Assembly: GCF_025452195.1 (NCBI RefSeq)
Contig: NZ_CP104973.1
Coordinates: 1,674,001 to 1,738,000 of the forward strand
From: Phyllobacterium zundukense
GTDB taxonomy: Bacteria > Pseudomonadota > Alphaproteobacteria > Rhizobiales > Rhizobiaceae
Direction of reading: 5' to 3'
Length of the DNA stretch: 64,000 nucleotides
Both the position numbers and the translations under genes were made by a program. This document shows positions 1 to 64,000 of the stretch, piece after piece. The first letter of the stretch is position 1. Each line of letters begins with the position of its first letter. A model generated the notes under the pieces. It had not been told where the DNA came from, did no database searches, and was given only the letters and a program-made list of their open reading frames with translations.

Positions 1-188
1 ACGGCCAGGAGAAGGGTCAACAACCCGCCAATGATCAACAGCGGCCAGAGCCAGCTGAAAAGTGGACCTCCGGCATCGCCGATGATCGATGATGCAACCA
101 GAAGGACGCATGTCAAAAATCCATAGGTATGCGCCCGGTGTTTCAATCGGGCCGCGAAGGTTGCTGCGTCTTCCTCCATATCAGTCAT
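1..188 (-). CDS. Small two-helix membrane protein, 3' end cut by window edge
   Basis: This minus-strand reading frame starts at an ATG and runs off the left edge, so only about 62 residues are visible. It begins with a short acidic, soluble stretch (MTDMEEDAATFAARLKHRAH), followed by two hydrophobic segments at about residues 24-36 and 44-62 joined by a short loop with GDAGGP. That layout resembles the 2TM-domain type of small membrane protein, but I cannot confirm the family. The frame is open to the edge. The Shine-Dalgarno is weak (only a GGG near the start). No function is proposed. Confidence 0.5.
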   Translation of the reverse strand, partial: MTDMEEDAATFAARLKHRAHTYGFLTCVLLVASSIIGDAGGPLFSWLWPLLIIGGLLTLLLA

Positions 189-272
189 CCCGTTTGATTG
201 TGCCGTATGGCTTGTTGCTGCATATGATCGAGGGTGGCACGGATTTCAAATCAGTTCGGGACGCACGAAGGC

Positions 273-1823
273 TCAAGTAAACGAATTCAGGAGTTCCTTG
301 ATTGTTGCCGCACTGGTAGGGCGGCCGAACAGCCACCCTTGTCCGTCAACCTTGGGAACAAGGGCCGCAAAATAGTCGCGCTGGGCGGGTGTCTCTATGC
401 CTTCGACGACGATATCCAGGTGATGGACATGAGCCATGCCGATGATCTGCGGCACGATTGACACGGAGACGGAACCCGTTCCGATCGTTTGCGTAAAGGA
501 CCGGTCGATCTTTATCCCGTCGACATTCAGTTCACCGAGATAGGCGAGGCTCGAATATCCGGTGCCGAAATCGTCGATGAATATCCGGTGTCCGCGGGAT
601 CGCAGGCGCTTGATTGCCTCTATGGCGTCGACGGCGTTGGCGGTCGAACGTTCTGTGATTTCAAGTACAATCTGGCGACTGGCAACGTTCGCCTCCTCAA
701 GACGCGACGCGAGCTGGGCACTGAAATCGCGATTGAAAAGATCCGCAGCCGCTATGTTGATGCTGATGTGAAAATCGGGATTGGCATCGAGAACTGGCGC
801 CATGTCCTTAAGCACATTTTCGATAACGCGAATGGTAAGTCGGTTAATCAATCCGGCTTTCTCAGCAACGGGGATAAACACGTCCGGGGGTATCGTTTCC
901 CCTTTTTCCTTCCAGCGCACAAGCGCCTCGGCTGCTACGGTGCGACCTGTCGCTATATCGACGATAGGTTGATACTCGATCGTTAGTCTATTATGCCCGA
1001 GTGCCTGTTGCAGCCTCGTTTTCATGCTCAGATTGTTACGCTGTAGCAGGATGATAATCGTCGCGAGAGCGCCACCGAGCGTAGCGCCGAAAATCGAGAT
1101 GATCGCCGTGATCGGCTGCGCTGATGCTTCAAGCTGGCTGACCTCGGCGTGAACTGTCACGCATGCCATGTCTCGGCAGGCATCGCGGTAGACAATATCT
1201 CCGATACGGCCAACGCCATCGGCCGGTTTCACATCAAGCTTGCCGATATTCAATGGGCCGAACATCCCGACTGTAGAAGATGAGCCTTGTGGATTGTACA
1301 TCACGACGTAGGCATAGGCGGAATTTTTAAGCGTTTCAAAAGAGGCGGGGTCGAGTACTACATTTGCCTTGCCAATACCGATAATCGGGGCGCTGGAATT
1401 GGATATGGCCAGACGCGAATTGGCATAAATCAGCTTCCCCGCGGGCGTTTCGAGATCATGTGCGACCAGCGGCATAGGATTTTTTCCGTTACCAAACACC
1501 GCGGAGCAATGAAAAAAGCCATCGCTCACTCTGCCCATGTCCTTGAGATATCTGGTGCCGAACAGCACGTCGCGTAAATACGATATCTCCTTGTCCGAAC
1601 AAAAGGGATAGGGGGACGTATTGATGACCGTCAGCATCAGGTCGGCTTCGGTAAAAACATCGACCGCGCGATCAAGAAGTCGTTCAGAGAAAAGTCGCAT
1701 CTGCCCGCGGTCACTTGAGATGACGACAAGCCTGCTGATCCACATGCCGCAGAGGGCGCCGGCGGCAATGAGCACAGCAATCAATATTGCTCTGTACCAC
1801 AGCCGATCAAAATAGCGCGACAT
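273..1823 (-). CDS. CSS-motif/EAL-domain cyclic-di-GMP phosphodiesterase
   Basis: Probable membrane-bound enzyme that hydrolyses c-di-GMP to pGpG. From the chosen ATG (516 aa) there is one N-terminal membrane helix (about residues 12-34), a periplasmic segment with Cys-Ser-Asp near residue 75 and further cysteines, a second helix (about 238-261) and a C-terminal EAL domain. Catalytic-type motifs are present: AAEALVRW with E-A-L near residue 300, DDFGTGYSSL, and EGIET near the C terminus. The periplasmic cysteines fit the CSS-motif family, where thiol redox state controls the EAL domain; that control is inferred here. A GTG 78 bases upstream would add 26 residues, but the ATG places the first helix at the usual position. 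No GGDEF domain accompanies it. Confidence 0.88.
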   Translation of the reverse strand: MSRYFDRLWYRAILIAVLIAAGALCGMWISRLVVISSDRGQMRLFSERLLDRAVDVFTEADLMLTVINTSPYPFCSDKEISYLRDVLFGTRYLKDMGRVSDGFFHCSAVFGNGKNPMPLVAHDLETPAGKLIYANSRLAISNSSAPIIGIGKANVVLDPASFETLKNSAYAYVVMYNPQGSSSTVGMFGPLNIGKLDVKPADGVGRIGDIVYRDACRDMACVTVHAEVSQLEASAQPITAIISIFGATLGGALATIIILLQRNNLSMKTRLQQALGHNRLTIEYQPIVDIATGRTVAAEALVRWKEKGETIPPDVFIPVAEKAGLINRLTIRVIENVLKDMAPVLDANPDFHISINIAAADLFNRDFSAQLASRLEEANVASRQIVLEITERSTANAVDAIEAIKRLRSRGHRIFIDDFGTGYSSLAYLGELNVDGIKIDRSFTQTIGTGSVSVSIVPQIIGMAHVHHLDIVVEGIETPAQRDYFAALVPKVDGQGWLFGRPTSAATIKELLNSFT

Positions 1824-2109
1824 TAGGAGAATCCACCAAGCTTTCCACCACGGGGTCGACACGCCAGTTTGTTGACTCGAGCGCCAGCTTATCAATGACA
1901 CTACGACCGTTAATATTTCTCTGATTTTCCGGAATCCAGGGAAAACTAAGTAGTTTGATTTAATTCCAACGTAGATGCCGTCATATCCCGGGTATTATCC
2001 ATACTGACATGAATGGGTCGACCGTCGTGCTACGATTAAACGCAGCCGGCCAGTGTTTACGATACAAATCTGACTGACTGCGATGAAGTGAAGAAGAGGA
2101 GAATTCACC

Positions 2110-2496
2110 ATGTCCGGGATTAGAATTGATCGTCGCGCCTTGCTTCTCAGCTGCGGCGGAGCTGTCATCGCTGCGCCCGTCGCAGCTTTCACCACAAAGC
2201 CGCCACGCCGGGACACCGAACCGTCCAGCGATCTGCTGGCGCTAATCAAGGCGCACGAGACAACGTACGAAGCGTTTGGCAAGGCAATGCAAGAGAAGGA
2301 CTACAGTGGTCACGGACATGACAAAGCCAGCCGGGCTGAGGAAGAAGTGCTTCTGGCTGTCTGCGCCTATTCCGCGATCAGCGAAGGGGATCGCCGGACC
2401 AAGGCAGGATATCTTCTGAAGATTGCGGCGCGCGGCGAGCTCGACCTGGCAGAACACATGCAGGCTCTTCTCCACTCGGCGATACCGAAAGAATAG
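2110..2496 (+). CDS. Hypothetical exported protein (twin-arginine-like leader)
   Basis: Protein of 128 aa with an excellent ribosome site (GAGGAG about 8 bases before the ATG). The N terminus has a twin arginine followed by a hydrophobic stretch with small residues (RRALLLSCGGAVIAAPVAAF), which suggests a Tat or Sec export signal cut near residue 28. The mature part is mainly helical and charged, with no cysteine pair or metal motif beyond a short HGHD. I do not recognise the family. It stands alone between the EAL gene (divergent) and a small convergent gene. Confidence 0.6.
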   Translation: MSGIRIDRRALLLSCGGAVIAAPVAAFTTKPPRRDTEPSSDLLALIKAHETTYEAFGKAMQEKDYSGHGHDKASRAEEEVLLAVCAYSAISEGDRRTKAGYLLKIAARGELDLAEHMQALLHSAIPKE

Positions 2497-2530
2497 GATC
2501 GATCGGTTATCGCGGAAAGCAGTGCACTTT

Positions 2531-2809
2531 CTAGTGGTCTGCAACCGAACGTTTACGCGGCTCTACAACGAGCTTCGCAAGTTCCGAGACTGACCACGGC
2601 TTGTCTGCCCCGGTATCGTTGGCGACCTGAAGAATCCGGATCGGCAAGCAAACAGCAGTATACCAATCCTCGCTGCGGGCAGTTGTCTCTGCCTTTTCGA
2701 GCGCGGCGTCCAATTCTTCTTGCGTGACAACTCCCTTCGCGACCAACAATCGATTGATCGATGCGATGGCCAGACAGAGACCTTCAAGTTGCTTGTTGAC
2801 TCCATGCAT
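2531..2809 (-). CDS. Small conserved-type hypothetical protein, cytoplasmic
   Basis: Protein of 92 aa without signal peptide or membrane helix. A CGGAGGA ribosome site stands 6-8 bases before the ATG. A second ATG 4 bases further in opens a different frame with low-complexity basic product, which I judge spurious. The visible protein has a helical N-terminal half (LAIASINRLLVAKGVVTQEE) typical of short helix-turn proteins and a C-terminal part with a single cysteine. Function unknown. It is convergent with the exported protein gene. Confidence 0.55.
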   Translation of the reverse strand: MHGVNKQLEGLCLAIASINRLLVAKGVVTQEELDAALEKAETTARSEDWYTAVCLPIRILQVANDTGADKPWSVSELAKLVVEPRKRSVADH

Positions 2810-3040
2810 GGCTATATCCTCCGACTGAATTATTCGGGCGGATGAAATGTGCCCTTGGATTCAACGCACAAGAACGCAGTTCGATCCAATCTCGTCAGGG
2901 GCGTTCATCAGCCCGTGTCATAACTAGGACACAACCAGGTGCAGACTCGTGGCAAGGGCTTGCCGCGCCCTATCAGCTTGATTCAGTGAACCCGAATTGC
3001 AGTTCGCCACAACCGAAACGAAATGCTGAGGCTAAACGCG

Positions 3041-4105
3041 ATGTATTCCGACGTTGACCGCACCCCGGTATCGATCATTATTTCCAACTACAACTACGCA
3101 CGCTTTCTAAGGCCATGTATCGATAGCGCGCTGGAGCAGGATTACGGAGATGTCGAGGTCATCATTGTCGATGATGAATCGACCGACAATTCCGTAGAAA
3201 TCATCGAATCATATGGCGGAAGGGTGCGCTCGTGCCTCAGGACACAAAATGGCGGGCACGCAGCGGCATTCAACACGGGTTTCGCGGCGTCATCGGGGGA
3301 GATCGTTCTCTTTCTGGACGCTGACGATTACCTTTATCCAAATGCGGTATCAGAGGCGGTCAGCGCCTGGGAAGCGACAATCGCCCAGCTGCAATTCAGA
3401 CTGCATATCGTTGATGAGCAAGAACAGATCAAGGACATCTTCCCGCCACCTGAACTACCGTTCGATTCCGGTGATGTTATCCCGAAACTCTTGCGCAAGG
3501 GCCGTTACCAAACCACGGTGACAAGCGGCCTTGCCTTTGATCGATCAACGCTGGAAATGATCATGCCGATACCTGAGCCGGACTTCAGGCAAGGAGCTGA
3601 CGGATATCTGGCTACGTTGGCCCCTCTCTATGGGAAAGTGACCTCAATAGAGACGTGTCTCGGAGCATATCGAATCCATGGGAGCAATCATTCGGTCTTT
3701 TCAGAGAAATTTGGCCAACGCGCACGCTGGCGGGTAGAGCATGATTTCCGTCGCCTGGAGGCCCTGTCCGACCAAGCTGCGGAGATCGGTCTGACCGTGC
3801 AGCAGGATGCCAATCTGCATGATCCGGTTCATCTGGAAGAGCGCTTGGCATCCTTGTGCGTCGACGAAAGCCAACACCCCGTGGCCGATGATTCCAAGCT
3901 CGCTTTGGGCGTCGCGGGCGTGACCGCCAGTCTGGAGATGAACGCCTCCCTGCGCCGTCGGGCTGTCCTTGCAGCATGGTTTTTGTCCGTCGGAGTGCTG
4001 CCGCGCCAGATGGCGAAAACGGTATTGTCATGGAAGCTTGTTGCATCGTCCAGGCCAGCATTCCTGTCACGGATGTCAAAGACCATCCGGCGCGCGATGG
4101 ATTAA
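3041..4105 (+). CDS. Family 2 glycosyltransferase
   Basis: GT-A fold inverting glycosyltransferase (354 aa), probably acting at the cytoplasmic membrane face in surface polysaccharide or glycoconjugate synthesis. Seen in the sequence: the N-terminal nucleotide-binding strand PVSIIISNYNYARFL, then VIIVDDESTDNS, then the metal-binding LFLDADDYL (DxD-type) near residue 100. The C-terminal third is variable and basic, with no obvious membrane segment. The start is the second ATG, which has TGAGG 8-12 bases upstream; an ATG 18 bases earlier has none. It is not in an evident polysaccharide operon, so the acceptor cannot be named. Confidence 0.85.
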   Translation: MYSDVDRTPVSIIISNYNYARFLRPCIDSALEQDYGDVEVIIVDDESTDNSVEIIESYGGRVRSCLRTQNGGHAAAFNTGFAASSGEIVLFLDADDYLYPNAVSEAVSAWEATIAQLQFRLHIVDEQEQIKDIFPPPELPFDSGDVIPKLLRKGRYQTTVTSGLAFDRSTLEMIMPIPEPDFRQGADGYLATLAPLYGKVTSIETCLGAYRIHGSNHSVFSEKFGQRARWRVEHDFRRLEALSDQAAEIGLTVQQDANLHDPVHLEERLASLCVDESQHPVADDSKLALGVAGVTASLEMNASLRRRAVLAAWFLSVGVLPRQMAKTVLSWKLVASSRPAFLSRMSKTIRRAMD

Positions 4106-4181
4106 ATCTGTCTTGAACCGTGTGCTGGTGCTCGAAATGGCCTATGATAATCGATGGGACGACCTAGCAGAGGAGGCATGC

Positions 4182-4565
4182 ATGATGAATTTGTACGGTC
4201 GGTTTCTTGGCGGTGCCATCTTTATGACGGCAATTGTCTCGGGCGCTGCAGCGCATCACGGCTGGTCTTGGGCCGAGGTCGATCAAATAGAGCTCAAGGG
4301 TGTAATCCGTGAACTCTATATCGGCCCACCGCACCCAACACTCGACGTGGAAACTGCGAATGATGGTCTTTGGCGTGTAGAACTCGGCAATCCGCGTCAG
4401 ACCGAACGCTCCGGCTTTGTCCACGGTTCGGCAAAAATCGGCGATGAGGTAGTTGCACTCGGCAATCGGTCCACTGACCCAAGCGAAAAACGTTTGAAGG
4501 CAGTGCGGATCGCCGTGGGCGGGAAGACGTTTGATATCTACCCCGAGCGTATCAAGACGAACTGA
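4182..4565 (+). CDS. DUF6152-like exported protein
   Basis: Small secreted protein (about 126 aa) with a cleavable signal (YGRFLGGAIFMTAIVSGAAA followed by HHGWSW). The body has the pattern seen in DUF6152 proteins: HHGWSW just after cleavage, LKGVIRELYIGPPHP, then WRVELGNPRQTERSGF and a GDEVVALG segment near the end. This suggests a small beta-barrel/OB-like periplasmic domain, inferred only. AGGAGG lies just upstream, giving either of two adjacent ATGs; the second is equally likely. It ends 8 bases before the DUF6644-like membrane gene, so the two form an operon. Family function is unknown. Confidence 0.7.
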   Translation: MMNLYGRFLGGAIFMTAIVSGAAAHHGWSWAEVDQIELKGVIRELYIGPPHPTLDVETANDGLWRVELGNPRQTERSGFVHGSAKIGDEVVALGNRSTDPSEKRLKAVRIAVGGKTFDIYPERIKTN

Positions 4566-4573
4566 CCCTTGTT

Positions 4574-5047
4574 TTGATAGAGTTTTTGCAAGCGCTTTCC
4601 GAATGGCCCGGAGCGGTTATGCTCCGGCGGGTTCAGGTTGCCTACCTGCTTGTCAATGCGGCGCATATTCTTTCGATCGGTCTTGTCTTTGGCGCTATCA
4701 TTACGCTGGACCTTAGAATACTGGGGCTATTCAGGCGGTATCCGATCGGTACGCTTGGCCCACCTCTTTCACGTATTGCCGCAGCAGGTATTGCGCTTGC
4801 CATTATCACTGGATTGATGCTCTTTTCGGTGAGGCCCATCGCATACATTCACAATCCCGCCTTCCTCATCAAGGTTGGGATAGTCGGTTTGGGTATTACC
4901 AACGCTTTTCTGCTCAATCAAAATCGCCATTGGCGGCTCGCACTTAAGAACGAAGAACCGTCCCGGAGAGTGCAGCTGTCAGCACTGCTGTCTGTGACCC
5001 TTTGGGTCAGCGCCGTAATTGCCGGTCGGTGGATCGGGTTTATCTAA
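4574..5047 (+). CDS. DUF6644-like integral membrane protein
   Basis: Protein of 157 aa with four predicted membrane helices (around 22-47, 66-86, 95-113 and 131-150). The N-terminal pattern IEFLQALSEWP followed by LVNAAHILSIGLVFGAI and LDLRILG matches the DUF6644/DUF2214-like membrane family. A TTG start is required to keep the conserved N terminus; no in-frame ATG occurs before residue 16. It directly follows the DUF6152-like exported protein, and such proteins are often encoded next to each other. Conserved histidine in the first helix (NAAHIL) could bind heme or metal, which is speculation. Confidence 0.7.
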   Translation: MIEFLQALSEWPGAVMLRRVQVAYLLVNAAHILSIGLVFGAIITLDLRILGLFRRYPIGTLGPPLSRIAAAGIALAIITGLMLFSVRPIAYIHNPAFLIKVGIVGLGITNAFLLNQNRHWRLALKNEEPSRRVQLSALLSVTLWVSAVIAGRWIGFI

Positions 5048-5099
5048 TCAATGTGGAACCTTATCACATTGCTATAGTCGTCTATCTGGAAGCTATCCA

Positions 5100-6689
5100 C
5101 TATTCCCCTTGAGGTTTTTCAATCTGTCCGGAAAAGAAAGTTCTTGCATCTGCGGTCAGGTCACGCCGGGAGCTTGACCGCGTGTAGAACATATGGCCGC
5201 CACGATAAAGCTTGAGGTTGACCCGGCCAGCAGCAAGTGACGACGGCAGATGCTCAATAACATATTTGCTGATCCCGTAGGGCGTTATGGCATCGCTGTA
5301 GCCCTGCGCGACCAGTAAACGGAAAGACGGTATAACCGATAGCAGGTCGCGAATATCGCCGGTCGCGCTAACTTGGGCTCGCGTACCGCCGTTTCTGCCG
5401 CGACGACCCCATTCCCACCGCTCGTTAACGTCGTTCGCGAGCAGTCTGTAGGTCAATTCAGTGCGAAAACCGAGTTCATTACGGGCGTAGCTGGCAAACG
5501 CCGCCCCATATGAGCGCGTGAACCCATCAAGAATGGGATCGTTGCTTCGGTCAGCGTCGGACTCAGGGTAAGGGTCTGAAACGGCAAACGACGCATCATA
5601 AGGACTGACAACCTCGAATTCATCGCCCTTCGAGTGCTTAACATAGGTGTTGTCGAGAAAACCGCGCGTTCTGCCCACGACCGCTTCGGGTATGCCAGTC
5701 AATTGTGAAACCCGCGCGTAGAATTTTTTTGCCTTGTCCCCTGTCGGTTCAGGTCCCGCAAGCGTCACAAGATAATCCGTCATGGCAAATTGCTCTGCGT
5801 TCCGGATCGCGCTCGAGTCGAAGGCATTTCGGCGTTCCAACTCTGCAGCAGCAAGCGAAGGAAGCTGAAGGGCCGCTCCTAGCGGATACTCCCTCTCCCC
5901 AAATAAAAGCTGCCCCTCGATGAGTGGTGACAGCATGATTATTCCCGAAACCAGGATGCCTTGATCATCCTTGAGTGCAGAGGCGACCTTTGCAGCACGA
6001 AAACCACCGTAACTCTCGCCAAGCAAATACTTCGGAGAAGCCATGCGCTCATTGTGACTTACGTAGAGCGCAATCGTCTTGGCAATGCTCTCCGCATCTT
6101 GGCCAACGCCATAAAAATTTGAAGTAACGCCGTCGCTCGCGGCACGACTCCATCCCGTGCCGACAGGATCGATCAACACAAGGTCGGTGAACCCCAGCCA
6201 ACTATCCGGATTGTCGACAAGCGTGGGTCTGGTGCCATCCTGTCCGTTCGAGCCGAAATCGAGAATGCGTGGTCCGACCAGCCCAAGGTGGAGATAGGCC
6301 GACGCGGCTCCCGGTCCGCCGTTGAAGGCAAAGGTGAGCGGACGACCCGGTTGACGATCGCGGGCGACATAGGCGGTATAAAATATCTTGGCGGTTCGCT
6401 CTCCATTCTGCCCGAAGAGGCTGAGGGTGCCCGCGGTTGCGGTATAGGCGAGGTTCTGCGTCGGGGTTTTCAGGACGTGATCGGTAACTGAATCCGCGGC
6501 CAAAAGCCCCAGAATGCCGGTCGAATTGTCGCTCTCTGTCTTTGGAGCGTTTGCGTTATCTCCAGCACCTGACGGCTGTCGAGATTGCGCGACTTTCCCA
6601 CCATGGTCATCTGCACCAGCGTCTTGCCGCGCATTGTCTTGCGGAAACGCTGGCGAGGTTAGTAGTGCAAAGGCGATGGCTAGACGCAA
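5100..6689 (-). CDS. Peptidase family S10 (serine carboxypeptidase-like), secreted
   Basis: Probable periplasmic or secreted serine carboxypeptidase-like hydrolase, about 529 aa. It begins with a signal peptide (hydrophobic LAIAFALLTSPAFPQ). Motifs of S10: FNGGPGAASAYLHLG (oxyanion region), the nucleophile motif GESYGGFRAAK near residue 230, QGYSDAITP with the catalytic Asp region, and RGGHMFY near the C terminus with the catalytic His. The TTG start given is the conservative one. A CTG 18 bases upstream sits 6 bases behind a strong AAGGAGG and may be the true start, giving 535 aa. It stands alone. Confidence 0.85.
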   Translation of the reverse strand: MRLAIAFALLTSPAFPQDNARQDAGADDHGGKVAQSRQPSGAGDNANAPKTESDNSTGILGLLAADSVTDHVLKTPTQNLAYTATAGTLSLFGQNGERTAKIFYTAYVARDRQPGRPLTFAFNGGPGAASAYLHLGLVGPRILDFGSNGQDGTRPTLVDNPDSWLGFTDLVLIDPVGTGWSRAASDGVTSNFYGVGQDAESIAKTIALYVSHNERMASPKYLLGESYGGFRAAKVASALKDDQGILVSGIIMLSPLIEGQLLFGEREYPLGAALQLPSLAAAELERRNAFDSSAIRNAEQFAMTDYLVTLAGPEPTGDKAKKFYARVSQLTGIPEAVVGRTRGFLDNTYVKHSKGDEFEVVSPYDASFAVSDPYPESDADRSNDPILDGFTRSYGAAFASYARNELGFRTELTYRLLANDVNERWEWGRRGRNGGTRAQVSATGDIRDLLSVIPSFRLLVAQGYSDAITPYGISKYVIEHLPSSLAAGRVNLKLYRGGHMFYTRSSSRRDLTADARTFFSGQIEKPQGE

Positions 6690-6962
6690 AATGATGTGAT
6701 GGAACAGCTCTTCCCTCCTTCGATGCGGTGGCGTCCGCCAAGAGTGTATTCATTCGCACGGGAGAGGGAACTCAACACAAATTGATCTGCATCCAGACGA
6801 CGACGATCTGCCGGCACATGGCCTTGCGATGTCCGTAAGATTGTAGGCCGCGTGGCAAAGCCAGGCACCATTCACGCCGGATAGGATAAAAGCCGCGGGA
6901 CTGGCCTGAAATTGATCTAAAGGACGAAGCCGTATTGTGGCTCCACCTCTCGCTCTGTCGCA

Positions 6963-7262
6963 CTAGTGTTCGGTCATGGAATGATGTGTCAGGGTCGCCG
7001 CGTTTTTGAACGGAAACGGTTTTTGAAAATGCCCGCGTCCCGCCATAAAATTGAGCTCACGATTTGCTGCCATTGCCGCCAGCTCGTCCTCATCACGTAC
7101 GCCACTCTCATAGATTGCCATGACGACGCGAGCCAGTTCGTTACAGCGTTCATGGGTCCTGGGACACCGATCCAATAGCTGCGATGCCCTGTTGTGAGCC
7201 CTCTGCATGATTTCCCAGTCCGTAGTAGCGAATATTCGTTGGTCTCTATCTGTGAATGCCAT
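6963..7262 (-). CDS. Small hypothetical protein
   Basis: Soluble protein of 99 aa starting MAFTDRDQRIF, with GGGAG located 6-10 bases before the ATG. A start 30 bases upstream lacks such a site. The middle is helical and charged (cysteine and histidine in CPRTHERCNELARVV), the C terminus histidine-rich. No signal peptide, membrane helix or known motif is recognised. The upstream 250 bases toward the topoisomerase gene and the roughly 270 bases toward the S10 peptidase gene show no other gene. Real coding status is likely but not certain. Confidence 0.5.
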   Translation of the reverse strand: MAFTDRDQRIFATTDWEIMQRAHNRASQLLDRCPRTHERCNELARVVMAIYESGVRDEDELAAMAANRELNFMAGRGHFQKPFPFKNAATLTHHSMTEH

Positions 7263-7512
7263 GACACGCTCCCATCTGTTTAGCGAGAACACATCTCAAT
7301 TTGCGGACCGCCATTCCGCGAGGTCATCATTGCGGCGATATGGAAAAAGCTAAGCGCATTTTCGGGGCGGCCGCAAATCGAATTGGATTCGTTTGTCGAA
7401 TTCACCACTTACCGCACTGCAAAATGCCACTCCTGATGGGCAAACTTAGCAAGAGAGATACGCGGCAATTACACCAAATTGAAGATGGCCTTTGAATGGA
7501 CTTCCGGCACGG

Positions 7513-8523
7513 TCATTCTGTTGTTTGTTCGAGGAGCCTCATCAATCCGGTTTCAGGGCCGGTAAGGCCTGCCCGATGGGGCGGGCGCAGAAGCGAACTA
7601 TCGAGTCGGCCGGCGTTGAAGTACTCCGTCACAAGAGGATGAACATAACTTGACCGTGTTACTGCGGGTGTATTGCGCAAAAATTCGCTGACATTGCGCA
7701 TGGCTGCTGCGAGAGCCCGCTTCCGGGCGGAATCGGAGTTGGCATCCATCCGCGCCAGGAATTCGAGAGCACGGGCCGAACCATGAAAAGTTCTGAAATC
7801 CTTGGCACTGACTTTTGAACCGGAGATTTCTTGTAGATATTGGTTCAGTTCTCCCGCGTGCAAGCTCCGCCAGCGCTGCTTGTCCTTGTATTGGAACAGT
7901 CTTCCACGCCTTGTCAGTGTTTTCAGGCGTCGGACAGCGGCGCGATCGCTAATCGCTATTTCGTTCTTCTTCTTGGATTTACCAGCAAAGACAAAGTTGG
8001 CGAGATTGCCGTTGATCTTGAGATCACTATTTTTGAGTGAGGCAATGCCACGACCGCCATCCTTGGCATACTTTTCATGTCCCGCCCGGAAAGCCTTTTG
8101 GTCGATCAGCTTGAGGGCAAGCGCGGCAAGCGGACGGCTCGATGTCGGCGGGCGCCGCATATCGCGGATAATGCGTTTGCGGATCCGCGGAAGTGCCTTG
8201 CCGAATGCAAGCAAGCGATGAGTTTTGATGCTGTTGCGCACCTCCTCCCACTTCGGGTGGTAGATGTATTGCCTGCGCCCAAGCGCGTCCAGGCCCACAG
8301 CCTGAATATGGCCGTCGCAATCATCACAGCAATAAACGTCGGTCCAGGCCGGCGGTATGACAAGTGCTGCCATGCGTTTGATGTGTGTTTGCGCGACGGG
8401 CCGTCCGTTAGTACGGATGTAATTGAATGTATCCTTCGATGCGACGCGTTTTAAGGTAAATGTTTCAGGATCAACCAGTTTCAATCCAAATTTCTCTGCA
8501 TAATATGCGTAGTCCGCCTGCAT
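7513..8523 (-). CDS. DNA topoisomerase IB (poxvirus/eukaryote-like type)
   Basis: Monomeric type IB topoisomerase (336 aa) that relaxes supercoils through a 3'-phosphotyrosine intermediate. The N-terminal domain includes the conserved YIRTNGRPV and IPPAWTDVY segments. The catalytic half has RAGHEKYAKDGGRG (active-site Arg), DFRTFHGS (Arg and His region) and the nucleophile Tyr293 in RSSYVHP. A cysteine cluster CCDDC lies near residue 64. AAGGTGAAG precedes the ATG. It is divergent from ku with 116 bases between them, so a shared control region with the end-joining genes is possible. Bacterial members of this family are often encoded near repair genes. Confidence 0.93.
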   Translation of the reverse strand: MQADYAYYAEKFGLKLVDPETFTLKRVASKDTFNYIRTNGRPVAQTHIKRMAALVIPPAWTDVYCCDDCDGHIQAVGLDALGRRQYIYHPKWEEVRNSIKTHRLLAFGKALPRIRKRIIRDMRRPPTSSRPLAALALKLIDQKAFRAGHEKYAKDGGRGIASLKNSDLKINGNLANFVFAGKSKKKNEIAISDRAAVRRLKTLTRRGRLFQYKDKQRWRSLHAGELNQYLQEISGSKVSAKDFRTFHGSARALEFLARMDANSDSARKRALAAAMRNVSEFLRNTPAVTRSSYVHPLVTEYFNAGRLDSSLLRPPHRAGLTGPETGLMRLLEQTTE

Positions 8524-8639
8524 TTCTTCACCTTGTTGTTGCGGTTCAAGAACGCCTGTCGTGACGGACTGTTCCCTGAAGCGGAAAAAAGGGGCAAGAT
8601 AGAATCAACGACGCCATCTACGTATTGGAAGGAGAGCTC

Positions 8640-9446
8640 ATGGCTCCGCGTTCATTCTGGAAAGGCTATTTGAAGCTTTCGCTCGTCACCTGCCCGGTGG
8701 CGATGGTCCCTGCAACTACGGACAATGAAAAAGTCAAGTTCCATACGCTTAACCGGAAAACGGGAAATCGCGTTGTCAGCCAATATATCGATTCCGTAAG
8801 TGGCAAGCCGGTGGACGAGGACGAAGAAGTCAAAGGCTATCAGCGTAGCGAAGACGAATATGTCATGCTCGAGGATGACGAGATTGAGGCGGTGGGGCTT
8901 GAAAGCACGCGAACGATCGATATCGAGATGTTTGTGCCGCGCGATAGCATTGATTGGATCTGGTATGACAAGCCGCACTATCTGACACCGGACGATCCCG
9001 TGGGCGAAGAAGCTTTTTCGGTCATCCGCGATGCGATGGAGGCAACCGGTCAGGTCGGGATTTCGCGGCTGGTTATGTACAGGCGGGAGCGTGCTGTGAT
9101 GCTGGAGCCGCGAGGTCGCGGCATTGTCTTGTGGACATTGCGCTACGGCGATGAAGTGCGTGATCGCGATGCTTACTTCGGGGATATAAAGAATGACAAG
9201 GTCGACAGCAATCTCATGCCGTTGGTAAAGACGCTTATCGATGAGCGGATGAAGCCATGGGATCCCAAAATGGTTGATGATCCGGTTCAGGATCGCTTGC
9301 TGGAAATTATCGCGGCAAAAAAGAAGGGCAAGAAGCGTCCGGCAAAGGCAAAAGAGAGCACCTCGGAGCCTCCGAGTAATGTCGTCAATATCATGGACGC
9401 TTTGAAGAAGAGTATCGCCAGCGAAAGCAAATCAAAAAAACGCTAA
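8640..9446 (+). CDS. ku: Non-homologous end-joining protein Ku (paralogue 1)
   Basis: Homodimeric DNA-end binding protein (268 aa) that recruits LigD. The whole bacterial Ku core is seen: MAPRSFWKGYLKLSLVTCPVA at the start, FHTLNRKTGNRV, GYQRSEDEYVMLEDDEIEAV, the bridge region and LVMYRRERAVML. A basic lysine-rich tail follows (KKKGKKRPAKAKE), then the conserved VVNIMDALKKS and SKSKKR. The ATG has AAGGAG 7-10 bases upstream. An in-frame TTG five codons earlier includes that ribosome site and is rejected. The stop codon overlaps the ligD stop by 4 bases, tail to tail. Confidence 0.95.
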   Translation: MAPRSFWKGYLKLSLVTCPVAMVPATTDNEKVKFHTLNRKTGNRVVSQYIDSVSGKPVDEDEEVKGYQRSEDEYVMLEDDEIEAVGLESTRTIDIEMFVPRDSIDWIWYDKPHYLTPDDPVGEEAFSVIRDAMEATGQVGISRLVMYRRERAVMLEPRGRGIVLWTLRYGDEVRDRDAYFGDIKNDKVDSNLMPLVKTLIDERMKPWDPKMVDDPVQDRLLEIIAAKKKGKKRPAKAKESTSEPPSNVVNIMDALKKSIASESKSKKR

Positions 9447-11998
9447 CCGCGCTTTTTTGTTTTCGGCTTTTCAATGGGAGCGGCGGCTGCACGAAAATCG
9501 GCCCAAGGATCGCGTTTTATGGCAGCAAGGCGAGTCGCCGTGTTCAAGACCGTGAAATAAGCCGGGCCAATGCCGGGAGTAAGCTCATCCCATTCGAGTG
9601 GCATCGAAACGGCAGCGCCTGGACGCGCCCGCGTTGAGTAGGGTGCAACTGCTGTCATACCGCGCTGGTTGCGCAGATAATCGATGAGAATCTTGCCCGT
9701 GCGTTTCGACTTGGTGATGGTCGAGACATATGAGTCAGGACTGTCGGACGCCATGGAATCAGCAAGTGCTTTGGTGAAAGCCTTGACTTCCGGCCAGGTA
9801 GCTTTGGGTTTAACTGGGGCCACAACGTGGAGACCCTTGCCCCCGGACGTCTTGATGAAGGCGGCTAGACCTGCCTGTTCAAGTCGCTCCCGGGTTTCAA
9901 GTGCGCCTGCTATGACCTGTTCCCAAGGGACATTTTCACCTGGATCAAGATCCATGATGATCATGTCCGGGCGTTCCCAATCTGTGGTCGTCGAACCCCA
10001 AGGGTGAATTTCGAGCACCGCCGACTGCACCAGACCGATAAGCCCGTCCAAGTCGTTGATGCTGATCAATGGCTCGTCGTCTTCGTCTTTTGGATCGGTG
10101 ACCAAGGCGATATTGGAATTGAGGCCCTTCCAGGCGTGTTTCTGAAAAAAGGTTTGGCCGGTAATGCCTTCCGGACCCCGGAGCAACGCCAAGGGGCGCG
10201 CAACGACGAAGGGAGCTATATACTTCCAGACCTCGGTATAATAGTCCGCCAGGCCTTGCTTGGTGACGCCTTCTTCGGGCCAATAGATGCGGTCGGGATG
10301 GGTAAGTTTCACTGTGGGCCTCTCCGGTTGTGGCGATGCCTTTGACCTTGGCGTCTCGCGCACGACTTCGTTTGGATGCTTGTCCTCGCGCAGGCCGCGG
10401 AACGCTGCATGACGCAGATTGTTGTCAGCTGTCCAAGCGCGGAATTCCACCTCAGCGACAAGTTGCGGTTTCACATAGCGCACCTGCCGTGCCGCATCGG
10501 CGCTCAGCCGTTCGGCAAAGGGACTTTCCGGCGCGCGAATGCGTTCGAGCCTGCGAAACAAATCTTCCGCCACCGACGCGCTGTACCCAGTTCCGACGCG
10601 TCCGACGTGCTCAAGTTGCTTGCCGTTGTAAACGCCCATGACTAGCGAGCCGATCGCCCTGCGCGATGTAGTGGATGGTACGTAGCCCCCGATGACAAAT
10701 TCCTGCCGTTGTGAGCATTTGGCCTTGATCCAATCCTTGACGCGGCCGGAGCGGTATGGCGCGTCGCGAAGCTTCGACACGATACCTTCGAGGCTGAGTC
10801 GGCAGGCGTGATCGAGAATAAGAGGCCCATTTTCTTCGAAATGTCCACTATAGCGGATCAATCCGGGCGCATCGGCCGTCAGTTTTTCAAGCATGGCCTT
10901 GCGCTCGACCAAGGGTAAATTTTGCAGATCAAAGCCGTCAAGATAGAGGAGGTCGAAAACGTAGAAAACGAAACGATCCGTCCGGTTGTCGCTGAGATCG
11001 GCTTGCAGGGCGGAAAAGCTGGAGGCGCCTCCAGCTGTTTCGACCACCAGCTCGCCATCGATCAGCGCCGTGCCAATTGGCAGGCTTTGAAATGCGCCAA
11101 CGATTTCTTTGCCGAACTTCTTCGTCCAGTCGAGGCCGTTGCGAGTGAACAGCTTGACCCTGCCGGCCTCGATCCGTACCTGCAGTCGATAGCCGTCAAA
11201 CTTTATCTCGTGAATCCAGCGTTCGCCTGAAGGCGGCTTTGGCGCAAGTGTCGCCAGCGTTGGCTCGACAAAAGAGGGAAGGGGTGCCTTCCTGGCTCCG
11301 TCGAGTTTTGAGGGATCAGGGATATTCGCCAGGGTGTCAGGGGACTGGGTTTTGATAGCCTTGGCGGCGGCTTTGCCATTGGCGGCCTTTTTTTTATCGA
11401 TCTTGCCGGTCTTGGAAGACCAGCCGGGCTCTTCACCAGCGACATCGGCGATTTCACGCCCGGTCTTCACGGATTCAGGGCGCTCCTCAAGAATATCAGG
11501 ATCGTTTTCGGTACGCGCGGAATCGTCTTCTGCCTTTATGAGCAACCAATTTTCGCGCTTTTCGCGCGGTTTGCCGTGCATGCGAACCAGATGCCAACGC
11601 CCTGAAAGCTTTTCACCGTGAAGTTCGAATTCCAGATGGCCCTTGGCATAACCGTACTTCTGGTCAAAGACCGGGGTCCAGGTGCCACGGTCCCAGACGA
11701 TGACGGTACCACCACCATATTCGCCCTTGGGTATCGTGCCCTCGAAGCCGCCATACTCCAAAGGATGGTCTTCCACGTGGACCGCGAGCCGCTTCTCACT
11801 CGGTACCAGGCTTGGGCCGCGCGTAACCGCCCAACTCTTCAAAACGCCATCCATTTCAAGTCGTAGATCGTAATGAAGTCGCGTCGCATCGTGTTTCTGG
11901 ATGACGAAACTATTACCGGCCTTACGCGACTTGCGCCCCTTTGGCTCTGACGTTGTCTTGAAATCGCGTTTTTTCCGGTATGTTTCAAGCGCAACCAT
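9443..11998 (-). CDS. ligD: ATP-dependent DNA ligase D, three-domain
   Basis: Multifunctional end-joining enzyme of 851 aa. Domain order: 3'-phosphoesterase at about 30-160 (HDATRLHYDLRLE, DHPLEY, EGTIPKGEYGGG); linker rich in Lys/Ala (about 165-240); ATP-dependent ligase at about 245-540 with catalytic Lys266 in EIKFDGYR and LEGIVSK; and primase/polymerase at about 565-840 with the MDLDPG metal-binding motif and KTSGGKGLHV. This is the PE-LIG-POL arrangement common in rhizobia. It starts 3 bases after the stop of the second ku gene, so ku and ligD are co-transcribed. It is convergent with the other ku gene. Confidence 0.96.
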   Translation of the reverse strand: MVALETYRKKRDFKTTSEPKGRKSRKAGNSFVIQKHDATRLHYDLRLEMDGVLKSWAVTRGPSLVPSEKRLAVHVEDHPLEYGGFEGTIPKGEYGGGTVIVWDRGTWTPVFDQKYGYAKGHLEFELHGEKLSGRWHLVRMHGKPREKRENWLLIKAEDDSARTENDPDILEERPESVKTGREIADVAGEEPGWSSKTGKIDKKKAANGKAAAKAIKTQSPDTLANIPDPSKLDGARKAPLPSFVEPTLATLAPKPPSGERWIHEIKFDGYRLQVRIEAGRVKLFTRNGLDWTKKFGKEIVGAFQSLPIGTALIDGELVVETAGGASSFSALQADLSDNRTDRFVFYVFDLLYLDGFDLQNLPLVERKAMLEKLTADAPGLIRYSGHFEENGPLILDHACRLSLEGIVSKLRDAPYRSGRVKDWIKAKCSQRQEFVIGGYVPSTTSRRAIGSLVMGVYNGKQLEHVGRVGTGYSASVAEDLFRRLERIRAPESPFAERLSADAARQVRYVKPQLVAEVEFRAWTADNNLRHAAFRGLREDKHPNEVVRETPRSKASPQPERPTVKLTHPDRIYWPEEGVTKQGLADYYTEVWKYIAPFVVARPLALLRGPEGITGQTFFQKHAWKGLNSNIALVTDPKDEDDEPLISINDLDGLIGLVQSAVLEIHPWGSTTTDWERPDMIIMDLDPGENVPWEQVIAGALETRERLEQAGLAAFIKTSGGKGLHVVAPVKPKATWPEVKAFTKALADSMASDSPDSYVSTITKSKRTGKILIDYLRNQRGMTAVAPYSTRARPGAAVSMPLEWDELTPGIGPAYFTVLNTATRLAAIKRDPWADFRAAAAPIEKPKTKKRG

Positions 11999-12001
11999 AA
12001 A

Positions 12002-12850
12002 TCAGCTCGCCTTCCTCCGTGCGGGTTCCGCCTTGGGTTTGCGGGCTTGCGTCTTTTTGGGTTTCGCCTCTTTCTTGCCTGCACCAGCGCTTTGCCGCAG
12101 CGCCTCCATAAGGTCCACGACCTTCTCGGACTTGGCGGGCTTCTTGGTGGGGATCGGCTTGCCTTCGAGTTTCGCCCGGACCAGTTCGGCAAGAGCGGTC
12201 TCGTATCGATCCTTGTACTCGGAAGGGTCGAAGCTGCCGCGTTTCGTTCCGATAATATGCTTGGCTAGGTCCAGCATCTCGCCCGTGATCTTCATCTCAG
12301 GGATATCGCTAAACGCATCCTTGGCTGAGCGGATCTCGTAATCGAAGTGCAACGTGTTGGCCACCAGTCCACCGCCCGCTGCGCGGATTAAGAGCGTGCG
12401 AGCGCGGCGGAAAAGCACCGTTTGGGCAAGCGCCGCCACCTTCTTGTCTTTCATGCCCTCACAGATGAGAGCAAAGGCTTCCTGGCCGTGCTTGTCACTG
12501 GGTGCGAGATAATATGGTTTGTCGAAATATATGTCGTCCACATCGTCCGTGGCGACGAATGCTTCGACTGATAGCGTCTTGTCGCTCTCGGGAACCGCAG
12601 CAGCAACCTCTTCGGGCTCGAGTACGATGTAATCGTTGTCGCCAACCTCGTAGCCCTTGACCTGATCTTCCTTTTCCACAGGCTTGCCGCTGTCGGAATC
12701 AATGAACTGCCGCTGAACCCTATTGCCGGTTGCACGATTCAACGTGTGAAAGGCGATGCGGTCAGAGGTCGAGGCAGCCGTATACAGCGCCACAGGGCAC
12801 GAAAGCTCTGCAACCTTCAGAAAGCCTTTCCAATTTGCTCTTGGCGCCAA
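12002..12850 (-). CDS. ku: Non-homologous end-joining protein Ku (paralogue 2)
   Basis: Second Ku of 282 aa. It aligns with paralogue 1 from its first residues (MAPRANWKGFLKVAELSCPVA) through FHTLNRATGNRV, GYEVGDNDYIVLEPEEV and the C-terminal VVDLMEALRQS, but clearly differs over its length. The tail is a long Lys/Ala/Pro-rich extension (KKTQARKPKAEPARRKAS), suited to DNA binding. The start is TTG: an in-frame TGA lies six bases upstream and GGGAG stands about 8 bases before it, so no earlier start is possible. It is the first gene of a ku-ligD operon. Two Ku proteins may form homo- or heterodimers. Confidence 0.95.
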   Translation of the reverse strand: MAPRANWKGFLKVAELSCPVALYTAASTSDRIAFHTLNRATGNRVQRQFIDSDSGKPVEKEDQVKGYEVGDNDYIVLEPEEVAAAVPESDKTLSVEAFVATDDVDDIYFDKPYYLAPSDKHGQEAFALICEGMKDKKVAALAQTVLFRRARTLLIRAAGGGLVANTLHFDYEIRSAKDAFSDIPEMKITGEMLDLAKHIIGTKRGSFDPSEYKDRYETALAELVRAKLEGKPIPTKKPAKSEKVVDLMEALRQSAGAGKKEAKPKKTQARKPKAEPARRKAS

Positions 12851-13043
12851 CGCTCAACTCCCATGGCTCGTATTGCGAAATGCACTTGAGGTGGATTAGT
12901 TCCGAAACCCTTGTTGGTCCTACGTCTGACGGCTTGATTAATGGACGAGACGGTAACAATCTTGGCAGAAGAATACAACTTGAACGGGAAATAGCAGGGT
13001 TGGCAGACAACGGCGGGCCGCATGATTGGAGCGCGCCGAAGGC

Positions 13044-13490
13044 TCAAACAATTTTCACATACTTGATGAAAGGTGTTACTTTCGCGACCCTGTCGTAGAG
13101 TTGGCGTGCCGTCTTGTTGTCCTGGTTGGTCGTCCAATAGACCGAGTGGGCGCCAGCCTTGGTGGCCTCGGCATGGACGGCTTCGATCAATGCGCGGCCA
13201 ACGCCCTTGCCGCGCACCTCCGGGTCGGCATAGAGATCCTGAAGATAGCAGACATCCTCGATGCTCCAGTTGTGCCGATGAAACAGGTAGTGCGTTAGCC
13301 CGACAGATTTGCCTTCAAACTCGGCGATGAAGCCGCGGTATTCGTGACTGGCACCGGAAGTCAGCCTCGCGAATGTCGTTTGGTAGACCTCTTCAGGCAC
13401 TGTGGTCTCGTAAAAGGTGAGATAGGCAGTCCAAAGCCGGCGCCACTGGGCCTCGTCGGATTTTTGCAAAGGGCGGATTTGAACGCTCAT
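13044..13490 (-). CDS. GNAT family N-acetyltransferase
   Basis: Acetyl-CoA-dependent N-acetyltransferase (148 aa). Motif A is seen as LYADPEVRGKGVGRALIEAV (the RGKGVG acetyl-CoA loop), and the C-terminal ARQLYDRVAK helix matches motif B. AGGAG stands 8 bases before the ATG. The neighbouring genes do not reveal the substrate. It is transcribed away from the 6S RNA and fau locus. Confidence 0.88.
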   Translation of the reverse strand: MSVQIRPLQKSDEAQWRRLWTAYLTFYETTVPEEVYQTTFARLTSGASHEYRGFIAEFEGKSVGLTHYLFHRHNWSIEDVCYLQDLYADPEVRGKGVGRALIEAVHAEATKAGAHSVYWTTNQDNKTARQLYDRVAKVTPFIKYVKIV

Positions 13491-13599
13491 CTATATTTGT
13501 CTCCTGATCTGCCGGGCGCGAGATTAGGGTTGCGATCCAATGAGCGCAAGAGGTTGAAATTAGCCGACAACCCTACTGGTGCAATCCAACCAACCGTCC

Positions 13600-13605
13600 T
13601 ATATT
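13600..13605 (+). promoter_or_regulatory. Probable -10 element of the 6S RNA promoter
   Basis: TATATT lies 6 bases before the predicted 5' end of the 6S RNA, defined by complementarity of its two termini. A -35 element is not clear. Confidence 0.4.
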
Positions 13606-13610
13606 TGGGT

Positions 13611-13774
13611 TGGCGTTCTGCGCTTCTCGACAGGAGAGACATATTCCCCGGGGCCTTAATGATCCCTTAGGGAGCTGTCCCTGAGGAGGCCCGTGGGCTT
13701 CTTCACACGGCACCCACCTACTTTGTAGGTTCCCGGGATCGACTTCTCCATCGGTTGTGTGGACGCCGCTTTTA
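13611..13774 (+). ncRNA. ssrS: 6S RNA
   Basis: Predicted RNA of about 160 nt that would bind RNA polymerase holoenzyme by mimicking an open promoter. The 5' end (GGCGT near 13612) pairs with ACGCC near 13763, closing a long stem. Inside are the segment CACACGGCACCCACC and the strongly conserved-looking CTACTTTGTAGG hairpin that I associate with alphaproteobacterial 6S RNAs. Location also fits: 6S RNA genes lie directly upstream of the 5-formyltetrahydrofolate cyclo-ligase gene in many bacteria, as here. Ends are approximate. Identification is from recall of family sequence and synteny, not from a covariance search. Confidence 0.8.
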
Positions 13775-13831
13775 ATTTTGTGCTCATCCCGAGCTGGAGT
13801 CCAGCTTCCAGCCCCTCATGAAGTCACCCGC

Positions 13832-14419
13832 TTGAAGTACCCTCCCACCATCAAGGACCTGAAGAAGAATTTGAGGCTCGAAGCTCTGGGCCGGCGCGAC
13901 GCGCTTTCCACGGAGTATCGGATCGAAGCATCGATGCGCATCGCTGACGCCGGCGTCGCTTCCCTTGTTGTAGATCCGGGGACCAATGTCTCGGGTTTCT
14001 GGCCGATCAGGTCGGAAGTGGATTTACGCCCTCTGCTTTTTCATCTGCGCGAAAAAGGTGCGCGGCTACTGCTTCCGGTCATCATCGACAAGCAGACGAT
14101 TATTTTTCGCGAACTTGTGCGCGGTGCGCCGATGGTTGCCACGGGTTTCGGCACGGCGGGACCGCCCGAGGATGCGCTTGTTCTTGATCCTTCATTCATG
14201 CTGGTCCCTCTTGCCGCGTTCGATGAGCGCGGTCACCGTATCGGCTACGGCGCGGGCTACTACGACCGGGCGATCGCGCGACTGCAGGAGATTGGCGTCA
14301 ATCCCCGGTTGATCGGCGTGGCTTTTGACTGTCAACAAGTAGAAATCGTGCCTGATGAACCGCATGACGTGCCGCTGGAGGCCATCCTGACGGAAAGCGG
14401 GTTGCGTAGCTTTGGCTAG
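13832..14419 (+). CDS. fau: 5-formyltetrahydrofolate cyclo-ligase
   Basis: Converts 5-formyl-THF to 5,10-methenyl-THF with ATP in the folate cycle (195 aa from the TTG). Seen: basic N-terminal helix (LKKNLRLEALGRRDAL), the conserved VPLAAFDERGHRIGYGAGYYDR with the GxGxGYYDR nucleotide-binding motif, and the C-terminal DVPLEAILTE. Start choice is uncertain: the TTG has only a weak GAAG upstream, but an in-frame GTG 75 bases earlier would lie inside the 6S RNA. It lies directly downstream of 6S RNA, the known ssrS-fau linkage. Confidence 0.9.
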   Translation: MKYPPTIKDLKKNLRLEALGRRDALSTEYRIEASMRIADAGVASLVVDPGTNVSGFWPIRSEVDLRPLLFHLREKGARLLLPVIIDKQTIIFRELVRGAPMVATGFGTAGPPEDALVLDPSFMLVPLAAFDERGHRIGYGAGYYDRAIARLQEIGVNPRLIGVAFDCQQVEIVPDEPHDVPLEAILTESGLRSFG

Positions 14420-14484
14420 ACCGATAAAGCCAATCAACAATTATGAGCCCCGAAGGAACGGGCGCTCTCACTCAGGATGTGCGC

Positions 14485-15309
14485 GTGAGATTACTTTTTC
14501 TTGGTGATATGGTTGGCCGCTCTGGCCGTACAGCCGTTTATGAACAATTGCCGGGCCTTATCTCCGATCTGAAACTCGACTTTACCATCGTTAACGGTGA
14601 AAATGCGGCCGGTGGCTTTGGCATCACCGAAGAGATTTTCCACGACACGATCAATGCTGGTGCTGATGTCGTCACCACCGGCAATCACGTTTGGGATCAG
14701 CGCGAGGCGCTGGTCTTCGCCGCGCGCGAGCAGCGCTTCCTGCGGCCTGCCAATTTCCCGCTGGGGACAGCTGGAAAAGGTTCGGGCATATTTCTTGCCA
14801 AGAATGGCGCACGGGTTCTCGTCTCCAACATCATGGGCCGCGTTTTTATGCATCCGGATTTGCATGACCCCTTCACGATAGCCGAGGAAATTCTGGCGGC
14901 ATGCCCGCTCGGTGAACAGGCGGATGCGGTGGTCTTTGATTTTCACGCGGAAGCGACGAGCGAGAAACAGTGTTTCGGTCATTTTGTCGATGGTCGCGCC
15001 AGTTTCGTGGTGGGCACTCATACACATGTGCCCACGGCAGACGCGCAGATATTAAATGGCGGAACTGCCTATATGTCCGATGCGGGTATGTGCGGCGACT
15101 ATGATTCCTCGCTCGGAATGGACAAGGAAGAACCGCTCAATCGGTTCCTTTCCAAGGTGCCGAAGGGCCGGTTTGAGGCCGCCACCGGCAAGGCGACGAT
15201 TTGCGGCGTCGGGGTCGAGATTTCCGACAGTACTGGCCTCGCCGAAAAGATCGCTCCACTGCGTCTTGGCCCGCGACTTGAAGAAACCATTCCATCATTC
15301 TGGAAATGA
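14485..15309 (+). CDS. YmdB/TIGR00282-type metallophosphoesterase
   Basis: Dinuclear-metal phosphoesterase of 274 aa; family members hydrolyse 2',3'-cyclic nucleotides. Metal ligands are visible in LLFLGDMVGR, VNGENAAGG, TTGNHVWDQ, VFDFHAEATSE and VGTHTHVPTAD. The GTG just before RLLFLGD is chosen because the family begins at this strand and CAGGA lies 9-10 bases upstream; an earlier ATG gives 14 extra unconserved residues. It follows fau by 65 bases in the same direction and is probably cotranscribed. Confidence 0.88.
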   Translation: MRLLFLGDMVGRSGRTAVYEQLPGLISDLKLDFTIVNGENAAGGFGITEEIFHDTINAGADVVTTGNHVWDQREALVFAAREQRFLRPANFPLGTAGKGSGIFLAKNGARVLVSNIMGRVFMHPDLHDPFTIAEEILAACPLGEQADAVVFDFHAEATSEKQCFGHFVDGRASFVVGTHTHVPTADAQILNGGTAYMSDAGMCGDYDSSLGMDKEEPLNRFLSKVPKGRFEAATGKATICGVGVEISDSTGLAEKIAPLRLGPRLEETIPSFWK

Positions 15310-15390
15310 GTTGACCGAAGGAGGGCGCTCACCTAAGTCGAAGCACGCACCTCTACACCATCCGGGCCACTAACCTCAGGAACGACCCCC

Positions 15391-16134
15391 ATGGAAGCGC
15401 TACTCTCCTATTTCGATTTCATCTACACGCCGTCAGGCCTTATCGCCCTCGTTACGCTTGTCGTGATGGAAGTGGTGCTCGGCATCGACAATCTCATTTT
15501 TATTTCGATACTCACCAACAAGCTGCCGAAGGAACAGCAAGCGCGTGCCCGCCGTCTTGGTATCAGCGCAGCGCTGATCCTGCGGCTCGTTTTGCTATTT
15601 ACAATCTCGATCATCGTGCAGCTGACGGAACCGATCTTCGAGGCCTTCGGTCATGGATTTTCATGGCGCGACCTTATCCTGATCGCCGGTGGCCTGTTCC
15701 TGGTGTGGAAGGCCACGAAGGAAATCCATCACACGGTCGATCACGAGGATGCCAAGGAAGATGTCATCGGCAAGACGGTCACGCTTACGATGGGTGCAGC
15801 AATCGCGCAGATCCTCGTGCTCGATCTTGTGTTTTCTGTAGATTCCATCATCACCGCTGTCGGCATGACCGACGAAATCGCCATCATGGTTATTGCCGTG
15901 CTTGCTGCCGTGACCGTCATGTTGCTTGCAGCCGAGCCTTTGTCGAAGTTCATCGCCAACAACCCTACTATAGTCATGCTTGCGCTCGGCTTCCTTTTGA
16001 TGATTGGTATGACGCTGATCGCCGACGGGTTTGGCTATCATGTTCCCAAAGGCTACATCTATGCGGCGATGGGCTTTTCTGCCCTTGTCGAGGCGCTCAA
16101 CATGCTGGCGCGCCGCAGGAAAAAGCAGCACTGA
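15391..16134 (+). CDS. TerC family integral membrane protein
   Basis: Inner-membrane protein of 247 aa with about seven helices. The family hallmark [14 protein letters not shown] is in the first helix and the repeat [15 protein letters not shown] in the second half, each with the intramembrane Asp typical of TerC/Alx-like metal (manganese) transport proteins. A hydrophilic histidine-containing loop ([12 protein letters not shown]) lies in the middle. CAGGA precedes the ATG at 10 bases. The leader is only 81 bases and I see no yybP-ykoY riboswitch in it. Confidence 0.88.
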
Positions 16135-16178
16135 TTATGATACAAGTACATTAACGCCTATTGGAGGATTTGCACTCA

Positions 16179-16754
16179 ATGACCCAGACCACTTTTGCCG
16201 AGGCTTTCGTTCCGCTCAAACTTGCCAACCGCTCGCTCGCATACAAGGCGCTGGCAGTGGTGATCGGCACTGCGTTTCTTGCGGTCAGTTCGTGGATTTC
16301 GGTTCCGATGGTTCCAGTGCCAGTCACCATGCAGACCTTCGCGGTCACCATGGTAGGCGCTCTCTATGGCTGGCGGCTTGGTGGCGTCACCGTCGTTGCA
16401 TGGCTTCTCCATTCTTTCGTCGGATTGCCTGTCTTGGCCGACGGCATGCCGGGCCAGATTGCCTTTGCAGGTCCAACGGCTGGATATCTGTTTTCCTTTC
16501 CCGTTGTTGCGGTATTCATTGGTCTTCTCGCGGAACGTGGGCTGACGCGTAATCCATTCACGGCTTTCGGTGTCATGCTTCTGGGCAACGCTCTATGCCT
16601 TGTGCTCGGTGGGGCGTGGCTGGCAAACATGATCGGCCTCGAAAAGGCATGGATTTTCGGTGTCGCGCCGTTCATCATCGGTGGCGTCCTCAAATCGGCG
16701 CTGGCGGCCGCAACGATCGAAATGTTTCGCCGCTCAGGTATCCGCCTCTCTTGA
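16179..16754 (+). CDS. bioY: Biotin transporter BioY (substrate-binding S component)
   Basis: Membrane protein of 191 aa, S component of an ECF-type biotin importer. Seen: WISVPMVPVPVTMQTFAV (family signature), GWRLGG, GLPVLADG and AGPTAGYLFSFP in the biotin-binding part, with about six helices. No bioM/bioN genes are next to it; many proteobacterial BioY proteins act alone or with shared modules. GGAGG lies 11 bases before the ATG; an in-frame TTG beside it would add six residues. Its stop codon overlaps the next start (TTGA). Confidence 0.9.
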   Translation: MTQTTFAEAFVPLKLANRSLAYKALAVVIGTAFLAVSSWISVPMVPVPVTMQTFAVTMVGALYGWRLGGVTVVAWLLHSFVGLPVLADGMPGQIAFAGPTAGYLFSFPVVAVFIGLLAERGLTRNPFTAFGVMLLGNALCLVLGGAWLANMIGLEKAWIFGVAPFIIGGVLKSALAAATIEMFRRSGIRLS

Positions 16755-17176
16755 CGGTCAGGCTTCGCGCGCACCACCTGCTCTGCATGCTGACCTATGT
16801 CGGTAAAGGCTATAGTCCTGCCTTTACCGATAACTATGACAAGGTCATTGCGAGGTTGGTGGCCGGCGAGGATATCCTGATCAAGGCGGGGCCGGACGAT
16901 ATTTGCGAGCCCCTTCTCGCAACGCCCGAACCGCATTGCTTGCGCGACAGCGTTATCGAACGCGATACCAAGGCGATGCATGACGTCTCCAATCTGCTCG
17001 GCAGACCGCTTCAGATCGGCGACGCTGTAAATCTTGACGCCATGATGGTTGGAAAATTTCGCGATGCCTTTGCGAAGGGCCAAACCCGGCGTGCTTGTAT
17101 CGGTTGTGAGTGGTTTGAACTTTGCTCCGCGATATCGAAATCCGGCTTTCAAGACACCAGACTGAAGTTTGGTTGA
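16751..17176 (+). CDS. DUF1284 protein with cysteine motif
   Basis: Protein of 141 aa beginning TVRLRAHHLLCML, the DUF1284 signature. Cysteines occur in HHLLC, DDICEPL, PHCLR and near the end in CIGCEWFELC, which could ligate an iron-sulfur cluster or metal; this is inference. The TTG start overlaps the bioY TGA by 4 bases and no later ATG precedes the conserved HH motif, so translational coupling to bioY is likely. Function is not established for the family. The link to biotin uptake is suggestive only. Confidence 0.8.
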   Translation: MTVRLRAHHLLCMLTYVGKGYSPAFTDNYDKVIARLVAGEDILIKAGPDDICEPLLATPEPHCLRDSVIERDTKAMHDVSNLLGRPLQIGDAVNLDAMMVGKFRDAFAKGQTRRACIGCEWFELCSAISKSGFQDTRLKFG

Positions 17177-17327
17177 ACGGCAAAGCGACGGGTGCTGGAC
17201 GAAGCGCCGCTTTTTACCTATAAGGGCGCCATTCCAGAAGCATGTTTCCGCTCGGTGCAGCCCGCAACGTCATTGCAGGGCCCTGAAGTGAAACATCAAC
17301 AACCGAGATAAAGCACGCAGGGGTGCC

Positions 17328-18077
17328 ATGGCAGGCCATTCACAATTCAAGAACATCATGCACCGCAAAGGGCGCCAGGACGCCGTTCGGTCGAAAATCT
17401 TCTCCAAGCTTGGGCGCGAAATCACTGTCGCTGCCAAGCAGGGGCTGCCCGACCCGTTGATGAACCCGCGTTTGCGTCTGGCCGTGCAGAACGCCAGGGC
17501 GCAGTCGATGCCAAAGGACAATATCGAGCGCGCCATCAAGAAGGCGTCCGGTGGCGATGCCGATAATTACGAGGAAGTTCGCTATGAGGGCTATGGCCCG
17601 GGCGGCGTTGCTGTCATCGTCGAGGCATTGACGGACAATCGAAACCGCACGGCCTCCAATGTGCGGGCCGCCTTCACCAAGGCTGGTGGCGCCTTGGGTG
17701 AAACCGGCTCCGTCGGCTTCATGTTCAATCGCGTTGGTGAAATCACCTACAAGCCCGAGGCAGGTAGCGCCGACAAGATCATGGAAGCTGCGATCGAGGC
17801 TGGAGCCGACGATGTAGCGAGCGACGAAGAGGGCCACGTGATCCTGTGCGCTTTCGAAGACATCGGCGACGTTTCGAAGGCGTTGGAAGCCGCGCTTGGT
17901 GAAGCGGAATCAATCAAGGCGATCTGGAAGCCTGCGACGACTGCTCCGGTTGATGAAGAAAAGGCGCAGTCGGTTCTTCGATTGATTTCGACGTTGGACG
18001 ATGATGACGATGTGCAGAACGTTTATGCGAACTTTGAAGTGAGCGACGAAGTCCTGGCCAAGCTCAGCGCCGCCTGA
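17328..18077 (+). CDS. yebC: YebC/PmpR family protein
   Basis: Cytoplasmic three-domain protein of 249 aa. It opens with [18 protein letters not shown], the invariant family start, followed by [50 protein letters not shown] and [11 protein letters not shown]. Members have been described as transcription regulators and, more recently, as translation factors relieving ribosome stalling. yebC is often next to ruvC; here the two are about 15 kb apart. A strong hairpin terminator follows. Confidence 0.94.
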
Positions 18078-18094
18078 TCCTATTGAAAATAATG

Positions 18095-18127
18095 ACCCGC
18101 CAGGAATGTTCTGGCGGGCTTTTGTTT
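18095..18127 (+). terminator. Rho-independent terminator after yebC
   Basis: Stem CCCGCCAG/CTGGCGGG with a 7-base loop followed by a T-rich tail (CTTTTGTTT). It ends just before the convergent permease gene. Confidence 0.8.
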
Positions 18128-18131
18128 GAGC

Positions 18132-19553
18132 TTAGTTGACCGGGCCGTCCCCGCCAAGAGCTTCCATATCCGCGTCAGTCGGTCTTACGCCGGTGGCGCG
18201 ATTGACCAGAATGGTAACAACCCATAGCACCACGCCGATCCCGATGAGGATCCCGGCGATCTTGTATTGCACTGGATCGCGGCCGGTCCAGGGGCCTGCG
18301 AAGAAGGCGCAGCAGATTGCGCCGACGATCGGCAGAAATGTCGGAGTGCGGAAGTGGTCGTGATCCACGCTTTCTTTGCGCAAGACCAGAACTGCGATGT
18401 TCACGATCGTGAAAACGAACAGCAGCAACAATGCCGTCGTGCCACCAAGAGCGGGAACCTCCCCCACAAACAGAATCAGGGCAAATGCCAGCAATGTCGT
18501 GAAGGCGATCGCCAGATATGGCGTGCGGCGGGTGGCGTGTACTTTGCCGAAAATTGGCGGCAACACATGTTCGCGGCTCATGCCGTAGACGAGGCGGCTC
18601 GCCATCAACATGTTGATCAAGGCACTGTTAGCGACGGCGAACATGGTGATGAAGCCGAATATCCATAGCGGGAAATTCGGCGCCCCGGCCTGAACGACCT
18701 TGAGCAGCGGGGTTTCACCTTCGCCGAGATCAGCAGGTGTGACGAGGGTGATGGCGGAAATGGAGACGAGCACATAGATAGCGCCGGTAATAAAGAGACC
18801 CACCAGCAGCACTTTTGGAAAAATTCCCGACGGGTTCTTGCATTCCTCGGCCATGTTGACCGAGTCCTCGAAGCCGACCATGGCGAAAAAGGCGAGGGTG
18901 GTTGCGGCCATAACCGACCAGAAGACGCTGGTATCCGGAGACGTGGCAAATTGCGTGATGCGAGAGACGTCGCCTTGTCCGGCAGCAATGGCCCACAAGC
19001 CGATGAAAATGATGATCAGAAGGCCTGTCAGCTCCACCATGGTCAGAACCACGTTGGCCTTGACGCTTTCACCGACGCCACGGAAATTCACGGCCGCAAC
19101 GATCGCCATGAAGGCGAGGGCGACGAGCGAAATGCCGATTCCCGTTTGAAGATTGAGCTGAAACGCTCCCGAAAGGTTGGCGGCGAATGCACGCGATGCG
19201 GTCGATGCGGAGGTGATGCCTGAACACATGACGGTGAAGGCGACGATAAATGTAATGAAGTGGATGCCGAAGGCCTTGTGCGTATAGAGCGCGGCGCCGG
19301 CTGCCTTCGGATATTTCGTCACCAGCTCGAGATAGCTGAAGGCTGTGACGACGGCGACGACGAACGCCACGAGGAATGGGAGCCAGACGACACCACCAAC
19401 CTGTTTTGCCACCTGGCCAGTGAGCGCATAAATGCCGGTACCTAAAATATCGCCGACGATGAAGAGGAGCAGGAGCCAAGGGCCCATGACCCGGTGAAGA
19501 CTTGGTTCGATCGTCGCTCCTGCGGCGCTGCTACCTGAAGTCACGTCGGTCAT
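18132..19553 (-). CDS. APC family amino acid permease
   Basis: Inner-membrane transporter of 473 aa with 12 or more predicted helices. It has the APC superfamily start of helix 1 (LLFIVGDILGTGIYALTG, with the unwound G-x-G-x-Y segment) and the FFAMVGFEDSVNMAEECKNPSG motif around helix 6 and the following loop. The ATG before TDVTSG has GGGGAG 6-9 bases upstream; an earlier in-frame ATG lacks one. The substrate cannot be read; this subgroup resembles cationic or broad amino acid permeases. Confidence 0.88.
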   Translation of the reverse strand: MTDVTSGSSAAGATIEPSLHRVMGPWLLLLFIVGDILGTGIYALTGQVAKQVGGVVWLPFLVAFVVAVVTAFSYLELVTKYPKAAGAALYTHKAFGIHFITFIVAFTVMCSGITSASTASRAFAANLSGAFQLNLQTGIGISLVALAFMAIVAAVNFRGVGESVKANVVLTMVELTGLLIIIFIGLWAIAAGQGDVSRITQFATSPDTSVFWSVMAATTLAFFAMVGFEDSVNMAEECKNPSGIFPKVLLVGLFITGAIYVLVSISAITLVTPADLGEGETPLLKVVQAGAPNFPLWIFGFITMFAVANSALINMLMASRLVYGMSREHVLPPIFGKVHATRRTPYLAIAFTTLLAFALILFVGEVPALGGTTALLLLFVFTIVNIAVLVLRKESVDHDHFRTPTFLPIVGAICCAFFAGPWTGRDPVQYKIAGILIGIGVVLWVVTILVNRATGVRPTDADMEALGGDGPVN

Positions 19554-19642
19554 CGAGTTCTCCCCCCTTGTAAATGCAGATACGCGTTTGAAAAAGCTAT
19601 TGGCGAAACAGTAGCTTGTCAAACGAGAGGGAGCGAACAATG

Positions 19643-19673
19643 AAAACGGCCCCGAAAGTTCGGGGCCGTTTTA
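19643..19673 (-). terminator. Terminator after rpmE
   Basis: Near-perfect hairpin AAAACGGCCCCGAA/TTCGGGGCCGTTTT with a short loop. The A and T flanks make it usable in both directions; it lies between rpmE and the permease gene, both on the minus strand. Confidence 0.8.
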
Positions 19674-19694
19674 AAATCCGGTGCGCCGGAAAAC

Positions 19695-19916
19695 TTATAT
19701 GCCGAGATTGGCGAAACGGCTCTTGAACTTCGATACGCGGCCGCCACGGTCTGTCAGCTGCTGCGAACCACCGGTCCATGCCGGGTGCGTGGAGGGGTCG
19801 ATATCGAGGTTCATCGTATCGCCTTCCTTGCCCCAAGTGGAGCGGGTCAGGTACTCTGTACCATCGGTCATGACGACCTTGATGGTGTGGTAATCTGGAT
19901 GAATCTTGGCTTGCAT
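19695..19916 (-). CDS. rpmE: 50S ribosomal protein L31
   Basis: Ribosomal protein of 73 aa starting [19 protein letters not shown]. It lacks the CxxC zinc-binding pair, so it is the zinc-independent (C-minus) form, usual in this order. [10 protein letters not shown] and the basic C-terminal [11 protein letters not shown] are recognisable. AGGA precedes the ATG at 8 bases. It is divergent from the ABC exporter gene. Confidence 0.95.
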
Positions 19917-20119
19917 CTTTATCGTCCTAAACTAGAGGGCACAAAACCAGCGCCACTGCCTAAGTGGGTTTCCGGTCGGAGCCGATTGGTAGAGATGAAG
20001 CCAAACGTCACAGGGGCGTGGGCTTCCAAAACTGTTGGCGAGCCTATACATCAGCCTTTAAGCAATAACAAGGCCGTCTGGCCGCAAAGTCGCAAAGCGA
20101 TGTGAGGAAGACCTGAGAC

Positions 20120-21934
20120 ATGGCCGATAGGGATCCATCTCGCCTTCAAGAGACGGAAAGAAAGCGTCGCTCCTTGAAACCGCTGCGGCGAATCTACCCT
20201 TATATGTCACGCTATCGGGGTATGATAGCTGGCGCGCTCGTCTCCCTGGTGCTGGCGGCGGTAACGACCCTGACGCTTCCGCTGGCTGTCCGACGCATGA
20301 TCGATCACGGCTTTTCCGGCGCGAATGGTGCTTTTATCAATAATTATTTTGGCATGCTGGTCGTGCTTGCCGCGCTTTTGGCACTCGCTTCGGGCGGGCG
20401 ATACTATTTCGTCATAACACTTGGTGAGCGTATCGTTTCGGATTTGCGCCGGGATGTATTCGATCATCTGACACGGCTTTCTCCGGCTTTCTTTGATGGT
20501 ACGCAGTCGGGAGAAATTGTCTCGCGCCTTACAGCCGACACGACGCAGATCAAATCAGCCGTCGGTGCGACGGCGTCGGTGGCGCTTCGCAATCTCATCC
20601 TTGCGTTGGGAGCAATCGTGATGATGGTGATTACGAGCGCCAAGCTCTCGGGACTTGTTATCGCGGCAATTCCGCTGATCATTATTCCGTTGGTCGCTTT
20701 CGGGCGATCCGTGCGCCGCCGCTCTCGTGCCGCCCAGGATACGCTGGCCAATGCCACGGCCTATGCCAGCGAATCCATTGTCTCGGTGCGCACGCTGCAG
20801 GCATTCACCAACGAGAAACTGGCAACCACTCGCTTTGGCGCCTCTGTTGAAGATGCGTTTTCGGCGGCGCGTTCATCGGTCAAGGCCAGGGCGATCTTGA
20901 CTGCCTTTGCCATCTTCATGATCTTCTCCAGTGTCGTCGCCGTGCTTTGGTTTGGCTCGCGTGATGTACTTTCCGGCGCAATGACGCCTGGAACGCTCGG
21001 CCAGTTTCTGCTCTACGCAGTTTTTGCCGCGGGGGCGTTGGGAGCGCTTTCCGAGGTTTGGGGCGAGCTGTCACAGGCATCGGGTGCAGCCGAACGACTG
21101 ATGGAAATCCTGGCAGAGAAACCGGCAATAGAAGCGCCAGCCAATCCTGTTCCTTTGCCGCAGCCCGCCACAGGTTCGGTGAACTTTGACGATGTGCACT
21201 TCAACTATCCGTCGCGTCCGGATGCTCCGGCCTTGAAAGGTCTCGACTTCAGCATCCAGCCGGGCGAGACGGTCGCTATCGTAGGCCCGTCCGGCGCTGG
21301 CAAGAGTACCGTGTTTTCGCTTTTGCTCCGCTACTACGATCCGGTTTCGGGCAATATCCGCGTCGATGGGCTCGATCTGCGCGACGTCGATCCTTCCGAC
21401 CTCCGTTCACGCATCGCGATCGTTCCACAGGATACAACAATTTTTGCCGCGACCGCCCGCGAGAACATTGGCTTTGGTCGACCTGGTGCCACAAACACAG
21501 AGATCGAGGCCGCTGCCAAGGCGGCATTAGCGCACGACTTCATCAAAGCGTTCGACGACGGTTACGACACACAGGTCGGCGAGCGCGGCATCACACTGTC
21601 TGGCGGCCAACGCCAGCGCATGGCCATCGCGCGCGCCATCCTGCGCGACGCGCCTATCCTCCTGCTCGACGAAGCAACGTCCGCACTCGATGCTGAAAGC
21701 GAAATGCTGGTGCAGAGGGCTCTCGACCATTTGATGCAAGGCCGCACAACACTGGTCATCGCACATCGGCTCGCGACCGTGCTGAAGGCCGACCGCATTC
21801 TTGTCATGGAGAATGGACGCATCGTCGAGGAAGGAACGCATCAGACTTTGGTCAAGAAGAATGGTATCTATGCTAGCCTTGCCAAGCTGCAATTCGAAGC
21901 GGGCGCCGACGCCTTCAGGGGCGCTGCAGAATAA
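20120..21934 (+). CDS. ABC exporter, fused membrane and ATPase domains (MsbA-like)
   Basis: Half-transporter of 604 aa: six membrane helices (about 30-320) and a C-terminal nucleotide-binding domain with Walker A GPSGAGKST, Q-loop region IVPQDTTIF, signature LSGGQRQR, Walker B ILLLDEATSALD and the switch histidine in VIAHRLATV. It should act as a dimer at the inner membrane to export a lipid or hydrophobic compound; the substrate is not readable. GAGGAAG lies near the ATG. It stands divergent from rpmE, a conserved pairing in related genomes as I recall. Confidence 0.93.
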   Translation: MADRDPSRLQETERKRRSLKPLRRIYPYMSRYRGMIAGALVSLVLAAVTTLTLPLAVRRMIDHGFSGANGAFINNYFGMLVVLAALLALASGGRYYFVITLGERIVSDLRRDVFDHLTRLSPAFFDGTQSGEIVSRLTADTTQIKSAVGATASVALRNLILALGAIVMMVITSAKLSGLVIAAIPLIIIPLVAFGRSVRRRSRAAQDTLANATAYASESIVSVRTLQAFTNEKLATTRFGASVEDAFSAARSSVKARAILTAFAIFMIFSSVVAVLWFGSRDVLSGAMTPGTLGQFLLYAVFAAGALGALSEVWGELSQASGAAERLMEILAEKPAIEAPANPVPLPQPATGSVNFDDVHFNYPSRPDAPALKGLDFSIQPGETVAIVGPSGAGKSTVFSLLLRYYDPVSGNIRVDGLDLRDVDPSDLRSRIAIVPQDTTIFAATARENIGFGRPGATNTEIEAAAKAALAHDFIKAFDDGYDTQVGERGITLSGGQRQRMAIARAILRDAPILLLDEATSALDAESEMLVQRALDHLMQGRTTLVIAHRLATVLKADRILVMENGRIVEEGTHQTLVKKNGIYASLAKLQFEAGADAFRGAAE

Positions 21935-22004
21935 CGATGTGATGCCGTTTCGTGGATAAAAGATAATTCAGAACGATTGACGGCTACTGTACGTGCTCGG
22001 ATTT

Positions 22005-22173
22005 TGGCAATGCTGCTGTGCGTGGTTCGACAAGCTCACCATGAGGGAGGTGGGTTGATTGCATGGAGCCAAGAACGGCAACGTTGATGCCTATCGCGAC
22101 GTGGCCGGTTATCGTGCAGCCCACCCAATTCCCTCATGGTGAGCTTGTCGAACCACGCACAGCAGCATTGCCA
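22005..22173. repeat. 44-bp perfect inverted repeat with 81-bp spacer
   Basis: The left arm (22005-22048) and right arm (22130-22173) are exact reverse complements over 44 bases; both carry the segment GTTCGACAAGCTCACCATGA. The sequence between them is not coding. It could be a two-copy palindromic repeat of REP/BIME type or a small non-autonomous element. The core resembles intergenic repeats common in alphaproteobacterial genomes, from memory. As RNA it would fold into a very stable stem and may end ABC exporter transcripts. Confidence 0.9.
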
Positions 22174-22703
22174 TCCGGCAAATCAGCACCCTCAGACAAA
22201 AATAATCATGGCTGTTTATCCACGCGCCTGAAACCTGAGCTATCCTATGCCCGTCCTTTCCATGGGGAGCTGCTTCCGGAGCCGTTCGAAAGTGGGGAAG
22301 GACGGCGTGTCAGCGGGCGGGCAACGGACCCAAGCGCTGGCCCACCTGTTCGTCTTCGGAGGTCAATCTGCGCATTCCAGGCAGATATTGCCTCCATTGT
22401 TGACGCCAACGCCAATCGTGCGGACACTGCACCGACGGCGACGATGGGCCCGGACTCCAGGCGTTCATCCACTCGCCCTTCGGAACAAGCAGAAGCTGGC
22501 CGGCAGGGGGAAAACGTTAGCGGGCGGTCTTCGGATCGCATTATTTATCTACCAAGACGCGCTTCGACGACCGCCCGTCTTCCCACAATGCAAAACAATG
22601 GCCAGACTCTGATGAGGGCGTGGCAACGGGAAAGCACACCCGGTTCTTTGACATGATGGACACAGATTTACGGGAAAGAGGGTGCCCGTACGTAGTGAGC
22701 GCT
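22174..22703. other. 530 bp without a convincing gene
   Basis: No reading frame has a ribosome site plus a recognisable product. Several local inverted pairs are seen: CCGTCCTT near 22251 with AAGGACGG near 22298, and GCGGGCGGTC near 22521 with GACCGCCCG near 22570. On the minus strand a 37-codon frame from 22654 ends with TAATG overlapping a 98-codon frame ending at 22245; neither has a Shine-Dalgarno. It may be an eroded gene or a structured RNA. I checked by eye for RNase P and tmRNA core motifs and found none. Confidence 0.4.
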
Positions 22704-23735
22704 CTAGCGTTCAGTCAGTTTCAGCTCAATACGGCGATTGCGGGCTCGTACTTCAGGTGCTACCCCCGGTTCAAGCGGTTGGAACTCGCCGAAGCCCGCG
22801 GCGACAAGGCGATTTGCCGGAACACCATTGGCGATGAGGAATTTGACGACCGAAATGGCGCGTGCCGACGAAAGCTCCCAATTGTCTCTGAATTGACCGG
22901 TCCCGGAAAGAGCGACGTCGTCCGTGTGGCCATCGACGCGCAGAACCCAGTTGATGTCATCAGGAATTTCCTTCTGCAGATCGAGCAAGGCGGCTGCAAG
23001 CTTCTTCATCTCATCGGAACCGGCCGGATTGAGGATCGCTGTTCCTGACGGAAACAGCACTTCCGACTGAAAGACGAAACGGTCGCCGACTATGCGGATG
23101 TTCTCCCTGTCGGAAAGAATTTCACGCAGACGGCCGAAAAAGTCCGAGCGATAGCGATTAAGCTCCTGCACGCGTTGCGCGAGAGCGACGTTGAGCCGCT
23201 TGCCGAGGTCGGCAATCTTGGCGTTCGATTCCTTGTCACGCGATTCCGATGCGTTGAGCGCCGCCTCGAGGGCACCGATCTGTTTGCGCAATGCCATGAT
23301 CTGTTGATTAAGAATTTCGACCTGCGAAAGTGCGCGAGCGCTGATCTGCTTTTCGTTCTCAAGCCCGGTCGACAGCTCAGTAATCTTGCCCTCCGCCGCC
23401 GCCCCGGCGCCAGCGCCTTGGGAAAGCAGTGACTGAAGCCGCGACTGCTCATTCTGCGCGCTCGTCAGTGAAGCTTGCAAATTGGCGATTGTATCTTCGA
23501 GATCCTGCTTGTTGCCCTGTTCCAGCGATAAAAGCTGTGTAAGCTCGTTGATCTGCGAGTTAAGCCGATTGAGTACCGCATCCTTGCCGGTAATTTCCTG
23601 GCTCAAGAGAAACTGTGCAAGCACGAATACCGAGAGCAAGAACATGATCGACAGGAGCAGCGTCGACAGCGCGTCAACGAAGCCTGGCCAATAATCGACA
23701 TGGCGAATGGCTTTGCGGTTACGACCCAGAGCCAT
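22704..23735 (-). CDS. MotB/OmpA-like peptidoglycan-anchored stator protein with coiled coil
   Basis: Inner-membrane protein of 343 aa. One N-terminal helix (about 18-43) carries Asp21 in WPGFVDALSTLLLS, matching the proton-accepting Asp of MotB-type proteins. A long coiled coil follows (about 45-195, heptad-like with many Leu/Glu/Gln), then an OmpA-like peptidoglycan-binding domain (about 205-343) with LFPSGTAIL, VDGHTDD and RNRRIELKL. The start overlaps the stop of the MotA-like gene by one base (TGATG), so they are a coupled pair. It is not next to flagellar genes. Confidence 0.88.
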   Translation of the reverse strand: MALGRNRKAIRHVDYWPGFVDALSTLLLSIMFLLSVFVLAQFLLSQEITGKDAVLNRLNSQINELTQLLSLEQGNKQDLEDTIANLQASLTSAQNEQSRLQSLLSQGAGAGAAAEGKITELSTGLENEKQISARALSQVEILNQQIMALRKQIGALEAALNASESRDKESNAKIADLGKRLNVALAQRVQELNRYRSDFFGRLREILSDRENIRIVGDRFVFQSEVLFPSGTAILNPAGSDEMKKLAAALLDLQKEIPDDINWVLRVDGHTDDVALSGTGQFRDNWELSSARAISVVKFLIANGVPANRLVAAGFGEFQPLEPGVAPEVRARNRRIELKLTER

Positions 23736-24757
23736 CAGTTTGCCTTGTCGCGAGCGATAGCATCGCCCAATTTGGCGAGCGTCTGACGAATGGCCTTTTG
23801 CTCGTCGGACTGTTTTTCCACCCAGTCGCGCATCATCTGCTGCTCGGAACGCATGTTCTTCACAAGCCCCTGGATGCCTTCGGCAAGGCTCGCCAAGGCG
23901 GCAGTCGTACGTTGGCTCGATCCGCCGGTCTCCTGGATGTTTTGCAGGCGTTCCGCCAAGGCCCGCAATTCATCGGAGGCACCACTGCTCGCGGCATCGA
24001 ACGCATGCAGGTCGGAACCAAGATCCGTGACACTTGATAGCCAGTTTTCCAACTCGGTGTAGAAGCGGTTTTGAGCCCGACCAGCCTGCAAATCCAGAAA
24101 ACCAAGTATGAGCGATCCGGAAAGGCCAAAGAGCGAGGAGGAGAACGCCGTGCCCATACCGCGGAGCGGAGATTGAAGTCCGGCCTTCAGTGAGTCGAGG
24201 ACGCTATTGGCATCGCCAGCCCGCGGGTCAAGCGACTGGATAGTCTGGCCGATGGAGCCGATCGTTTCAAGAAGTCCCCAAAATGTTCCCAGAAGACCGA
24301 GAAACACCAGGAGGCCGATGAGATAACGGGAGATATCACGGGTTTCATCAAGCCGCGCAGCGATAGAATCAAGCATGGAGCGCATCGCGCTGGTTGAAAG
24401 CGCCATGGATTGGCGTCGCCCGATGAGGGCGCGCATCGGCGCGAGCATGATTGGCTTGGCATTTGGATCATTGTTGCCCTTTCGGAACGAGTTGACCCAG
24501 CGAACCTCAGGAAACAACCGGATAACCTGGCCAAACCCAAGGAGGATGCCCACGACAAGAACGCCGACAATCAAGCCATTGAGACCGGGATTGGTGGTAA
24601 AGAAGACCGATATCTGGCGAAATAGAATGGCAGCAAGAAAGGCAACGATCGCCAGAAAGATCGCCATCGATAAAAGCACGAACCGCGGGCTGGAGAGCCG
24701 GTAAGGATCAAAATCATCGCCGTCCATACCCTGGCGGGTCGAACTGAAATCAGCCAT
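23735..24757 (-). CDS. MotA/TolQ/ExbB-like proton channel protein
   Basis: Polytopic membrane protein of 340 aa with helices near 25-45, 57-78, 130-155 and 190-210, and the channel-lining pattern LLGTFWGLLETIGSIGQTI and GMGTAFSSSLFGLSGSLILG typical of MotA/TolQ/ExbB. A helical cytoplasmic tail of about 110 residues follows (ALAERLQNIQETGG and RSEQQMMRDWVEKQSDEQ). With the next gene it should form an ion-driven stator. The ATG with CGGAGA upstream is chosen over a TTG 21 bases earlier. The pair resembles ZorA/ZorB in plan, but no ZorC-E genes are present. Confidence 0.87.
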   Translation of the reverse strand: MADFSSTRQGMDGDDFDPYRLSSPRFVLLSMAIFLAIVAFLAAILFRQISVFFTTNPGLNGLIVGVLVVGILLGFGQVIRLFPEVRWVNSFRKGNNDPNAKPIMLAPMRALIGRRQSMALSTSAMRSMLDSIAARLDETRDISRYLIGLLVFLGLLGTFWGLLETIGSIGQTIQSLDPRAGDANSVLDSLKAGLQSPLRGMGTAFSSSLFGLSGSLILGFLDLQAGRAQNRFYTELENWLSSVTDLGSDLHAFDAASSGASDELRALAERLQNIQETGGSSQRTTAALASLAEGIQGLVKNMRSEQQMMRDWVEKQSDEQKAIRQTLAKLGDAIARDKAN

Positions 24758-24966
24758 CGTGTCGTCTCCGCATCGCAATCCGGTGCACCTAACAGATGCA
24801 CAATGAACATAAAATCACTTTGCCTGCACGCTTTTCGCGCAAGTCAAATCGATTTCTGCGACCCTAACCGAAATTATGGTGAAATTGAAAGGTGCCCGAA
24901 AGGTTGAATTTGCTCCCGTTTGAGCAAAACTCCGTTGTTGTTCCGGACATGCAACAATTGCGACGA

Positions 24967-25758
24967 TTAGATTGGCTTTTTCAAGGTCTTAAGAAGAGCA
25001 CGTTGGATTGCCTCATTACCCGCGATGATAGCTTTACTATCGATCACGTCTTGCTCGCCATCGAGATTTGTGACGAAGCCTCCAGCCTCACGGATCATGA
25101 TGATACCGGCGCCAATATCCCACGGTGAAAGACCTTCTTCCCAGAAGCCGTCGAGACGGCCCGCCGCTACATAGGCCAGATCGAGAGCGGCGGCGCCCAT
25201 GCGGCGGATACCGGATACTTCGGCCATGACGTTGCGCATCTGCAAAAGGTAGTTGCCGTGGTCGCCGCGACCGAGGTGGGGAACGCCGGTACCTATGACG
25301 GAGTCAACCAGTTTGCTGCGCCCTGAAACGCGCAGCCGGCGGTCGTTGAGAAATGCCCCGCCGCCGCGCTCTGCTGTATAGAGCTCGTCCATGGCCGGAT
25401 TGAAAATGACGCCGGCCACGATCTGGCCCTGACGTTCCAGCGCAATCGAAACGGCAAAAATCGGAATGCCATGCAGGAAATTGGTGGTGCCGTCGAGTGG
25501 ATCGACCAGCCATCTGTGCTGGCTGTCACTGCCCTCGACAACGCCTGATTCTTCCATCAGGAAGCTGTAGTCAGGACGGGCCCGGCGCAGTTCGGTATAG
25601 ACGATTTCTTCGGCTTTCTTGTCGGCCTGGCTGACATAGTCGCCAGGTCCTTTCAACGAGACCTGCAAGTTCTGTACTTCGCCAAAATCGCGAGCGAGCG
25701 AGCGGCCGGCTTTCATAGCAGCCTGCACCATTACGTTGAGAATCGCTGAACGCGCCAT
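24967..25758 (-). CDS. suhB: Inositol-1-monophosphatase family protein
   Basis: Mg-dependent phosphatase of 263 aa. Motifs: MEESG, WLVDPLDGTTNFLHG (metal and phosphate binding), and SPWDIGAGIIMIREAGG near the C terminus. Related enzymes act on inositol phosphate or related sugar phosphates, and SuhB also has a role in rRNA antitermination in enterobacteria; which applies here is unknown. It starts 33 bases after the efp stop, on the same strand, and is likely cotranscribed with efp. Confidence 0.92.
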   Translation of the reverse strand: MARSAILNVMVQAAMKAGRSLARDFGEVQNLQVSLKGPGDYVSQADKKAEEIVYTELRRARPDYSFLMEESGVVEGSDSQHRWLVDPLDGTTNFLHGIPIFAVSIALERQGQIVAGVIFNPAMDELYTAERGGGAFLNDRRLRVSGRSKLVDSVIGTGVPHLGRGDHGNYLLQMRNVMAEVSGIRRMGAAALDLAYVAAGRLDGFWEEGLSPWDIGAGIIMIREAGGFVTNLDGEQDVIDSKAIIAGNEAIQRALLKTLKKPI

Positions 25759-25791
25759 TTCGGTTTATTTCTCCATCAATTCAAAATTAGC

Positions 25792-26355
25792 TTAGTCGGC
25801 GCGGCGAACATAAGTCAGTTCGTTGGTATCAACCACGATACGTTCTCCCGACGAGATAAAGGGGGGCACGAGAACGCGAATGCCGTTTTCCAGAACTGCA
25901 GGTTTATAGGAAGACGCCGCTGTCTGACCCTTGACGACCGGGTCGGCTTCGGTGATTGCCAGCGTTACATAGTCTGGAAGAGAAATGCCGATCGGGCGCT
26001 CGTCGTAGAGCTCGACCGTGACCATCATACCGTCCTGAAGGAAGGCGGCGCGATCACCAACAAAATCTTTTTGCAGTTCAAGCTGTTCGTAACTGTCGGT
26101 ATCCATGAAAATCAATGCTTCGCCCTGCTCATAAAGGAAGGAGAAATCTTTCTGTTCAAGGCGGACCTTCTCAACGGTCTCGGCAGAGCGGAAACGCTCA
26201 TTCAGCTTCGTGCCATTGATGAGGTTTTTCAGTTCCACCTGATTGTAAGCGCCACCCTTGCCGGGTTTGACATGATTGGTCCTGACAGCAACCCAGAGGC
26301 CGCCATCATGTTCGATCACGTTGCCTGTGCGGATTTCATTGCCGTTGATTTTCAT
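25792..26355 (-). CDS. efp: Translation elongation factor P
   Basis: Three-domain tRNA-shaped protein of 187 aa that relieves ribosome stalling at proline runs. Seen: [21 protein letters not shown], then KPGKGGA with Lys33 at the loop tip, the residue that EpmA beta-lysylates in other species, then the [10 protein letters not shown] and C-terminal OB domains. The modification genes are not in the window. It is probably the first gene of an efp-suhB operon. Confidence 0.96.
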
Positions 26356-26501
26356 TTGTCTACTCGGATTTGTGTTGGATACCCGCGCCAGTCATGCGGC
26401 AGCGGTCAAGAATGGCGCTCCAAGACCACAAATTCGTGAAATAGGCAAGAGTGAGCACAAAAAACAGCCATAAGGCGTTCTACCGATTTTTGCCGCAAGG
26501 C

Positions 26502-27665
26502 TCAGGCGGCCAACGCCGTTTCCGCCAATGAGACCCAGTAACTGATGCCATAAGGGATCGCGTCATCATTGAAGTCATAAGCCGAATTGTGGAGGCTCGC
26601 AGTATCGCCGTTGCCGATAAAGACAAAGGCGCCGGGCCGTTTCTCCAGCATATAGGAGAAATCCTCAGCGCCCATCACTGGCGGCATGTCTGATATCACA
26701 GCAGCGGTGCCAACAATCGTTTGGGCGACGCCGATAGCGAAATCGGTTTCCCGCGCATGGTTGAACGTCACGGGATAACCTTGATGATAATTGACTTCTG
26801 CCTTGCCGCCAAAGACCGCAGCAGTCGATTCAGCGACTTCGGTCAGCCGTTGTTGCGCGAACGCACGGACTTCCGGAGAGAGGGTCCTTACTGTACCGCC
26901 AAGCTTGATGACATCCGGGATGACATTGGACGCGTCGCCTCCATTGAGCTGTGTCACGGATATGACAAGCGAATTCAGAGGATCGGTCTCACGGGAGATG
27001 ATTGACTGCAGGGCGAGAATGATGTGGGCGGAAATCACCACCGGATCGACGGTCGCTTGAGGCTTTGCCGCGTGACCGCCTCGCCCCGTTACAATTATCT
27101 CGAACTCGTTAGTTGCCGCCATGATCGAACCCTTGCGCGTAGCGAATTGACCAATCGGGAGCCCGGGCGCGTTATGCATGCCATAAACTTCGCTGATCCC
27201 GAAACGCTCCATCAAACCATCGTCGATCATGGCAAGCGCGCCAGCACCGCCTTCTTCAGCAGGCTGGAAAATGACAGCGATCGTACCTTTGAAGTTACGG
27301 GTTTCGGCAAGATACTGTGCGGCACCAAGCAGCATCGCGGTGTGGCCATCATGGCCGCATGCGTGCATCTTTCCGGGTATATTGGATGTCCAGGATTTTC
27401 CGCTCGCTTCGGTTATCGGCAAAGCGTCCATATCCGCGCGAAACCCGATCACTGGCCCATCACCATGCCGCCCACGGATGATGCCGACGAGGCCGGTCTT
27501 GCCAATGCCGGTCTCGACACTGTCGCAGCCAAAGTCGCGCAGTTTCTCGGCGGCAAACCGCGACGTTTCATGCACGTCATACATGAGCTCCGGATTTTCG
27601 TGCAGGTGACGGCGCCATTCGGCGACGTGCTGCTGCATCTCATGAGCGCGGTTGATCAACGGCAT
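26502..27665 (-). CDS. M20 family metallo-amidohydrolase (hippurate hydrolase-like)
   Basis: Cytoplasmic di-metal amidohydrolase of 387 aa. Metal-ligand motifs are GKMHACGHDGHTAM (Cys103 as a ligand) and FQPAEEGGAGA near residue 138 (catalytic Glu), with GAEDFSYML near the C terminus. The substitution of Cys for His in the metal motif is typical of the aminoacylase/hippuricase/IAA-amino acid hydrolase subgroup. Possible substrates include N-acyl amino acids; the exact one is unknown. It is monocistronic between efp and the Sel1-repeat gene. Confidence 0.9.
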   Translation of the reverse strand: MPLINRAHEMQQHVAEWRRHLHENPELMYDVHETSRFAAEKLRDFGCDSVETGIGKTGLVGIIRGRHGDGPVIGFRADMDALPITEASGKSWTSNIPGKMHACGHDGHTAMLLGAAQYLAETRNFKGTIAVIFQPAEEGGAGALAMIDDGLMERFGISEVYGMHNAPGLPIGQFATRKGSIMAATNEFEIIVTGRGGHAAKPQATVDPVVISAHIILALQSIISRETDPLNSLVISVTQLNGGDASNVIPDVIKLGGTVRTLSPEVRAFAQQRLTEVAESTAAVFGGKAEVNYHQGYPVTFNHARETDFAIGVAQTIVGTAAVISDMPPVMGAEDFSYMLEKRPGAFVFIGNGDTASLHNSAYDFNDDAIPYGISYWVSLAETALAA

Positions 27666-27758
27666 TTTTGGATTCCCATCGGCTGGTTGCAGTATCGGTA
27701 CGTTCCGAAATCTATTGCGCCGATGATCAACGCGTCAACGCGTTGGATCAAGCCCAGT

Positions 27759-28817
27759 TCACTGCAATTTATTTGCTTCCGCGATTGCGGCTTGGGTCTG
27801 ACTATCATCAAGGCCAGCCATGAACGATTCAAGCTCCGGATCATTCAGCCCTGCGCGTTTGGCCACGATGTACCATGCCGCAGCCTTGATGAAATCGCCG
27901 TCGACCCCAATGCCGTCGCGGTAAAGTTTGGCGAGACGCCCCTGCGCTGCGACATTGCCGCCCGTCGCCGCGCGCAACATCCAGCCGAAACCGGCTTTAT
28001 AGTTTTTTGCCCCGCCACGGCCCGTAACGAGCCAGCTGCCCAGATCTAGTTGAGCCGTGTCGTAACCCTTCGCAGCGGCTTTCGCCAAATACTGCCGCGC
28101 CTTGGCGTCATCTCGCGGAATAGTCAGTGTGCCATTGGCGAGAATCTGGCTGAGCGCATATTCACCATCGGGAAGACCCTTGTCTGCCGCTTTCTGAAAC
28201 CAGGGATAAGCGTTTTCGACACCTGTGGCGCCTGGCCGTTCTTGTAGCAGGATTTGGCCAAAATTGAACTCTGCCGGAGCATTTCCCGCGTCCGCCGCAG
28301 ACTTCATCAATTCCTTGGCCCTCTTGGGGTCCTTTGGAGCATATTTTCCCCGGAGAAGAATTACAGCGTAGCGGAATTGCGCTTCTGGTAATCCGTGATC
28401 GGCAGCTTTGCCGTACCAGTTTGCGGATTCCTGCATGTTAACCGGGACGCCAAGACCACGGGCCAGAATTTCTGCAAGGAGGACCTGGGCATTTGGATCG
28501 CCGGCCTCCGCGCGGGGCAAAGCCAGATTGTAGGCCGTTTTGTAGAGGCCGCGTTGGTACGCGCCAAAAGCGTCGTCTTCCGGACCTTTGCCGAACCGCG
28601 TCGGGTTGATCGTATCGAGAGCGGGATCATTGGGTGATTTAGGCTTGGCTTGCTTCGGAGTCGTTTCGGGCGAGGCCGGCATGGCCGGCGCAGGAGTCGT
28701 CGTCGGTGCCGCCGCAGGTGGTTGAGCGGTTTGGGCAAGGCCTCCCGCGACCAAAACCGGCATGGCCATCAGTGCGGCCGCAATAGAACAGACGAGCCTT
28801 CCTGATCTTGCTCCCAT
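27759..28817 (-). CDS. Sel1-repeat exported protein
   Basis: Periplasmic protein of 352 aa with a signal peptide (CSIAAALMAMPVLVAGGLAQ), a low-complexity Pro/Ala/Thr linker (about 32-70) and about six Sel1-like repeats of 36 residues (for example NWYGKAADHGLPEAQFRYAV and WFQKAADKGLPDGEYALSQI). Such repeats scaffold protein contacts; related rhizobial proteins serve in envelope or exopolysaccharide control, not shown here. GAGGAA 8 bases before the ATG overlaps the stop of the upstream ThiE-like gene, so the two form an operon. Confidence 0.88.
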   Translation of the reverse strand: MGARSGRLVCSIAAALMAMPVLVAGGLAQTAQPPAAAPTTTPAPAMPASPETTPKQAKPKSPNDPALDTINPTRFGKGPEDDAFGAYQRGLYKTAYNLALPRAEAGDPNAQVLLAEILARGLGVPVNMQESANWYGKAADHGLPEAQFRYAVILLRGKYAPKDPKRAKELMKSAADAGNAPAEFNFGQILLQERPGATGVENAYPWFQKAADKGLPDGEYALSQILANGTLTIPRDDAKARQYLAKAAAKGYDTAQLDLGSWLVTGRGGAKNYKAGFGWMLRAATGGNVAAQGRLAKLYRDGIGVDGDFIKAAAWYIVAKRAGLNDPELESFMAGLDDSQTQAAIAEANKLQ

Positions 28818-28821
28818 AGAA

Positions 28822-29478
28822 TTATTCCTCAAATTTAGGCGCGTGCGCGTCAAGAAGCCGGTTGGCCTCCCGGACAGCCCCTGCCGGATCTGCTCCATCA
28901 AAAACGGCGGAACCAAGAGCGATGAACTCCGCGCCTGTCGCCACGGCATCGAGGATGCTGTCGAGAGTGTTGCCCGCCTGAATGATACAAGGGATTTCAA
29001 CCATGGATGCCCACCACTCAGCGAGTTCGATGTTGCGCGGGTGCGCTTCAGGCTTATTATCCGCACCGATTTTGCCGAACAGAACATAGTCCGGTTGGGC
29101 TTCACCGATTTCCAGTGCGGTATGACGATTCTTGATGTTGCCGGTACCGACGATCATTTTGGGCGAAAAGCGCGTCACATTGGCTGCAATGTCAGCTGCC
29201 GCGCCCTCGATATGCAGACCGTCTGCCTTGACTCGTCCAGCGATCTGGGTGTTGCCGACGATAATTGCTGCTACACCGGCGCTCTGGATAATCGGGACGG
29301 CAATTTCAGCGAGGGTCTGGAACAAAGCCTCATCCGCTTCATAGGCGGGCAACAATACCGAAGCAACATCTCCGCCGGAAAGCGCATCATCAAGCAGCGT
29401 CGCAAGTTCATCCCCGCTTGCAGCCGGAGGGGCGATCAAAACGATACGGCAGCGTCGAGGTGTCGGTTCGATGTTCAT
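28822..29478 (-). CDS. Thiamine phosphate synthase-like (ThiE/TenI fold) protein
   Basis: TIM-barrel protein of 218 aa. The phosphate-binding pattern of ThiE is visible (ADGLHIEGAAAD, PDYVLFGKIG, TGAEFIALGSAVFDG), with IIQAGNTLDSI corresponding to the GGI region. Catalytic residues for HMP-PP binding are less clear than in true ThiE, so it may be a paralogue of thiamine phosphate synthase with another role. It has no thi neighbours and is coupled to the Sel1-repeat gene. Confidence 0.78.
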   Translation of the reverse strand: MNIEPTPRRCRIVLIAPPAASGDELATLLDDALSGGDVASVLLPAYEADEALFQTLAEIAVPIIQSAGVAAIIVGNTQIAGRVKADGLHIEGAAADIAANVTRFSPKMIVGTGNIKNRHTALEIGEAQPDYVLFGKIGADNKPEAHPRNIELAEWWASMVEIPCIIQAGNTLDSILDAVATGAEFIALGSAVFDGADPAGAVREANRLLDAHAPKFEE

Positions 29479-29695
29479 GGGTTGCGACCTTCAATCGTTC
29501 TTCATAGACCGGGCAATCGTGATGGAATTCGGGCATAGAGGATGGCGGATGGTTTGAACAGACCCAAAGGTTTCGATTTGCCTGGTTGCAAATTCAACAT
29601 CTTATGTACCAAATCGGAGCATATTTCCAAAAAAGCATTTTTCAATCGTAATGAGCAGAGTTAAAGGAGAAGTACTTCCTGCCGGATCCCCCGCC

Positions 29696-30469
29696 ATGCC
29701 CGATCTTCTGATGAACCCGTGGTTCTATGCTGCTGCTGTCCCGGCCACGATTCTGATCGGGCTTTCCAAAGGCGGGCTTGGTGGCGCTATGGGCCAGGTC
29801 GGTGTCCCGCTCATGGCGCTGGTCATGCCACCGGTTCAGGCTGCGGCGATCATGCTGCCCATTTTGATCATCATGGATGTTGCAAGCCTCTGGTCGTGGC
29901 GCGGCTATCGTGACATGACGACATTGAAACTGATGTTGCCCGGCGGTCTGCTCGGCGTCGGTATTGGCTGGCTCACCGCTTCCATCGTAACTGACGACAT
30001 GGTGAAGCTGATCGTTGGACTCGTTGCGATCATTTTCTTTGCGCGTTACATCTTCGCAAGCGCGGCGAAGCGCGCGACCTCACAATCTCATAATGGCGCT
30101 TCGGCCACGCTTTGGTCGACGATTGCCGGATTCACGAGTTTTGTCGCCCATGCCGGTGGCCCCCCCTACCAGGTTTATACCCTTCCACTGCGGCAGGATC
30201 CGAAGATTTATAACGGCACCAGTGTTATTTTCTTTGCCGTTATCAATGCGATCAAGGTCATTCCCTACTTTGCTCTTGGACAATTTGACGCGACGAATTT
30301 GAAAGCTTCAGCTGTGCTTGTGCCCCTTGCACCCCTTGCGACATTCGCCGGTGCCTGGATCGTAAAGCGGATGCGGCCGGAAGTATTTTTTCCATTCATG
30401 TATGCAATGATTTTACTGATGGGCTTGAAGCTCACCTACGACGGAATTGCCAACTTGTCATATTTTTGA
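29696..30469 (+). CDS. TSUP family (TauE/SafE-like) permease
   Basis: Membrane protein of about 257 aa with eight helices and the TSUP duplicated pattern: ILIGLSKGGLGGAMGQVGVPLMAL in the first half and GFTSFVAHAGGPPYQVYTLPL in the second. Family members export or import sulfite, sulfonates or organic acids; substrate unknown. The start is unclear: the ATG used lies before PDLLMNPW, with a poor ribosome site, and an ATG 45 bases upstream would add 15 residues. It is divergent from the ThiE-like gene. Confidence 0.85.
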   Translation: MPDLLMNPWFYAAAVPATILIGLSKGGLGGAMGQVGVPLMALVMPPVQAAAIMLPILIIMDVASLWSWRGYRDMTTLKLMLPGGLLGVGIGWLTASIVTDDMVKLIVGLVAIIFFARYIFASAAKRATSQSHNGASATLWSTIAGFTSFVAHAGGPPYQVYTLPLRQDPKIYNGTSVIFFAVINAIKVIPYFALGQFDATNLKASAVLVPLAPLATFAGAWIVKRMRPEVFFPFMYAMILLMGLKLTYDGIANLSYF

Positions 30470-30598
30470 ACGAAAGTTGATCGGCGCAATCGCAACTTTT
30501 GCCCTATGTCAACATTACTGATCGCAGCCACGAACGAGTCGCTTCCATCGAGGCCGGGAGCGGAATTACCGTACATTGACAGGATATTGGTGAACGCT

Positions 30599-31795
30599 AT
30601 GACACAGAACCAGCTCAAACAGCGGGACACCCGTATCGACGTTTTCAGGGCTCTGGCTCTTCTCACGATCTTCATAAATCACATTCCGGGGACGGTTTTT
30701 GAGAACCTCACTCACAAGAATTTTGGATTTTCCGACTCCGCCGAGGCGTTCGTGTTGATCTCCGGTATCGCCGTCGGTCTCGCCTATGGTTCCAAGTTCG
30801 AATCGGGCAGTCGTCTTCTGATAACGCTCAAGGCGTGGCGGCGGGCTGCAACTCTCTACTGCGCTCACATCCTCACGACGATCGCTACGTTGGCGATTTT
30901 CTGTGCCGCAGGCATTTATCTGAAACGCCCCGACTTCATGTCGTTCATCAACATAGGTCCGCTGATGGATCAGCCGGCAAAGGCACTCATCGGCATTGCG
31001 ACGATGGGCCATCAGATTGGCTACAACAATATCCTGTCGATGTATGGCGTACTGTTGCTCATGCTCCCGATATTCCTGCTGATCGCGAGAATCAGTATTT
31101 CTGGCATGGTCGTGCTCTCAGGCATGCTGTGGCTGGTTTCTGGCGTGTACCAAATCGCTCCGCCAAACTATCCGACCAATGGTGTGTGGTTTCTCAATCC
31201 GCTGTCGTGGCAGTTCCTGTTCGTTATCGGGATAGCAGGAATCATGCATGTGCGCCGAGGCGGCACCATTGGATTCAACAAGTATTTGTTTGGGCTTTCG
31301 GCGGCCTATATCCTGATCGCACTAGTCTGGGTGCGTTGGCCATTATGGGGTGTGGATACGTCATTGGGCCTGCCGACGGTCATCACGGGCTTCGACAAGA
31401 CATTTCTGTCGTTGACGCGATTGGCCCATGTCCTATCACTCGCCTATGTGGTTGTGTCCGTGCCGGCGATCTCCAATCTGGCCCGTCGCGCCCCAGATCA
31501 TCCGCTGGCCATCCTAGGCAAACATTCGCTGCCGGTTTTTGTTGCCGGTACGATGCTCGCCATGGTGGCACAGGTCGTCAAGGTCCTGAATCCCGGTGGT
31601 TTGCTCGACGACACGCTCCTGATCGCAAGCGGGATCATGGCGCAATTTGCTTTGGCCTATTACCTCGAATGGCTGCCGCGTATAGGTTGGGGCGGACGCC
31701 CGGTACAAAAGCCGGTCAAGCCTCAAATTGCAGTTGCCAGCAAGTTGAGGAACGGGACAATGAAGCCGGCGACGAGCCCAGTGGCCTCGCGATAA
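30599..31795 (+). CDS. OpgC-like membrane acyltransferase
   Basis: Inner-membrane protein of about 398 aa with ten or so helices. The opening RDTRIDVFRALALLTIFINHIPG matches OpgC/acyltransferase-3 proteins, with the H in INHIPG and the FSDSAEAFVLISGIAVGLAYG segment. OpgC adds succinyl groups to periplasmic glucans (OPGs/cyclic glucans) in proteobacteria; that role is inferred. The ATG used keeps the conserved N terminus; an upstream ATG adds 31 unconserved residues. No opgG/H genes are adjacent. Confidence 0.85.
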   Translation: MTQNQLKQRDTRIDVFRALALLTIFINHIPGTVFENLTHKNFGFSDSAEAFVLISGIAVGLAYGSKFESGSRLLITLKAWRRAATLYCAHILTTIATLAIFCAAGIYLKRPDFMSFINIGPLMDQPAKALIGIATMGHQIGYNNILSMYGVLLLMLPIFLLIARISISGMVVLSGMLWLVSGVYQIAPPNYPTNGVWFLNPLSWQFLFVIGIAGIMHVRRGGTIGFNKYLFGLSAAYILIALVWVRWPLWGVDTSLGLPTVITGFDKTFLSLTRLAHVLSLAYVVVSVPAISNLARRAPDHPLAILGKHSLPVFVAGTMLAMVAQVVKVLNPGGLLDDTLLIASGIMAQFALAYYLEWLPRIGWGGRPVQKPVKPQIAVASKLRNGTMKPATSPVASR

Positions 31796-31815
31796 AATCA
31801 ACTTTCCTGTTGTCG

Positions 31816-31830
31816 TTAACCAGTCGTTAA
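31816..31830 (+). promoter_or_regulatory. CtrA-type box (TTAA-N7-TTAA) before the sRNA candidate
   Basis: Exact TTAA-N7-TTAA with spacer CCAGTCG. It covers about -38 to -24 relative to a predicted start near 31854, with TATAAA at 31842 as -10, the position expected for CtrA activation. Confidence 0.5.
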
Positions 31831-31853
31831 GCATTACAATCTATAAATTGATC

Positions 31854-31952
31854 ATCCAGTTTTCTGGATTCTTACCAAGTGGTTTGGCCACTTTGTTTGA
31901 CGCCTCCCTGTTAGACTCCTGAGAGCCGCCTCGTTTTTGCGGCTCTTTTTTT
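31854..31952 (+). ncRNA. Candidate small RNA, about 99 nt
   Basis: Predicted from structure and signals in the 351 bases between the OpgC-like gene and rcdA. A hairpin ATCCAG/CTGGAT with TTTT loop stands at the very 5' end, then a second hairpin AAGTGG/CCACTT (31877-31893), then an unpaired stretch with pyrimidine motifs CCTCCC (31903) and CTCCT (31916) able to pair with Shine-Dalgarno sequences, then a strong terminator. A CtrA-type box and a -10 lie just upstream. It could instead be the 3' UTR of the OpgC-like gene. Comparison with known rhizobial cell-cycle sRNAs such as EcpR1 would be worthwhile; I do not claim identity. Confidence 0.55.
31922..31952 (+). terminator. Rho-independent terminator of the sRNA candidate or the OpgC-like gene
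   Basis: Eight-pair stem AGAGCCGC/GCGGCTCT with a 9-base loop, followed by seven T residues. Confidence 0.85.
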
Positions 31953-31981
31953 ATGTTCATATCCAAAGTTTAACCCTGACG

Positions 31982-31996
31982 TTAACCCTTTATTAA
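31982..31996 (+). promoter_or_regulatory. CtrA-type box (TTAA-N7-TTAA) upstream of rcdA
   Basis: Exact TTAA-N7-TTAA with spacer CCCTTTA, about 150 bases before the rcdA start. Another TTAA half site precedes it at 31970 with N8 spacing. Confidence 0.5.
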
Positions 31997-32146
31997 GGAT
32001 AAACTTGCGCTCCTGTGAGGATGCGGGCAGGTTGCTGGGGACTACTGCTCGCCGACCGTTGTGATACCTCGCTTGCTGTTCCAGTAAGGGAGCACTGCTT
32101 TGGAAAAATCGCGGATCGTGGCAGCGCATTTTAGGTGACAGGGCAT

Positions 32147-32680
32147 ATGATGACCGAACAGGAATTCCACGTAGACAACACGATAAGGCTTGCAGAGCAC
32201 ATGGTCCGCTCTGAGAGTTTCAATCATCTCTACGATGAAGGCATGAGTCTTGTGGAAGAAGCGGCTTTCTACCTTGATGGCGAAGGCCGCGAGGAGGCTA
32301 AACGCCTGTCGCGCATAGCGGCGACGCTTTATGCGGCTGAATCGATGCGGTTGACGACACGCCTGATGCAGGTGGCATCCTGGCTGCTTTTGCAGCGGGC
32401 ATCCCGTAGCGGTGAGATGACACTCGAACAGGTGCTTTCCGAAAAAGCCAAGGTTCGGCTTGATACCGACTCGGCGCCTGAAACAGTTGTTGGCTGGGAT
32501 GAAATTCCGCTACCCTATTGCGATATAGTGCATCGCTCGTTGCGCCTGCAGGCGCGCGTTCGCCAAATGGACGATGAAATTTACAATGATGGCGTTGGGG
32601 CCGAGCAAAAGCGGGTCTTCTCAACCAATCCTGTGTCCGATCAGATCAGTTTGTTGGCGACTGCATTCGGCCACCGCTAA
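32147..32680 (+). CDS. rcdA: DUF1465 protein, RcdA-type proteolytic adaptor
   Basis: Helical protein of 177 aa. DUF1465 is the family of Caulobacter RcdA, an adaptor that helps ClpXP degrade CtrA and other cell-cycle proteins. Seen: LAEHMVRSESFNHLYDEGMSLVEEAAFYLDG and the long helix AATLYAAESMRLTTRLMQVASWLL, both typical. The C terminus is disordered and polar, as in RcdA. Start choice is between two adjacent ATGs and a GTG 12 bases upstream; AGGTGA supports the first ATG. The CtrA-type box upstream would make this a feedback element. Confidence 0.82.
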   Translation: MMTEQEFHVDNTIRLAEHMVRSESFNHLYDEGMSLVEEAAFYLDGEGREEAKRLSRIAATLYAAESMRLTTRLMQVASWLLLQRASRSGEMTLEQVLSEKAKVRLDTDSAPETVVGWDEIPLPYCDIVHRSLRLQARVRQMDDEIYNDGVGAEQKRVFSTNPVSDQISLLATAFGHR

Positions 32681-32694
32681 CGACGAACAGATTT

Positions 32695-32709
32695 GTTTCT
32701 CTTTTGTTC
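32695..32709 (+). promoter_or_regulatory. LexA-like SOS box upstream of ruvC
   Basis: GTTT-CTCTTTT-GTTC fits the alphaproteobacterial LexA consensus GTTC-N7-GTTC with one mismatch in the first half site. It stands 46 bases before the ruvC start, a usual operator position. SOS control of ruv genes is known in other bacteria. Confidence 0.5.
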
Positions 32710-32754
32710 ACCTTTCTACTGTCAAGATGTGTGACACATGGATAAGGTTCGGGC

Positions 32755-33282
32755 ATGAAAGAAGCGATTCGTATTATCGGAATTGACCCAGGTCTTCGGC
32801 GGACAGGCTGGGGCATCATCGAGACGCTGGGAAATTCACTGCGTTTTGTTGCAGCAGGCACAGTCCTTTCAGACGCCAAGCTCGACCTCGCCTCCCGCCT
32901 CTGTCAACTCCACGATGGACTTGCCGGTGTGATTCACGAGATGGTGCCGCATGAATCGGCCGTCGAACATACCTTCGTCAACAAGGATGCCACAGCGACG
33001 CTCAAGCTCGGTCAAGCACGCGGGATTGCATTGCTCGTACCCGCGCTTGCTGGGCTTCACGTTGCCGAATACGCACCAAATGCAGTCAAGAAAGCTGTTA
33101 TCGGTGTCGGGCACGGCGAGAAAAAACAGATTCATATGATGGTGAAAGTGCTCATGCCGAAGGCTATATTCGACACCGACGATGCCGCAGATGCACTTGC
33201 AGTTGCCATTTGCCACGCACATCACCGGCAAAGCGCAATCGGGCGTATAGCCATCGAACAGAAACTGGCGGCACTCGGATGA
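32755..33282 (+). CDS. ruvC: Crossover junction endodeoxyribonuclease RuvC
   Basis: Holliday-junction resolvase of 175 aa with an RNase H fold. The acidic catalytic set is visible: Asp11 in IIGIDPG, Glu71 in AVEHTF, and the C-terminal [16 protein letters not shown] with Asp143 and Asp146. It is the first gene of ruvCAB; its stop overlaps the ruvA start by 4 bases (ATGA). The upstream LexA-like box suggests SOS induction. Confidence 0.97.
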
Positions 33283-33896
33283 TCGGAAAGCTCAAAGGTA
33301 CTGTCGACGAAATCGGCGAGGACCATGTGGTGGTCGATGTGCACGGCGTATGTTACGTCGCCTTCTGCTCGGCCCGGACGCTTTCCAACATGCCGGGGCC
33401 AGGCGAGGCGGTTGTCTTGCTCATTGAAACATATGTGCGCGAAGATTTGATACGTCTCTTCGGGTTTGGCACTGCGCTTGAGCGCGAGTGGTTCCGCTTG
33501 CTGCAAAGCGTTCAGGGTATTGGTGCGAAGGTTGCGTTGAGCGTTCTCGGAACATTGACACCGTCTGATTTAGCCAACGCTATAGCGCTGCGCGATATCG
33601 CGATGGTCAGCCGGGCACCGGGGGTTGGCAAGCGGGTCGCGGAACGCATCGTAACGGAACTCAAAAACAAGGCGCCAGCCTTTGCCGGTGGGGCGATGGG
33701 GACGATCGGGCTCAAGCAGGAATTGGGCGAGGGTGTCGCTCCCGCTCCGGTAACGGACGCAGTATCGGCTTTGACCAATCTCGGTTATTCGCGCGATCAG
33801 GCAGCGAACGCCATTGCCGCCGCGATGAAGGATGCCGGTGAGGGGGCCGATTCCACCAAGTTGATCCGACTTGGCTTGAAGGAATTGTCACGCTGA
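33279..33896 (+). CDS. ruvA: Holliday junction branch migration protein RuvA
   Basis: Tetrameric junction-binding protein of 205 aa. It begins [26 protein letters not shown] (OB domain), followed by the helix-hairpin-helix pair ([17 protein letters not shown] and [14 protein letters not shown] [15 protein letters not shown]) and the C-terminal RuvB-binding domain ([19 protein letters not shown]). The ATG overlaps the ruvC stop, indicating translational coupling; ruvB follows after 40 bases. Confidence 0.96.
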
Positions 33897-33936
33897 TGCG
33901 GTTGTTTGAACAAGCTGCTTATGCCAAGACACGCAA

Positions 33937-34977
33937 ATGAGTGATGCCAGCCGCCTGATTTCACCGGACAAGCGTGGCGAGGATCTCGATACCTCTCTGC
34001 GACCGCAGACCCTTGCCGATTTTGTTGGTCAGGCGGCGGCACGCGCCAATCTGAAAGTCTTCATTGAAGCAGCGAAATCTCGTGGTGAAGCACTCGATCA
34101 TGTCTTGTTCGTCGGTCCGCCTGGACTTGGCAAAACCACCCTGGCGCAGATCATGGCCAAGGAACTGGGCGTCAACTTTCGCTCGACCTCGGGGCCGGTT
34201 ATTGCCAAGGCAGGCGATCTCGCCGCGCTTTTGACCAATCTCGAGGAGAACGATGTTCTCTTTATCGATGAAATCCACCGTCTCAATCCGGCTATCGAAG
34301 AAATTCTCTATCCGGCAATGGAAGACTACCAGCTCGATCTGATCATCGGTGAGGGACCTGCGGCCCGTTCGGTAAAAATTGATCTCGCCAAATTTACACT
34401 GGTTGCAGCGACAACGAGGCTGGGGCTTTTGACCACGCCGTTGCGAGATCGCTTCGGTATCCCTATCCGGCTCAATTTCTATACGGTCGAAGAACTGGAA
34501 CATATCGTGCGGCGCGGGGCACGGATCATGGGTATCGGCGTCACCGATGACGGTGCGCTGGAAGTCGCTCGCCGTGCACGCGGCACCCCCCGTATCGCCG
34601 GACGTCTTCTGCGCCGCGTGCGGGATTTCGCTATTGTCGACGGCAAGGACAAGATCGATCGCGACACGGCTGATTCCGCACTGTTACGCCTTGAAGTCGA
34701 TTCGCTAGGACTGGACCAGCTCGACCGGCGTTATCTCGCGATGATAGCGCACAACTTCGGCGGAGGTCCGGTTGGTATCGAAACGATTGCCGCCGGACTT
34801 TCGGAACCTCGTGACGCGATCGAAGACATCATCGAGCCATATCTGATCCAGCAAGGATTTATACAGCGTACGCCTCGCGGACGCGTTCTGACCGCCAATG
34901 CCTGGAAACATCTTGGTCTGAACGCTCCGGCGGATATTATCCAGCAGCAGATCAACCTTTTCCAGCAAGACAGCTGA
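33937..34977 (+). CDS. ruvB: Holliday junction branch migration helicase RuvB
   Basis: AAA+ motor of 346 aa that drives branch migration with RuvA. Walker [10 protein letters not shown] near residue 60, Walker [10 protein letters not shown] near 108, sensor 1 region [10 protein letters not shown], arginine finger area RDRFGIP, and a C-terminal winged-helix domain ([13 protein letters not shown]). Last gene of ruvCAB. Its stop adjoins the stop of the convergent GH5 gene with no spacer, and I see no terminator between them. Confidence 0.97.
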
Positions 34978-36219
34978 TTACTCGGTTTTTAGCCCGAGAC
35001 CTTTCAGAATAACCGGATCGAGCACTCGCTGCTTGTCATCGAGTGTAATGCCGAAAGCACCGCCCCATGACCACACCGACCAAGGGAAGCCGCGTTTGCG
35101 TGCAGCTTCGGTCATGTCTTTCAAATAGGCAGCGCGCCAGTCTGACGGCATGCGAAACTTCTTCTGATACTCCCTGCGTATCATGCCGAACTCCCCCAGG
35201 AAAATGCGCTCGGGGGGGATGCTGTTGTTCTTTCCCCACGCTGCCGCCTTTTCGAATGGTTCATCCAGCGCGGCGAGAACTTCTTTATAGGTAGTCACGC
35301 CGCCAGCCATTTCATTGAACCCAACGAGCAGTTCCTCCCTACGCTCCTTGGGGGCTTTGGTCTCGATTGTTTTCCGAACCGCCGTAAGGCGCTCTTCAAA
35401 TGCTTTTTCGCCCATCAGATCCGGCGGATAGGGCAAGCCTTCGACATAGCTCATGGAATCGCCTGTCCAGTCGGCACCCTGATGCGTCAGGACATAAGGT
35501 TCATAGGAATGAAAGGTCCAGATGACATTGTCATCGGCGATGGAAGCGGGATCAACCTTTTCCAGCCCGTACGCACTCGACCAGCAGCCGCCAGACAAAA
35601 TCAGTGTATGGTTTGGCGCTGCCCCACGAGCAGCCCTATGCAACTGCATCAACATCGCGGGCCATTTAGGGAAAAGCGTGGGATCGCAGTCGATCACCGG
35701 CTCATTGAACGGTTCAAACGCAGTGGTTGCGGCATCTGTATCGGACAGCGCCCTGCCGAGCCGACCGACCATCTGCACATATCGCGTGAAGAGTGCTTCG
35801 TCAGCCAGGATGTGGTTTGTATCCACCTTGCGATCGTCGCTCGGAATTGAATGAAGATCGACGATCACCTTCAGTCCTGCCTTGTGCAGCATATCGACTG
35901 TCTCGAGCGTCTCCGCGACGAGTTTTTTAACGCGAGTTTCCGACGCATCCTCCAGGAAGATTGCGGGATCGATTGGCATACGGACGAAATCAAAACCCGC
36001 CGTTCGGATATGCTCCAGATCGCTGATGGTAGTGCCCTGCCGCCATTCGGGGAAATTATCCAGGACAGACACTTCGTCCCAGCGATCAGGCTTGGGCCAT
36101 GTGGTCCATAGCTCGAGACTGAGACCGCGTTGCATGGTGAAAGTAGTAGCTGATCCAGCCACGGAACCCGCAACCAGACAGAGGAGACAAAAAAGGACTC
36201 GCAGCAGTGTGAAAACCAA
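34978..36219 (-). CDS. Secreted glycoside hydrolase family 5 (cellulase-like)
   Basis: Exported glycosidase of about 413 aa. A signal peptide (VFTLLRVLFCLLCLVAGSVAGSA) is followed by a TIM-barrel with GH5 motifs: TAGFDFVRMPIDP, VIVDLHSI, the acid/base Glu in FEPFNEP, HSYEPYVLTHQGADW and the nucleophile Glu in FLGEFG near residue 355. A TTG start at the leader with AGGA upstream is preferred; an upstream start 102 bases earlier would put 34 unrelated residues before the signal. Substrate unknown (beta-glucan or cellulose possible). It sits antisense between ruvCAB and the tol operon. Confidence 0.87.
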   Translation of the reverse strand: MVFTLLRVLFCLLCLVAGSVAGSATTFTMQRGLSLELWTTWPKPDRWDEVSVLDNFPEWRQGTTISDLEHIRTAGFDFVRMPIDPAIFLEDASETRVKKLVAETLETVDMLHKAGLKVIVDLHSIPSDDRKVDTNHILADEALFTRYVQMVGRLGRALSDTDAATTAFEPFNEPVIDCDPTLFPKWPAMLMQLHRAARGAAPNHTLILSGGCWSSAYGLEKVDPASIADDNVIWTFHSYEPYVLTHQGADWTGDSMSYVEGLPYPPDLMGEKAFEERLTAVRKTIETKAPKERREELLVGFNEMAGGVTTYKEVLAALDEPFEKAAAWGKNNSIPPERIFLGEFGMIRREYQKKFRMPSDWRAAYLKDMTEAARKRGFPWSVWSWGGAFGITLDDKQRVLDPVILKGLGLKTE

Positions 36220-36286
36220 TTCTCCGTATCCTATTTCGTGGGGACTATGGACAAAATGCCTACCAAGGCCGCAAAAAGGAAGGGCT

Positions 36287-36760
36287 ATGGTCGAAAACAA
36301 TTCTTCATCATTAATCGCCACTGGATTGGTCGGGGAGCTTACGGATACTGGCCATCGCTTGCTGGCGCGCGTTTATTATGCCGACACGGATTTTTCCGGA
36401 CTTGTCTATCACGCACGTTATCTTGAATTTCTGGAACGGGGCCGTACCGATTATTTGCGCCTTCTCGGCGTGCACCATTCAGAGCTTGTTGACGGAAAAC
36501 TCGGCGAAAGCATCGTTTGGGTGGTCCGGCGCATGGAGATAGACTTCAAATCTGCGGCAAGGATCGATGATGTATTGACGATCGAGACGCGAACAGCGGA
36601 AATATCTGGCGCAAGGGTGCGGATGGCGCAGGCCATAAAACGAGGAGATGATATTCTTATTTCGGCTATCGTAGAGGCGGCCATGATTAACGGTGCCGGC
36701 CGGCCGCGACGATTTCCACCGGAGTGGATCAAGCTTTTTCGGCCAGCTTCGCAGAAATGA
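36287..36760 (+). CDS. ybgC: Tol-Pal associated acyl-CoA thioesterase
   Basis: Hotdog-fold thioesterase of 157 aa. The 4HBT/YbgC motif is seen: VYYADTDFSGLVYHARYLEFLERGRTDYLR, with the catalytic Asp in the DTDFSG segment. The ATG has AAGGAAGG close upstream. It precedes tolQ by 235 bases, as in most proteobacteria, and likely works in phospholipid-related envelope upkeep; the exact acyl substrate is unknown. The intergenic stretch may hold a separate tolQ promoter. Confidence 0.93.
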   Translation: MVENNSSSLIATGLVGELTDTGHRLLARVYYADTDFSGLVYHARYLEFLERGRTDYLRLLGVHHSELVDGKLGESIVWVVRRMEIDFKSAARIDDVLTIETRTAEISGARVRMAQAIKRGDDILISAIVEAAMINGAGRPRRFPPEWIKLFRPASQK

Positions 36761-36995
36761 GCGTGGAAAATCGCCCGCTGCCCGCAAAACATAAACTCAT
36801 CCTTAACCATAACAAATCATGAATAAGACGTGCAGACGACAGGTTTCACGTTAACGCCTTCGTTTTACCAAAATTAACGTAAAGAAGCCGCGTTATGGTT
36901 ACTGGAAAATTCCGGTTATAAGCGTGGCTCATCTGGATTGAGACGATTGCGCCCCCGGTCAACACGCCGGGTTTTCGGATTCGAGGATTGTAGAT

Positions 36996-37703
36996 ATGGA
37001 AAATTTAGCGGTTGCCGTTCAGACATCGGACATGTCCTTGTGGGGGCTGTTCTGGCAAGCCGGATTTGTCGTCAAGCTTGTGATGGTGGGCCTGCTCGGC
37101 GCATCGATCTGGACCTGGGCGATCATCATCGACAAAATCCTTGGATTTGGCCGGGCAAAGCGCGCCTTCGACCGTTTTGAACAAATATTCTGGTCAGGAC
37201 AATCCCTTGAAGAGCTCTACCGAAACCTCGGTGATAAACGCACCACCGGCATGGGTTCAATTTTCATTGCTGCGATGCGGGAATGGAAGAAATCGTTCGA
37301 AAAGGGCGCGCGTTCGCCAATCGCACTGCAAATGCGCATCGACAAGGCGATGGATGTGGCGCTGGCCCGAGAAAGCGACTACCTCGCAGCGCGACTGACG
37401 TTCCTCGCAACCATCGGCTCGGCTGGACCATTTATCGGTCTGTTCGGCACGGTCATTGGTATCATGACCTCATTCATGGGCATTGCTGGTTCCAAGTCCA
37501 CCAGCCTTGCCGTAGTCGCGCCGGGTATCGCCGAGGCACTGCTGGCAACGGCTATCGGCCTGGTCGCCGCCATTCCGGCGGTTATCGCCTATAACAAGCT
37601 TTCGAGCGACGCTGGAAAACTGACTGCGCGCATGGAAGGCTTTGCCGACGAGTTCTCCGCCATACTCTCGCGGCAAATCGATGAGAAGCTGCCGCGGGCT
37701 TGA
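36996..37703 (+). CDS. tolQ: Tol-Pal system proton channel subunit TolQ
   Basis: Three-helix inner-membrane protein of 235 aa. The channel helices carry LATIGSAGPFIGLFGTVIGIM and APGIAEALLATAIGLVAAIPAVIAYN, with the conserved Thr and Gly residues lining the proton path. With TolR it uses the proton gradient to energise TolA and drive outer-membrane invagination at division. First gene of tolQRAB; tolR follows after 45 bases. Confidence 0.96.
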   Translation: MENLAVAVQTSDMSLWGLFWQAGFVVKLVMVGLLGASIWTWAIIIDKILGFGRAKRAFDRFEQIFWSGQSLEELYRNLGDKRTTGMGSIFIAAMREWKKSFEKGARSPIALQMRIDKAMDVALARESDYLAARLTFLATIGSAGPFIGLFGTVIGIMTSFMGIAGSKSTSLAVVAPGIAEALLATAIGLVAAIPAVIAYNKLSSDAGKLTARMEGFADEFSAILSRQIDEKLPRA

Positions 37704-37748
37704 GGACGCATTTGAGAAACCGATACGTTAATTGCAGGATTTAATGCC

Positions 37749-38198
37749 ATGGGCATGTCGATAGGTAACAACGGTTCTTCGGGTGGACGGCGGCGACGCG
37801 GACGTTCCAGCAAGGGCGTGATGAGCGAGATCAACGTTACGCCCCTCGTCGACGTCATGCTCGTATTGCTCATAATCTTCATGGTAACGGCACCGATGAT
37901 GACGGTCGGCGTTCCAATCGATATGCCAGAAACATCGGCACAGACCCTGAACAGCGAATCTGACCCGATCTACGTAACGATCAATCAACAGGGGCAGATC
38001 TACCTGCAGGAAACCGAGATTCCGCTGGAGGAGATCGTTCCAAAACTTCAGGCAATTGCCAAGACTGGCTATAACGAGCGCATTTTCGTGAAGGGTGACA
38101 AATCCGCCGACTACGGCACGATCATGAAGGTCATGGCACAGATTTCTGGTTCGGGTTTCAAAAATATCGGTCTCGTCAGTCTGCCGGAGGTTAACTGA
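37749..38198 (+). CDS. tolR: Tol-Pal system protein TolR
   Basis: Protein of 149 aa with one N-terminal helix after a Gly/Arg-rich cytoplasmic stretch. MSEINVTPLVDVMLVLLIIFMVTAPM holds the proton-binding Asp (VDVML). The periplasmic domain follows (QGQIYLQETEIPLEEI, FVKGDKSADYGTIMKVM). It partners with TolQ in the stator. tolA starts 6 bases after its stop, so they are one operon. Confidence 0.95.
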   Translation: MGMSIGNNGSSGGRRRRGRSSKGVMSEINVTPLVDVMLVLLIIFMVTAPMMTVGVPIDMPETSAQTLNSESDPIYVTINQQGQIYLQETEIPLEEIVPKLQAIAKTGYNERIFVKGDKSADYGTIMKVMAQISGSGFKNIGLVSLPEVN

Positions 38199-38204
38199 TC
38201 AACC

Positions 38205-39314
38205 ATGCGGGCTAGCGTCACATCCTCCGCAATTATCCACGCTGTGGTCATCGGCTGGGGGCTCCTGTCGTTCTCCTCGCCGACACCAATGGATATGGCG
38301 AATTCGGAGTCGATGCCGATTGATATCGTTTCAGATATAAGCCAATTGCAGAAGGGCGATAAAAAGGCACCCAAGGCCGAAAAGCCTGCACCCAAGCCCA
38401 CTCAAAAACCACAGGCAATTCCGGACGCTCAGAACGTTGGCGACAGTGAAGTCGACGCAGACACCAAACCTGCTCCAGAGACGAAACCAAAACCGATCGA
38501 AGCTGCACAGGCGCCGAGGCCTTCGGATGCCCCAGTCGCTAAGCCAGATCCGCTGCCGGAACCGAAGCCCGAAGTCAAGCCAGAGCCCAAACCGATCCCT
38601 GTACCGGCCACGGAGGTAAAGACCGAGCCCGCTCCGAAGGAAGAGGTAAAGCCGGATCCAGTGGCCGAGGCGATCAATGAGACCAAATCCGAGCCAGCGC
38701 CGAAGGAGGAAGCGAAGCCTACGCCGACACCTCCGGTAGACAAGCCCGCGGAAGAGGCATTCAAGCTGCCCGATACGGTCGCTAAGCCTGAGGCCAAACC
38801 CACGCCACCAGCACAGACAGCCAAGACGCCTGATCGCAAGGAAGTGCAGGAGAAGCCCAAACCGACGCAAACGGCGGCGACACCTTCCAAAGATAAAGAC
38901 GGTATCGCTGATCAAGTCGCAGAGCTTCTGAACAAACAGAAGCCGTCAGCTGGAGGCGCCAAGCGATCAAGCGATCAGGCCTCTCTTGGAGCGAACAAGG
39001 CTACGGGAGGTTCAAAGCTCAGCCAAAGCGAGATGGATGCCTTGAAGGGGCTCATTGAAGGAAATTGGAACAAGCCAGTGGGAGCTGAAGAGACCCCTGA
39101 AATGATCATCGTTGTGAAATTCAGGCTGACGCAGGATGGGGAAATCGACGGTCGGCCCGAGGTTAGCGGCAGCGGCGGTGACTCCGGATTATTGGATGCC
39201 GTAAAGAGCAGTGCCGTACGGGCGGTGATGAAGTCAGCGCCGTTTAACCTACCGCAAGATAAATACGACACCTGGTCGAGCGTTGAACTGACGTTCCATC
39301 CCGGTGCTACCTGA
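38205..39314 (+). CDS. tolA: TolA-like protein, proline/lysine-rich
   Basis: Inner-membrane anchored, periplasm-spanning link of 369 aa. A short N-terminal helix (about 5-25) is followed by a long extended region of Pro, Lys, Glu and Ala repeats (about 50-235, for example [19 protein letters not shown]). The globular C-terminal domain (about 260-369) has [19 protein letters not shown] and [12 protein letters not shown], the TolA/TonB-like fold. It should carry force from TolQR to Pal. The stop overlaps the first tolB ATG (TGATG). Confidence 0.93.
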
Positions 39315-40669
39315 TGTCGATTATAGGCCAGCCAAAAGAGGGCCCTGAACTAATGCTAAAAATACTCCGGACTTTATGTGCAGCTTTCGCGATGGTCATA
39401 GCAACTTTGATCGTGGCGACGCTACCTGCGAAAGCCCAGCTGAAACTCGATATCACCAAGGGTGTTGTCGAGCCTATGCCAATTGCCATCACGGATTTTC
39501 TTTCCGGCGATCAATTGGGTACGAATATTTCTAATGTGATTGCTGCGGATCTGGAGCGATCCGGACTGTTCGCACCTGTCGACAAAGGCGCTTTCATCGA
39601 GAAGATCTCGAATCCCGATGCGGCGCCCCGTTTTGAGGACTGGAAGGTTATCAATGCTCAGGCCCTTGTAACGGGTCGCGTTACCAAGCAAGGCGATGGC
39701 CGGCTGAAGGCGGAATTCCGCCTTTGGGATACATTCGCCGGGCAGCAGCTTGATGGCCAACAGTTCTTTACCTCACCCGAAAGCTGGCGCCGTGTCGCCC
39801 ATATTATTGCAGATGCAATCTATGAGAAGCTCACCGGCGAGAAAGGCTATTTCGATACACGCGTTGTCTTTGTCGATGAATCCGGCACCAAGGAAAAGCG
39901 CATCAAGCGCCTCGCGATCATGGATCAGGACGGCGCCAATGTCCGCTATCTGACCAATGGCAAGGATCTTGTCCTGACGCCGCGGTTTTCGCCAAGCCGT
40001 CAGGAAATCACTTACATGTCTTTCGAGGGCGGCAAGCCACAGATTTATCTTCTGCAGCTTGAAACGGGTCAGCGCGAGCTTGTCGGCAATTTCCCGGGCA
40101 TGACTATTGCGCCGCGCTTCTCACCAGACGGTCAGAAGGTCGTCATGAGCCTGTTGCAGGAAGATGGGAGCGCGAACGTCTACACGATGGATTTGCGCAG
40201 CCGGACAACGACGCGCCTCACGAGCACATCAGCTATCGACACCGGTGCATCCTATTCTCCCGATGGGAGCCAGGTTGTGTTCGAGTCGGATCGTGGCGGC
40301 CGTCCGCAGATTTACAAGATGGGTGCCGACGGCTCAAATCCGCAACGCATTTCCTTCGGAGATGGTTCTTACTCGACGCCGGTATGGTCTCCCCGCGGCG
40401 ATCTGATCGCCTTCACCAAACAATCTGGTGGCGAGTTTTCCATCGGCGTGATGAAGACCGATGGATCGGGCGAGCGAATCCTGACCAGCGGTTATCATGA
40501 CGAGGGTCCAACCTGGGCTCCGAACGGCCGTGTGCTGATGTTCTTCCGCCTGCCGCCCGGCTCCAACAGCCCCAAGCTGTCGACGGTCGATCTGACTGGT
40601 CGAAATCTGCGCCAGATCCAAACGCCAAACCTCGCGTCCGATCCTGCCTGGTCGCCGCTGCTTGAATGA
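39314..40669 (+). CDS. tolB: Tol-Pal system periplasmic protein TolB
   Basis: Periplasmic six-bladed beta-propeller protein of up to 451 aa. Signal peptide ([21 protein letters not shown]), N-terminal alpha/beta domain (about 45-180), then repeated WD-like TolB motifs such as [36 protein letters not shown] and [14 protein letters not shown]. Two starts are possible: the ATG overlapping the tolA stop, or an ATG 39 bases later (438 aa, typical signal peptide length). Confidence 0.95.
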
Positions 40670-40801
40670 ATCGGTGGATAAACCAGTAATAACTGACAAT
40701 CGCGTCCGTGTCTCAAGACATTCCCGCGAATGTCGTCTTTCCGCCTCAATTTGTGCCTTTAGGGTGCAGAACACATTCTGAAATCGCTGTTAATCCTGGT
40801 G

Positions 40802-40817
40802 TTAAGAGTGGATTAAC
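40802..40817 (+). promoter_or_regulatory. CtrA-type box (TTAA-N7-TTAAC) upstream of pal
   Basis: Exact match to the full CtrA consensus with spacer GAGTGGA, 82 bases before the pal start in the 229-base tolB-pal intergenic region. A further TTAA half site lies at 40790. Confidence 0.55.
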
Positions 40818-40898
40818 CCTGTTTCTGAACCGAGCCTTAACCTCGATATGGTTACTGCTTGTTCACCGAAACAATTCAATTCTTAAGGAGTCCAGGCT

Positions 40899-41402
40899 AT
40901 GCGCCGCTTCGAAATGATCGCCCGCAGTCCAGTTTTCGTTGCACTCTTCCTATCTCTCGCCATTGCGGGTTGTGCTTCGAAGAAAAATATGCCCAACAGT
41001 GCCGGTGATCTCGGTCTTGCCGGCAGCGCAAAACCTGGTTCCACTCAAGATTTCACAGTCAACGTTGGCGATCGTATCTTCTTCGACGTTGACTCTTCCG
41101 TCATTCGCGCTGATGCACAGCAGACTTTGGCCAAGCAGGCACAGTGGCTCCAGCGCTATCCAAACTATGCGATCACGGTCGAAGGTCATGCGGACGAACG
41201 CGGCACGCGTGAATACAATCTGGCCCTTGGCCAACGGCGTGCAGCTGCGACGCGCAACTACCTCGCATCGCAGGGTGTTCCTGCAGCACGTATCAAGACA
41301 CTTTCCTACGGTAACGAGCGTCCGGTCGCCGTTTGCGACAGCGAATCGTGCTGGTCGCAGAATCGTCGCGCCATCACAGTTCTTGGCGGCGCTGGCAGCT
41401 AA
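40899..41402 (+). CDS. pal: Peptidoglycan-associated lipoprotein Pal
   Basis: Outer-membrane lipoprotein of 167 aa. The lipobox IAGC places Cys25 as the lipidated residue. The OmpA-like C-terminal domain binds peptidoglycan: FDVDSSVIRADAQQTL, VEGHADERGTREYNLALGQRR and NRRAITVL are all present. It is the Omp16 equivalent of Brucella. The separate 229-base leader and the CtrA-type box argue for a promoter of its own in addition to read-through from tolB. A terminator follows. Confidence 0.97.
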   Translation: MRRFEMIARSPVFVALFLSLAIAGCASKKNMPNSAGDLGLAGSAKPGSTQDFTVNVGDRIFFDVDSSVIRADAQQTLAKQAQWLQRYPNYAITVEGHADERGTREYNLALGQRRAAATRNYLASQGVPAARIKTLSYGNERPVAVCDSESCWSQNRRAITVLGGAGS

Positions 41403-41425
41403 GAGCCCGCTGATTCTATCAGGGA

Positions 41426-41449
41426 AAGCGGCTTCGGGCCGCTTTTTTT
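41426..41449 (+). terminator. Rho-independent terminator after pal
   Basis: Stem AGCGGC/GCCGCT closed by a TTCGG loop and followed by a run of seven T residues. Confidence 0.8.
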
Positions 41450-41562
41450 GTTTGGGTTCTGGTCAAAACAAAATTTGGCCGAAGTCACGTTGCTCGTGTT
41501 AGATAAGTTGCCGCAAAATCCCAGCGGTGTTTCTATTTCCCACATCAGGGGCGGTAAAAGGA

Positions 41563-42570
41563 ATGAACAAACGACTGAAAAGAATGGCGCTGGCTATGAC
41601 GGTGCTGCCATTTCTGGCGGCCGGCGTGGGCCATGCTTCCAGCATTGAGGATAGTTTTCCCCTCCCAGCGCCAAAGCCAGCCATTATGATGAGCGATGCG
41701 CCCGTCCTGATGGCACAGGCAGGGGATCCGCGTGTGAGCCAGCTGGAGGAACAGATCAGACAGCTTACCGGCAAGATCGAGGAACTGAACTTCCAGATTC
41801 TTCAAATGCAGGAGCAGATGCGGAAGGTACAGGAAGACAATGAATTCCGGTTCCAGGAACTGGAAAAGGGCAAGCGCTCGGATGCAGGCGGCAAAAGCGA
41901 CCGCAGTGTCGCCTCTGTAGCGCCCTCGCGGAAAACCGGGGAGGCATCGACGGATGCCTCCACCAACTCAACGGCGCCCACAATAAACTCGTTGCCCGAC
42001 GCCACTGATTCCGCTGCCATTGACCCACAAACCGATGCTGCCGGCTCACCACAGCTTGGCGAGCCACCGCGTCCACTTGGACAAATCGAGTTTGATGCCA
42101 ATGGCAACGTAATTGGTGGTTCCAGAAACGATACGCTGGCTGGTCCGTCTTCAGACAACACCAATTTTGCAGCGCTACCGGACACCGATGATCCGAAGGT
42201 GCTTTACAGCCAAGCCTATCAGTTGTTCCTGTCTGGCGACTACAAAAGCGCCGAGGCCGCGTTTCGCAGCCACGTGGATCGTTTCCCGAAAGATCCGGCG
42301 GATCCTGATGCGCGATATTGGCTTGGTGAATCGCTTTACAGCCAAGGGCGTTTCCAGGAGGCCGCCTCAGTCTTTCTCGATAATCACAAGCAATTTCCTG
42401 ACGCCAAGAAAAGCCCCGAAAATCTTCTGAAGCTCGGCATGACACTGGCAAAAATGCAGGACCACGAGGTTGCCTGTGCAACGTTTGCCTCGGTCAATTC
42501 CCGTTACCCAAATATTTCTGCAGCGATCAAAGAGCGCGTGAAGAATGAACGTGCCGCCAACAAATGCTGA
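41563..42570 (+). CDS. cpoB: Cell division coordinator CpoB (YbgF)
   Basis: Periplasmic protein of 335 aa: signal peptide (ALAMTVLPFLAAGVGHASS), a trimerising coiled coil (about 55-105, RVSQLEEQIRQLTGKIEELN), a Ser/Thr/Asp-rich linker, and a C-terminal TPR region (LYSQAYQLFLSGDYKSAEAAF, ARYWLGESLYSQGRFQEAASVF). It coordinates peptidoglycan synthesis with Tol-driven constriction. The start is the ATG before NKRLKR; a GTG 36 bases upstream is less likely. Its end overlaps tilS by 26 bases. Confidence 0.93.
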   Translation: MNKRLKRMALAMTVLPFLAAGVGHASSIEDSFPLPAPKPAIMMSDAPVLMAQAGDPRVSQLEEQIRQLTGKIEELNFQILQMQEQMRKVQEDNEFRFQELEKGKRSDAGGKSDRSVASVAPSRKTGEASTDASTNSTAPTINSLPDATDSAAIDPQTDAAGSPQLGEPPRPLGQIEFDANGNVIGGSRNDTLAGPSSDNTNFAALPDTDDPKVLYSQAYQLFLSGDYKSAEAAFRSHVDRFPKDPADPDARYWLGESLYSQGRFQEAASVFLDNHKQFPDAKKSPENLLKLGMTLAKMQDHEVACATFASVNSRYPNISAAIKERVKNERAANKC

Positions 42571-43924
42571 CCAGGATATTGATCCTGCCAGCGTTTTCGA
42601 TGTGATTGATTTCAAGGAGCGGCGATCTGTCATAGTTGCTGTGTCGGGTGGCAGTGACTCGCTGGCTTTGTTGCACCTTCTGATCAGCTATCGCGCAGCA
42701 CAATGCACCTTTCCAGAAATTATTGCCGTTACGATCGACCATGAGCTTCGACCTGAATCTGTCGATGAAGCGCATTTTGTCGCAGGTCTCTGCAGATCAG
42801 CTGGAATTACGCATCGGATCTTGAACTGGGATGGACCCAAACCGCATACGGGCCTGTCAGCCAAGGCACGCGATGTCCGCTATGAACTCCTGTGTCGCGC
42901 AGCGCGCGATGCCGGTACTGACATGATTCTTGCGGGTCATACGCTTGACGATCAGATCGAGACCTTTGTCATGCGCTCCGCACGAACGGGTGAGGGAGGG
43001 AGCGAACGGGGCTTGGCCGGTATGGCATTGGCGACCTTACTTGATCGCGAGGTCTGGCTCCTGCGACCTTTACTCGACGTCTCACGGGAAAAGTTACGCG
43101 ACTATCTCCGCGCCAGAGGGATTGCCTGGCGCGACGACCCTTCCAATGACAATCCAAAATACGAGCGCGTTCGAATTCGCAATAGGCTGCGGCTCGTGGA
43201 TTCCCGGGAAATGGTCTGCGAGATCGTTGAAAAAGCAAGCAAAAGACGCGTGGTGAACGATAAGGTTGCGCAGTTTCTACCGGATTGTGTGACTATTTAC
43301 CATGGAATCCGCGCTGAAGTCAGTCGCGAAGGCTTGGCCTTGCAAGAGCAGGATGTCCAGCAACTTGTCGTGGCCATAGTGATGGCAACGATGGGTGGGC
43401 AATCATTTCTCCCACCAGTAGAAAATTGCGACAGGGCCCTGGAGCATATTCATTCGAAACGTTCGTCCGGACGCATCACAATGAACCGTTGTGTTATTCA
43501 AATCAGGAAAGACAATGTGCTTATCTACCGGGAAATGCGCTCTTTGGCGAACATCGCTATTGAACCAGACGGCACTGCCATCTGGGATGGTCGCTACCGG
43601 ATCGGCAATCATACCAACAGATTAATCAGGATCAGCGCAACCGGCGTGTTGGGGCTGAAGTTCCTGGGTGATACCCATCCAGCCAATTTTCACCGGCCAT
43701 CGATTTTGTCGAGCCCTGCTGCGTTTCTCGATGGTGACATTGTCGATGTTCCGGCTTTCGGCAATCACGTGAAATTGGCTGAAGGAATTTCTGTGACACG
43801 GCACCTTGCCCTGTTCGACCATATTCTTTCTGGCTATGATGAAATCCTTGCTCAATCCGTTGCAGAAACCTTTCAACTACAGGGGTACAAGCGTTCTCCG
43901 GTAAACCAGATTAATAAGAATTGA
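42545..43924 (+). CDS. tilS: tRNA(Ile)-lysidine synthetase
   Basis: PP-loop ATPase of 459 aa that changes cytidine 34 to lysidine in tRNA-Ile(CAU). The motif SGGSDS lies at residues 34-39; HTLDDQIETFVMR and GLAGMA follow, along with RDYLRARGIAWRDDPSN. The C-terminal domain is longer and less conserved than in E. coli. The start overlaps cpoB by 26 bases, so translation is coupled. It lies upstream of ftsH, an arrangement widespread in bacteria. Confidence 0.94.
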   Translation: MNVPPTNADQDIDPASVFDVIDFKERRSVIVAVSGGSDSLALLHLLISYRAAQCTFPEIIAVTIDHELRPESVDEAHFVAGLCRSAGITHRILNWDGPKPHTGLSAKARDVRYELLCRAARDAGTDMILAGHTLDDQIETFVMRSARTGEGGSERGLAGMALATLLDREVWLLRPLLDVSREKLRDYLRARGIAWRDDPSNDNPKYERVRIRNRLRLVDSREMVCEIVEKASKRRVVNDKVAQFLPDCVTIYHGIRAEVSREGLALQEQDVQQLVVAIVMATMGGQSFLPPVENCDRALEHIHSKRSSGRITMNRCVIQIRKDNVLIYREMRSLANIAIEPDGTAIWDGRYRIGNHTNRLIRISATGVLGLKFLGDTHPANFHRPSILSSPAAFLDGDIVDVPAFGNHVKLAEGISVTRHLALFDHILSGYDEILAQSVAETFQLQGYKRSPVNQINKN

Positions 43925-43943
43925 CGTGAGTTTGAACGCCAGC

Positions 43944-43976
43944 CTTGGCAAGGACATGCTTCGAACCTATGTTACG
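43944..43976 (+). promoter_or_regulatory. Sigma-32-type heat-shock promoter for ftsH
   Basis: CTTG, 18 bases, then CCTATGTTA. This agrees with the alphaproteobacterial RpoH consensus CTTG-N17/18-CYTATNTNNG except at the last position. It lies 45-77 bases before the ftsH start. Confidence 0.55.
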
Positions 43977-44020
43977 TATAAATTCCGCGTCCTTGCGGTG
44001 ATGTTTTGATGGGACCCGAT

Positions 44021-45952
<1,932 letters not shown>

Positions 45953-45970
45953 ATGGGGTAACCCAACTTA

Positions 45971-46002
45971 TACAAACGGCCGGTGAAAACCGGCCGTTTG
46001 TA
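45971..46002 (+). terminator. Terminator after ftsH
   Basis: Hairpin ACAAACGGCCGGT/ACCGGCCGTTTGT with a short GAAA-type loop; strong stem with weak T tract inside the stem end. Confidence 0.65.
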
Positions 46003-46006
46003 CGAA

Positions 46007-46034
46007 TTGTTCATTCATTTGCGTCAAGTATAAT
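46007..46034 (+). promoter_or_regulatory. Possible housekeeping promoter for glmM
   Basis: TTGTTC, 16 bases, then TATAAT. It lies directly after the ftsH terminator and about 125 bases before the chosen glmM start. Confidence 0.4.
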
Positions 46035-46158
46035 CACCACACAAATTGTGAGATGCGAAATCGATGGTCTTCTGCAATAAGCGGAGATCGAGCACGAGCA
46101 AACGCGGGCTACTCTTGGCCATATGATAAAACCAGAGCCCCAAGCATTGGACAATAAA

Positions 46159-47502
46159 ATGGTTCGCAAATATTTTGGGACAGATGGTATTCGCGGGCAG
46201 GCAAACGCCTATCCGATGACGCCAGATATCGCAATGAAGGTGGGTATGGCTGTCGGCCTTGCATTCAAGCGCGGCCAACATCGCAATCGCGTCGTGATCG
46301 GAAAGGATACACGGCTTTCGGGTTATATGATCGAGACGGCGCTTGTGGCCGGGTTTACCTCGACAGGTATGGACGTGTTTCTCCTCGGCCCGATTCCGAC
46401 GCCGGCTGTCGCCATGCTCTGCAGGTCGTTGCGCGCGGACATTGGCGTGATGATTTCAGCGTCGCACAATCCTTACCACGATAATGGTATCAAGCTGTTT
46501 GGCCCGGATGGTTTCAAACTCTCCGACGAGATCGAGCTCGAAATTGAACGATTGATGGAAGAGAATTTGACAGATCGGCTGTCCAGTTTCGATGCACTTG
46601 GCCGGGCCAAGCGTGTTGACGGCGATATCTATCGCTATATTGAATTTGCTAAGCGGACGATGCCAAAGAACATCTCGCTGGCGGGTTTGCGGATTGTCGT
46701 CGATTGCGCCAACGGAGCGGCATACAAGGTTGCACCCGCAGCATTGTGGGAGCTGGGCGCAGACGTCGTTACGATCAACAACGAGCCCAATGGCACGAAC
46801 ATCAACGAGGATTGCGGCTCAACTCATCCGTTAGGCTTGATCAAGAAAGTGCATGAAGTCAGAGCCGATATCGGCATTGCCCTTGATGGCGATGCCGACC
46901 GCGTGCTGATAGTCGATGAGAATGGTGCCATCATCGATGGGGACCAGCTCATGGCCGTCATCGCCCAATCCTGGCAAGAGTCAAACCGCCTGGTCGGTGG
47001 CGGCGTGGTTGCGACAATCATGTCCAATCTCGGCTTTGAGCGCTTCCTGGTCGATCGTGGTTTGACGCTGGCACGCACGCAGGTAGGTGATCGATATGTA
47101 GTTGAGCACATGCGCAGTCATGGTTTCAATATTGGCGGCGAACAGTCCGGCCATATCGTGTTGTCAGATTTTTCCACAACTGGCGATGGCCTAGTATCGG
47201 CCCTACAGATTCTTGCGGTGGTCCAAGAACAGAACAGGCCGGTGAGCGAGGTCTGCCGTAAATTCGATCCCGTGCCGCAATTGTTGAAAAACGTTCGTAC
47301 AACTGGCACGAAGCCGCTGGAGAACAAGAAGGTAAAGAGCGCCATCGATGAGGCTCGTGATCGTCTGGGCAATGCCGGTCGTCTTGTAATTCGGCCGTCC
47401 GGAACGGAACCTTTAATACGCGTCATGGCAGAAGGCGATGACCGCAAACTTGTCGAGACCGTCGTCAACGATATCATTTCGGTGATTTCTTCGGCTGCAT
47501 AG
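46159..47502 (+). CDS. glmM: Phosphoglucosamine mutase
   Basis: Converts glucosamine-6-phosphate to glucosamine-1-phosphate for UDP-GlcNAc, feeding peptidoglycan and LPS (447 aa). Opens [13 protein letters not shown]; the phosphorylated serine is Ser102 in [13 protein letters not shown]; metal loop LDGDADR near residue 243; sugar-binding GGEQSGHI; phosphate loop [13 protein letters not shown]. An ATG 36 bases upstream is in frame but adds unconserved residues. It follows ftsH, as in related genomes. A terminator follows it. Confidence 0.96.
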
Positions 47503-47526
47503 AACAGTATACTACATACGAATACA

Positions 47527-47557
47527 AAATGGGCCCGCTGGCCCATTTGTTGTTTAG
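47527..47557 (+). terminator. Terminator after glmM
   Basis: Stem AAATGGGCC/GGCCCATTT with loop CGCT, followed by a T-rich tail (GTTGTTT). Confidence 0.75.
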
Positions 47558-47616
47558 ATAGCAACCGGCGTTGTTTCCGATTCATTAACGTTAATGGATA
47601 TGGTGAAGAAACACGG

Positions 47617-47632
47617 TTAAGCGAGATTTAAC
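47617..47632 (+). promoter_or_regulatory. CtrA-type box (TTAA-N7-TTAAC) upstream of the porin gene
   Basis: Exact match with spacer GCGAGAT, 81 bases before the outer-membrane protein start. A palindromic TTAACGTTAA lies nearby at 47585. Confidence 0.55.
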
Positions 47633-47712
47633 TTTTCCCCCTCATATTGGTTTCTAACACCTTAGTAGCATTCGCTGCACTCCAATCATTGGGCTTCGTG
47701 AGGGAAACGAAA

Positions 47713-48495
47713 ATGAGCACTTTCACTAAACATGCTGCCATGAGCGCAGCACTTCTGTGCCTGGGTGCTGTCCCGGCATATTCGGCCGACATACAGGATC
47801 CGCAGGTAGTGGAAGTCCAACAGTTCGGCGGATGGTACTTGCGCGGCGACATCGGCATGAGCAACCAGCAATTCGACGGGCTGGATTATGTAGGCTTCGC
47901 GGATCCTGCTGTTCACGGCTGGCACGATGAGGGAGATTTCGACGCCGGCATAACCGGTCAGATAGGTGTCGGATATCAGTTCAACGATTGGCTACGTGCG
48001 GATGTCACTGGCCAGTATCGTGGTAAGACCGAGTTTAGCGCCTTGGACTTTTATGACACGGACGGCATTCCGGACAATGGCGATGAGGCAACGAACGAAT
48101 ATCACGCGAAGAAGTCAGAATGGTTGTTTTTGGCCAACGCCTATACCGATCTTGGTACTTACGCCGGCCTCACACCTTACGTAGGTGCAGGTATCGGTGC
48201 ATCGCGAAACACAATTTCGAATTTTACCGATAACAATGCAATCACGGGCGGCGGTGGCTTTGCCGGTTCCGACTCCCAGTGGGAATTTGCATGGGCACTG
48301 CACGCCGGTGTGGGCATCAAGGCGACTGATCGCATGACCATCGATCTCGGTTACAGCTACCTGGATCTTGGAGACGGTCAGACAGCTAATGCATCCAACT
48401 TCATCCCCTCGCAAACGCGGCCCAACCCGGAACCGTTCAAATTCAAAGACATTACGTCGCATGACTTCAAGGTTGGTGTGCGCTACGCGTTCTGA
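47713..48495 (+). CDS. Omp25/Omp31-like outer-membrane beta-barrel protein
   Basis: Outer-membrane protein of 260 aa. A signal peptide ends in AYSA before DIQDPQ. The mature part alternates polar and aromatic residues as in an eight-stranded barrel (FGGWYLRGDIGM, GVGYQFNDWLRADVTGQYRG, WALHAGVGIKATDRMTIDLGYSYLDLGDG) and ends VGVRYAF with the C-terminal Phe needed for BAM insertion. It resembles the Brucella Omp25/Omp31 group. AGGGA is 7-8 bases before the ATG. A terminator follows. Confidence 0.88.
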   Translation: MSTFTKHAAMSAALLCLGAVPAYSADIQDPQVVEVQQFGGWYLRGDIGMSNQQFDGLDYVGFADPAVHGWHDEGDFDAGITGQIGVGYQFNDWLRADVTGQYRGKTEFSALDFYDTDGIPDNGDEATNEYHAKKSEWLFLANAYTDLGTYAGLTPYVGAGIGASRNTISNFTDNNAITGGGGFAGSDSQWEFAWALHAGVGIKATDRMTIDLGYSYLDLGDGQTANASNFIPSQTRPNPEPFKFKDITSHDFKVGVRYAF

Positions 48496-48519
48496 TTGAT
48501 TATTCAGAGGAATTCGCAC

Positions 48520-48548
48520 GGCAGGAGATCTCTCCTGCCGTTTTCGTT
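48520..48548 (+). terminator. Terminator after the porin gene
   Basis: Perfect stem CGGCAGGAGA/TCTCCTGCCG with minimal loop, followed by TTTTCGTTT. Confidence 0.85.
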
Positions 48549-48613
48549 TGTGTTTTGTTGGAATGCCCATCGATTGTTCCGCGCGATTTTGATGTCGCGC
48601 ACAAACATATTTC

Positions 48614-48641
48614 TTGACTGCCAACGACATTTCTCCTAGTT
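48614..48641 (+). promoter_or_regulatory. Promoter of the serC leader
   Basis: TTGACT, 16 bases, then CTAGTT. This places transcription start near 48646-48648, immediately before the structured leader. Confidence 0.5.
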
Positions 48642-48647
48642 CCCGGA

Positions 48648-48697
48648 GTGGGCCACCTCTCCCCAACGAGAGGCGAGCTATCTGTAAGGATAGGAGA
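48648..48697 (+). ncRNA. serC-type cis-regulatory RNA leader
   Basis: The leader folds into hairpin CCTCTC/GAGAGG (48656-48673) and hairpin CTATC/GATAG (48679-48692), the second running into the AGGAG ribosome site of serC. Position at the extreme 5' end of a serC-serA transcript and the GGGCCACCTCTC...GAGAGGCGAGCTATC layout agree with the alphaproteobacterial serC RNA motif (described from comparative genomics), recognised from memory. It may control translation start of serC; the ligand or mechanism is not known to me. Confidence 0.7.
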
Positions 48698-48701
48698 AAA
48701 C

Positions 48702-49877
48702 ATGACGACGCTATCAAAGCCGGCGCAGCGCCCGGCTAATCCTAATTTTTCATCAGGTCCCTGTGCAAAACGTCCCGGATGGTCGCTCGACGCGCTTTCC
48801 GATGCGCCGCTCGGCCGCTCGCATCGCGCCAAGGTTGGTAAGACCAAGCTCAAGCAGGCGATAGATCTTACCCGTGAAATTCTACAGGTCCCGGCGGACT
48901 ACCGCATCGGAATTGTACCGGCTTCGGACACTGGCGCTGTCGAAATGGCACTCTGGTCGCTGCTTGGCGAGCGCGGCGTCGATATGGTCGCGTGGGAGAG
49001 CTTCGGCTCCGGCTGGGTAACGGATGTTATCAAGCAGCTTAAACTTGGCGACGCCCGCACCATTGAAGCAGGATATGGCGAGCTACCGGACCTTTCCAAG
49101 GTCGATTTCGACCGGGACGTCGTCTTCACATGGAACGGCACGACTTCCGGCGTCCGGGTACCGAATGGCGATTTCATTCCCGCTGACCGCAAAGGGCTTA
49201 CCATCTGCGATGCGACGTCGGCGGCCTTTGCGCAGCGACTGGATTTTGACAAGCTCGACGTTGTAACGTTCTCCTGGCAGAAAGTGCTTGGCGGCGAAGG
49301 CGCGCATGGCATGTTGATCCTCAGTCCCCGCGCGGTTGAACGGCTGCTCAGTTATAAGCCCGCGTGGCCTTTGCCCAAGATCTTCCGGCTCACCTCGGGC
49401 GGCAAGCTGATCGAAGGCATCTTCGCTGGCGAGACAATCAATACGCCCTCGATGCTATGCGTTGAAGATTACCTTGATGCATTGGCCTGGGCGAAGTCCA
49501 TCGGGGGGCTTGATGGACTAGTTGGCCGTGCAGACCGAAATTCTGCTGTTCTAGATGCTTTTGTCGAGCGGACGCCATGGATTGCCAATCTCGCGAGAGT
49601 TTCGGCAACGCGATCCAACACCTCTGTCTGCCTGACGATCGTCGACCCGGATATTATCGCTCTTGATGCAGAAGCCCAGGCAAATTTCGCCAAGAACCTT
49701 GTGGCGGTGCTGGAGAAAGAGGGCGTCGCCTATGACATCGGCGCCTATCGCGATGCGCCGTCGGGCCTACGCATTTGGGCGGGTGCCACTGTCGAGGCGG
49801 CTGACCTTGAAGCTTTGACGCTTTGGCTCGACTGGGCTTTCCAGTCGCAAAAAGCCGCTCTGAAACAGGCAGCCTGA
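48702..49877 (+). CDS. serC: Phosphoserine aminotransferase
   Basis: PLP-dependent class V aminotransferase of 391 aa; makes phosphoserine from 3-phosphohydroxypyruvate (and may serve PLP synthesis). PLP lysine Lys194 in [26 protein letters not shown] at the start and [13 protein letters not shown] are typical of the alphaproteobacterial long form. TAGGAG precedes the ATG at 7 bases. It is first in serC-serA and read through to serA 86 bases on, where a GC hairpin without T run occurs. Confidence 0.95.
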
Positions 49878-49963
49878 ATTCCGGCCGATGCGGCCGCAGC
49901 ATTGCGGCCGTCATCAATTGCATCATTCCAATTTAACGCCAGTTCCCATTGATGGAGGCCATG

Positions 49964-51559
49964 ATGGCACCACGTGTACTCGTATCCGATAAACTCTCCC
50001 CTACGGCGGTCCAGATATTCAAGGACCGCGGTGTCGAAGTCGACTATCTTCCAGACCTCGGCCCGGATAAGGAAAAACTGCTCGAAGTGATCGGCCAGTA
50101 TGATGGTCTTGCTATCCGCTCTGCGACCAAGGTCACGGAGAAGTTGATTGCTGCCGCAAAGAATCTGAAGGTTGTCGGGCGGGCAGGCATTGGTGTTGAC
50201 AATGTCGATATTCCAGCCGCCTCACGGCGCGGCATTATCGTGATGAACACACCATTCGGTAACTCTATAACGACGGCCGAGCATGCCGTTGCCTTGATGT
50301 TTGCAGTCGCGCGCGAATTGCCCGAGGCCGATGCTTCCACGCGCGCAGGCAAATGGGAAAAGAACCGCTTTATGGGTATCGAGATCACGGGCAAGACGCT
50401 TGGGATCGTCGGTTGTGGTAATATCGGGTCCATCGTCGCCGCACGTGGTGTCGGCCTCAAAATGCATGTGGTTGCCTTCGATCCCTTCCTTTCGGAAGGC
50501 CGTGCTGAAGAGCTGGGCGTTGAGAAAGTCGAACTAGATGAGCTGCTGGCGCGCGCCGATTTCATAACCCTGCATACGCCGATGACCGACAAGACACGCG
50601 GCATCATCAATGCAGAGAATATCGCAAAGATGAAGGATGGCGTGCGTATCATCAATTGCGCCCGCGGCGGCCTGATCGTCGAGAAGGACCTCATTGCCGC
50701 ACTGAAGTCCGGCAAGGTGGCCGGCGCTGGCATTGATGTATTCGAGGTGGAACCTGCTACCGAGAACGAATTGTTCCATCTTCCCAACGTTGTCTGCACG
50801 CCGCATCTTGGTGCTTCTACCAGCGAGGCACAGGAAAATGTCGCGCTGCAGGTGGCCGAACAGATGTCGGACTATTTGATAAAGGGTGCTGTCTCGAACG
50901 CGATCAATATGCCATCCATTACTGCAGAAGAAGCGCCGCGATTGAGGCCATTCGTCAAGCTAGCAGAGGTGCTCGGAGCGTTTGTTGGCCAGGTCACTGA
51001 AGATCCCATCCAGGAAGTGGAGGTTCTGTTCGATGGCTCCACGGCTGCAATGAATACGCGCGCGCTGGTAAGCGCTGCTCTGGCCGGCCTTATCCGCCCT
51101 CAGGTGGCCGATGTGAACATGGTCTCGGCGCCGGTCATGGTGAAGGAGCGTGGTATCGTGCTTTCCGAGGTAAGGCGTGATAAATCCGGCGTATTCGATG
51201 GTTATATAAAGCTCACCGTGAAGACTGCATCGTTGACGCGGTCAATTGCCGGCACCTGTTTCTCGGATGGCAAGCCACGTTTCATCCAGATCAAGGGTAT
51301 CAATCTCGATGCCGAAGTCGGTCAGCATATGCTCTACACAACCAATAATGATACGCCGGGAATGATTGGCTTGCTCGGTACTATCTGCGGCAACAACAAT
51401 GTCAATATCGCGAACTTCTCGCTTGGTCGTGACAATCCCGGTGGAAACGCAATTGCAATGCTCTATCTTGACGAACGGATTCCGGACCATGTTCTGGAGG
51501 AATTGCGCGTTAACAAGGCGATCGTTTCCGCAAAACCGTTGGAATTCGACATCGGATGA
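49964..51559 (+). CDS. serA: D-3-phosphoglycerate dehydrogenase (long form)
   Basis: First enzyme of serine synthesis, 531 aa. NAD-binding domain with GIVGCGNIGSIVAARG; substrate and catalytic residues in NCARGGLIVEKD and the His in CTPHLGAST; then an intervening domain and a C-terminal ACT domain (TNNDTPGMIGLLGTICGNNNVNIANFSLG), so serine feedback is possible. The second of paired ATGs is chosen, 5 bases after GGAGG; upstream TTG and ATG in frame are less well placed. It is in an operon with serC and probably the next gene. Confidence 0.96.
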   Translation: MAPRVLVSDKLSPTAVQIFKDRGVEVDYLPDLGPDKEKLLEVIGQYDGLAIRSATKVTEKLIAAAKNLKVVGRAGIGVDNVDIPAASRRGIIVMNTPFGNSITTAEHAVALMFAVARELPEADASTRAGKWEKNRFMGIEITGKTLGIVGCGNIGSIVAARGVGLKMHVVAFDPFLSEGRAEELGVEKVELDELLARADFITLHTPMTDKTRGIINAENIAKMKDGVRIINCARGGLIVEKDLIAALKSGKVAGAGIDVFEVEPATENELFHLPNVVCTPHLGASTSEAQENVALQVAEQMSDYLIKGAVSNAINMPSITAEEAPRLRPFVKLAEVLGAFVGQVTEDPIQEVEVLFDGSTAAMNTRALVSAALAGLIRPQVADVNMVSAPVMVKERGIVLSEVRRDKSGVFDGYIKLTVKTASLTRSIAGTCFSDGKPRFIQIKGINLDAEVGQHMLYTTNNDTPGMIGLLGTICGNNNVNIANFSLGRDNPGGNAIAMLYLDERIPDHVLEELRVNKAIVSAKPLEFDIG

Positions 51560-51563
51560 TCAT

Positions 51564-52088
51564 ATGGCCCCGGCTATGAAGTCCGTCGAAAATGTACCGC
51601 GCTGGCGTTTGATGGAAGCAATCGATCTTGCTTCTGTCAGCACGGTTGCGGCTGAGGTTCATCCCGATTTTCCGGAAGATGACGCGGTTTTTTCCAATCG
51701 TTTTTCGTTGCACGGGCAAGGTGCATATGTTTTTGAGAATGGGGCAACCACGCTTGGTTACGCGATCACTCACCCGTGGAAAAGCTTTGACATTCCGCCT
51801 CTGAATACTGTGCTCGTCGCTTTGCCGGAGTGGTCAGACAATTACTATATCCATGACATAGCGTTGGTGAATGCGGCGCGCGGCAGTGGCGCTGCAAGTG
51901 AAATTGTGCAAACGGTGATCGACCACGCCAGACAGCTCGGCTGCCAAACGATCTCGCTCGTTGCAGTCAATGGATCATCGATTTTCTGGCATAGACACGG
52001 ATTTGAGACTGTTGATCGACCGGAACTAGTTGAAAAGCTTGCAACCTATTCTGATGACGCCTGTTTCATGCTGCTCCAGCTTCGCTAG
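51564..52088 (+). CDS. GNAT family N-acetyltransferase
   Basis: Protein of 174 aa. The acetyl-CoA motif is seen as IHDIALVNAARGSGAASEIVQTVIDHARQLGC, with ARGSGA as loop, and a C-terminal NGSSIFWHRHGFE strand-helix. It starts 4 bases after the serA stop, so it is probably translated from the same transcript. Its target is unknown; the serine operon link is only positional. Its end overlaps the convergent transporter gene by 23 bases. Confidence 0.85.
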   Translation: MAPAMKSVENVPRWRLMEAIDLASVSTVAAEVHPDFPEDDAVFSNRFSLHGQGAYVFENGATTLGYAITHPWKSFDIPPLNTVLVALPEWSDNYYIHDIALVNAARGSGAASEIVQTVIDHARQLGCQTISLVAVNGSSIFWHRHGFETVDRPELVEKLATYSDDACFMLLQLR

Positions 52089-52977
52089 TACCGGCATGCT
52101 TGCGTCCGCTGAGTTCGGCTATCCAGATTCCACCCAGCACAAGGACCAGCGCTACGCCGTGATAGATTTGGAAGTCCTCGCCCAGCAATGCAACTGCGAG
52201 CAATGTTCCAAAAATCGGAACTGCATTGATGAATAAGCCAGCGCGGTTCGCGCCGATGTATTCGACGCCCTTGATGAAGAGTACCTGTGCCGCGAGCGAA
52301 GGAAAGACGGCGGTATAAAGGACAACCATCGTTCCTGTGGGGTCGGGCGGGATCATCGTCCCATTCTGCCATTCCCAAATCGTGAACGGAATGGCCGTAA
52401 CAAAAGCAAAAAAAGTCATTACCGTCATGAGGCTTTGCCAATTGATGCTTGGTCTAAAGCGTAGCGCGACGGTGTAGCCACTATAGAGAAGTACCGCGAG
52501 AAGCATCAGCACGTCGCCAAAATTGACGTCGAGGCTAGCCAAACGTGCGAAACTTCCATGGCCTGCTGTCAAGGCGACTCCAACAAGTGAAAGGCTAAAC
52601 CCAAAAATCTGTCCTGGTTGTACACGTGTCCCAAACAACGTTAAATTTGCCACGAAAATTACCATCGGTATGCCGGCTTGCTCGATCGTGACATTGATTG
52701 CAGAGGTATAATTTAGTGCGCTGTAGAGAGCCATGTTGAAAAATGTGAAGCCGAAAGCGCCTAGTGCGGCCAGCATGGGTAGATTTGGTCGCAACTGTTT
52801 CCAGTCCCGCCGAACCTGTTTCAAGCTGAAAGCGCCTATAAAAAGGAAGGCAAGCAGCCAGCGCAACAGTGTCAGAAGCATCGGCGAAATATGACCAACG
52901 GCGAATTTGCCCGCAACAGCATTGCCGCCCCATAACAGGGCGGTCGTCAAAAGAAAAACGTAAGCGGTGCGGTTCAT
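52066..52977 (-). CDS. EamA/DMT family transporter
   Basis: Inner-membrane protein of 303 aa with ten helices in two EamA repeats (LLWGGNAVAGKFAVGHISPMLLTLLRWLLAF in the first; FPSLAAQVLFIKGVEYIGANRAGLFINAVPIFGTLLAV in the second). It is likely a metabolite exporter of unknown substrate. The C terminus is cytoplasmic and basic. Convergent with the GNAT gene. Confidence 0.9.
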   Translation of the reverse strand: MNRTAYVFLLTTALLWGGNAVAGKFAVGHISPMLLTLLRWLLAFLFIGAFSLKQVRRDWKQLRPNLPMLAALGAFGFTFFNMALYSALNYTSAINVTIEQAGIPMVIFVANLTLFGTRVQPGQIFGFSLSLVGVALTAGHGSFARLASLDVNFGDVLMLLAVLLYSGYTVALRFRPSINWQSLMTVMTFFAFVTAIPFTIWEWQNGTMIPPDPTGTMVVLYTAVFPSLAAQVLFIKGVEYIGANRAGLFINAVPIFGTLLAVALLGEDFQIYHGVALVLVLGGIWIAELSGRKHAGTSEAGAA

Positions 52978-53239
52978 AGCTCTGTCGCCGACAATTGATC
53001 ATCCCGCATGAATCATCGAGACAACAGGTTTAATTGCGCGATAGAGCCAAATTGGTCGGTTGGCAATCGAAAGAATTGTCGCGCTTTTATAAACCAGCCT
53101 GTATAGAAGCACCGCATTTAGCGCATAACCTCAAACGAGAATCGGTTTTTCGAAGGATTGTGCGCCATTAAGGTGTTGTTGCTGCATCCGAGAGGTAGTC
53201 GAGCATAAGCACTACGAGATTATGATTGAGGAGTTTTGG

Positions 53240-54532
53240 ATGGCAAATGTTGTTGTGATCGGTTCCCAGTGGGGTGATGAGGGCAAGGGTAAGATCGTCG
53301 ATTGGCTTTCAGAACGCGCTGATGTCATTGTTCGCTTTCAGGGCGGTCACAATGCGGGGCATACGCTTGTGGTTGATGGTGTGACCTATAAATTGTCGCT
53401 CCTGCCATCGGGCGTCGTGCGCCACGGCAAGCTTTCAATCATCGGCAATGGCGTTGTATTCGATCCACACGCATTCATCGCTGAAAAGAAGAAACTTGAA
53501 GCTCAGGGCGTTGTTATTACGCCCGAAACGCTGAAAATTGCCGAAAACACGACGCTAATTCTTTCAATTCACGGCGAGCTCGATCGCAGACGCGAAGCTT
53601 CCAACTCGGGTACAAAGATCGGAACTACGGGCCGTGGCATCGGACCGGCCTACGAAGACAAGGTGGGCCGCCGCGCAATCCATGTCCTCGATCTTGCTGA
53701 TCCGGACACGCTGCCTGCCAAGATCGAACGCTTGCTTGCGCATCACAATCCCCTGAGACGCGGTCTCGGCATAGAGGAAGTCGACGGCGCAAGATTGCTT
53801 GCTGAACTCAATGAAGCTGCACCACATATCTTGCCATTTATGGATAGGGTTTGGTATGTGCTCGACCAGAAGAAACGAGCCGGTGAACGCATCCTCTTTG
53901 AAGGCGCGCAGGGGACCCTCCTTGATATCGACCACGGCACCTACCCATTCGTGACGTCATCGAACACGGTTGCGGGACAGGCGTCAGCCGGATCCGGGAT
54001 CGGCCCAGGATCACTGCACTATGTTCTTGGTATCACCAAGGCTTATACGACGCGCGTCGGCGAGGGCCCTTTCCCGACGGAACAACAAAATGAAGTCGGA
54101 CAATTTCTCGGCGAACGCGGCCATGAATTTGGGACCGTTACAGGGCGCAAGCGCCGCTGCGGTTGGTTCGATGCTGTTCTGGTCCGCCAAGCTGTTGCCA
54201 ATAACGGCATCAGTGGTATCGCTTTGACCAAGCTTGACGTGTTAGACGGGCTCGATGAGATCAAGGTCTGTACCGGGTACGAGCTCGATGGTGACGTGAT
54301 CGACTATCTTCCTGCGGGTCAGGGCCAGCAGGCGAGGGTGACGCCGATCTACGAGACTCTGGAAGGTTGGAAAGGGACCACGGCAGGTGCCCGCAGCTGG
54401 AGCGAACTCCCGGCGCAAGCGATCAAGTACGTGCGTTATGTGGAAGAGTTGATCGGTGCGCCAATCGCGCTTCTGTCCACCAGCCCCGAACGCGACGATA
54501 CGATACTTGTTACTGACCCGTTTCATGATTAG
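53240..54532 (+). CDS. purA: Adenylosuccinate synthetase
   Basis: GTP-dependent synthesis of adenylosuccinate from IMP and Asp (430 aa). Opens [20 protein letters not shown] with the P-loop [34 protein letters not shown] [20 protein letters not shown], and [13 protein letters not shown] follow. GAGGAG stands 7 bases before the ATG; an in-frame ATG 18 bases earlier contains the ribosome site. The next gene begins 54 bases downstream. Confidence 0.97.
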
Positions 54533-54586
54533 AGTCAGGAGCACGTCCTGGAGATAATCTCACAACAAAACCATGGGTTTGGGTGA

Positions 54587-56158
54587 ATGGCAGATTTCGT
54601 TGCGGTACTGAGAAAGACAATTGACGGGCTGGCAGACCCAACACCGGCGCTGCGGCAACGTGTGTATGCGAAAGCTCGTGCAACGATCGAGCAAAAACTT
54701 GTAACGCTGAATGCTCCAGAGGCCGTGGCCACACGTCAGATAAAGGCGCTTGAGGACGCCATTGCTGAAGTCGAATCCGATTTTGCGCCAGCAGTTGAGG
54801 ATAGAATACCCGAACCCGCTCCGGTTCCGTCGCCTCCACCCATTCCAGCACCAACATCGGTATCGATAACTTCGGCGCCCGCTGCCTCGACCAAATCTGT
54901 TGCGCCGCCCTTTACCAAAGTTGAGGCTCAGCCGGATGCTCTGGAAGATTTTCTGTCAAGTCACGACGCGAGCGGGTCAACACGTGGCGATACCAAAGTC
55001 CAAGACAATCATGACGACTTTCCGGCAACCAGATCATCCGTCAATTCAGGGCGGGGTCCTGAGGAGCAGGATGATGATCTGGGCATCGCAACCGAGGACC
55101 GTTCCTCAGGTGATTATGGTGTCTACACGCGCGGGCCCCTTAAACGGCCGGCGCATCGGCGTTCGTTGGTGCCTCTGCTCGGTGTAGCAGCCTTGATCCT
55201 AATCATTGCTGGCGCCGGTTATGCGGGCTGGAACTATCGTGACCGAATTGCTCAAGAAGCGACTGCCTTTAAAACCTACCTGGCCAATCTGACAAACAGG
55301 GATACGGCGCCGGCTACGACCGCGACGAACGAGCCAGCTACTCCAGCGCAGCCCGCCAAACCGGCTCAGCCTACGCCCGGCCAATCGCCCACGCCTGAGA
55401 CCGCAGAGCCGAAGCCCGAGCCAAAGCTTACTCAACGTCTCCTCCCGGACGGCCAAGAAATCAACCCGGGCCCTGCGAATGACACTCCTTCACTGGGAGA
55501 GGGTACTTCTGTTGCCGCGTCGACACCGGATCAGCCGGCCCAGCCACCTAAAGCGCAAGGTCAGCAGCAAGCCGCTGGCCTAACACAGCCACCTGCAGCT
55601 CTGCCTATCGGTCAGAAGGCTTTCTTTTATGAGGAACGCTCCGGACAGGATGCAGGGACTGCCGATGCAGGCGGTGTAGTCTGGTCCGTTGTTCAAGAAT
55701 CGCCTGGTAATGATCTTCCACCCGAGCCTGCCATAAAGGCTGATGTCACTATTCCCGACCGGGGCATCAATTTGCGCATGATCATACGGCGCAATGGGGA
55801 TAAGTCTCTTCCCGCGAGTCATCTGGTGGAGATGATATTTACCGTGCCGGAAGGCTTTCCAGGCGGATCGATCGATAATGTCTCGCGCATGACCTTCAAG
55901 GATACCGAACAAGCTCCGGGAAGCCCACTTGTCGCCATTCCGGCCAAGATCGCCGACAATTTCTTCATCATTGCCATGAACGACGCAAAGACAGCTGTCG
56001 ATACCAACATGTCACTGATACGGCGCCAATCGTGGATCGACATACCTATCGCCTATAAGACAGGTAGGCGCGCCCTGATTACGCTTGAGAAGGGCTTACC
56101 TGGTGAGAAAGCGTTTGATGAGGTTTTAAAGTCCTGGGCCGCGAAGGCCGGAGGCTAA
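54587..56158 (+). CDS. Conserved rhizobial membrane protein of unknown function
   Basis: Protein of 523 aa with one central helix (about 194-217, SLVPLLGVAALILIIAGAGYAGW). The N-terminal cytoplasmic part holds a helical region (MADFVAVLRKTIDGL to about 65) and a Pro/Ala/Asp-rich stretch; after the helix comes a second Pro/Thr/Gln-rich linker (about 245-340) and a globular C-terminal domain (about 345-520) that should be periplasmic. I recognise no catalytic motif. It lies between purA and rpoH, which I recall as conserved in related genomes. A role in envelope function is a guess. Confidence 0.8.
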   Translation: MADFVAVLRKTIDGLADPTPALRQRVYAKARATIEQKLVTLNAPEAVATRQIKALEDAIAEVESDFAPAVEDRIPEPAPVPSPPPIPAPTSVSITSAPAASTKSVAPPFTKVEAQPDALEDFLSSHDASGSTRGDTKVQDNHDDFPATRSSVNSGRGPEEQDDDLGIATEDRSSGDYGVYTRGPLKRPAHRRSLVPLLGVAALILIIAGAGYAGWNYRDRIAQEATAFKTYLANLTNRDTAPATTATNEPATPAQPAKPAQPTPGQSPTPETAEPKPEPKLTQRLLPDGQEINPGPANDTPSLGEGTSVAASTPDQPAQPPKAQGQQQAAGLTQPPAALPIGQKAFFYEERSGQDAGTADAGGVVWSVVQESPGNDLPPEPAIKADVTIPDRGINLRMIIRRNGDKSLPASHLVEMIFTVPEGFPGGSIDNVSRMTFKDTEQAPGSPLVAIPAKIADNFFIIAMNDAKTAVDTNMSLIRRQSWIDIPIAYKTGRRALITLEKGLPGEKAFDEVLKSWAAKAGG

Positions 56159-56165
56159 GCAGACG

Positions 56166-56196
56166 CAAAAAAAGGCCGCCTAGGCGGCCTTTTTTG
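56166..56196. terminator. Bidirectional terminator between the membrane protein gene and rpoH
   Basis: Stem AAAAAAAGGCCGCC/GGCGGCCTTTTTT with TA at the centre. A runs and T runs on both sides make it work for both convergent genes. Confidence 0.9.
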
Positions 56197-56211
56197 AACC
56201 GGCAAACTAGT

Positions 56212-57123
56212 TCAGCGCGCGTCAGAACCAGTCGAAACGAGTGCCTTTTGCTGCCTGATAGCTGCCGCCTTAACGGCGTCCTGCACTTTTTCAAATGCGC
56301 GAACTTCGATCTGGCGAACACGTTCGCGGCTGATGCCGAACTCCGTTGAAAGATCCTCCAGGGTTACAGGATCATCGGCAAGGCGCCGGGCCTGAAAGAT
56401 ACGACGTTCGCGGTCGTTGAGTGACGACATCGCCCCGGTGAGCATTTCACGGCGATTTTCCAGCTCGTCCTGTTCAATCAGCATCGTTTCAGCGCTGTCG
56501 TGGTCATCGACAAGCCAATCCTGCCAATCGCCGCCGGCTTCACCATCGGACGAACGAATTGGCGCATTCAACGACGCGTCGCCAGACAGGCGGCGGTTCA
56601 TCGAAACCACTTCTTCTTCAGAAACACTGAGACGTGTGGCAATCTCTTTGACCTGCTCAGGGTTGAGATCACCATCGTCGAGTGCTTGAATCTTGCTCTT
56701 CACCTTACGAAGGTTAAAGAACAGACGTTTCTGATTTGCGGTAGTGCCCATTTTGACAAGGCTCCACGAACGCAGGACATATTCCTGGATCGAAGCCTTG
56801 ATCCACCACATCGCATATGTGGCAAGACGGAAGCCGCGTTCCGGTTCGAAGCGCTTTACGGCCTGCATCAGCCCCACGTTTCCTTCGGAAATAACTTCGC
56901 CGATCGGCAGGCCATAGCCGCGATAACCCATTGCAATTTTGGCAACGAGACGCAGATGGCTTGTGACAAGCTTATGCGCAGCTTTCGGATCGGCGTGTTC
57001 CAGATACCGCTTGGCGAGCATATACTCTTCCTGCGGTTCGAGCATCGGAAAGCGACGAATTTCTTCTAGGTAACGGGTCAATCCACCGTCACCACCTAAG
57101 ATACTTGGAAGATTTTGGGCCAC
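56212..57123 (-). CDS. rpoH: RNA polymerase heat-shock sigma factor RpoH (sigma-32)
   Basis: Sigma-70 family factor of 303 aa. Region 2: LVTSHLRLVAKIAMGYRGYGLPIGEVISEGNVGLMQAVKRFEPERGFRLATYAMWWIKASIQEYVL; the RpoH box follows as RLFFNLRKVKSKI; region 4 has the helix-turn-helix LEDLSTEFGISRERVRQIEVRAFEKVQ. The GTG start before AQNLPSIL has GAGGAGGGG upstream; the extra N-terminal residues from an earlier start are unconserved. It would recognise the promoter proposed for ftsH. Confidence 0.96.
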   Translation of the reverse strand: MAQNLPSILGGDGGLTRYLEEIRRFPMLEPQEEYMLAKRYLEHADPKAAHKLVTSHLRLVAKIAMGYRGYGLPIGEVISEGNVGLMQAVKRFEPERGFRLATYAMWWIKASIQEYVLRSWSLVKMGTTANQKRLFFNLRKVKSKIQALDDGDLNPEQVKEIATRLSVSEEEVVSMNRRLSGDASLNAPIRSSDGEAGGDWQDWLVDDHDSAETMLIEQDELENRREMLTGAMSSLNDRERRIFQARRLADDPVTLEDLSTEFGISRERVRQIEVRAFEKVQDAVKAAAIRQQKALVSTGSDAR

Positions 57124-57214
57124 TGAGCACCCCTCCTCATTTTGGAATAGACCCCCATTGTCGGCGGGTCCGCATTGACCGCCCACCCAATAGCTTGGCG
57201 CGGACAGATTAGTC

Positions 57215-57243
57215 CTATCAATATATAGGTATCATTTTGTCAA
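57215..57243 (-). promoter_or_regulatory. Possible rpoH promoter
   Basis: On the minus strand, TTGACA, 17 bases, TGATAG. It lies about 90-120 bases before the rpoH GTG. Confidence 0.4.
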
Positions 57244-57360
57244 AAACACGGTGCATTAAGCAGCGAAACAATCCGTCACATAAATGTGAACAATACGGTC
57301 AGGTTTTGCTCATGTTAACGAACTCCGGACGTCACCAAAGGTTCCGTCATTCGAACTATA

Positions 57361-58362
57361 TCATGTTCTTTCCTGAAAAGCCTTGATCAATTCGGCCATA
57401 TCTTCCGGTACTGGTGCTTCAAACCGCAGGACCTCGCCGGTCGACGGGTGCTCGAAAGCAAGAAGCCGTGCATGCAGTGCCTGCCGAGTGAATCCCTTAA
57501 CGATGCTTTGCAAGGGTTCGTCGAGCTTGTTAGCTTTGGTCTTGTAAGCACTGCCATATTCAAGATCGCCCACCAGCGGGTGGCCTGTATGAGCCATGTG
57601 GACACGGATTTGATGCGTTCTGCCTGTCTCCAAGTGGCACTCCACGAGCGATGCAAGGGCAGTTGCGTCCTCCTTGGCGGCATATCGCTCCTTGACCTCG
57701 AAATGCGTAACAGCGTGACGGGCGTCCCCGCGTTCTTCCTGGACAACAGCTTGCTTGGTGCGATCTCGATGTGATCTGCCAAGAGGAGCATCGATCGTGC
57801 CGGTTGTTCGATCAGGTGTTCCCCATACGATGGCGAGGTATGCGCGTTCCAGATCGTTTGTGCGTCCATGATCAGCGAACTGAGCGCTGAGATGGCGATG
57901 AGAGAGATCGTTCTTGGCGACGACCATGATGCCGCTGGTTTCCTTGTCGAGGCGATGTACGATGCCGGGCCGCCTGACGCCGCCGATGCCAGACAGTGTA
58001 TCGCCGCAGTGGTGGATCAACGCATTGACCAAGGTACCGGTCCAATTGCCATTTCCGGGATGGACCACAAGGCCGGCAGGTTTGTTGATAACGATGAGGT
58101 CTGCGTCCTCGTAGAGGATGTCGAGTGCGATATCTTCGCCCTTGGGAACCGCATTGTCAGGCGCGGGAATCTCGATTGTAACGCGAAGACCCTCGCGCAG
58201 TTTGTGTTTGGTCTCGTGGATTGGTTTACCGTCAATGCTGACCTGGCCTCCGCTGATGAGCGATTGGATGCGATTGCGCGAAAGATCTGGCGTCAGCTGC
58301 GCCGAAAGCCAGGCATCAAGTCTCTTGCCGCTTGCATCAGTATCGGTAATTAGCTCTTTCAA
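57361..58362 (-). CDS. rluD: RluA/RluD family pseudouridine synthase
   Basis: Isomerises uridines in 23S rRNA (333 aa from the TTG). N-terminal S4 RNA-binding domain (KRLDAWLSAQLTPDLSRNRIQSLISGGQVSIDG), then the catalytic domain with INKPAGLVVHPG and the Asp in RPGIVHRLDKETSGIM (residue about 139), LVECHLETGRTHQIRVH. A GTG 51 bases upstream is in frame but lacks a ribosome site; the TTG has AAGGGA 9 bases before. Which substrate uridines are modified (RluD versus RluC) is not certain. It is divergent from the small membrane protein gene, and an upstream start would crowd the shared region. Confidence 0.88.
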   Translation of the reverse strand: MKELITDTDASGKRLDAWLSAQLTPDLSRNRIQSLISGGQVSIDGKPIHETKHKLREGLRVTIEIPAPDNAVPKGEDIALDILYEDADLIVINKPAGLVVHPGNGNWTGTLVNALIHHCGDTLSGIGGVRRPGIVHRLDKETSGIMVVAKNDLSHRHLSAQFADHGRTNDLERAYLAIVWGTPDRTTGTIDAPLGRSHRDRTKQAVVQEERGDARHAVTHFEVKERYAAKEDATALASLVECHLETGRTHQIRVHMAHTGHPLVGDLEYGSAYKTKANKLDEPLQSIVKGFTRQALHARLLAFEHPSTGEVLRFEAPVPEDMAELIKAFQERT

Positions 58363-58418
58363 AACCTCGGTCCCTTCGTTACAGGAGGCTTGGTTTGAAA
58401 CCTCGGAGAACACTATAT

Positions 58419-58817
58419 ATGGCCAACATCAACCCGGACATCGATGGGGACGAACAGCCCCTTGATCCGGCAATGGAACGAGTCCGGCGCAAGATGATCC
58501 GGCTTTTGGCTGTTTCCATCGGTATCATGGTGATCGGTCTTATGGCGGTGCTGGCGGCTATTGTCTACAAGATTAGCCAGCCGGTCCCTGAAGTGGTTAC
58601 GGCGGTTCGTTCCGAGGTTCCTGTACAACCACTCGGTGCGGCGCTGACCGGTGAGGCTATAACGCTCGATCCAGGGACGCGGATACTTTCCCACAATCTC
58701 GCGAACAATACTCTTTCTTTGGAAACGAGATTGGCCGACGGAACCCGGCAAATCCTTCTCTATGATATTGCAACCAAACGCGTGGTGGCACGAATTTCGG
58801 AAGCCGCTGGCAATTGA
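58419..58817 (+). CDS. Small bitopic membrane protein (DUF6476-like)
   Basis: Protein of 132 aa: acidic N terminus (INPDIDGDEQPLDPAMERVRRKM), a single helix (about 28-51, LLAVSIGIMVIGLMAVLAAIVY) and a periplasmic domain of about 80 residues ending in AGN. GGAGA lies 8-9 bases before the ATG. Fits DUF6476-like proteins encoded beside rluD in related genomes, from memory. Function unknown. Confidence 0.75.
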   Translation: MANINPDIDGDEQPLDPAMERVRRKMIRLLAVSIGIMVIGLMAVLAAIVYKISQPVPEVVTAVRSEVPVQPLGAALTGEAITLDPGTRILSHNLANNTLSLETRLADGTRQILLYDIATKRVVARISEAAGN

Positions 58818-58907
58818 TTGAAGTGAGGGATCAGTTGGAAGCTGATGAGAAATCATTATTGCACTTTGCCGTACGCTTGATTATACCCCCTCATAGCTAC
58901 CTGCGAC

Positions 58908-58982
58908 GCGCCCATCGTCTAGCGGTCAGGACGGCGCCCTCTCACGGCGCAAACAGGGGTTCGATTCCCCTTGGGCGTACCA
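58908..58982 (+). tRNA. tRNA-Glu (anticodon CTC)
   Basis: Complete cloverleaf of 75 nt with encoded CCA: acceptor GCGCCCA/TGGGCGT (first pair G-U), D arm, anticodon stem GCGCC/GGCGC with loop CTCTCAC (anticodon CTC), T arm AGGGGTTCGATTCCCCT. It reads GAG codons. No duplicated 3' end (attachment site) is seen within the window. Confidence 0.96.
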
Positions 58983-59049
58983 GTATATCCGCATACCATC
59001 ACCTTTGTGCGCGAGGATGTTCAGACCGCATTGTGAAAGGCTGCGCTTT

Positions 59050-59820
59050 ATGAGGTTGCCTCGGTTTGAAGTCCTGACCAAGATCCGGCGATCTGTGATT
59101 TACAGGATTTTGCGACCCCGTGCGCCCACGCATCCGGTGGCATTCGCGGGACCAGTCGTCGTCGTGGGGTCGGCACCCGTTTCGACGGTTCCCGCCGGCT
59201 TCGGCACACAGTTTCATGTGATCACGGTAAATGGTTCGCAAAGCATTCTGGACAAGTGGGGCGTTGAAATTCCGGACGCGACCTTCATGCAGTTCAACCA
59301 AGTCGAGGGGCAAACGACCAACGCTTTGCACGTCCGCAAGGTGCTTGACGGAAAATGTACACGGCTCCTTTACGTCGTACGCTGGCCTAAAAGCTTGGAC
59401 CTGCTTAAACAAGGGCTCGCCGCGTTCAACTATTCTTATGACGACGTGAAGGTGATCAACCGCTTCAAGCGCATGGCAATGTATGAGGCTGTCATGGGAG
59501 GCCTCAATGTCGAAATCGACGATGAAATGAAGTTCTCAAATGGGATCACGGCAGTCTTTTATGCCATTTTGAGCGGGGCCAAAGCTGTGATCATCAGTGG
59601 CATCAACCCCGATTCGTCAGGACACGTTTATAACGATGCCAATCTGAAACGCTTGCACGCAGGTACCGACAAACAGATATTGCAGGTACTGATCGATCGA
59701 GGATATCCACTTTACACTGCTGACCACGAAGTCTCTAAAGGCTCCGGCCTTCCACTATGGACAGACCAGACGTTCAGCAGATTCAATGCGGTGAATACGG
59801 ACGTGTCGCTTCGCGCTTAG
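59050..59820 (+). CDS. Putative surface-glycan protein with Rossmann-like start
   Basis: Protein of 256 aa. After a basic N terminus comes PVVVVGSAPVSTVPAGFG, a nucleotide-binding-like strand-loop, then ITVNGSQSILDKWG, and a conserved-looking GITAVFYAILSGAKAVIISGINP segment. The pattern recalls bacterial sialyltransferase-like or DUF115-type proteins, but no catalytic set can be proved. AAAGG is 10 bases before the ATG used. It lies 67 bases after tRNA-Glu and beside two glycosyltransferase genes, so a surface polysaccharide role is possible. Confidence 0.65.
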   Translation: MRLPRFEVLTKIRRSVIYRILRPRAPTHPVAFAGPVVVVGSAPVSTVPAGFGTQFHVITVNGSQSILDKWGVEIPDATFMQFNQVEGQTTNALHVRKVLDGKCTRLLYVVRWPKSLDLLKQGLAAFNYSYDDVKVINRFKRMAMYEAVMGGLNVEIDDEMKFSNGITAVFYAILSGAKAVIISGINPDSSGHVYNDANLKRLHAGTDKQILQVLIDRGYPLYTADHEVSKGSGLPLWTDQTFSRFNAVNTDVSLRA

Positions 59821-59887
59821 GCGTATAAACCGCGTGTCCGTTAAGGGCAACACGGTTTATCCATCGCAAATCCGGACTGTCGGCGAT

Positions 59888-60589
59888 TCAAATCGTTTTC
59901 CAATTCGGATCGACCGCGCTGGCGGCCGCGCGCCACTCGTCGGCGTAGTCCACATTTTGCCAATCCTTGAACCAAGGTCCGCCATTGGTGAAGTGGACGG
60001 CATTTGGATAACCGTTCGCCGGCTTTTCGTTCCAGCCTTCCAGCCAGTTCCATTCAACCGGAACCTCGCCAATTTCGTCGTCTTGCGCCCACTGCATCCG
60101 GTGCAGGTATGCACCACTCTCCCGATTGATGAGTTCCGGGGTGAGTTGGCGTGTCGACGGGTGATCGCAATTGAATAGCATGAACGAAGACCAGTTTTTG
60201 CGCGGATAGCTGGTCTGGACTTTGCCGTCCATCTTCGTGCCTTCCTTCGGCGTATAGTCGTGCTTGACGCAGACCACCGCTTTTGTTTCATCCCGGTATT
60301 CGAGCAGTTTCGCCACATCGCCGAAAAACAGGAAATCACAATCGCAGAAGAGTGCCCAACCCTTATAACCGGCGAGCCAGGGTGTGAAGAAACGTGAATA
60401 GGTGAACTCGGTCGAGGCGAGAGGGTCGATATCACGCGTATATGCGCCTTTTTCCACGAGCTCTTCCAACTTGATCGGAATTACTCGAACAGGAACGGTC
60501 GCGTGTTTCAATACAGTGCTCTTGGCGACCTCATAGGCGATCGGTTCGCGTGAATCCCATCCCACGTAGATATCAAGTTCATTCTGCAT
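59888..60589 (-). CDS. GT-A type glycosyltransferase-like protein (GT8-like)
   Basis: Protein of 233 aa. The start ELDIYVGWDSREPIAYEVAKSTV matches the nucleotide-sugar fold with a WDSRE segment, and the metal-binding motif appears in WALFCDCDFLFFGDVAKLL (D-x-D). KNWSSFMLFNC and the C-terminal HFTNGGPWF are typical of such enzymes. No membrane helix. Probable transfer of a sugar in lipopolysaccharide or capsule synthesis; acceptor unknown. Convergent with the previous gene. Confidence 0.78.
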   Translation of the reverse strand: MQNELDIYVGWDSREPIAYEVAKSTVLKHATVPVRVIPIKLEELVEKGAYTRDIDPLASTEFTYSRFFTPWLAGYKGWALFCDCDFLFFGDVAKLLEYRDETKAVVCVKHDYTPKEGTKMDGKVQTSYPRKNWSSFMLFNCDHPSTRQLTPELINRESGAYLHRMQWAQDDEIGEVPVEWNWLEGWNEKPANGYPNAVHFTNGGPWFKDWQNVDYADEWRAAASAVDPNWKTI

Positions 60590-60823
60590 AATGCCTCGCT
60601 TTATATTCTGAGAGTCAGGGTAGGGTTTTAAACCATATACCGAAAAGGAAAACCCCTCATTGCCGCCAAATTGCGGCGCTGATTCCGGCTTTCACGTCAG
60701 CAATGCTGGCCGCCGGTGCTCATGGGGGCACCCTTGACCTTCCACACGCGCAAGTTTAATCGGTCGGCTTTCTGGGGTCACACTCACTGAAGAGCCGACT
60801 CTCGTGCAAGGCGGAACCACCTG

Positions 60824-61885
60824 TTGAAACGGCATCAAACTTTCTTGTTTCCAAGACCGGAAATTCCCTTTCCATACCATCCTGGCAGTCCGGCCGCTTT
60901 CTCGAGTAGTCGAACCCAGTCCTTGGTCACGCGTTGGCGCAATTTCAATGTAAAGAAGCGTCACGATCCGGTTCAGTTATTGCCTCTCAGGAAAGGTGAC
61001 ATCCGGCCTCTTGGGCCGAACGATATACCGCTCATCTTTCTGACGCATAACAGCATTCAGTTTCTGCCGTCCTTCCTCGCCCATTACCGCAAATTGGGAA
61101 TAACGCGATTTTTATGCGTGGATGACCAATCGACAGATGGTACACGAGAAAAACTGCTCGACGAGAATGATGTCGATCTCTTTGGCTCGAGTATCCGGTA
61201 TCGCCAGGCAAATGGGGGCAATCTTTGGCGTGAGGCCCTTGTCCGGATTCATGGGTCCAGGCGCTGGTACATGAATGTCGATTGCGACGAGTACTTTATT
61301 TATGACGAGTGCGAGACAAGAAAGCTGCCCGAGTTAATTGCGGGATTGCAAGCAAAGGGCGTGCTGCACTGCCCGGCGCCGATGATCGATTGTTATCCAT
61401 CGGCCTCGCTCAAGTCGGCGGTCTTCGACGGCTCCTCGGACGTCATGCCTTGGGAGATCGCCAATACCTTCGACCGGCAAGGGTATCGGCTGTTCCGTAG
61501 CAACTCGGCAATGTCGATGATGGGAGGGCCGAGAGACAGGTTGCTGGATGATCCTGAGAACTACGATGAATTAATGAAATACCCGCTGCTCTACGTGGAA
61601 TATGATATCGCGTTTACCATTAGCATCCACAAGCCATGGCCATTTCACCGCAACTTTTCTCCCATCTATGGCTCACTGCTGCATTTCAAATTTTTTAGTG
61701 AAACAGAAGACTTCGTGAAGAAGGCGATAGAAGGTGGGCAATATTTCAAGGGTTCCCGAGCTTACAAGACCATGCTGGAGGCAATCACGGCCGGAAGGCT
61801 AGACAACCTTACTTCAGATGTATCCGTAAAGTTCGAAAACGCGAAGCAGTTGTCCGATCTTGGCTTCTTCAAGAGCGTGTTTTAG
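60824..61885 (+). CDS. Glycosyltransferase family 2-type protein
   Basis: Protein of about 353 aa. IPLIFLTHNSIQFLPSFLAHYRKLGITRFLCVDDQSTDGT is the N-terminal domain of the family 2 (Glyco_tranf_2_4-like) group; RWYMNVDCDEYFIYD holds the metal-binding D-x-D-E. TTG start with AAGGCGG 9-10 bases upstream; no ATG occurs before the fold. About 80 N-terminal residues precede the core. Function within a polysaccharide pathway is inferred from the neighbours. Confidence 0.8.
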   Translation: MKRHQTFLFPRPEIPFPYHPGSPAAFSSSRTQSLVTRWRNFNVKKRHDPVQLLPLRKGDIRPLGPNDIPLIFLTHNSIQFLPSFLAHYRKLGITRFLCVDDQSTDGTREKLLDENDVDLFGSSIRYRQANGGNLWREALVRIHGSRRWYMNVDCDEYFIYDECETRKLPELIAGLQAKGVLHCPAPMIDCYPSASLKSAVFDGSSDVMPWEIANTFDRQGYRLFRSNSAMSMMGGPRDRLLDDPENYDELMKYPLLYVEYDIAFTISIHKPWPFHRNFSPIYGSLLHFKFFSETEDFVKKAIEGGQYFKGSRAYKTMLEAITAGRLDNLTSDVSVKFENAKQLSDLGFFKSVF

Positions 61886-61888
61886 ATG

Positions 61889-63091
61889 TCACGCGCCGGC
61901 TGTGCGGGCGCGCTTCTTCTTCACTTCGGCCATTCGGGGTTTTGTTTCGAGCCCACTCTTGTAGAGATTGTTTCGGTCGAGAACCTTGACGTCGCGCTCG
62001 CCGCATAGGGCCATCGTAATATCGAGCTCCTTGCGGATGATCTCCAATGCCTCGGTGACGCCTTTTTTTCCGCCGGCACCCAGTCCGTAAACAAAGGCTC
62101 GACCGATATATGTGCCCTTGGCTCCGATGGCGAGCGCCTTCAACACGTCCTGTCCCGATCTGATGCCGCCGTCGAAGTGCACTTCGATCTTGTCGCCAAC
62201 GGCGTCTACGATATCTGCAAGAACCGATATGGACGACGGCGCTCCATCAAGCTGGCGGCCACCATGATTGGATACGATGATCGCATCTGCACCAGTCGCC
62301 GACGCCATTTTCGCGTCTTCGACATCGAGAATGCCTTTGATGATAAGTTTGCCGCCCCACCGTTCCTTAATCCAGGTGACATCGCTCCAGGAGAGGTGGG
62401 GATCGAACTGTTCGGTTGTCCAGACTGACAGGGACGACAAATCACCCACGCCTTTGGCGTGGCCGACGATATTGCCGAATGTACGGCGATTGGTCCTGAG
62501 CATCTCCATACACCATTGTGGACGAGTGGCCATTTGCCAGATGTGTTTCGGTGTAAACTTCGGAGGTGCAGAAAGACCGTTGCGCAAGTCCTTATGGCGC
62601 TGGCCCAGAATCTGCAGATCAAGCGTCAGAACCAGAGCCGAGCACTTGGCAGCTTTGGCACGGTCGATCAAATTATAGATGAAGTCCCGGTCGCGCATCA
62701 CATAAAGCTGGAACCAGAAGGGCTTTGTTGTAACCGATGCGACATCCTCGATTGAACAGATGCTCATTGTTGAGAGGGTGAACGGAACGCCGAATTCCTC
62801 GGCCGCCTGCGCCGCCAGCATCTCGCCATTTGCATGCTGCATACCCGTCAAGCCGGTTGGTGCGAGAGCGACAGGCATGGAAACTTTCTGCCCGACCATC
62901 GTGCTTTCGAGGGTGCGGTCGGTCATGTCGACCGCAACACGCTGGCGCAATTGGATCTTGCGGAAATCCTCTTCGTTTGCGCGATAAGTGCTCTCAGTCC
63001 ATGCACCGGAATCCGCGTAGTCGAAGAACATTTTCGGGACGCGCCGCTTGGCTAATTCTTTCAGATCGGCAATTTCAACTGTCTTTTTCAT
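61889..63091 (-). CDS. lldD: FMN-dependent L-lactate dehydrogenase
   Basis: Alpha-hydroxy acid oxidase family enzyme of 400 aa that oxidises L-lactate to pyruvate and passes electrons to the respiratory chain. Seen: RVPKMFFDYADSGAWTESTYRAN, VALAPTGLTGMQHANGE, WFQLYVMRDRDF, VLTLDLQILGQRHKDLRNG, KGILDVEDAKMA, the catalytic His in IVSNHGGRQLDGA, and FDGGIRSGQDVLKALAIGA with GRAFVYGLGA for phosphate binding. Start at the ATG before KKTVEIADLKEL; an upstream start would add 35 unrelated residues. Divergent from the dehydrogenase at the right edge. Confidence 0.93.
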   Translation of the reverse strand: MKKTVEIADLKELAKRRVPKMFFDYADSGAWTESTYRANEEDFRKIQLRQRVAVDMTDRTLESTMVGQKVSMPVALAPTGLTGMQHANGEMLAAQAAEEFGVPFTLSTMSICSIEDVASVTTKPFWFQLYVMRDRDFIYNLIDRAKAAKCSALVLTLDLQILGQRHKDLRNGLSAPPKFTPKHIWQMATRPQWCMEMLRTNRRTFGNIVGHAKGVGDLSSLSVWTTEQFDPHLSWSDVTWIKERWGGKLIIKGILDVEDAKMASATGADAIIVSNHGGRQLDGAPSSISVLADIVDAVGDKIEVHFDGGIRSGQDVLKALAIGAKGTYIGRAFVYGLGAGGKKGVTEALEIIRKELDITMALCGERDVKVLDRNNLYKSGLETKPRMAEVKKKRARTAGA

Positions 63092-63266
63092 ATTCCGCCC
63101 TGCAGCAATGGTGCGATGGTTTTCACACCAATGTATCCAAAAAGGCAAGCGCCAACTCAACAAATGGCTACAGATAAAGGCATACTTCATAAGCAAATGG
63201 TTTGTCTTTGCTCCTCGAGTGCAGCTATTGTCCTAACTCAGTCTGCACTCGACAGGATCCGATTTG

Positions 63267-64000
63267 ATGGAAAAACAACCCCTTCTCCTGCTTGGACCTC
63301 TCATGCCGTATCTAACGGAGGAGTTGGCAAAGCGATACGCAATTGAAAAACTCTACGAGGAAACAGACGCTCTGGGCTTTCTGCAGAAAAATGCAGAACG
63401 CTTTCGCGCGGCGGTCACGAGTACGTTCACTGGCCTCAAGGCGGATATGATCGATTTGCTGCCTGCACTCGAGATCGTTTCTTCGTTTGGTGTCGGCACG
63501 GATTCGCTGGATATTGCTTACGCAGAGACCAAGGGAATACAGATCGCCAACACACCGGACGTTCTTAACGAAGACACCGCAAATATGGCGATCACACTTC
63601 TGTTGGCGGCTACCCGCGACATCGTTGCAAATGATCGGTTCGTTCGGGAGGGACGCTGGGCGACAGGAGAAACACCACCCTTGGCGCTGGGGATCGAAGG
63701 CAAGAAGATCGGACTGGTTGGGCTTGGCCGGATTGGCAGTGTCATCGCAAGGAAGTTGACTGCTTTTGGTTGCGAGATCGTCTACCACACGCGCAATAAG
63801 AGACACGACGTCTCATATGAGCATTACAACGATTTGACCGAAATGGCCCGCAAGTGTTCTGCTTTGATCGCAATCTTGCCAGGCGGAGACGCAACGAAAG
63901 GCGTCATTTCGCGCGAGGTCCTGCAGGCGCTTGGTTCCAAAGGAACCTTCATCAACATCGCGCGCGGCACGGTCGTCGACGAAATCGCCTTGGTCGAGCT
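63267..64000 (+). CDS. D-isomer-specific 2-hydroxyacid dehydrogenase, 3' end cut by window edge
   Basis: NAD(P)-dependent reductase of 2-keto acids (glyoxylate/hydroxypyruvate type); 244 residues are visible. Reads MEKQPLLLLGPLMPYL, then VSSFGVGTDSLDIAYAETKGI, NTPDVLNEDTANMAI, the nucleotide-binding GLVGLGRIGSVIARKL (Gly-x-Gly-x-x-Gly) and INIARGTVVDE with the catalytic Arg; the acidic and His residues lie beyond the edge. CAGGA stands 11 bases before the ATG. It is divergent from lldD across 175 bases; both act on hydroxy acids. Confidence 0.9.
   Translation, partial: MEKQPLLLLGPLMPYLTEELAKRYAIEKLYEETDALGFLQKNAERFRAAVTSTFTGLKADMIDLLPALEIVSSFGVGTDSLDIAYAETKGIQIANTPDVLNEDTANMAITLLLAATRDIVANDRFVREGRWATGETPPLALGIEGKKIGLVGLGRIGSVIARKLTAFGCEIVYHTRNKRHDVSYEHYNDLTEMARKCSALIAILPGGDATKGVISREVLQALGSKGTFINIARGTVVDEIALVE

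Follow-up and report, generated by a model that had tools for sequence, protein, structure and literature searches.

The gap between opgC (30566-31795; PF10129) and rcdA in Phyllobacterium zundukense carries a sequence resembling a binding site of the cell-cycle regulator CtrA, followed by about 99 nt with the anatomy of a small RNA (sRNA) gene. Is this RNA a gene in its own right, and does the CtrA-type box belong to the RNA or to rcdA? The locus was examined within the window, which is the whole stretch of DNA analyzed (64,000 nucleotides), and in related genomes.

Organization of the locus

The putative CtrA-type box of the sRNA promoter, TTAACCAGTCGTTAA, occupies positions 31816-31830 of the forward strand and is conserved in relatives. 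A -10 element, TATAAA, is found at 31842-31847 on the same strand. The predicted 5' end of the RNA is the 5' base of hairpin 1, position 31854, which places the box at -38 to -24. Direct reading confirmed both the exact TTAA-N7-TTAA at this distance and the TATAAA, as given in the original prediction, which had been made from the sequence of the window.

The sRNA extends over positions 31854-31952 of the forward strand. It begins with hairpin 1 (31854-31869) and hairpin 2 (31877-31893), both present in the computed fold. These are followed by a near-invariant core, GUUUGACGCCUCCCUGUUA (31895-31916), which is the predicted seed and here forms an 8-bp hairpin with the loop CCUCCC at 31903-31908. 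The anti-Shine-Dalgarno motif CTCCT (31916-31920, read directly) precedes an intrinsic terminator with its T run (31921-31952), in which the stem-loop spans 31921-31947 and seven T residues span 31946-31952. The two hairpins, CCTCCC, CTCCT and the strong terminator had all been described earlier within the same 99 nt and all are present; the third hairpin, of which CCUCCC is the loop, is an addition from the fold. The folding energy of 31854-31952 is -34.7 kcal/mol, compared to -19.3 +/- 2.8 kcal/mol for shuffled sequences (z of -5.5), and none of 200 shuffles folded as well.

A second exact CtrA-type box, TTAACCCTTTATTAA, was found by pattern matching at 31982-31996 of the forward strand, between the sRNA terminator and rcdA. 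The rcdA coding region, with an inferred start, runs from 32147 to 32680 on the forward strand, about 195 nt beyond the terminator. It was identified by a match to the domain DUF1465 (PF07323), which we take to be the RcdA family. The ruvC gene also lies downstream of the sRNA. Phyllobacterium trifolii has the same box, and its OpgC, RcdA and RuvC matches are 96-99% identical. A generic sigma-70 promoter scan and a terminator scan listed neither the promoter nor the terminator of the sRNA. The promoter has no TTGACA-like -35 element, and the terminator loop in the fold is 9 nt long, exceeding the limit of 8 in the terminator scan. Elsewhere in the window, 6S RNA (13612-13768), a serC leader (48646-48698) and a tRNA (58908-58979) scored above their Rfam cut-offs.

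RNA family and secondary structure

The RNA itself is already known. Positions 31807-31952 match the full model (1-140) of Rfam family RF02356, BjrC1505, with 75.3 bits against a cut-off of 50 (cmscan), and no other Rfam family exceeds its cut-off at the sRNA locus. The family is single-copy in the P. zundukense genome. A covariance search of the kind proposed with the original prediction was run on genomes of the order and gave RF02356 in 245 of 297 at an E value of 0.001, 212 of these being above the cut-off. At the same E value it was absent from 14 control genomes, Caulobacter vibrioides included. A sample of the class contained it in 20 of 190 genomes (10 above the cut-off), two of the 20 being from the order. 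Seventeen of the 18 matching genomes outside the order were taken as loci, G327 being left out; the match in G364 (L223) resembles a tRNA and is likely to be spurious.

The RF02356 model takes in 47 nt ahead of the predicted 5' end, treating the CtrA-type box and the -10 element as paired RNA. Many of the model's pairs in 31807-31853 are broken in this sequence, and the family boundary may need correction.

Two sets of loci were used for comparison. The first consists of the 118 listed exact matches to an 18-mer of the core, of which at least 118 exist; as these loci were chosen by the exact core, its conservation cannot be read from them. The second is a family-spread sample of 40 loci, taken from the stronger listed Rfam matches in 34 families other than that of the window and not selected for the core. 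All 40 contain the core UUUGA(C/U)GCCUCCCUGU. The sets overlap, with L065/L171, L087/L187 and L098/L193 probably being the same genomes.

In an alignment of 41 rows, consisting of the window and the 40 family-spread loci, the four helices show standard pairs in 96.9% of cells and two-sided changes in 9 of 23 pairs. This count, from which the outermost pair of hairpin 1 is omitted because it is split in that alignment, was not reached in any of 500 shuffles, and sliding the partners reduced the pairing to 37-55%. Two-sided changes occur in 2 of 5 pairs of hairpin 1 (which is not evident in L201), in 2 of 6 pairs of hairpin 2, where 100% of cells are paired, and in 5 of 8 pairs of the terminator. 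A 31-row alignment gave closely similar values: 97.0% of cells are paired, 10 of 24 pairs have two-sided changes (3 of 6 in hairpin 1), none of 500 shuffles reached the count, and slid partners paired in 36-53% of cells. This alignment omits seven loci with over-long ends (L174, L177, L180, L185, L198, L200 and L205) as well as L194, L201 and L202. It is also without P. trifolii (L042) and the Rhizobium-like loci L163 and L155, in which hairpin 2 could not be aligned. RNAalifold recovered hairpins 1 and 2 and the terminator from the 31 rows unaided, but not the small core helix. The core helix, predicted from the fold of the window RNA, has no two-sided change in either alignment, so the evidence from covariation concerns the other three helices. 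Conservation of the stems in relatives, on which the original prediction had been made to depend, is borne out, and the covariation supports the hairpins.

Two copies of the core RNA were seen in genome G670 (L237) and in genome G504 (L236 and L251). Those of G670 are in tandem, 200 nt apart, each with its own box, and an rcdA-like match of 34% identity is located downstream.

Conservation of the CtrA-type box

A box is present in the same short stretch upstream of the RNA in 112 of 116 testable loci (listed core matches plus the window). The sequence is TTAA-N7-TTAA in 49 of them, TTTA-N7-TTAA, a putative CtrA-binding variant, in 48, among which are Bradyrhizobium and Roseibium, and TTAA-N7-TTAG in 8; seven others have one-off or two-off forms, and four have no box (L005, L046, L106 and L109). 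The pattern TTWA-N7-TTAR fits 105 of these 116 loci, the expectation being 0.0008 per locus, as calculated from 2 matches in 42,120 bases of the adjoining upstream sequence. A wider and looser scan of the family-spread sample found the box in 37 of 40 loci, 16 of them exact and 21 looser; the three without it are L191, L200 and L202. When the sets are combined, TTWA-N7-KTAR is found in 148 of 155 loci among the matches listed, the others being L005, L046, L064, L106, L109, L197 and L200.

The position of the box is also locked. Hairpin 1 was recognized in 144 loci among the matches listed, and in 118 of them it begins 38-40 nt from the start of the box. The combined set also shows moderate conservation of a TAT-rich sequence resembling a -10 element, 26-32 nt past the start of the box. 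The comparison thus supports the earlier assignment of a CtrA-type box near -35 to the sRNA, since it is locked in position in relatives.

The exact TTAA-N7-TTAA occurs at 34 places in the 6,413,776-base genome, and the pattern read backwards occurs at 97. Two of the 34 are in the opgC-rcdA gap, 166 nt apart. The window contains four exact boxes, where 0.30 are expected and none of 100 shuffles reached four. A second exact box between the RNA and rcdA is present in 29 of 115 loci among the listed matches, mostly on the Rhizobiaceae side and with the window included. One further exact box, TTAAGAGTGGATTAA at 40802-40816, separates a TolB-like gene (39314-40669) from the gene of a Pal-like lipoprotein (40899-41402), and another, at 47617-47631, immediately precedes an outer-membrane beta-barrel-like gene (47647-48495); these gene names come from reading the translations.

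The probable Sinorhizobium meliloti counterpart

SmelC671/sm84 of S. meliloti was found by deep sequencing as a 100-nt RNA on the plus strand (PMC2873474). It had previously been placed between SMc03988 and SMc03989, both on the plus strand, and is listed as detected, with sizes of about 110 nt and about 80 nt, taken here as the expected and the detected size, and with a predicted sigma-70 promoter (PMC2573895). The family around SmelC671 was described across the Hyphomicrobiales in 2011 (PMC3927594). A review table that includes SmelC671 gives no promoter motif for it (PMC7143759).

S. meliloti CP090106 (L163) is labelled a plasmid but bears chromosomal genes. The gap between its DUF1192 and DUF1465 genes contains the exact box TTAACCGCAAATTAA, two hairpins recognizable by eye, CUCCCUGUU and a terminator, followed by a second box, TTAACCCTTTCTTAA. 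The DUF1192 and rcdA genes presumably correspond to SMc03988 and SMc03989. The window RNA most likely sits where S. meliloti carries SmelC671/sm84, judging by gene order, length and anatomy; the probable identification of SmelC671 rests on gene order, length and strand. The predicted length of about 99 nt agrees with the 100 nt of SmelC671. Should the T run be the 3' end of these 100 nt, the transcript of S. meliloti would start at the base that opens hairpin 1, which gives the box the same location, -38 to -24, that it has in the window. The RF02356 model scores 28.3 bits in Sinorhizobium sp. K101 and 31.7 bits in Shinella, and finds no match in the S. meliloti record at an E value of 0.1.

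The records of S. meliloti Ak57 'pSymB' (CP090106.1, L163), Shinella sp. (L164) and Sinorhizobium sp. (L165) are 3.5-4.6 Mb long, are filed as plasmids and carry rcdA; they look like mislabelled chromosomes.

Does the box belong to the RNA or to rcdA?

Proximity of the sRNA to rcdA, pointed out in the original prediction, is a constant feature of its relatives. Of the 118 listed matches, 110 are followed within 1 kb by rcdA in the same orientation, and the gene is directly downstream in 38 of 40 loci of the family-spread sample. Seven of the 118 listed loci have no rcdA match, and three of the seven had room for one (L027, L046 and L094). Matches to ruvC and opgC occur only on the Rhizobiaceae side of the listed loci, and the further neighbors differ. 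In one Bradyrhizobium metagenome-assembled genome (L047), rcdA is upstream of the sRNA on the opposite strand, the sole such case among the 118 listed matches; this could be a rearrangement or a misassembly.

Genomes outside the order separate the two elements. In a search of 385 genomes, a pattern consisting of the core plus a terminator was present in 24, including two members of the order, and a backward control gave no matches. The box pattern is found upstream of the RNA in 17 of the 22 genomes outside the order. Four of the remaining five have a one-letter variant discernible by eye (TTAG- or TTAT-N7-TTAA, TTAA-N7-TTTA). An rcdA match follows downstream in 10 of the 22, two of these being weak (27.6 and 28.8% identity). 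Eight of the 12 genomes in which rcdA was not found within about 1.5 kb downstream retain the box; in G482, which is among the 12, the downstream sequence is only 217 nt long, and four of the eight belong to one genus and have TTAATTGTAATTTAA in AT-rich sequence. The 18 loci outside the order that match the Rfam model, partly from the same genomes, comprise 13 with a box and 7 with an rcdA match; those without a box are L215, L221, L222, L224 and the tRNA-like L223. Since genomes in which no rcdA was located beside the RNA mostly retain the box, it looks like an element of the RNA itself, and in these sequences its presence appears to be tied to the RNA more closely than to rcdA.

A box that serves rcdA only, with the sRNA being a constitutive sigma-70 gene that shares the gap by chance, is accordingly an improbable arrangement. 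It has some precedent, since CtrA motifs upstream of rcdA were predicted in an earlier study of transcription start sites in S. meliloti (PMC3616915) and in a study of agrobacteria, where rcdA has several start sites (PMC10469942). Furthermore, comparative work has placed rcdA among the conserved targets of CtrA, and the promoter predicted for sm84 is of the sigma-70 type. However, the spacing between the box and the RNA start is locked, whereas the distance to rcdA varies, and most of the listed loci have the first box but no second. Because of the locked spacing and the retention of the box without rcdA, an exclusive role in the rcdA promoter was rejected as the main reading.

The position of rcdA directly downstream on the same strand would also suit an RNA that acts in cis as an attenuated leader of the gene. 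Some transcripts started at the CtrA-type promoter would then extend through the terminator, and the RNA structure would set rcdA expression. This explanation is likewise improbable, because outside the order the RNA and box occur in the eight genomes without a nearby rcdA, and three of the 118 listed loci lack an rcdA match despite having room. In addition, a covarying terminator and about 195 nt precede rcdA, a second box stands nearer to rcdA in the 29 of 115 listed loci mentioned above, and SmelC671, the probable counterpart in S. meliloti, is recorded as a discrete 100-nt species. The comparison with relatives hence favors the complete, stand-alone sRNA gene originally proposed.

Probable control by CtrA

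The RNA is likely to be a stand-alone, trans-acting sRNA of the BjrC1505 family, about 99 nt long and a probable counterpart of SmelC671, that is switched by CtrA and whose CCUCCC loop pairs with the ribosome-binding sites of its targets. The box at -38 to -24 would stand in for a -35 element, and CtrA bound there would switch transcription of the sRNA, most probably on. The level of the sRNA would then follow CtrA activity through the cell cycle. The transcript would end at its own terminator, and the CCUCCC loop would pair with the ribosome-binding sites of target mRNAs in an anti-Shine-Dalgarno mode. A CtrA-driven sRNA is, at the level of sequence, well supported by comparison.

ChIP-seq in S. 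meliloti detected CtrA in the rcdA promoter region, and rcdA was unchanged on CtrA depletion (PMC4433202). Binding without an effect on rcdA is expected if the target at this place is a terminated sRNA, and a CtrA-driven sRNA is a simple explanation for these data. The ChIP peak could equally be due to the second box before rcdA.

The CtrA-type promoter of the sRNA is new. No paper linking BjrC1505 or SmelC671 to CtrA, and no function of BjrC1505, was found in the open-access literature searched. The BjrC1505 family, which has been listed since about 2008-2012 without a function being found, would gain a specific and testable regulator. If CtrA drives the sRNA in most Hyphomicrobiales, post-transcriptional control would be a standard component of the cell-cycle circuit of CtrA in this order.

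Possible targets

The CCUCCC loop is complementary to Shine-Dalgarno sequences, which suggests pairing at ribosome-binding sites. Such pairing has been proposed for similar loops in other alphaproteobacterial sRNAs (PMC3927594). A core so nearly invariant may serve several targets or a general function.

The first candidate target examined was the neighboring gene. In S. meliloti, degradation of CtrA is promoted by RcdA (PMC4433202). An sRNA that acts in trans on the rcdA ribosome-binding site to repress the gene would create a double-negative loop, in which CtrA stabilizes itself, a circuit of the general kind suggested in the original prediction. This is possible, but we consider it doubtful. 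The predicted duplexes between the core and the rcdA start have a median of -16.4 in 108 loci among the matches listed, compared to -13.05 for 534 control genes, which were allowed their best start; the p value of 1e-13 is inflated because the loci are related. These 108 loci come from 119 rows (the listed matches plus the window), with 7 rows lacking an rcdA match, one with rcdA on the opposite strand and 3 without a start being omitted; some of the starts look mis-called (e.g. L049, L067 and L078). Many Bradyrhizobium-side loci have an rcdA site, GAGGCGUUAA, that pairs with UUGACGCCUC in a long match covering the ribosome-binding site, and GAGGCGT precedes the rcdA start in 24 of the 108 listed loci. 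Three of the four Rhizobium-like loci (L155, L157 and L158) and Shinella (L164) have a differing RNA core, and in these the rcdA site CAACAGGGA pairs with UCCCUGUU.

However, rcdA is the best of all genes in only 43 of the 108 listed loci, and the rcdA duplex of the window, -12.0, is like that of the controls. In the family-spread set GAGGCGT is present in only 2 of 38 loci and ACAGGG in 3 of 38, and the fit is poorer in the fourth Rhizobium-like locus (L156) and in S. meliloti (CCAGGGAA). A test against shuffled leaders in eight genomes, two of them with mis-called starts, gave no z below -1.9 for rcdA, and none reached -2. Complementarity to the rcdA start thus looks lineage-specific and is weak in the window.

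None of the leaders of gcrA, sciP, dnaA, a phasin gene and rcdA was consistent as a target across the eight genomes. The 38 of 40 leader duplexes that gave a value had z from -2.31 (one dnaA) to +1.53; several starts in this test were crude, and duplexfold allowed implausible bulges. The exact complement of an 11-mer of the core was also located in 10 genomes. Thirty of the 49 listed matches were read, eight of which were the sRNA gene itself. Some of the other 22 precede a possible start codon, as in the Bradyrhizobium-like L261, where the site is 3 nt before an ATG. One site is found in two genomes of one genus (L256 and L267) without a called start, and no site among the 30 read recurs across families.

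A broader scheme may be considered, in which the sRNA is an ancient output of the CtrA regulon that extends beyond the order and is independent of the link to rcdA, and has come to repress rcdA in the Hyphomicrobiales, so that CtrA protects itself from degradation. We regard it as speculative and rather unlikely. If true, it would also explain why the ChIP peak at rcdA leaves rcdA unchanged.

Comparison with known sRNAs

EcpR1 (SmelC291), named in the original prediction as a known cell-cycle sRNA of the class, is likewise a conserved, trans-acting, cell-cycle-linked sRNA, and both are Hyphomicrobiales sRNAs with cell-cycle neighbors. In S. meliloti, however, the EcpR1 gene is downstream of divK-pleD, and EcpR1 has the loop UCCGCCGCAUCU and a sigma-70 promoter under stress and stringent control. 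The window locus is flanked by opgC and rcdA instead, UCCGCCGCAUCU is absent from 31854-31952, and RF02356 alone is above its cut-off. A relation to EcpR1 is not supported; membership of the EcpR1 family was rejected on the grounds of the locus, the loop motif and the RF02356 match, and has next to no chance of being correct.

MmgR/suhB (RF00519) resembles the window RNA in having CCUCCCU followed by a GCCGC terminator. Membership of this family was rejected at 23.3 bits against a cut-off of 41.

CcnA of Caulobacter resembles the window RNA in its predicted regulation and presumed mode of action. Its promoter has a predicted CtrA site, it is putatively activated by CtrA, and its C-rich loop is thought to act at ribosome-binding sites. 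The CcnA gene, however, is at the replication origin, and its loop A motif is CCCC, which does not occur in 31854-31952.

Also among the closest known RNAs are those of RF02356 and SmelC671/sm84. BjrC1505 has the sequence, the hairpins and the terminator of the window RNA. SmelC671/sm84 shares with it the place before rcdA, the box spacing, the length of 100 nt, the order of hairpins as judged by eye and the terminator, and differs in its core, which is UUUUUCUCCCUGUUUUACC in SmelC671 and GUUUGACGCCUCCCUGUUA in the window RNA.
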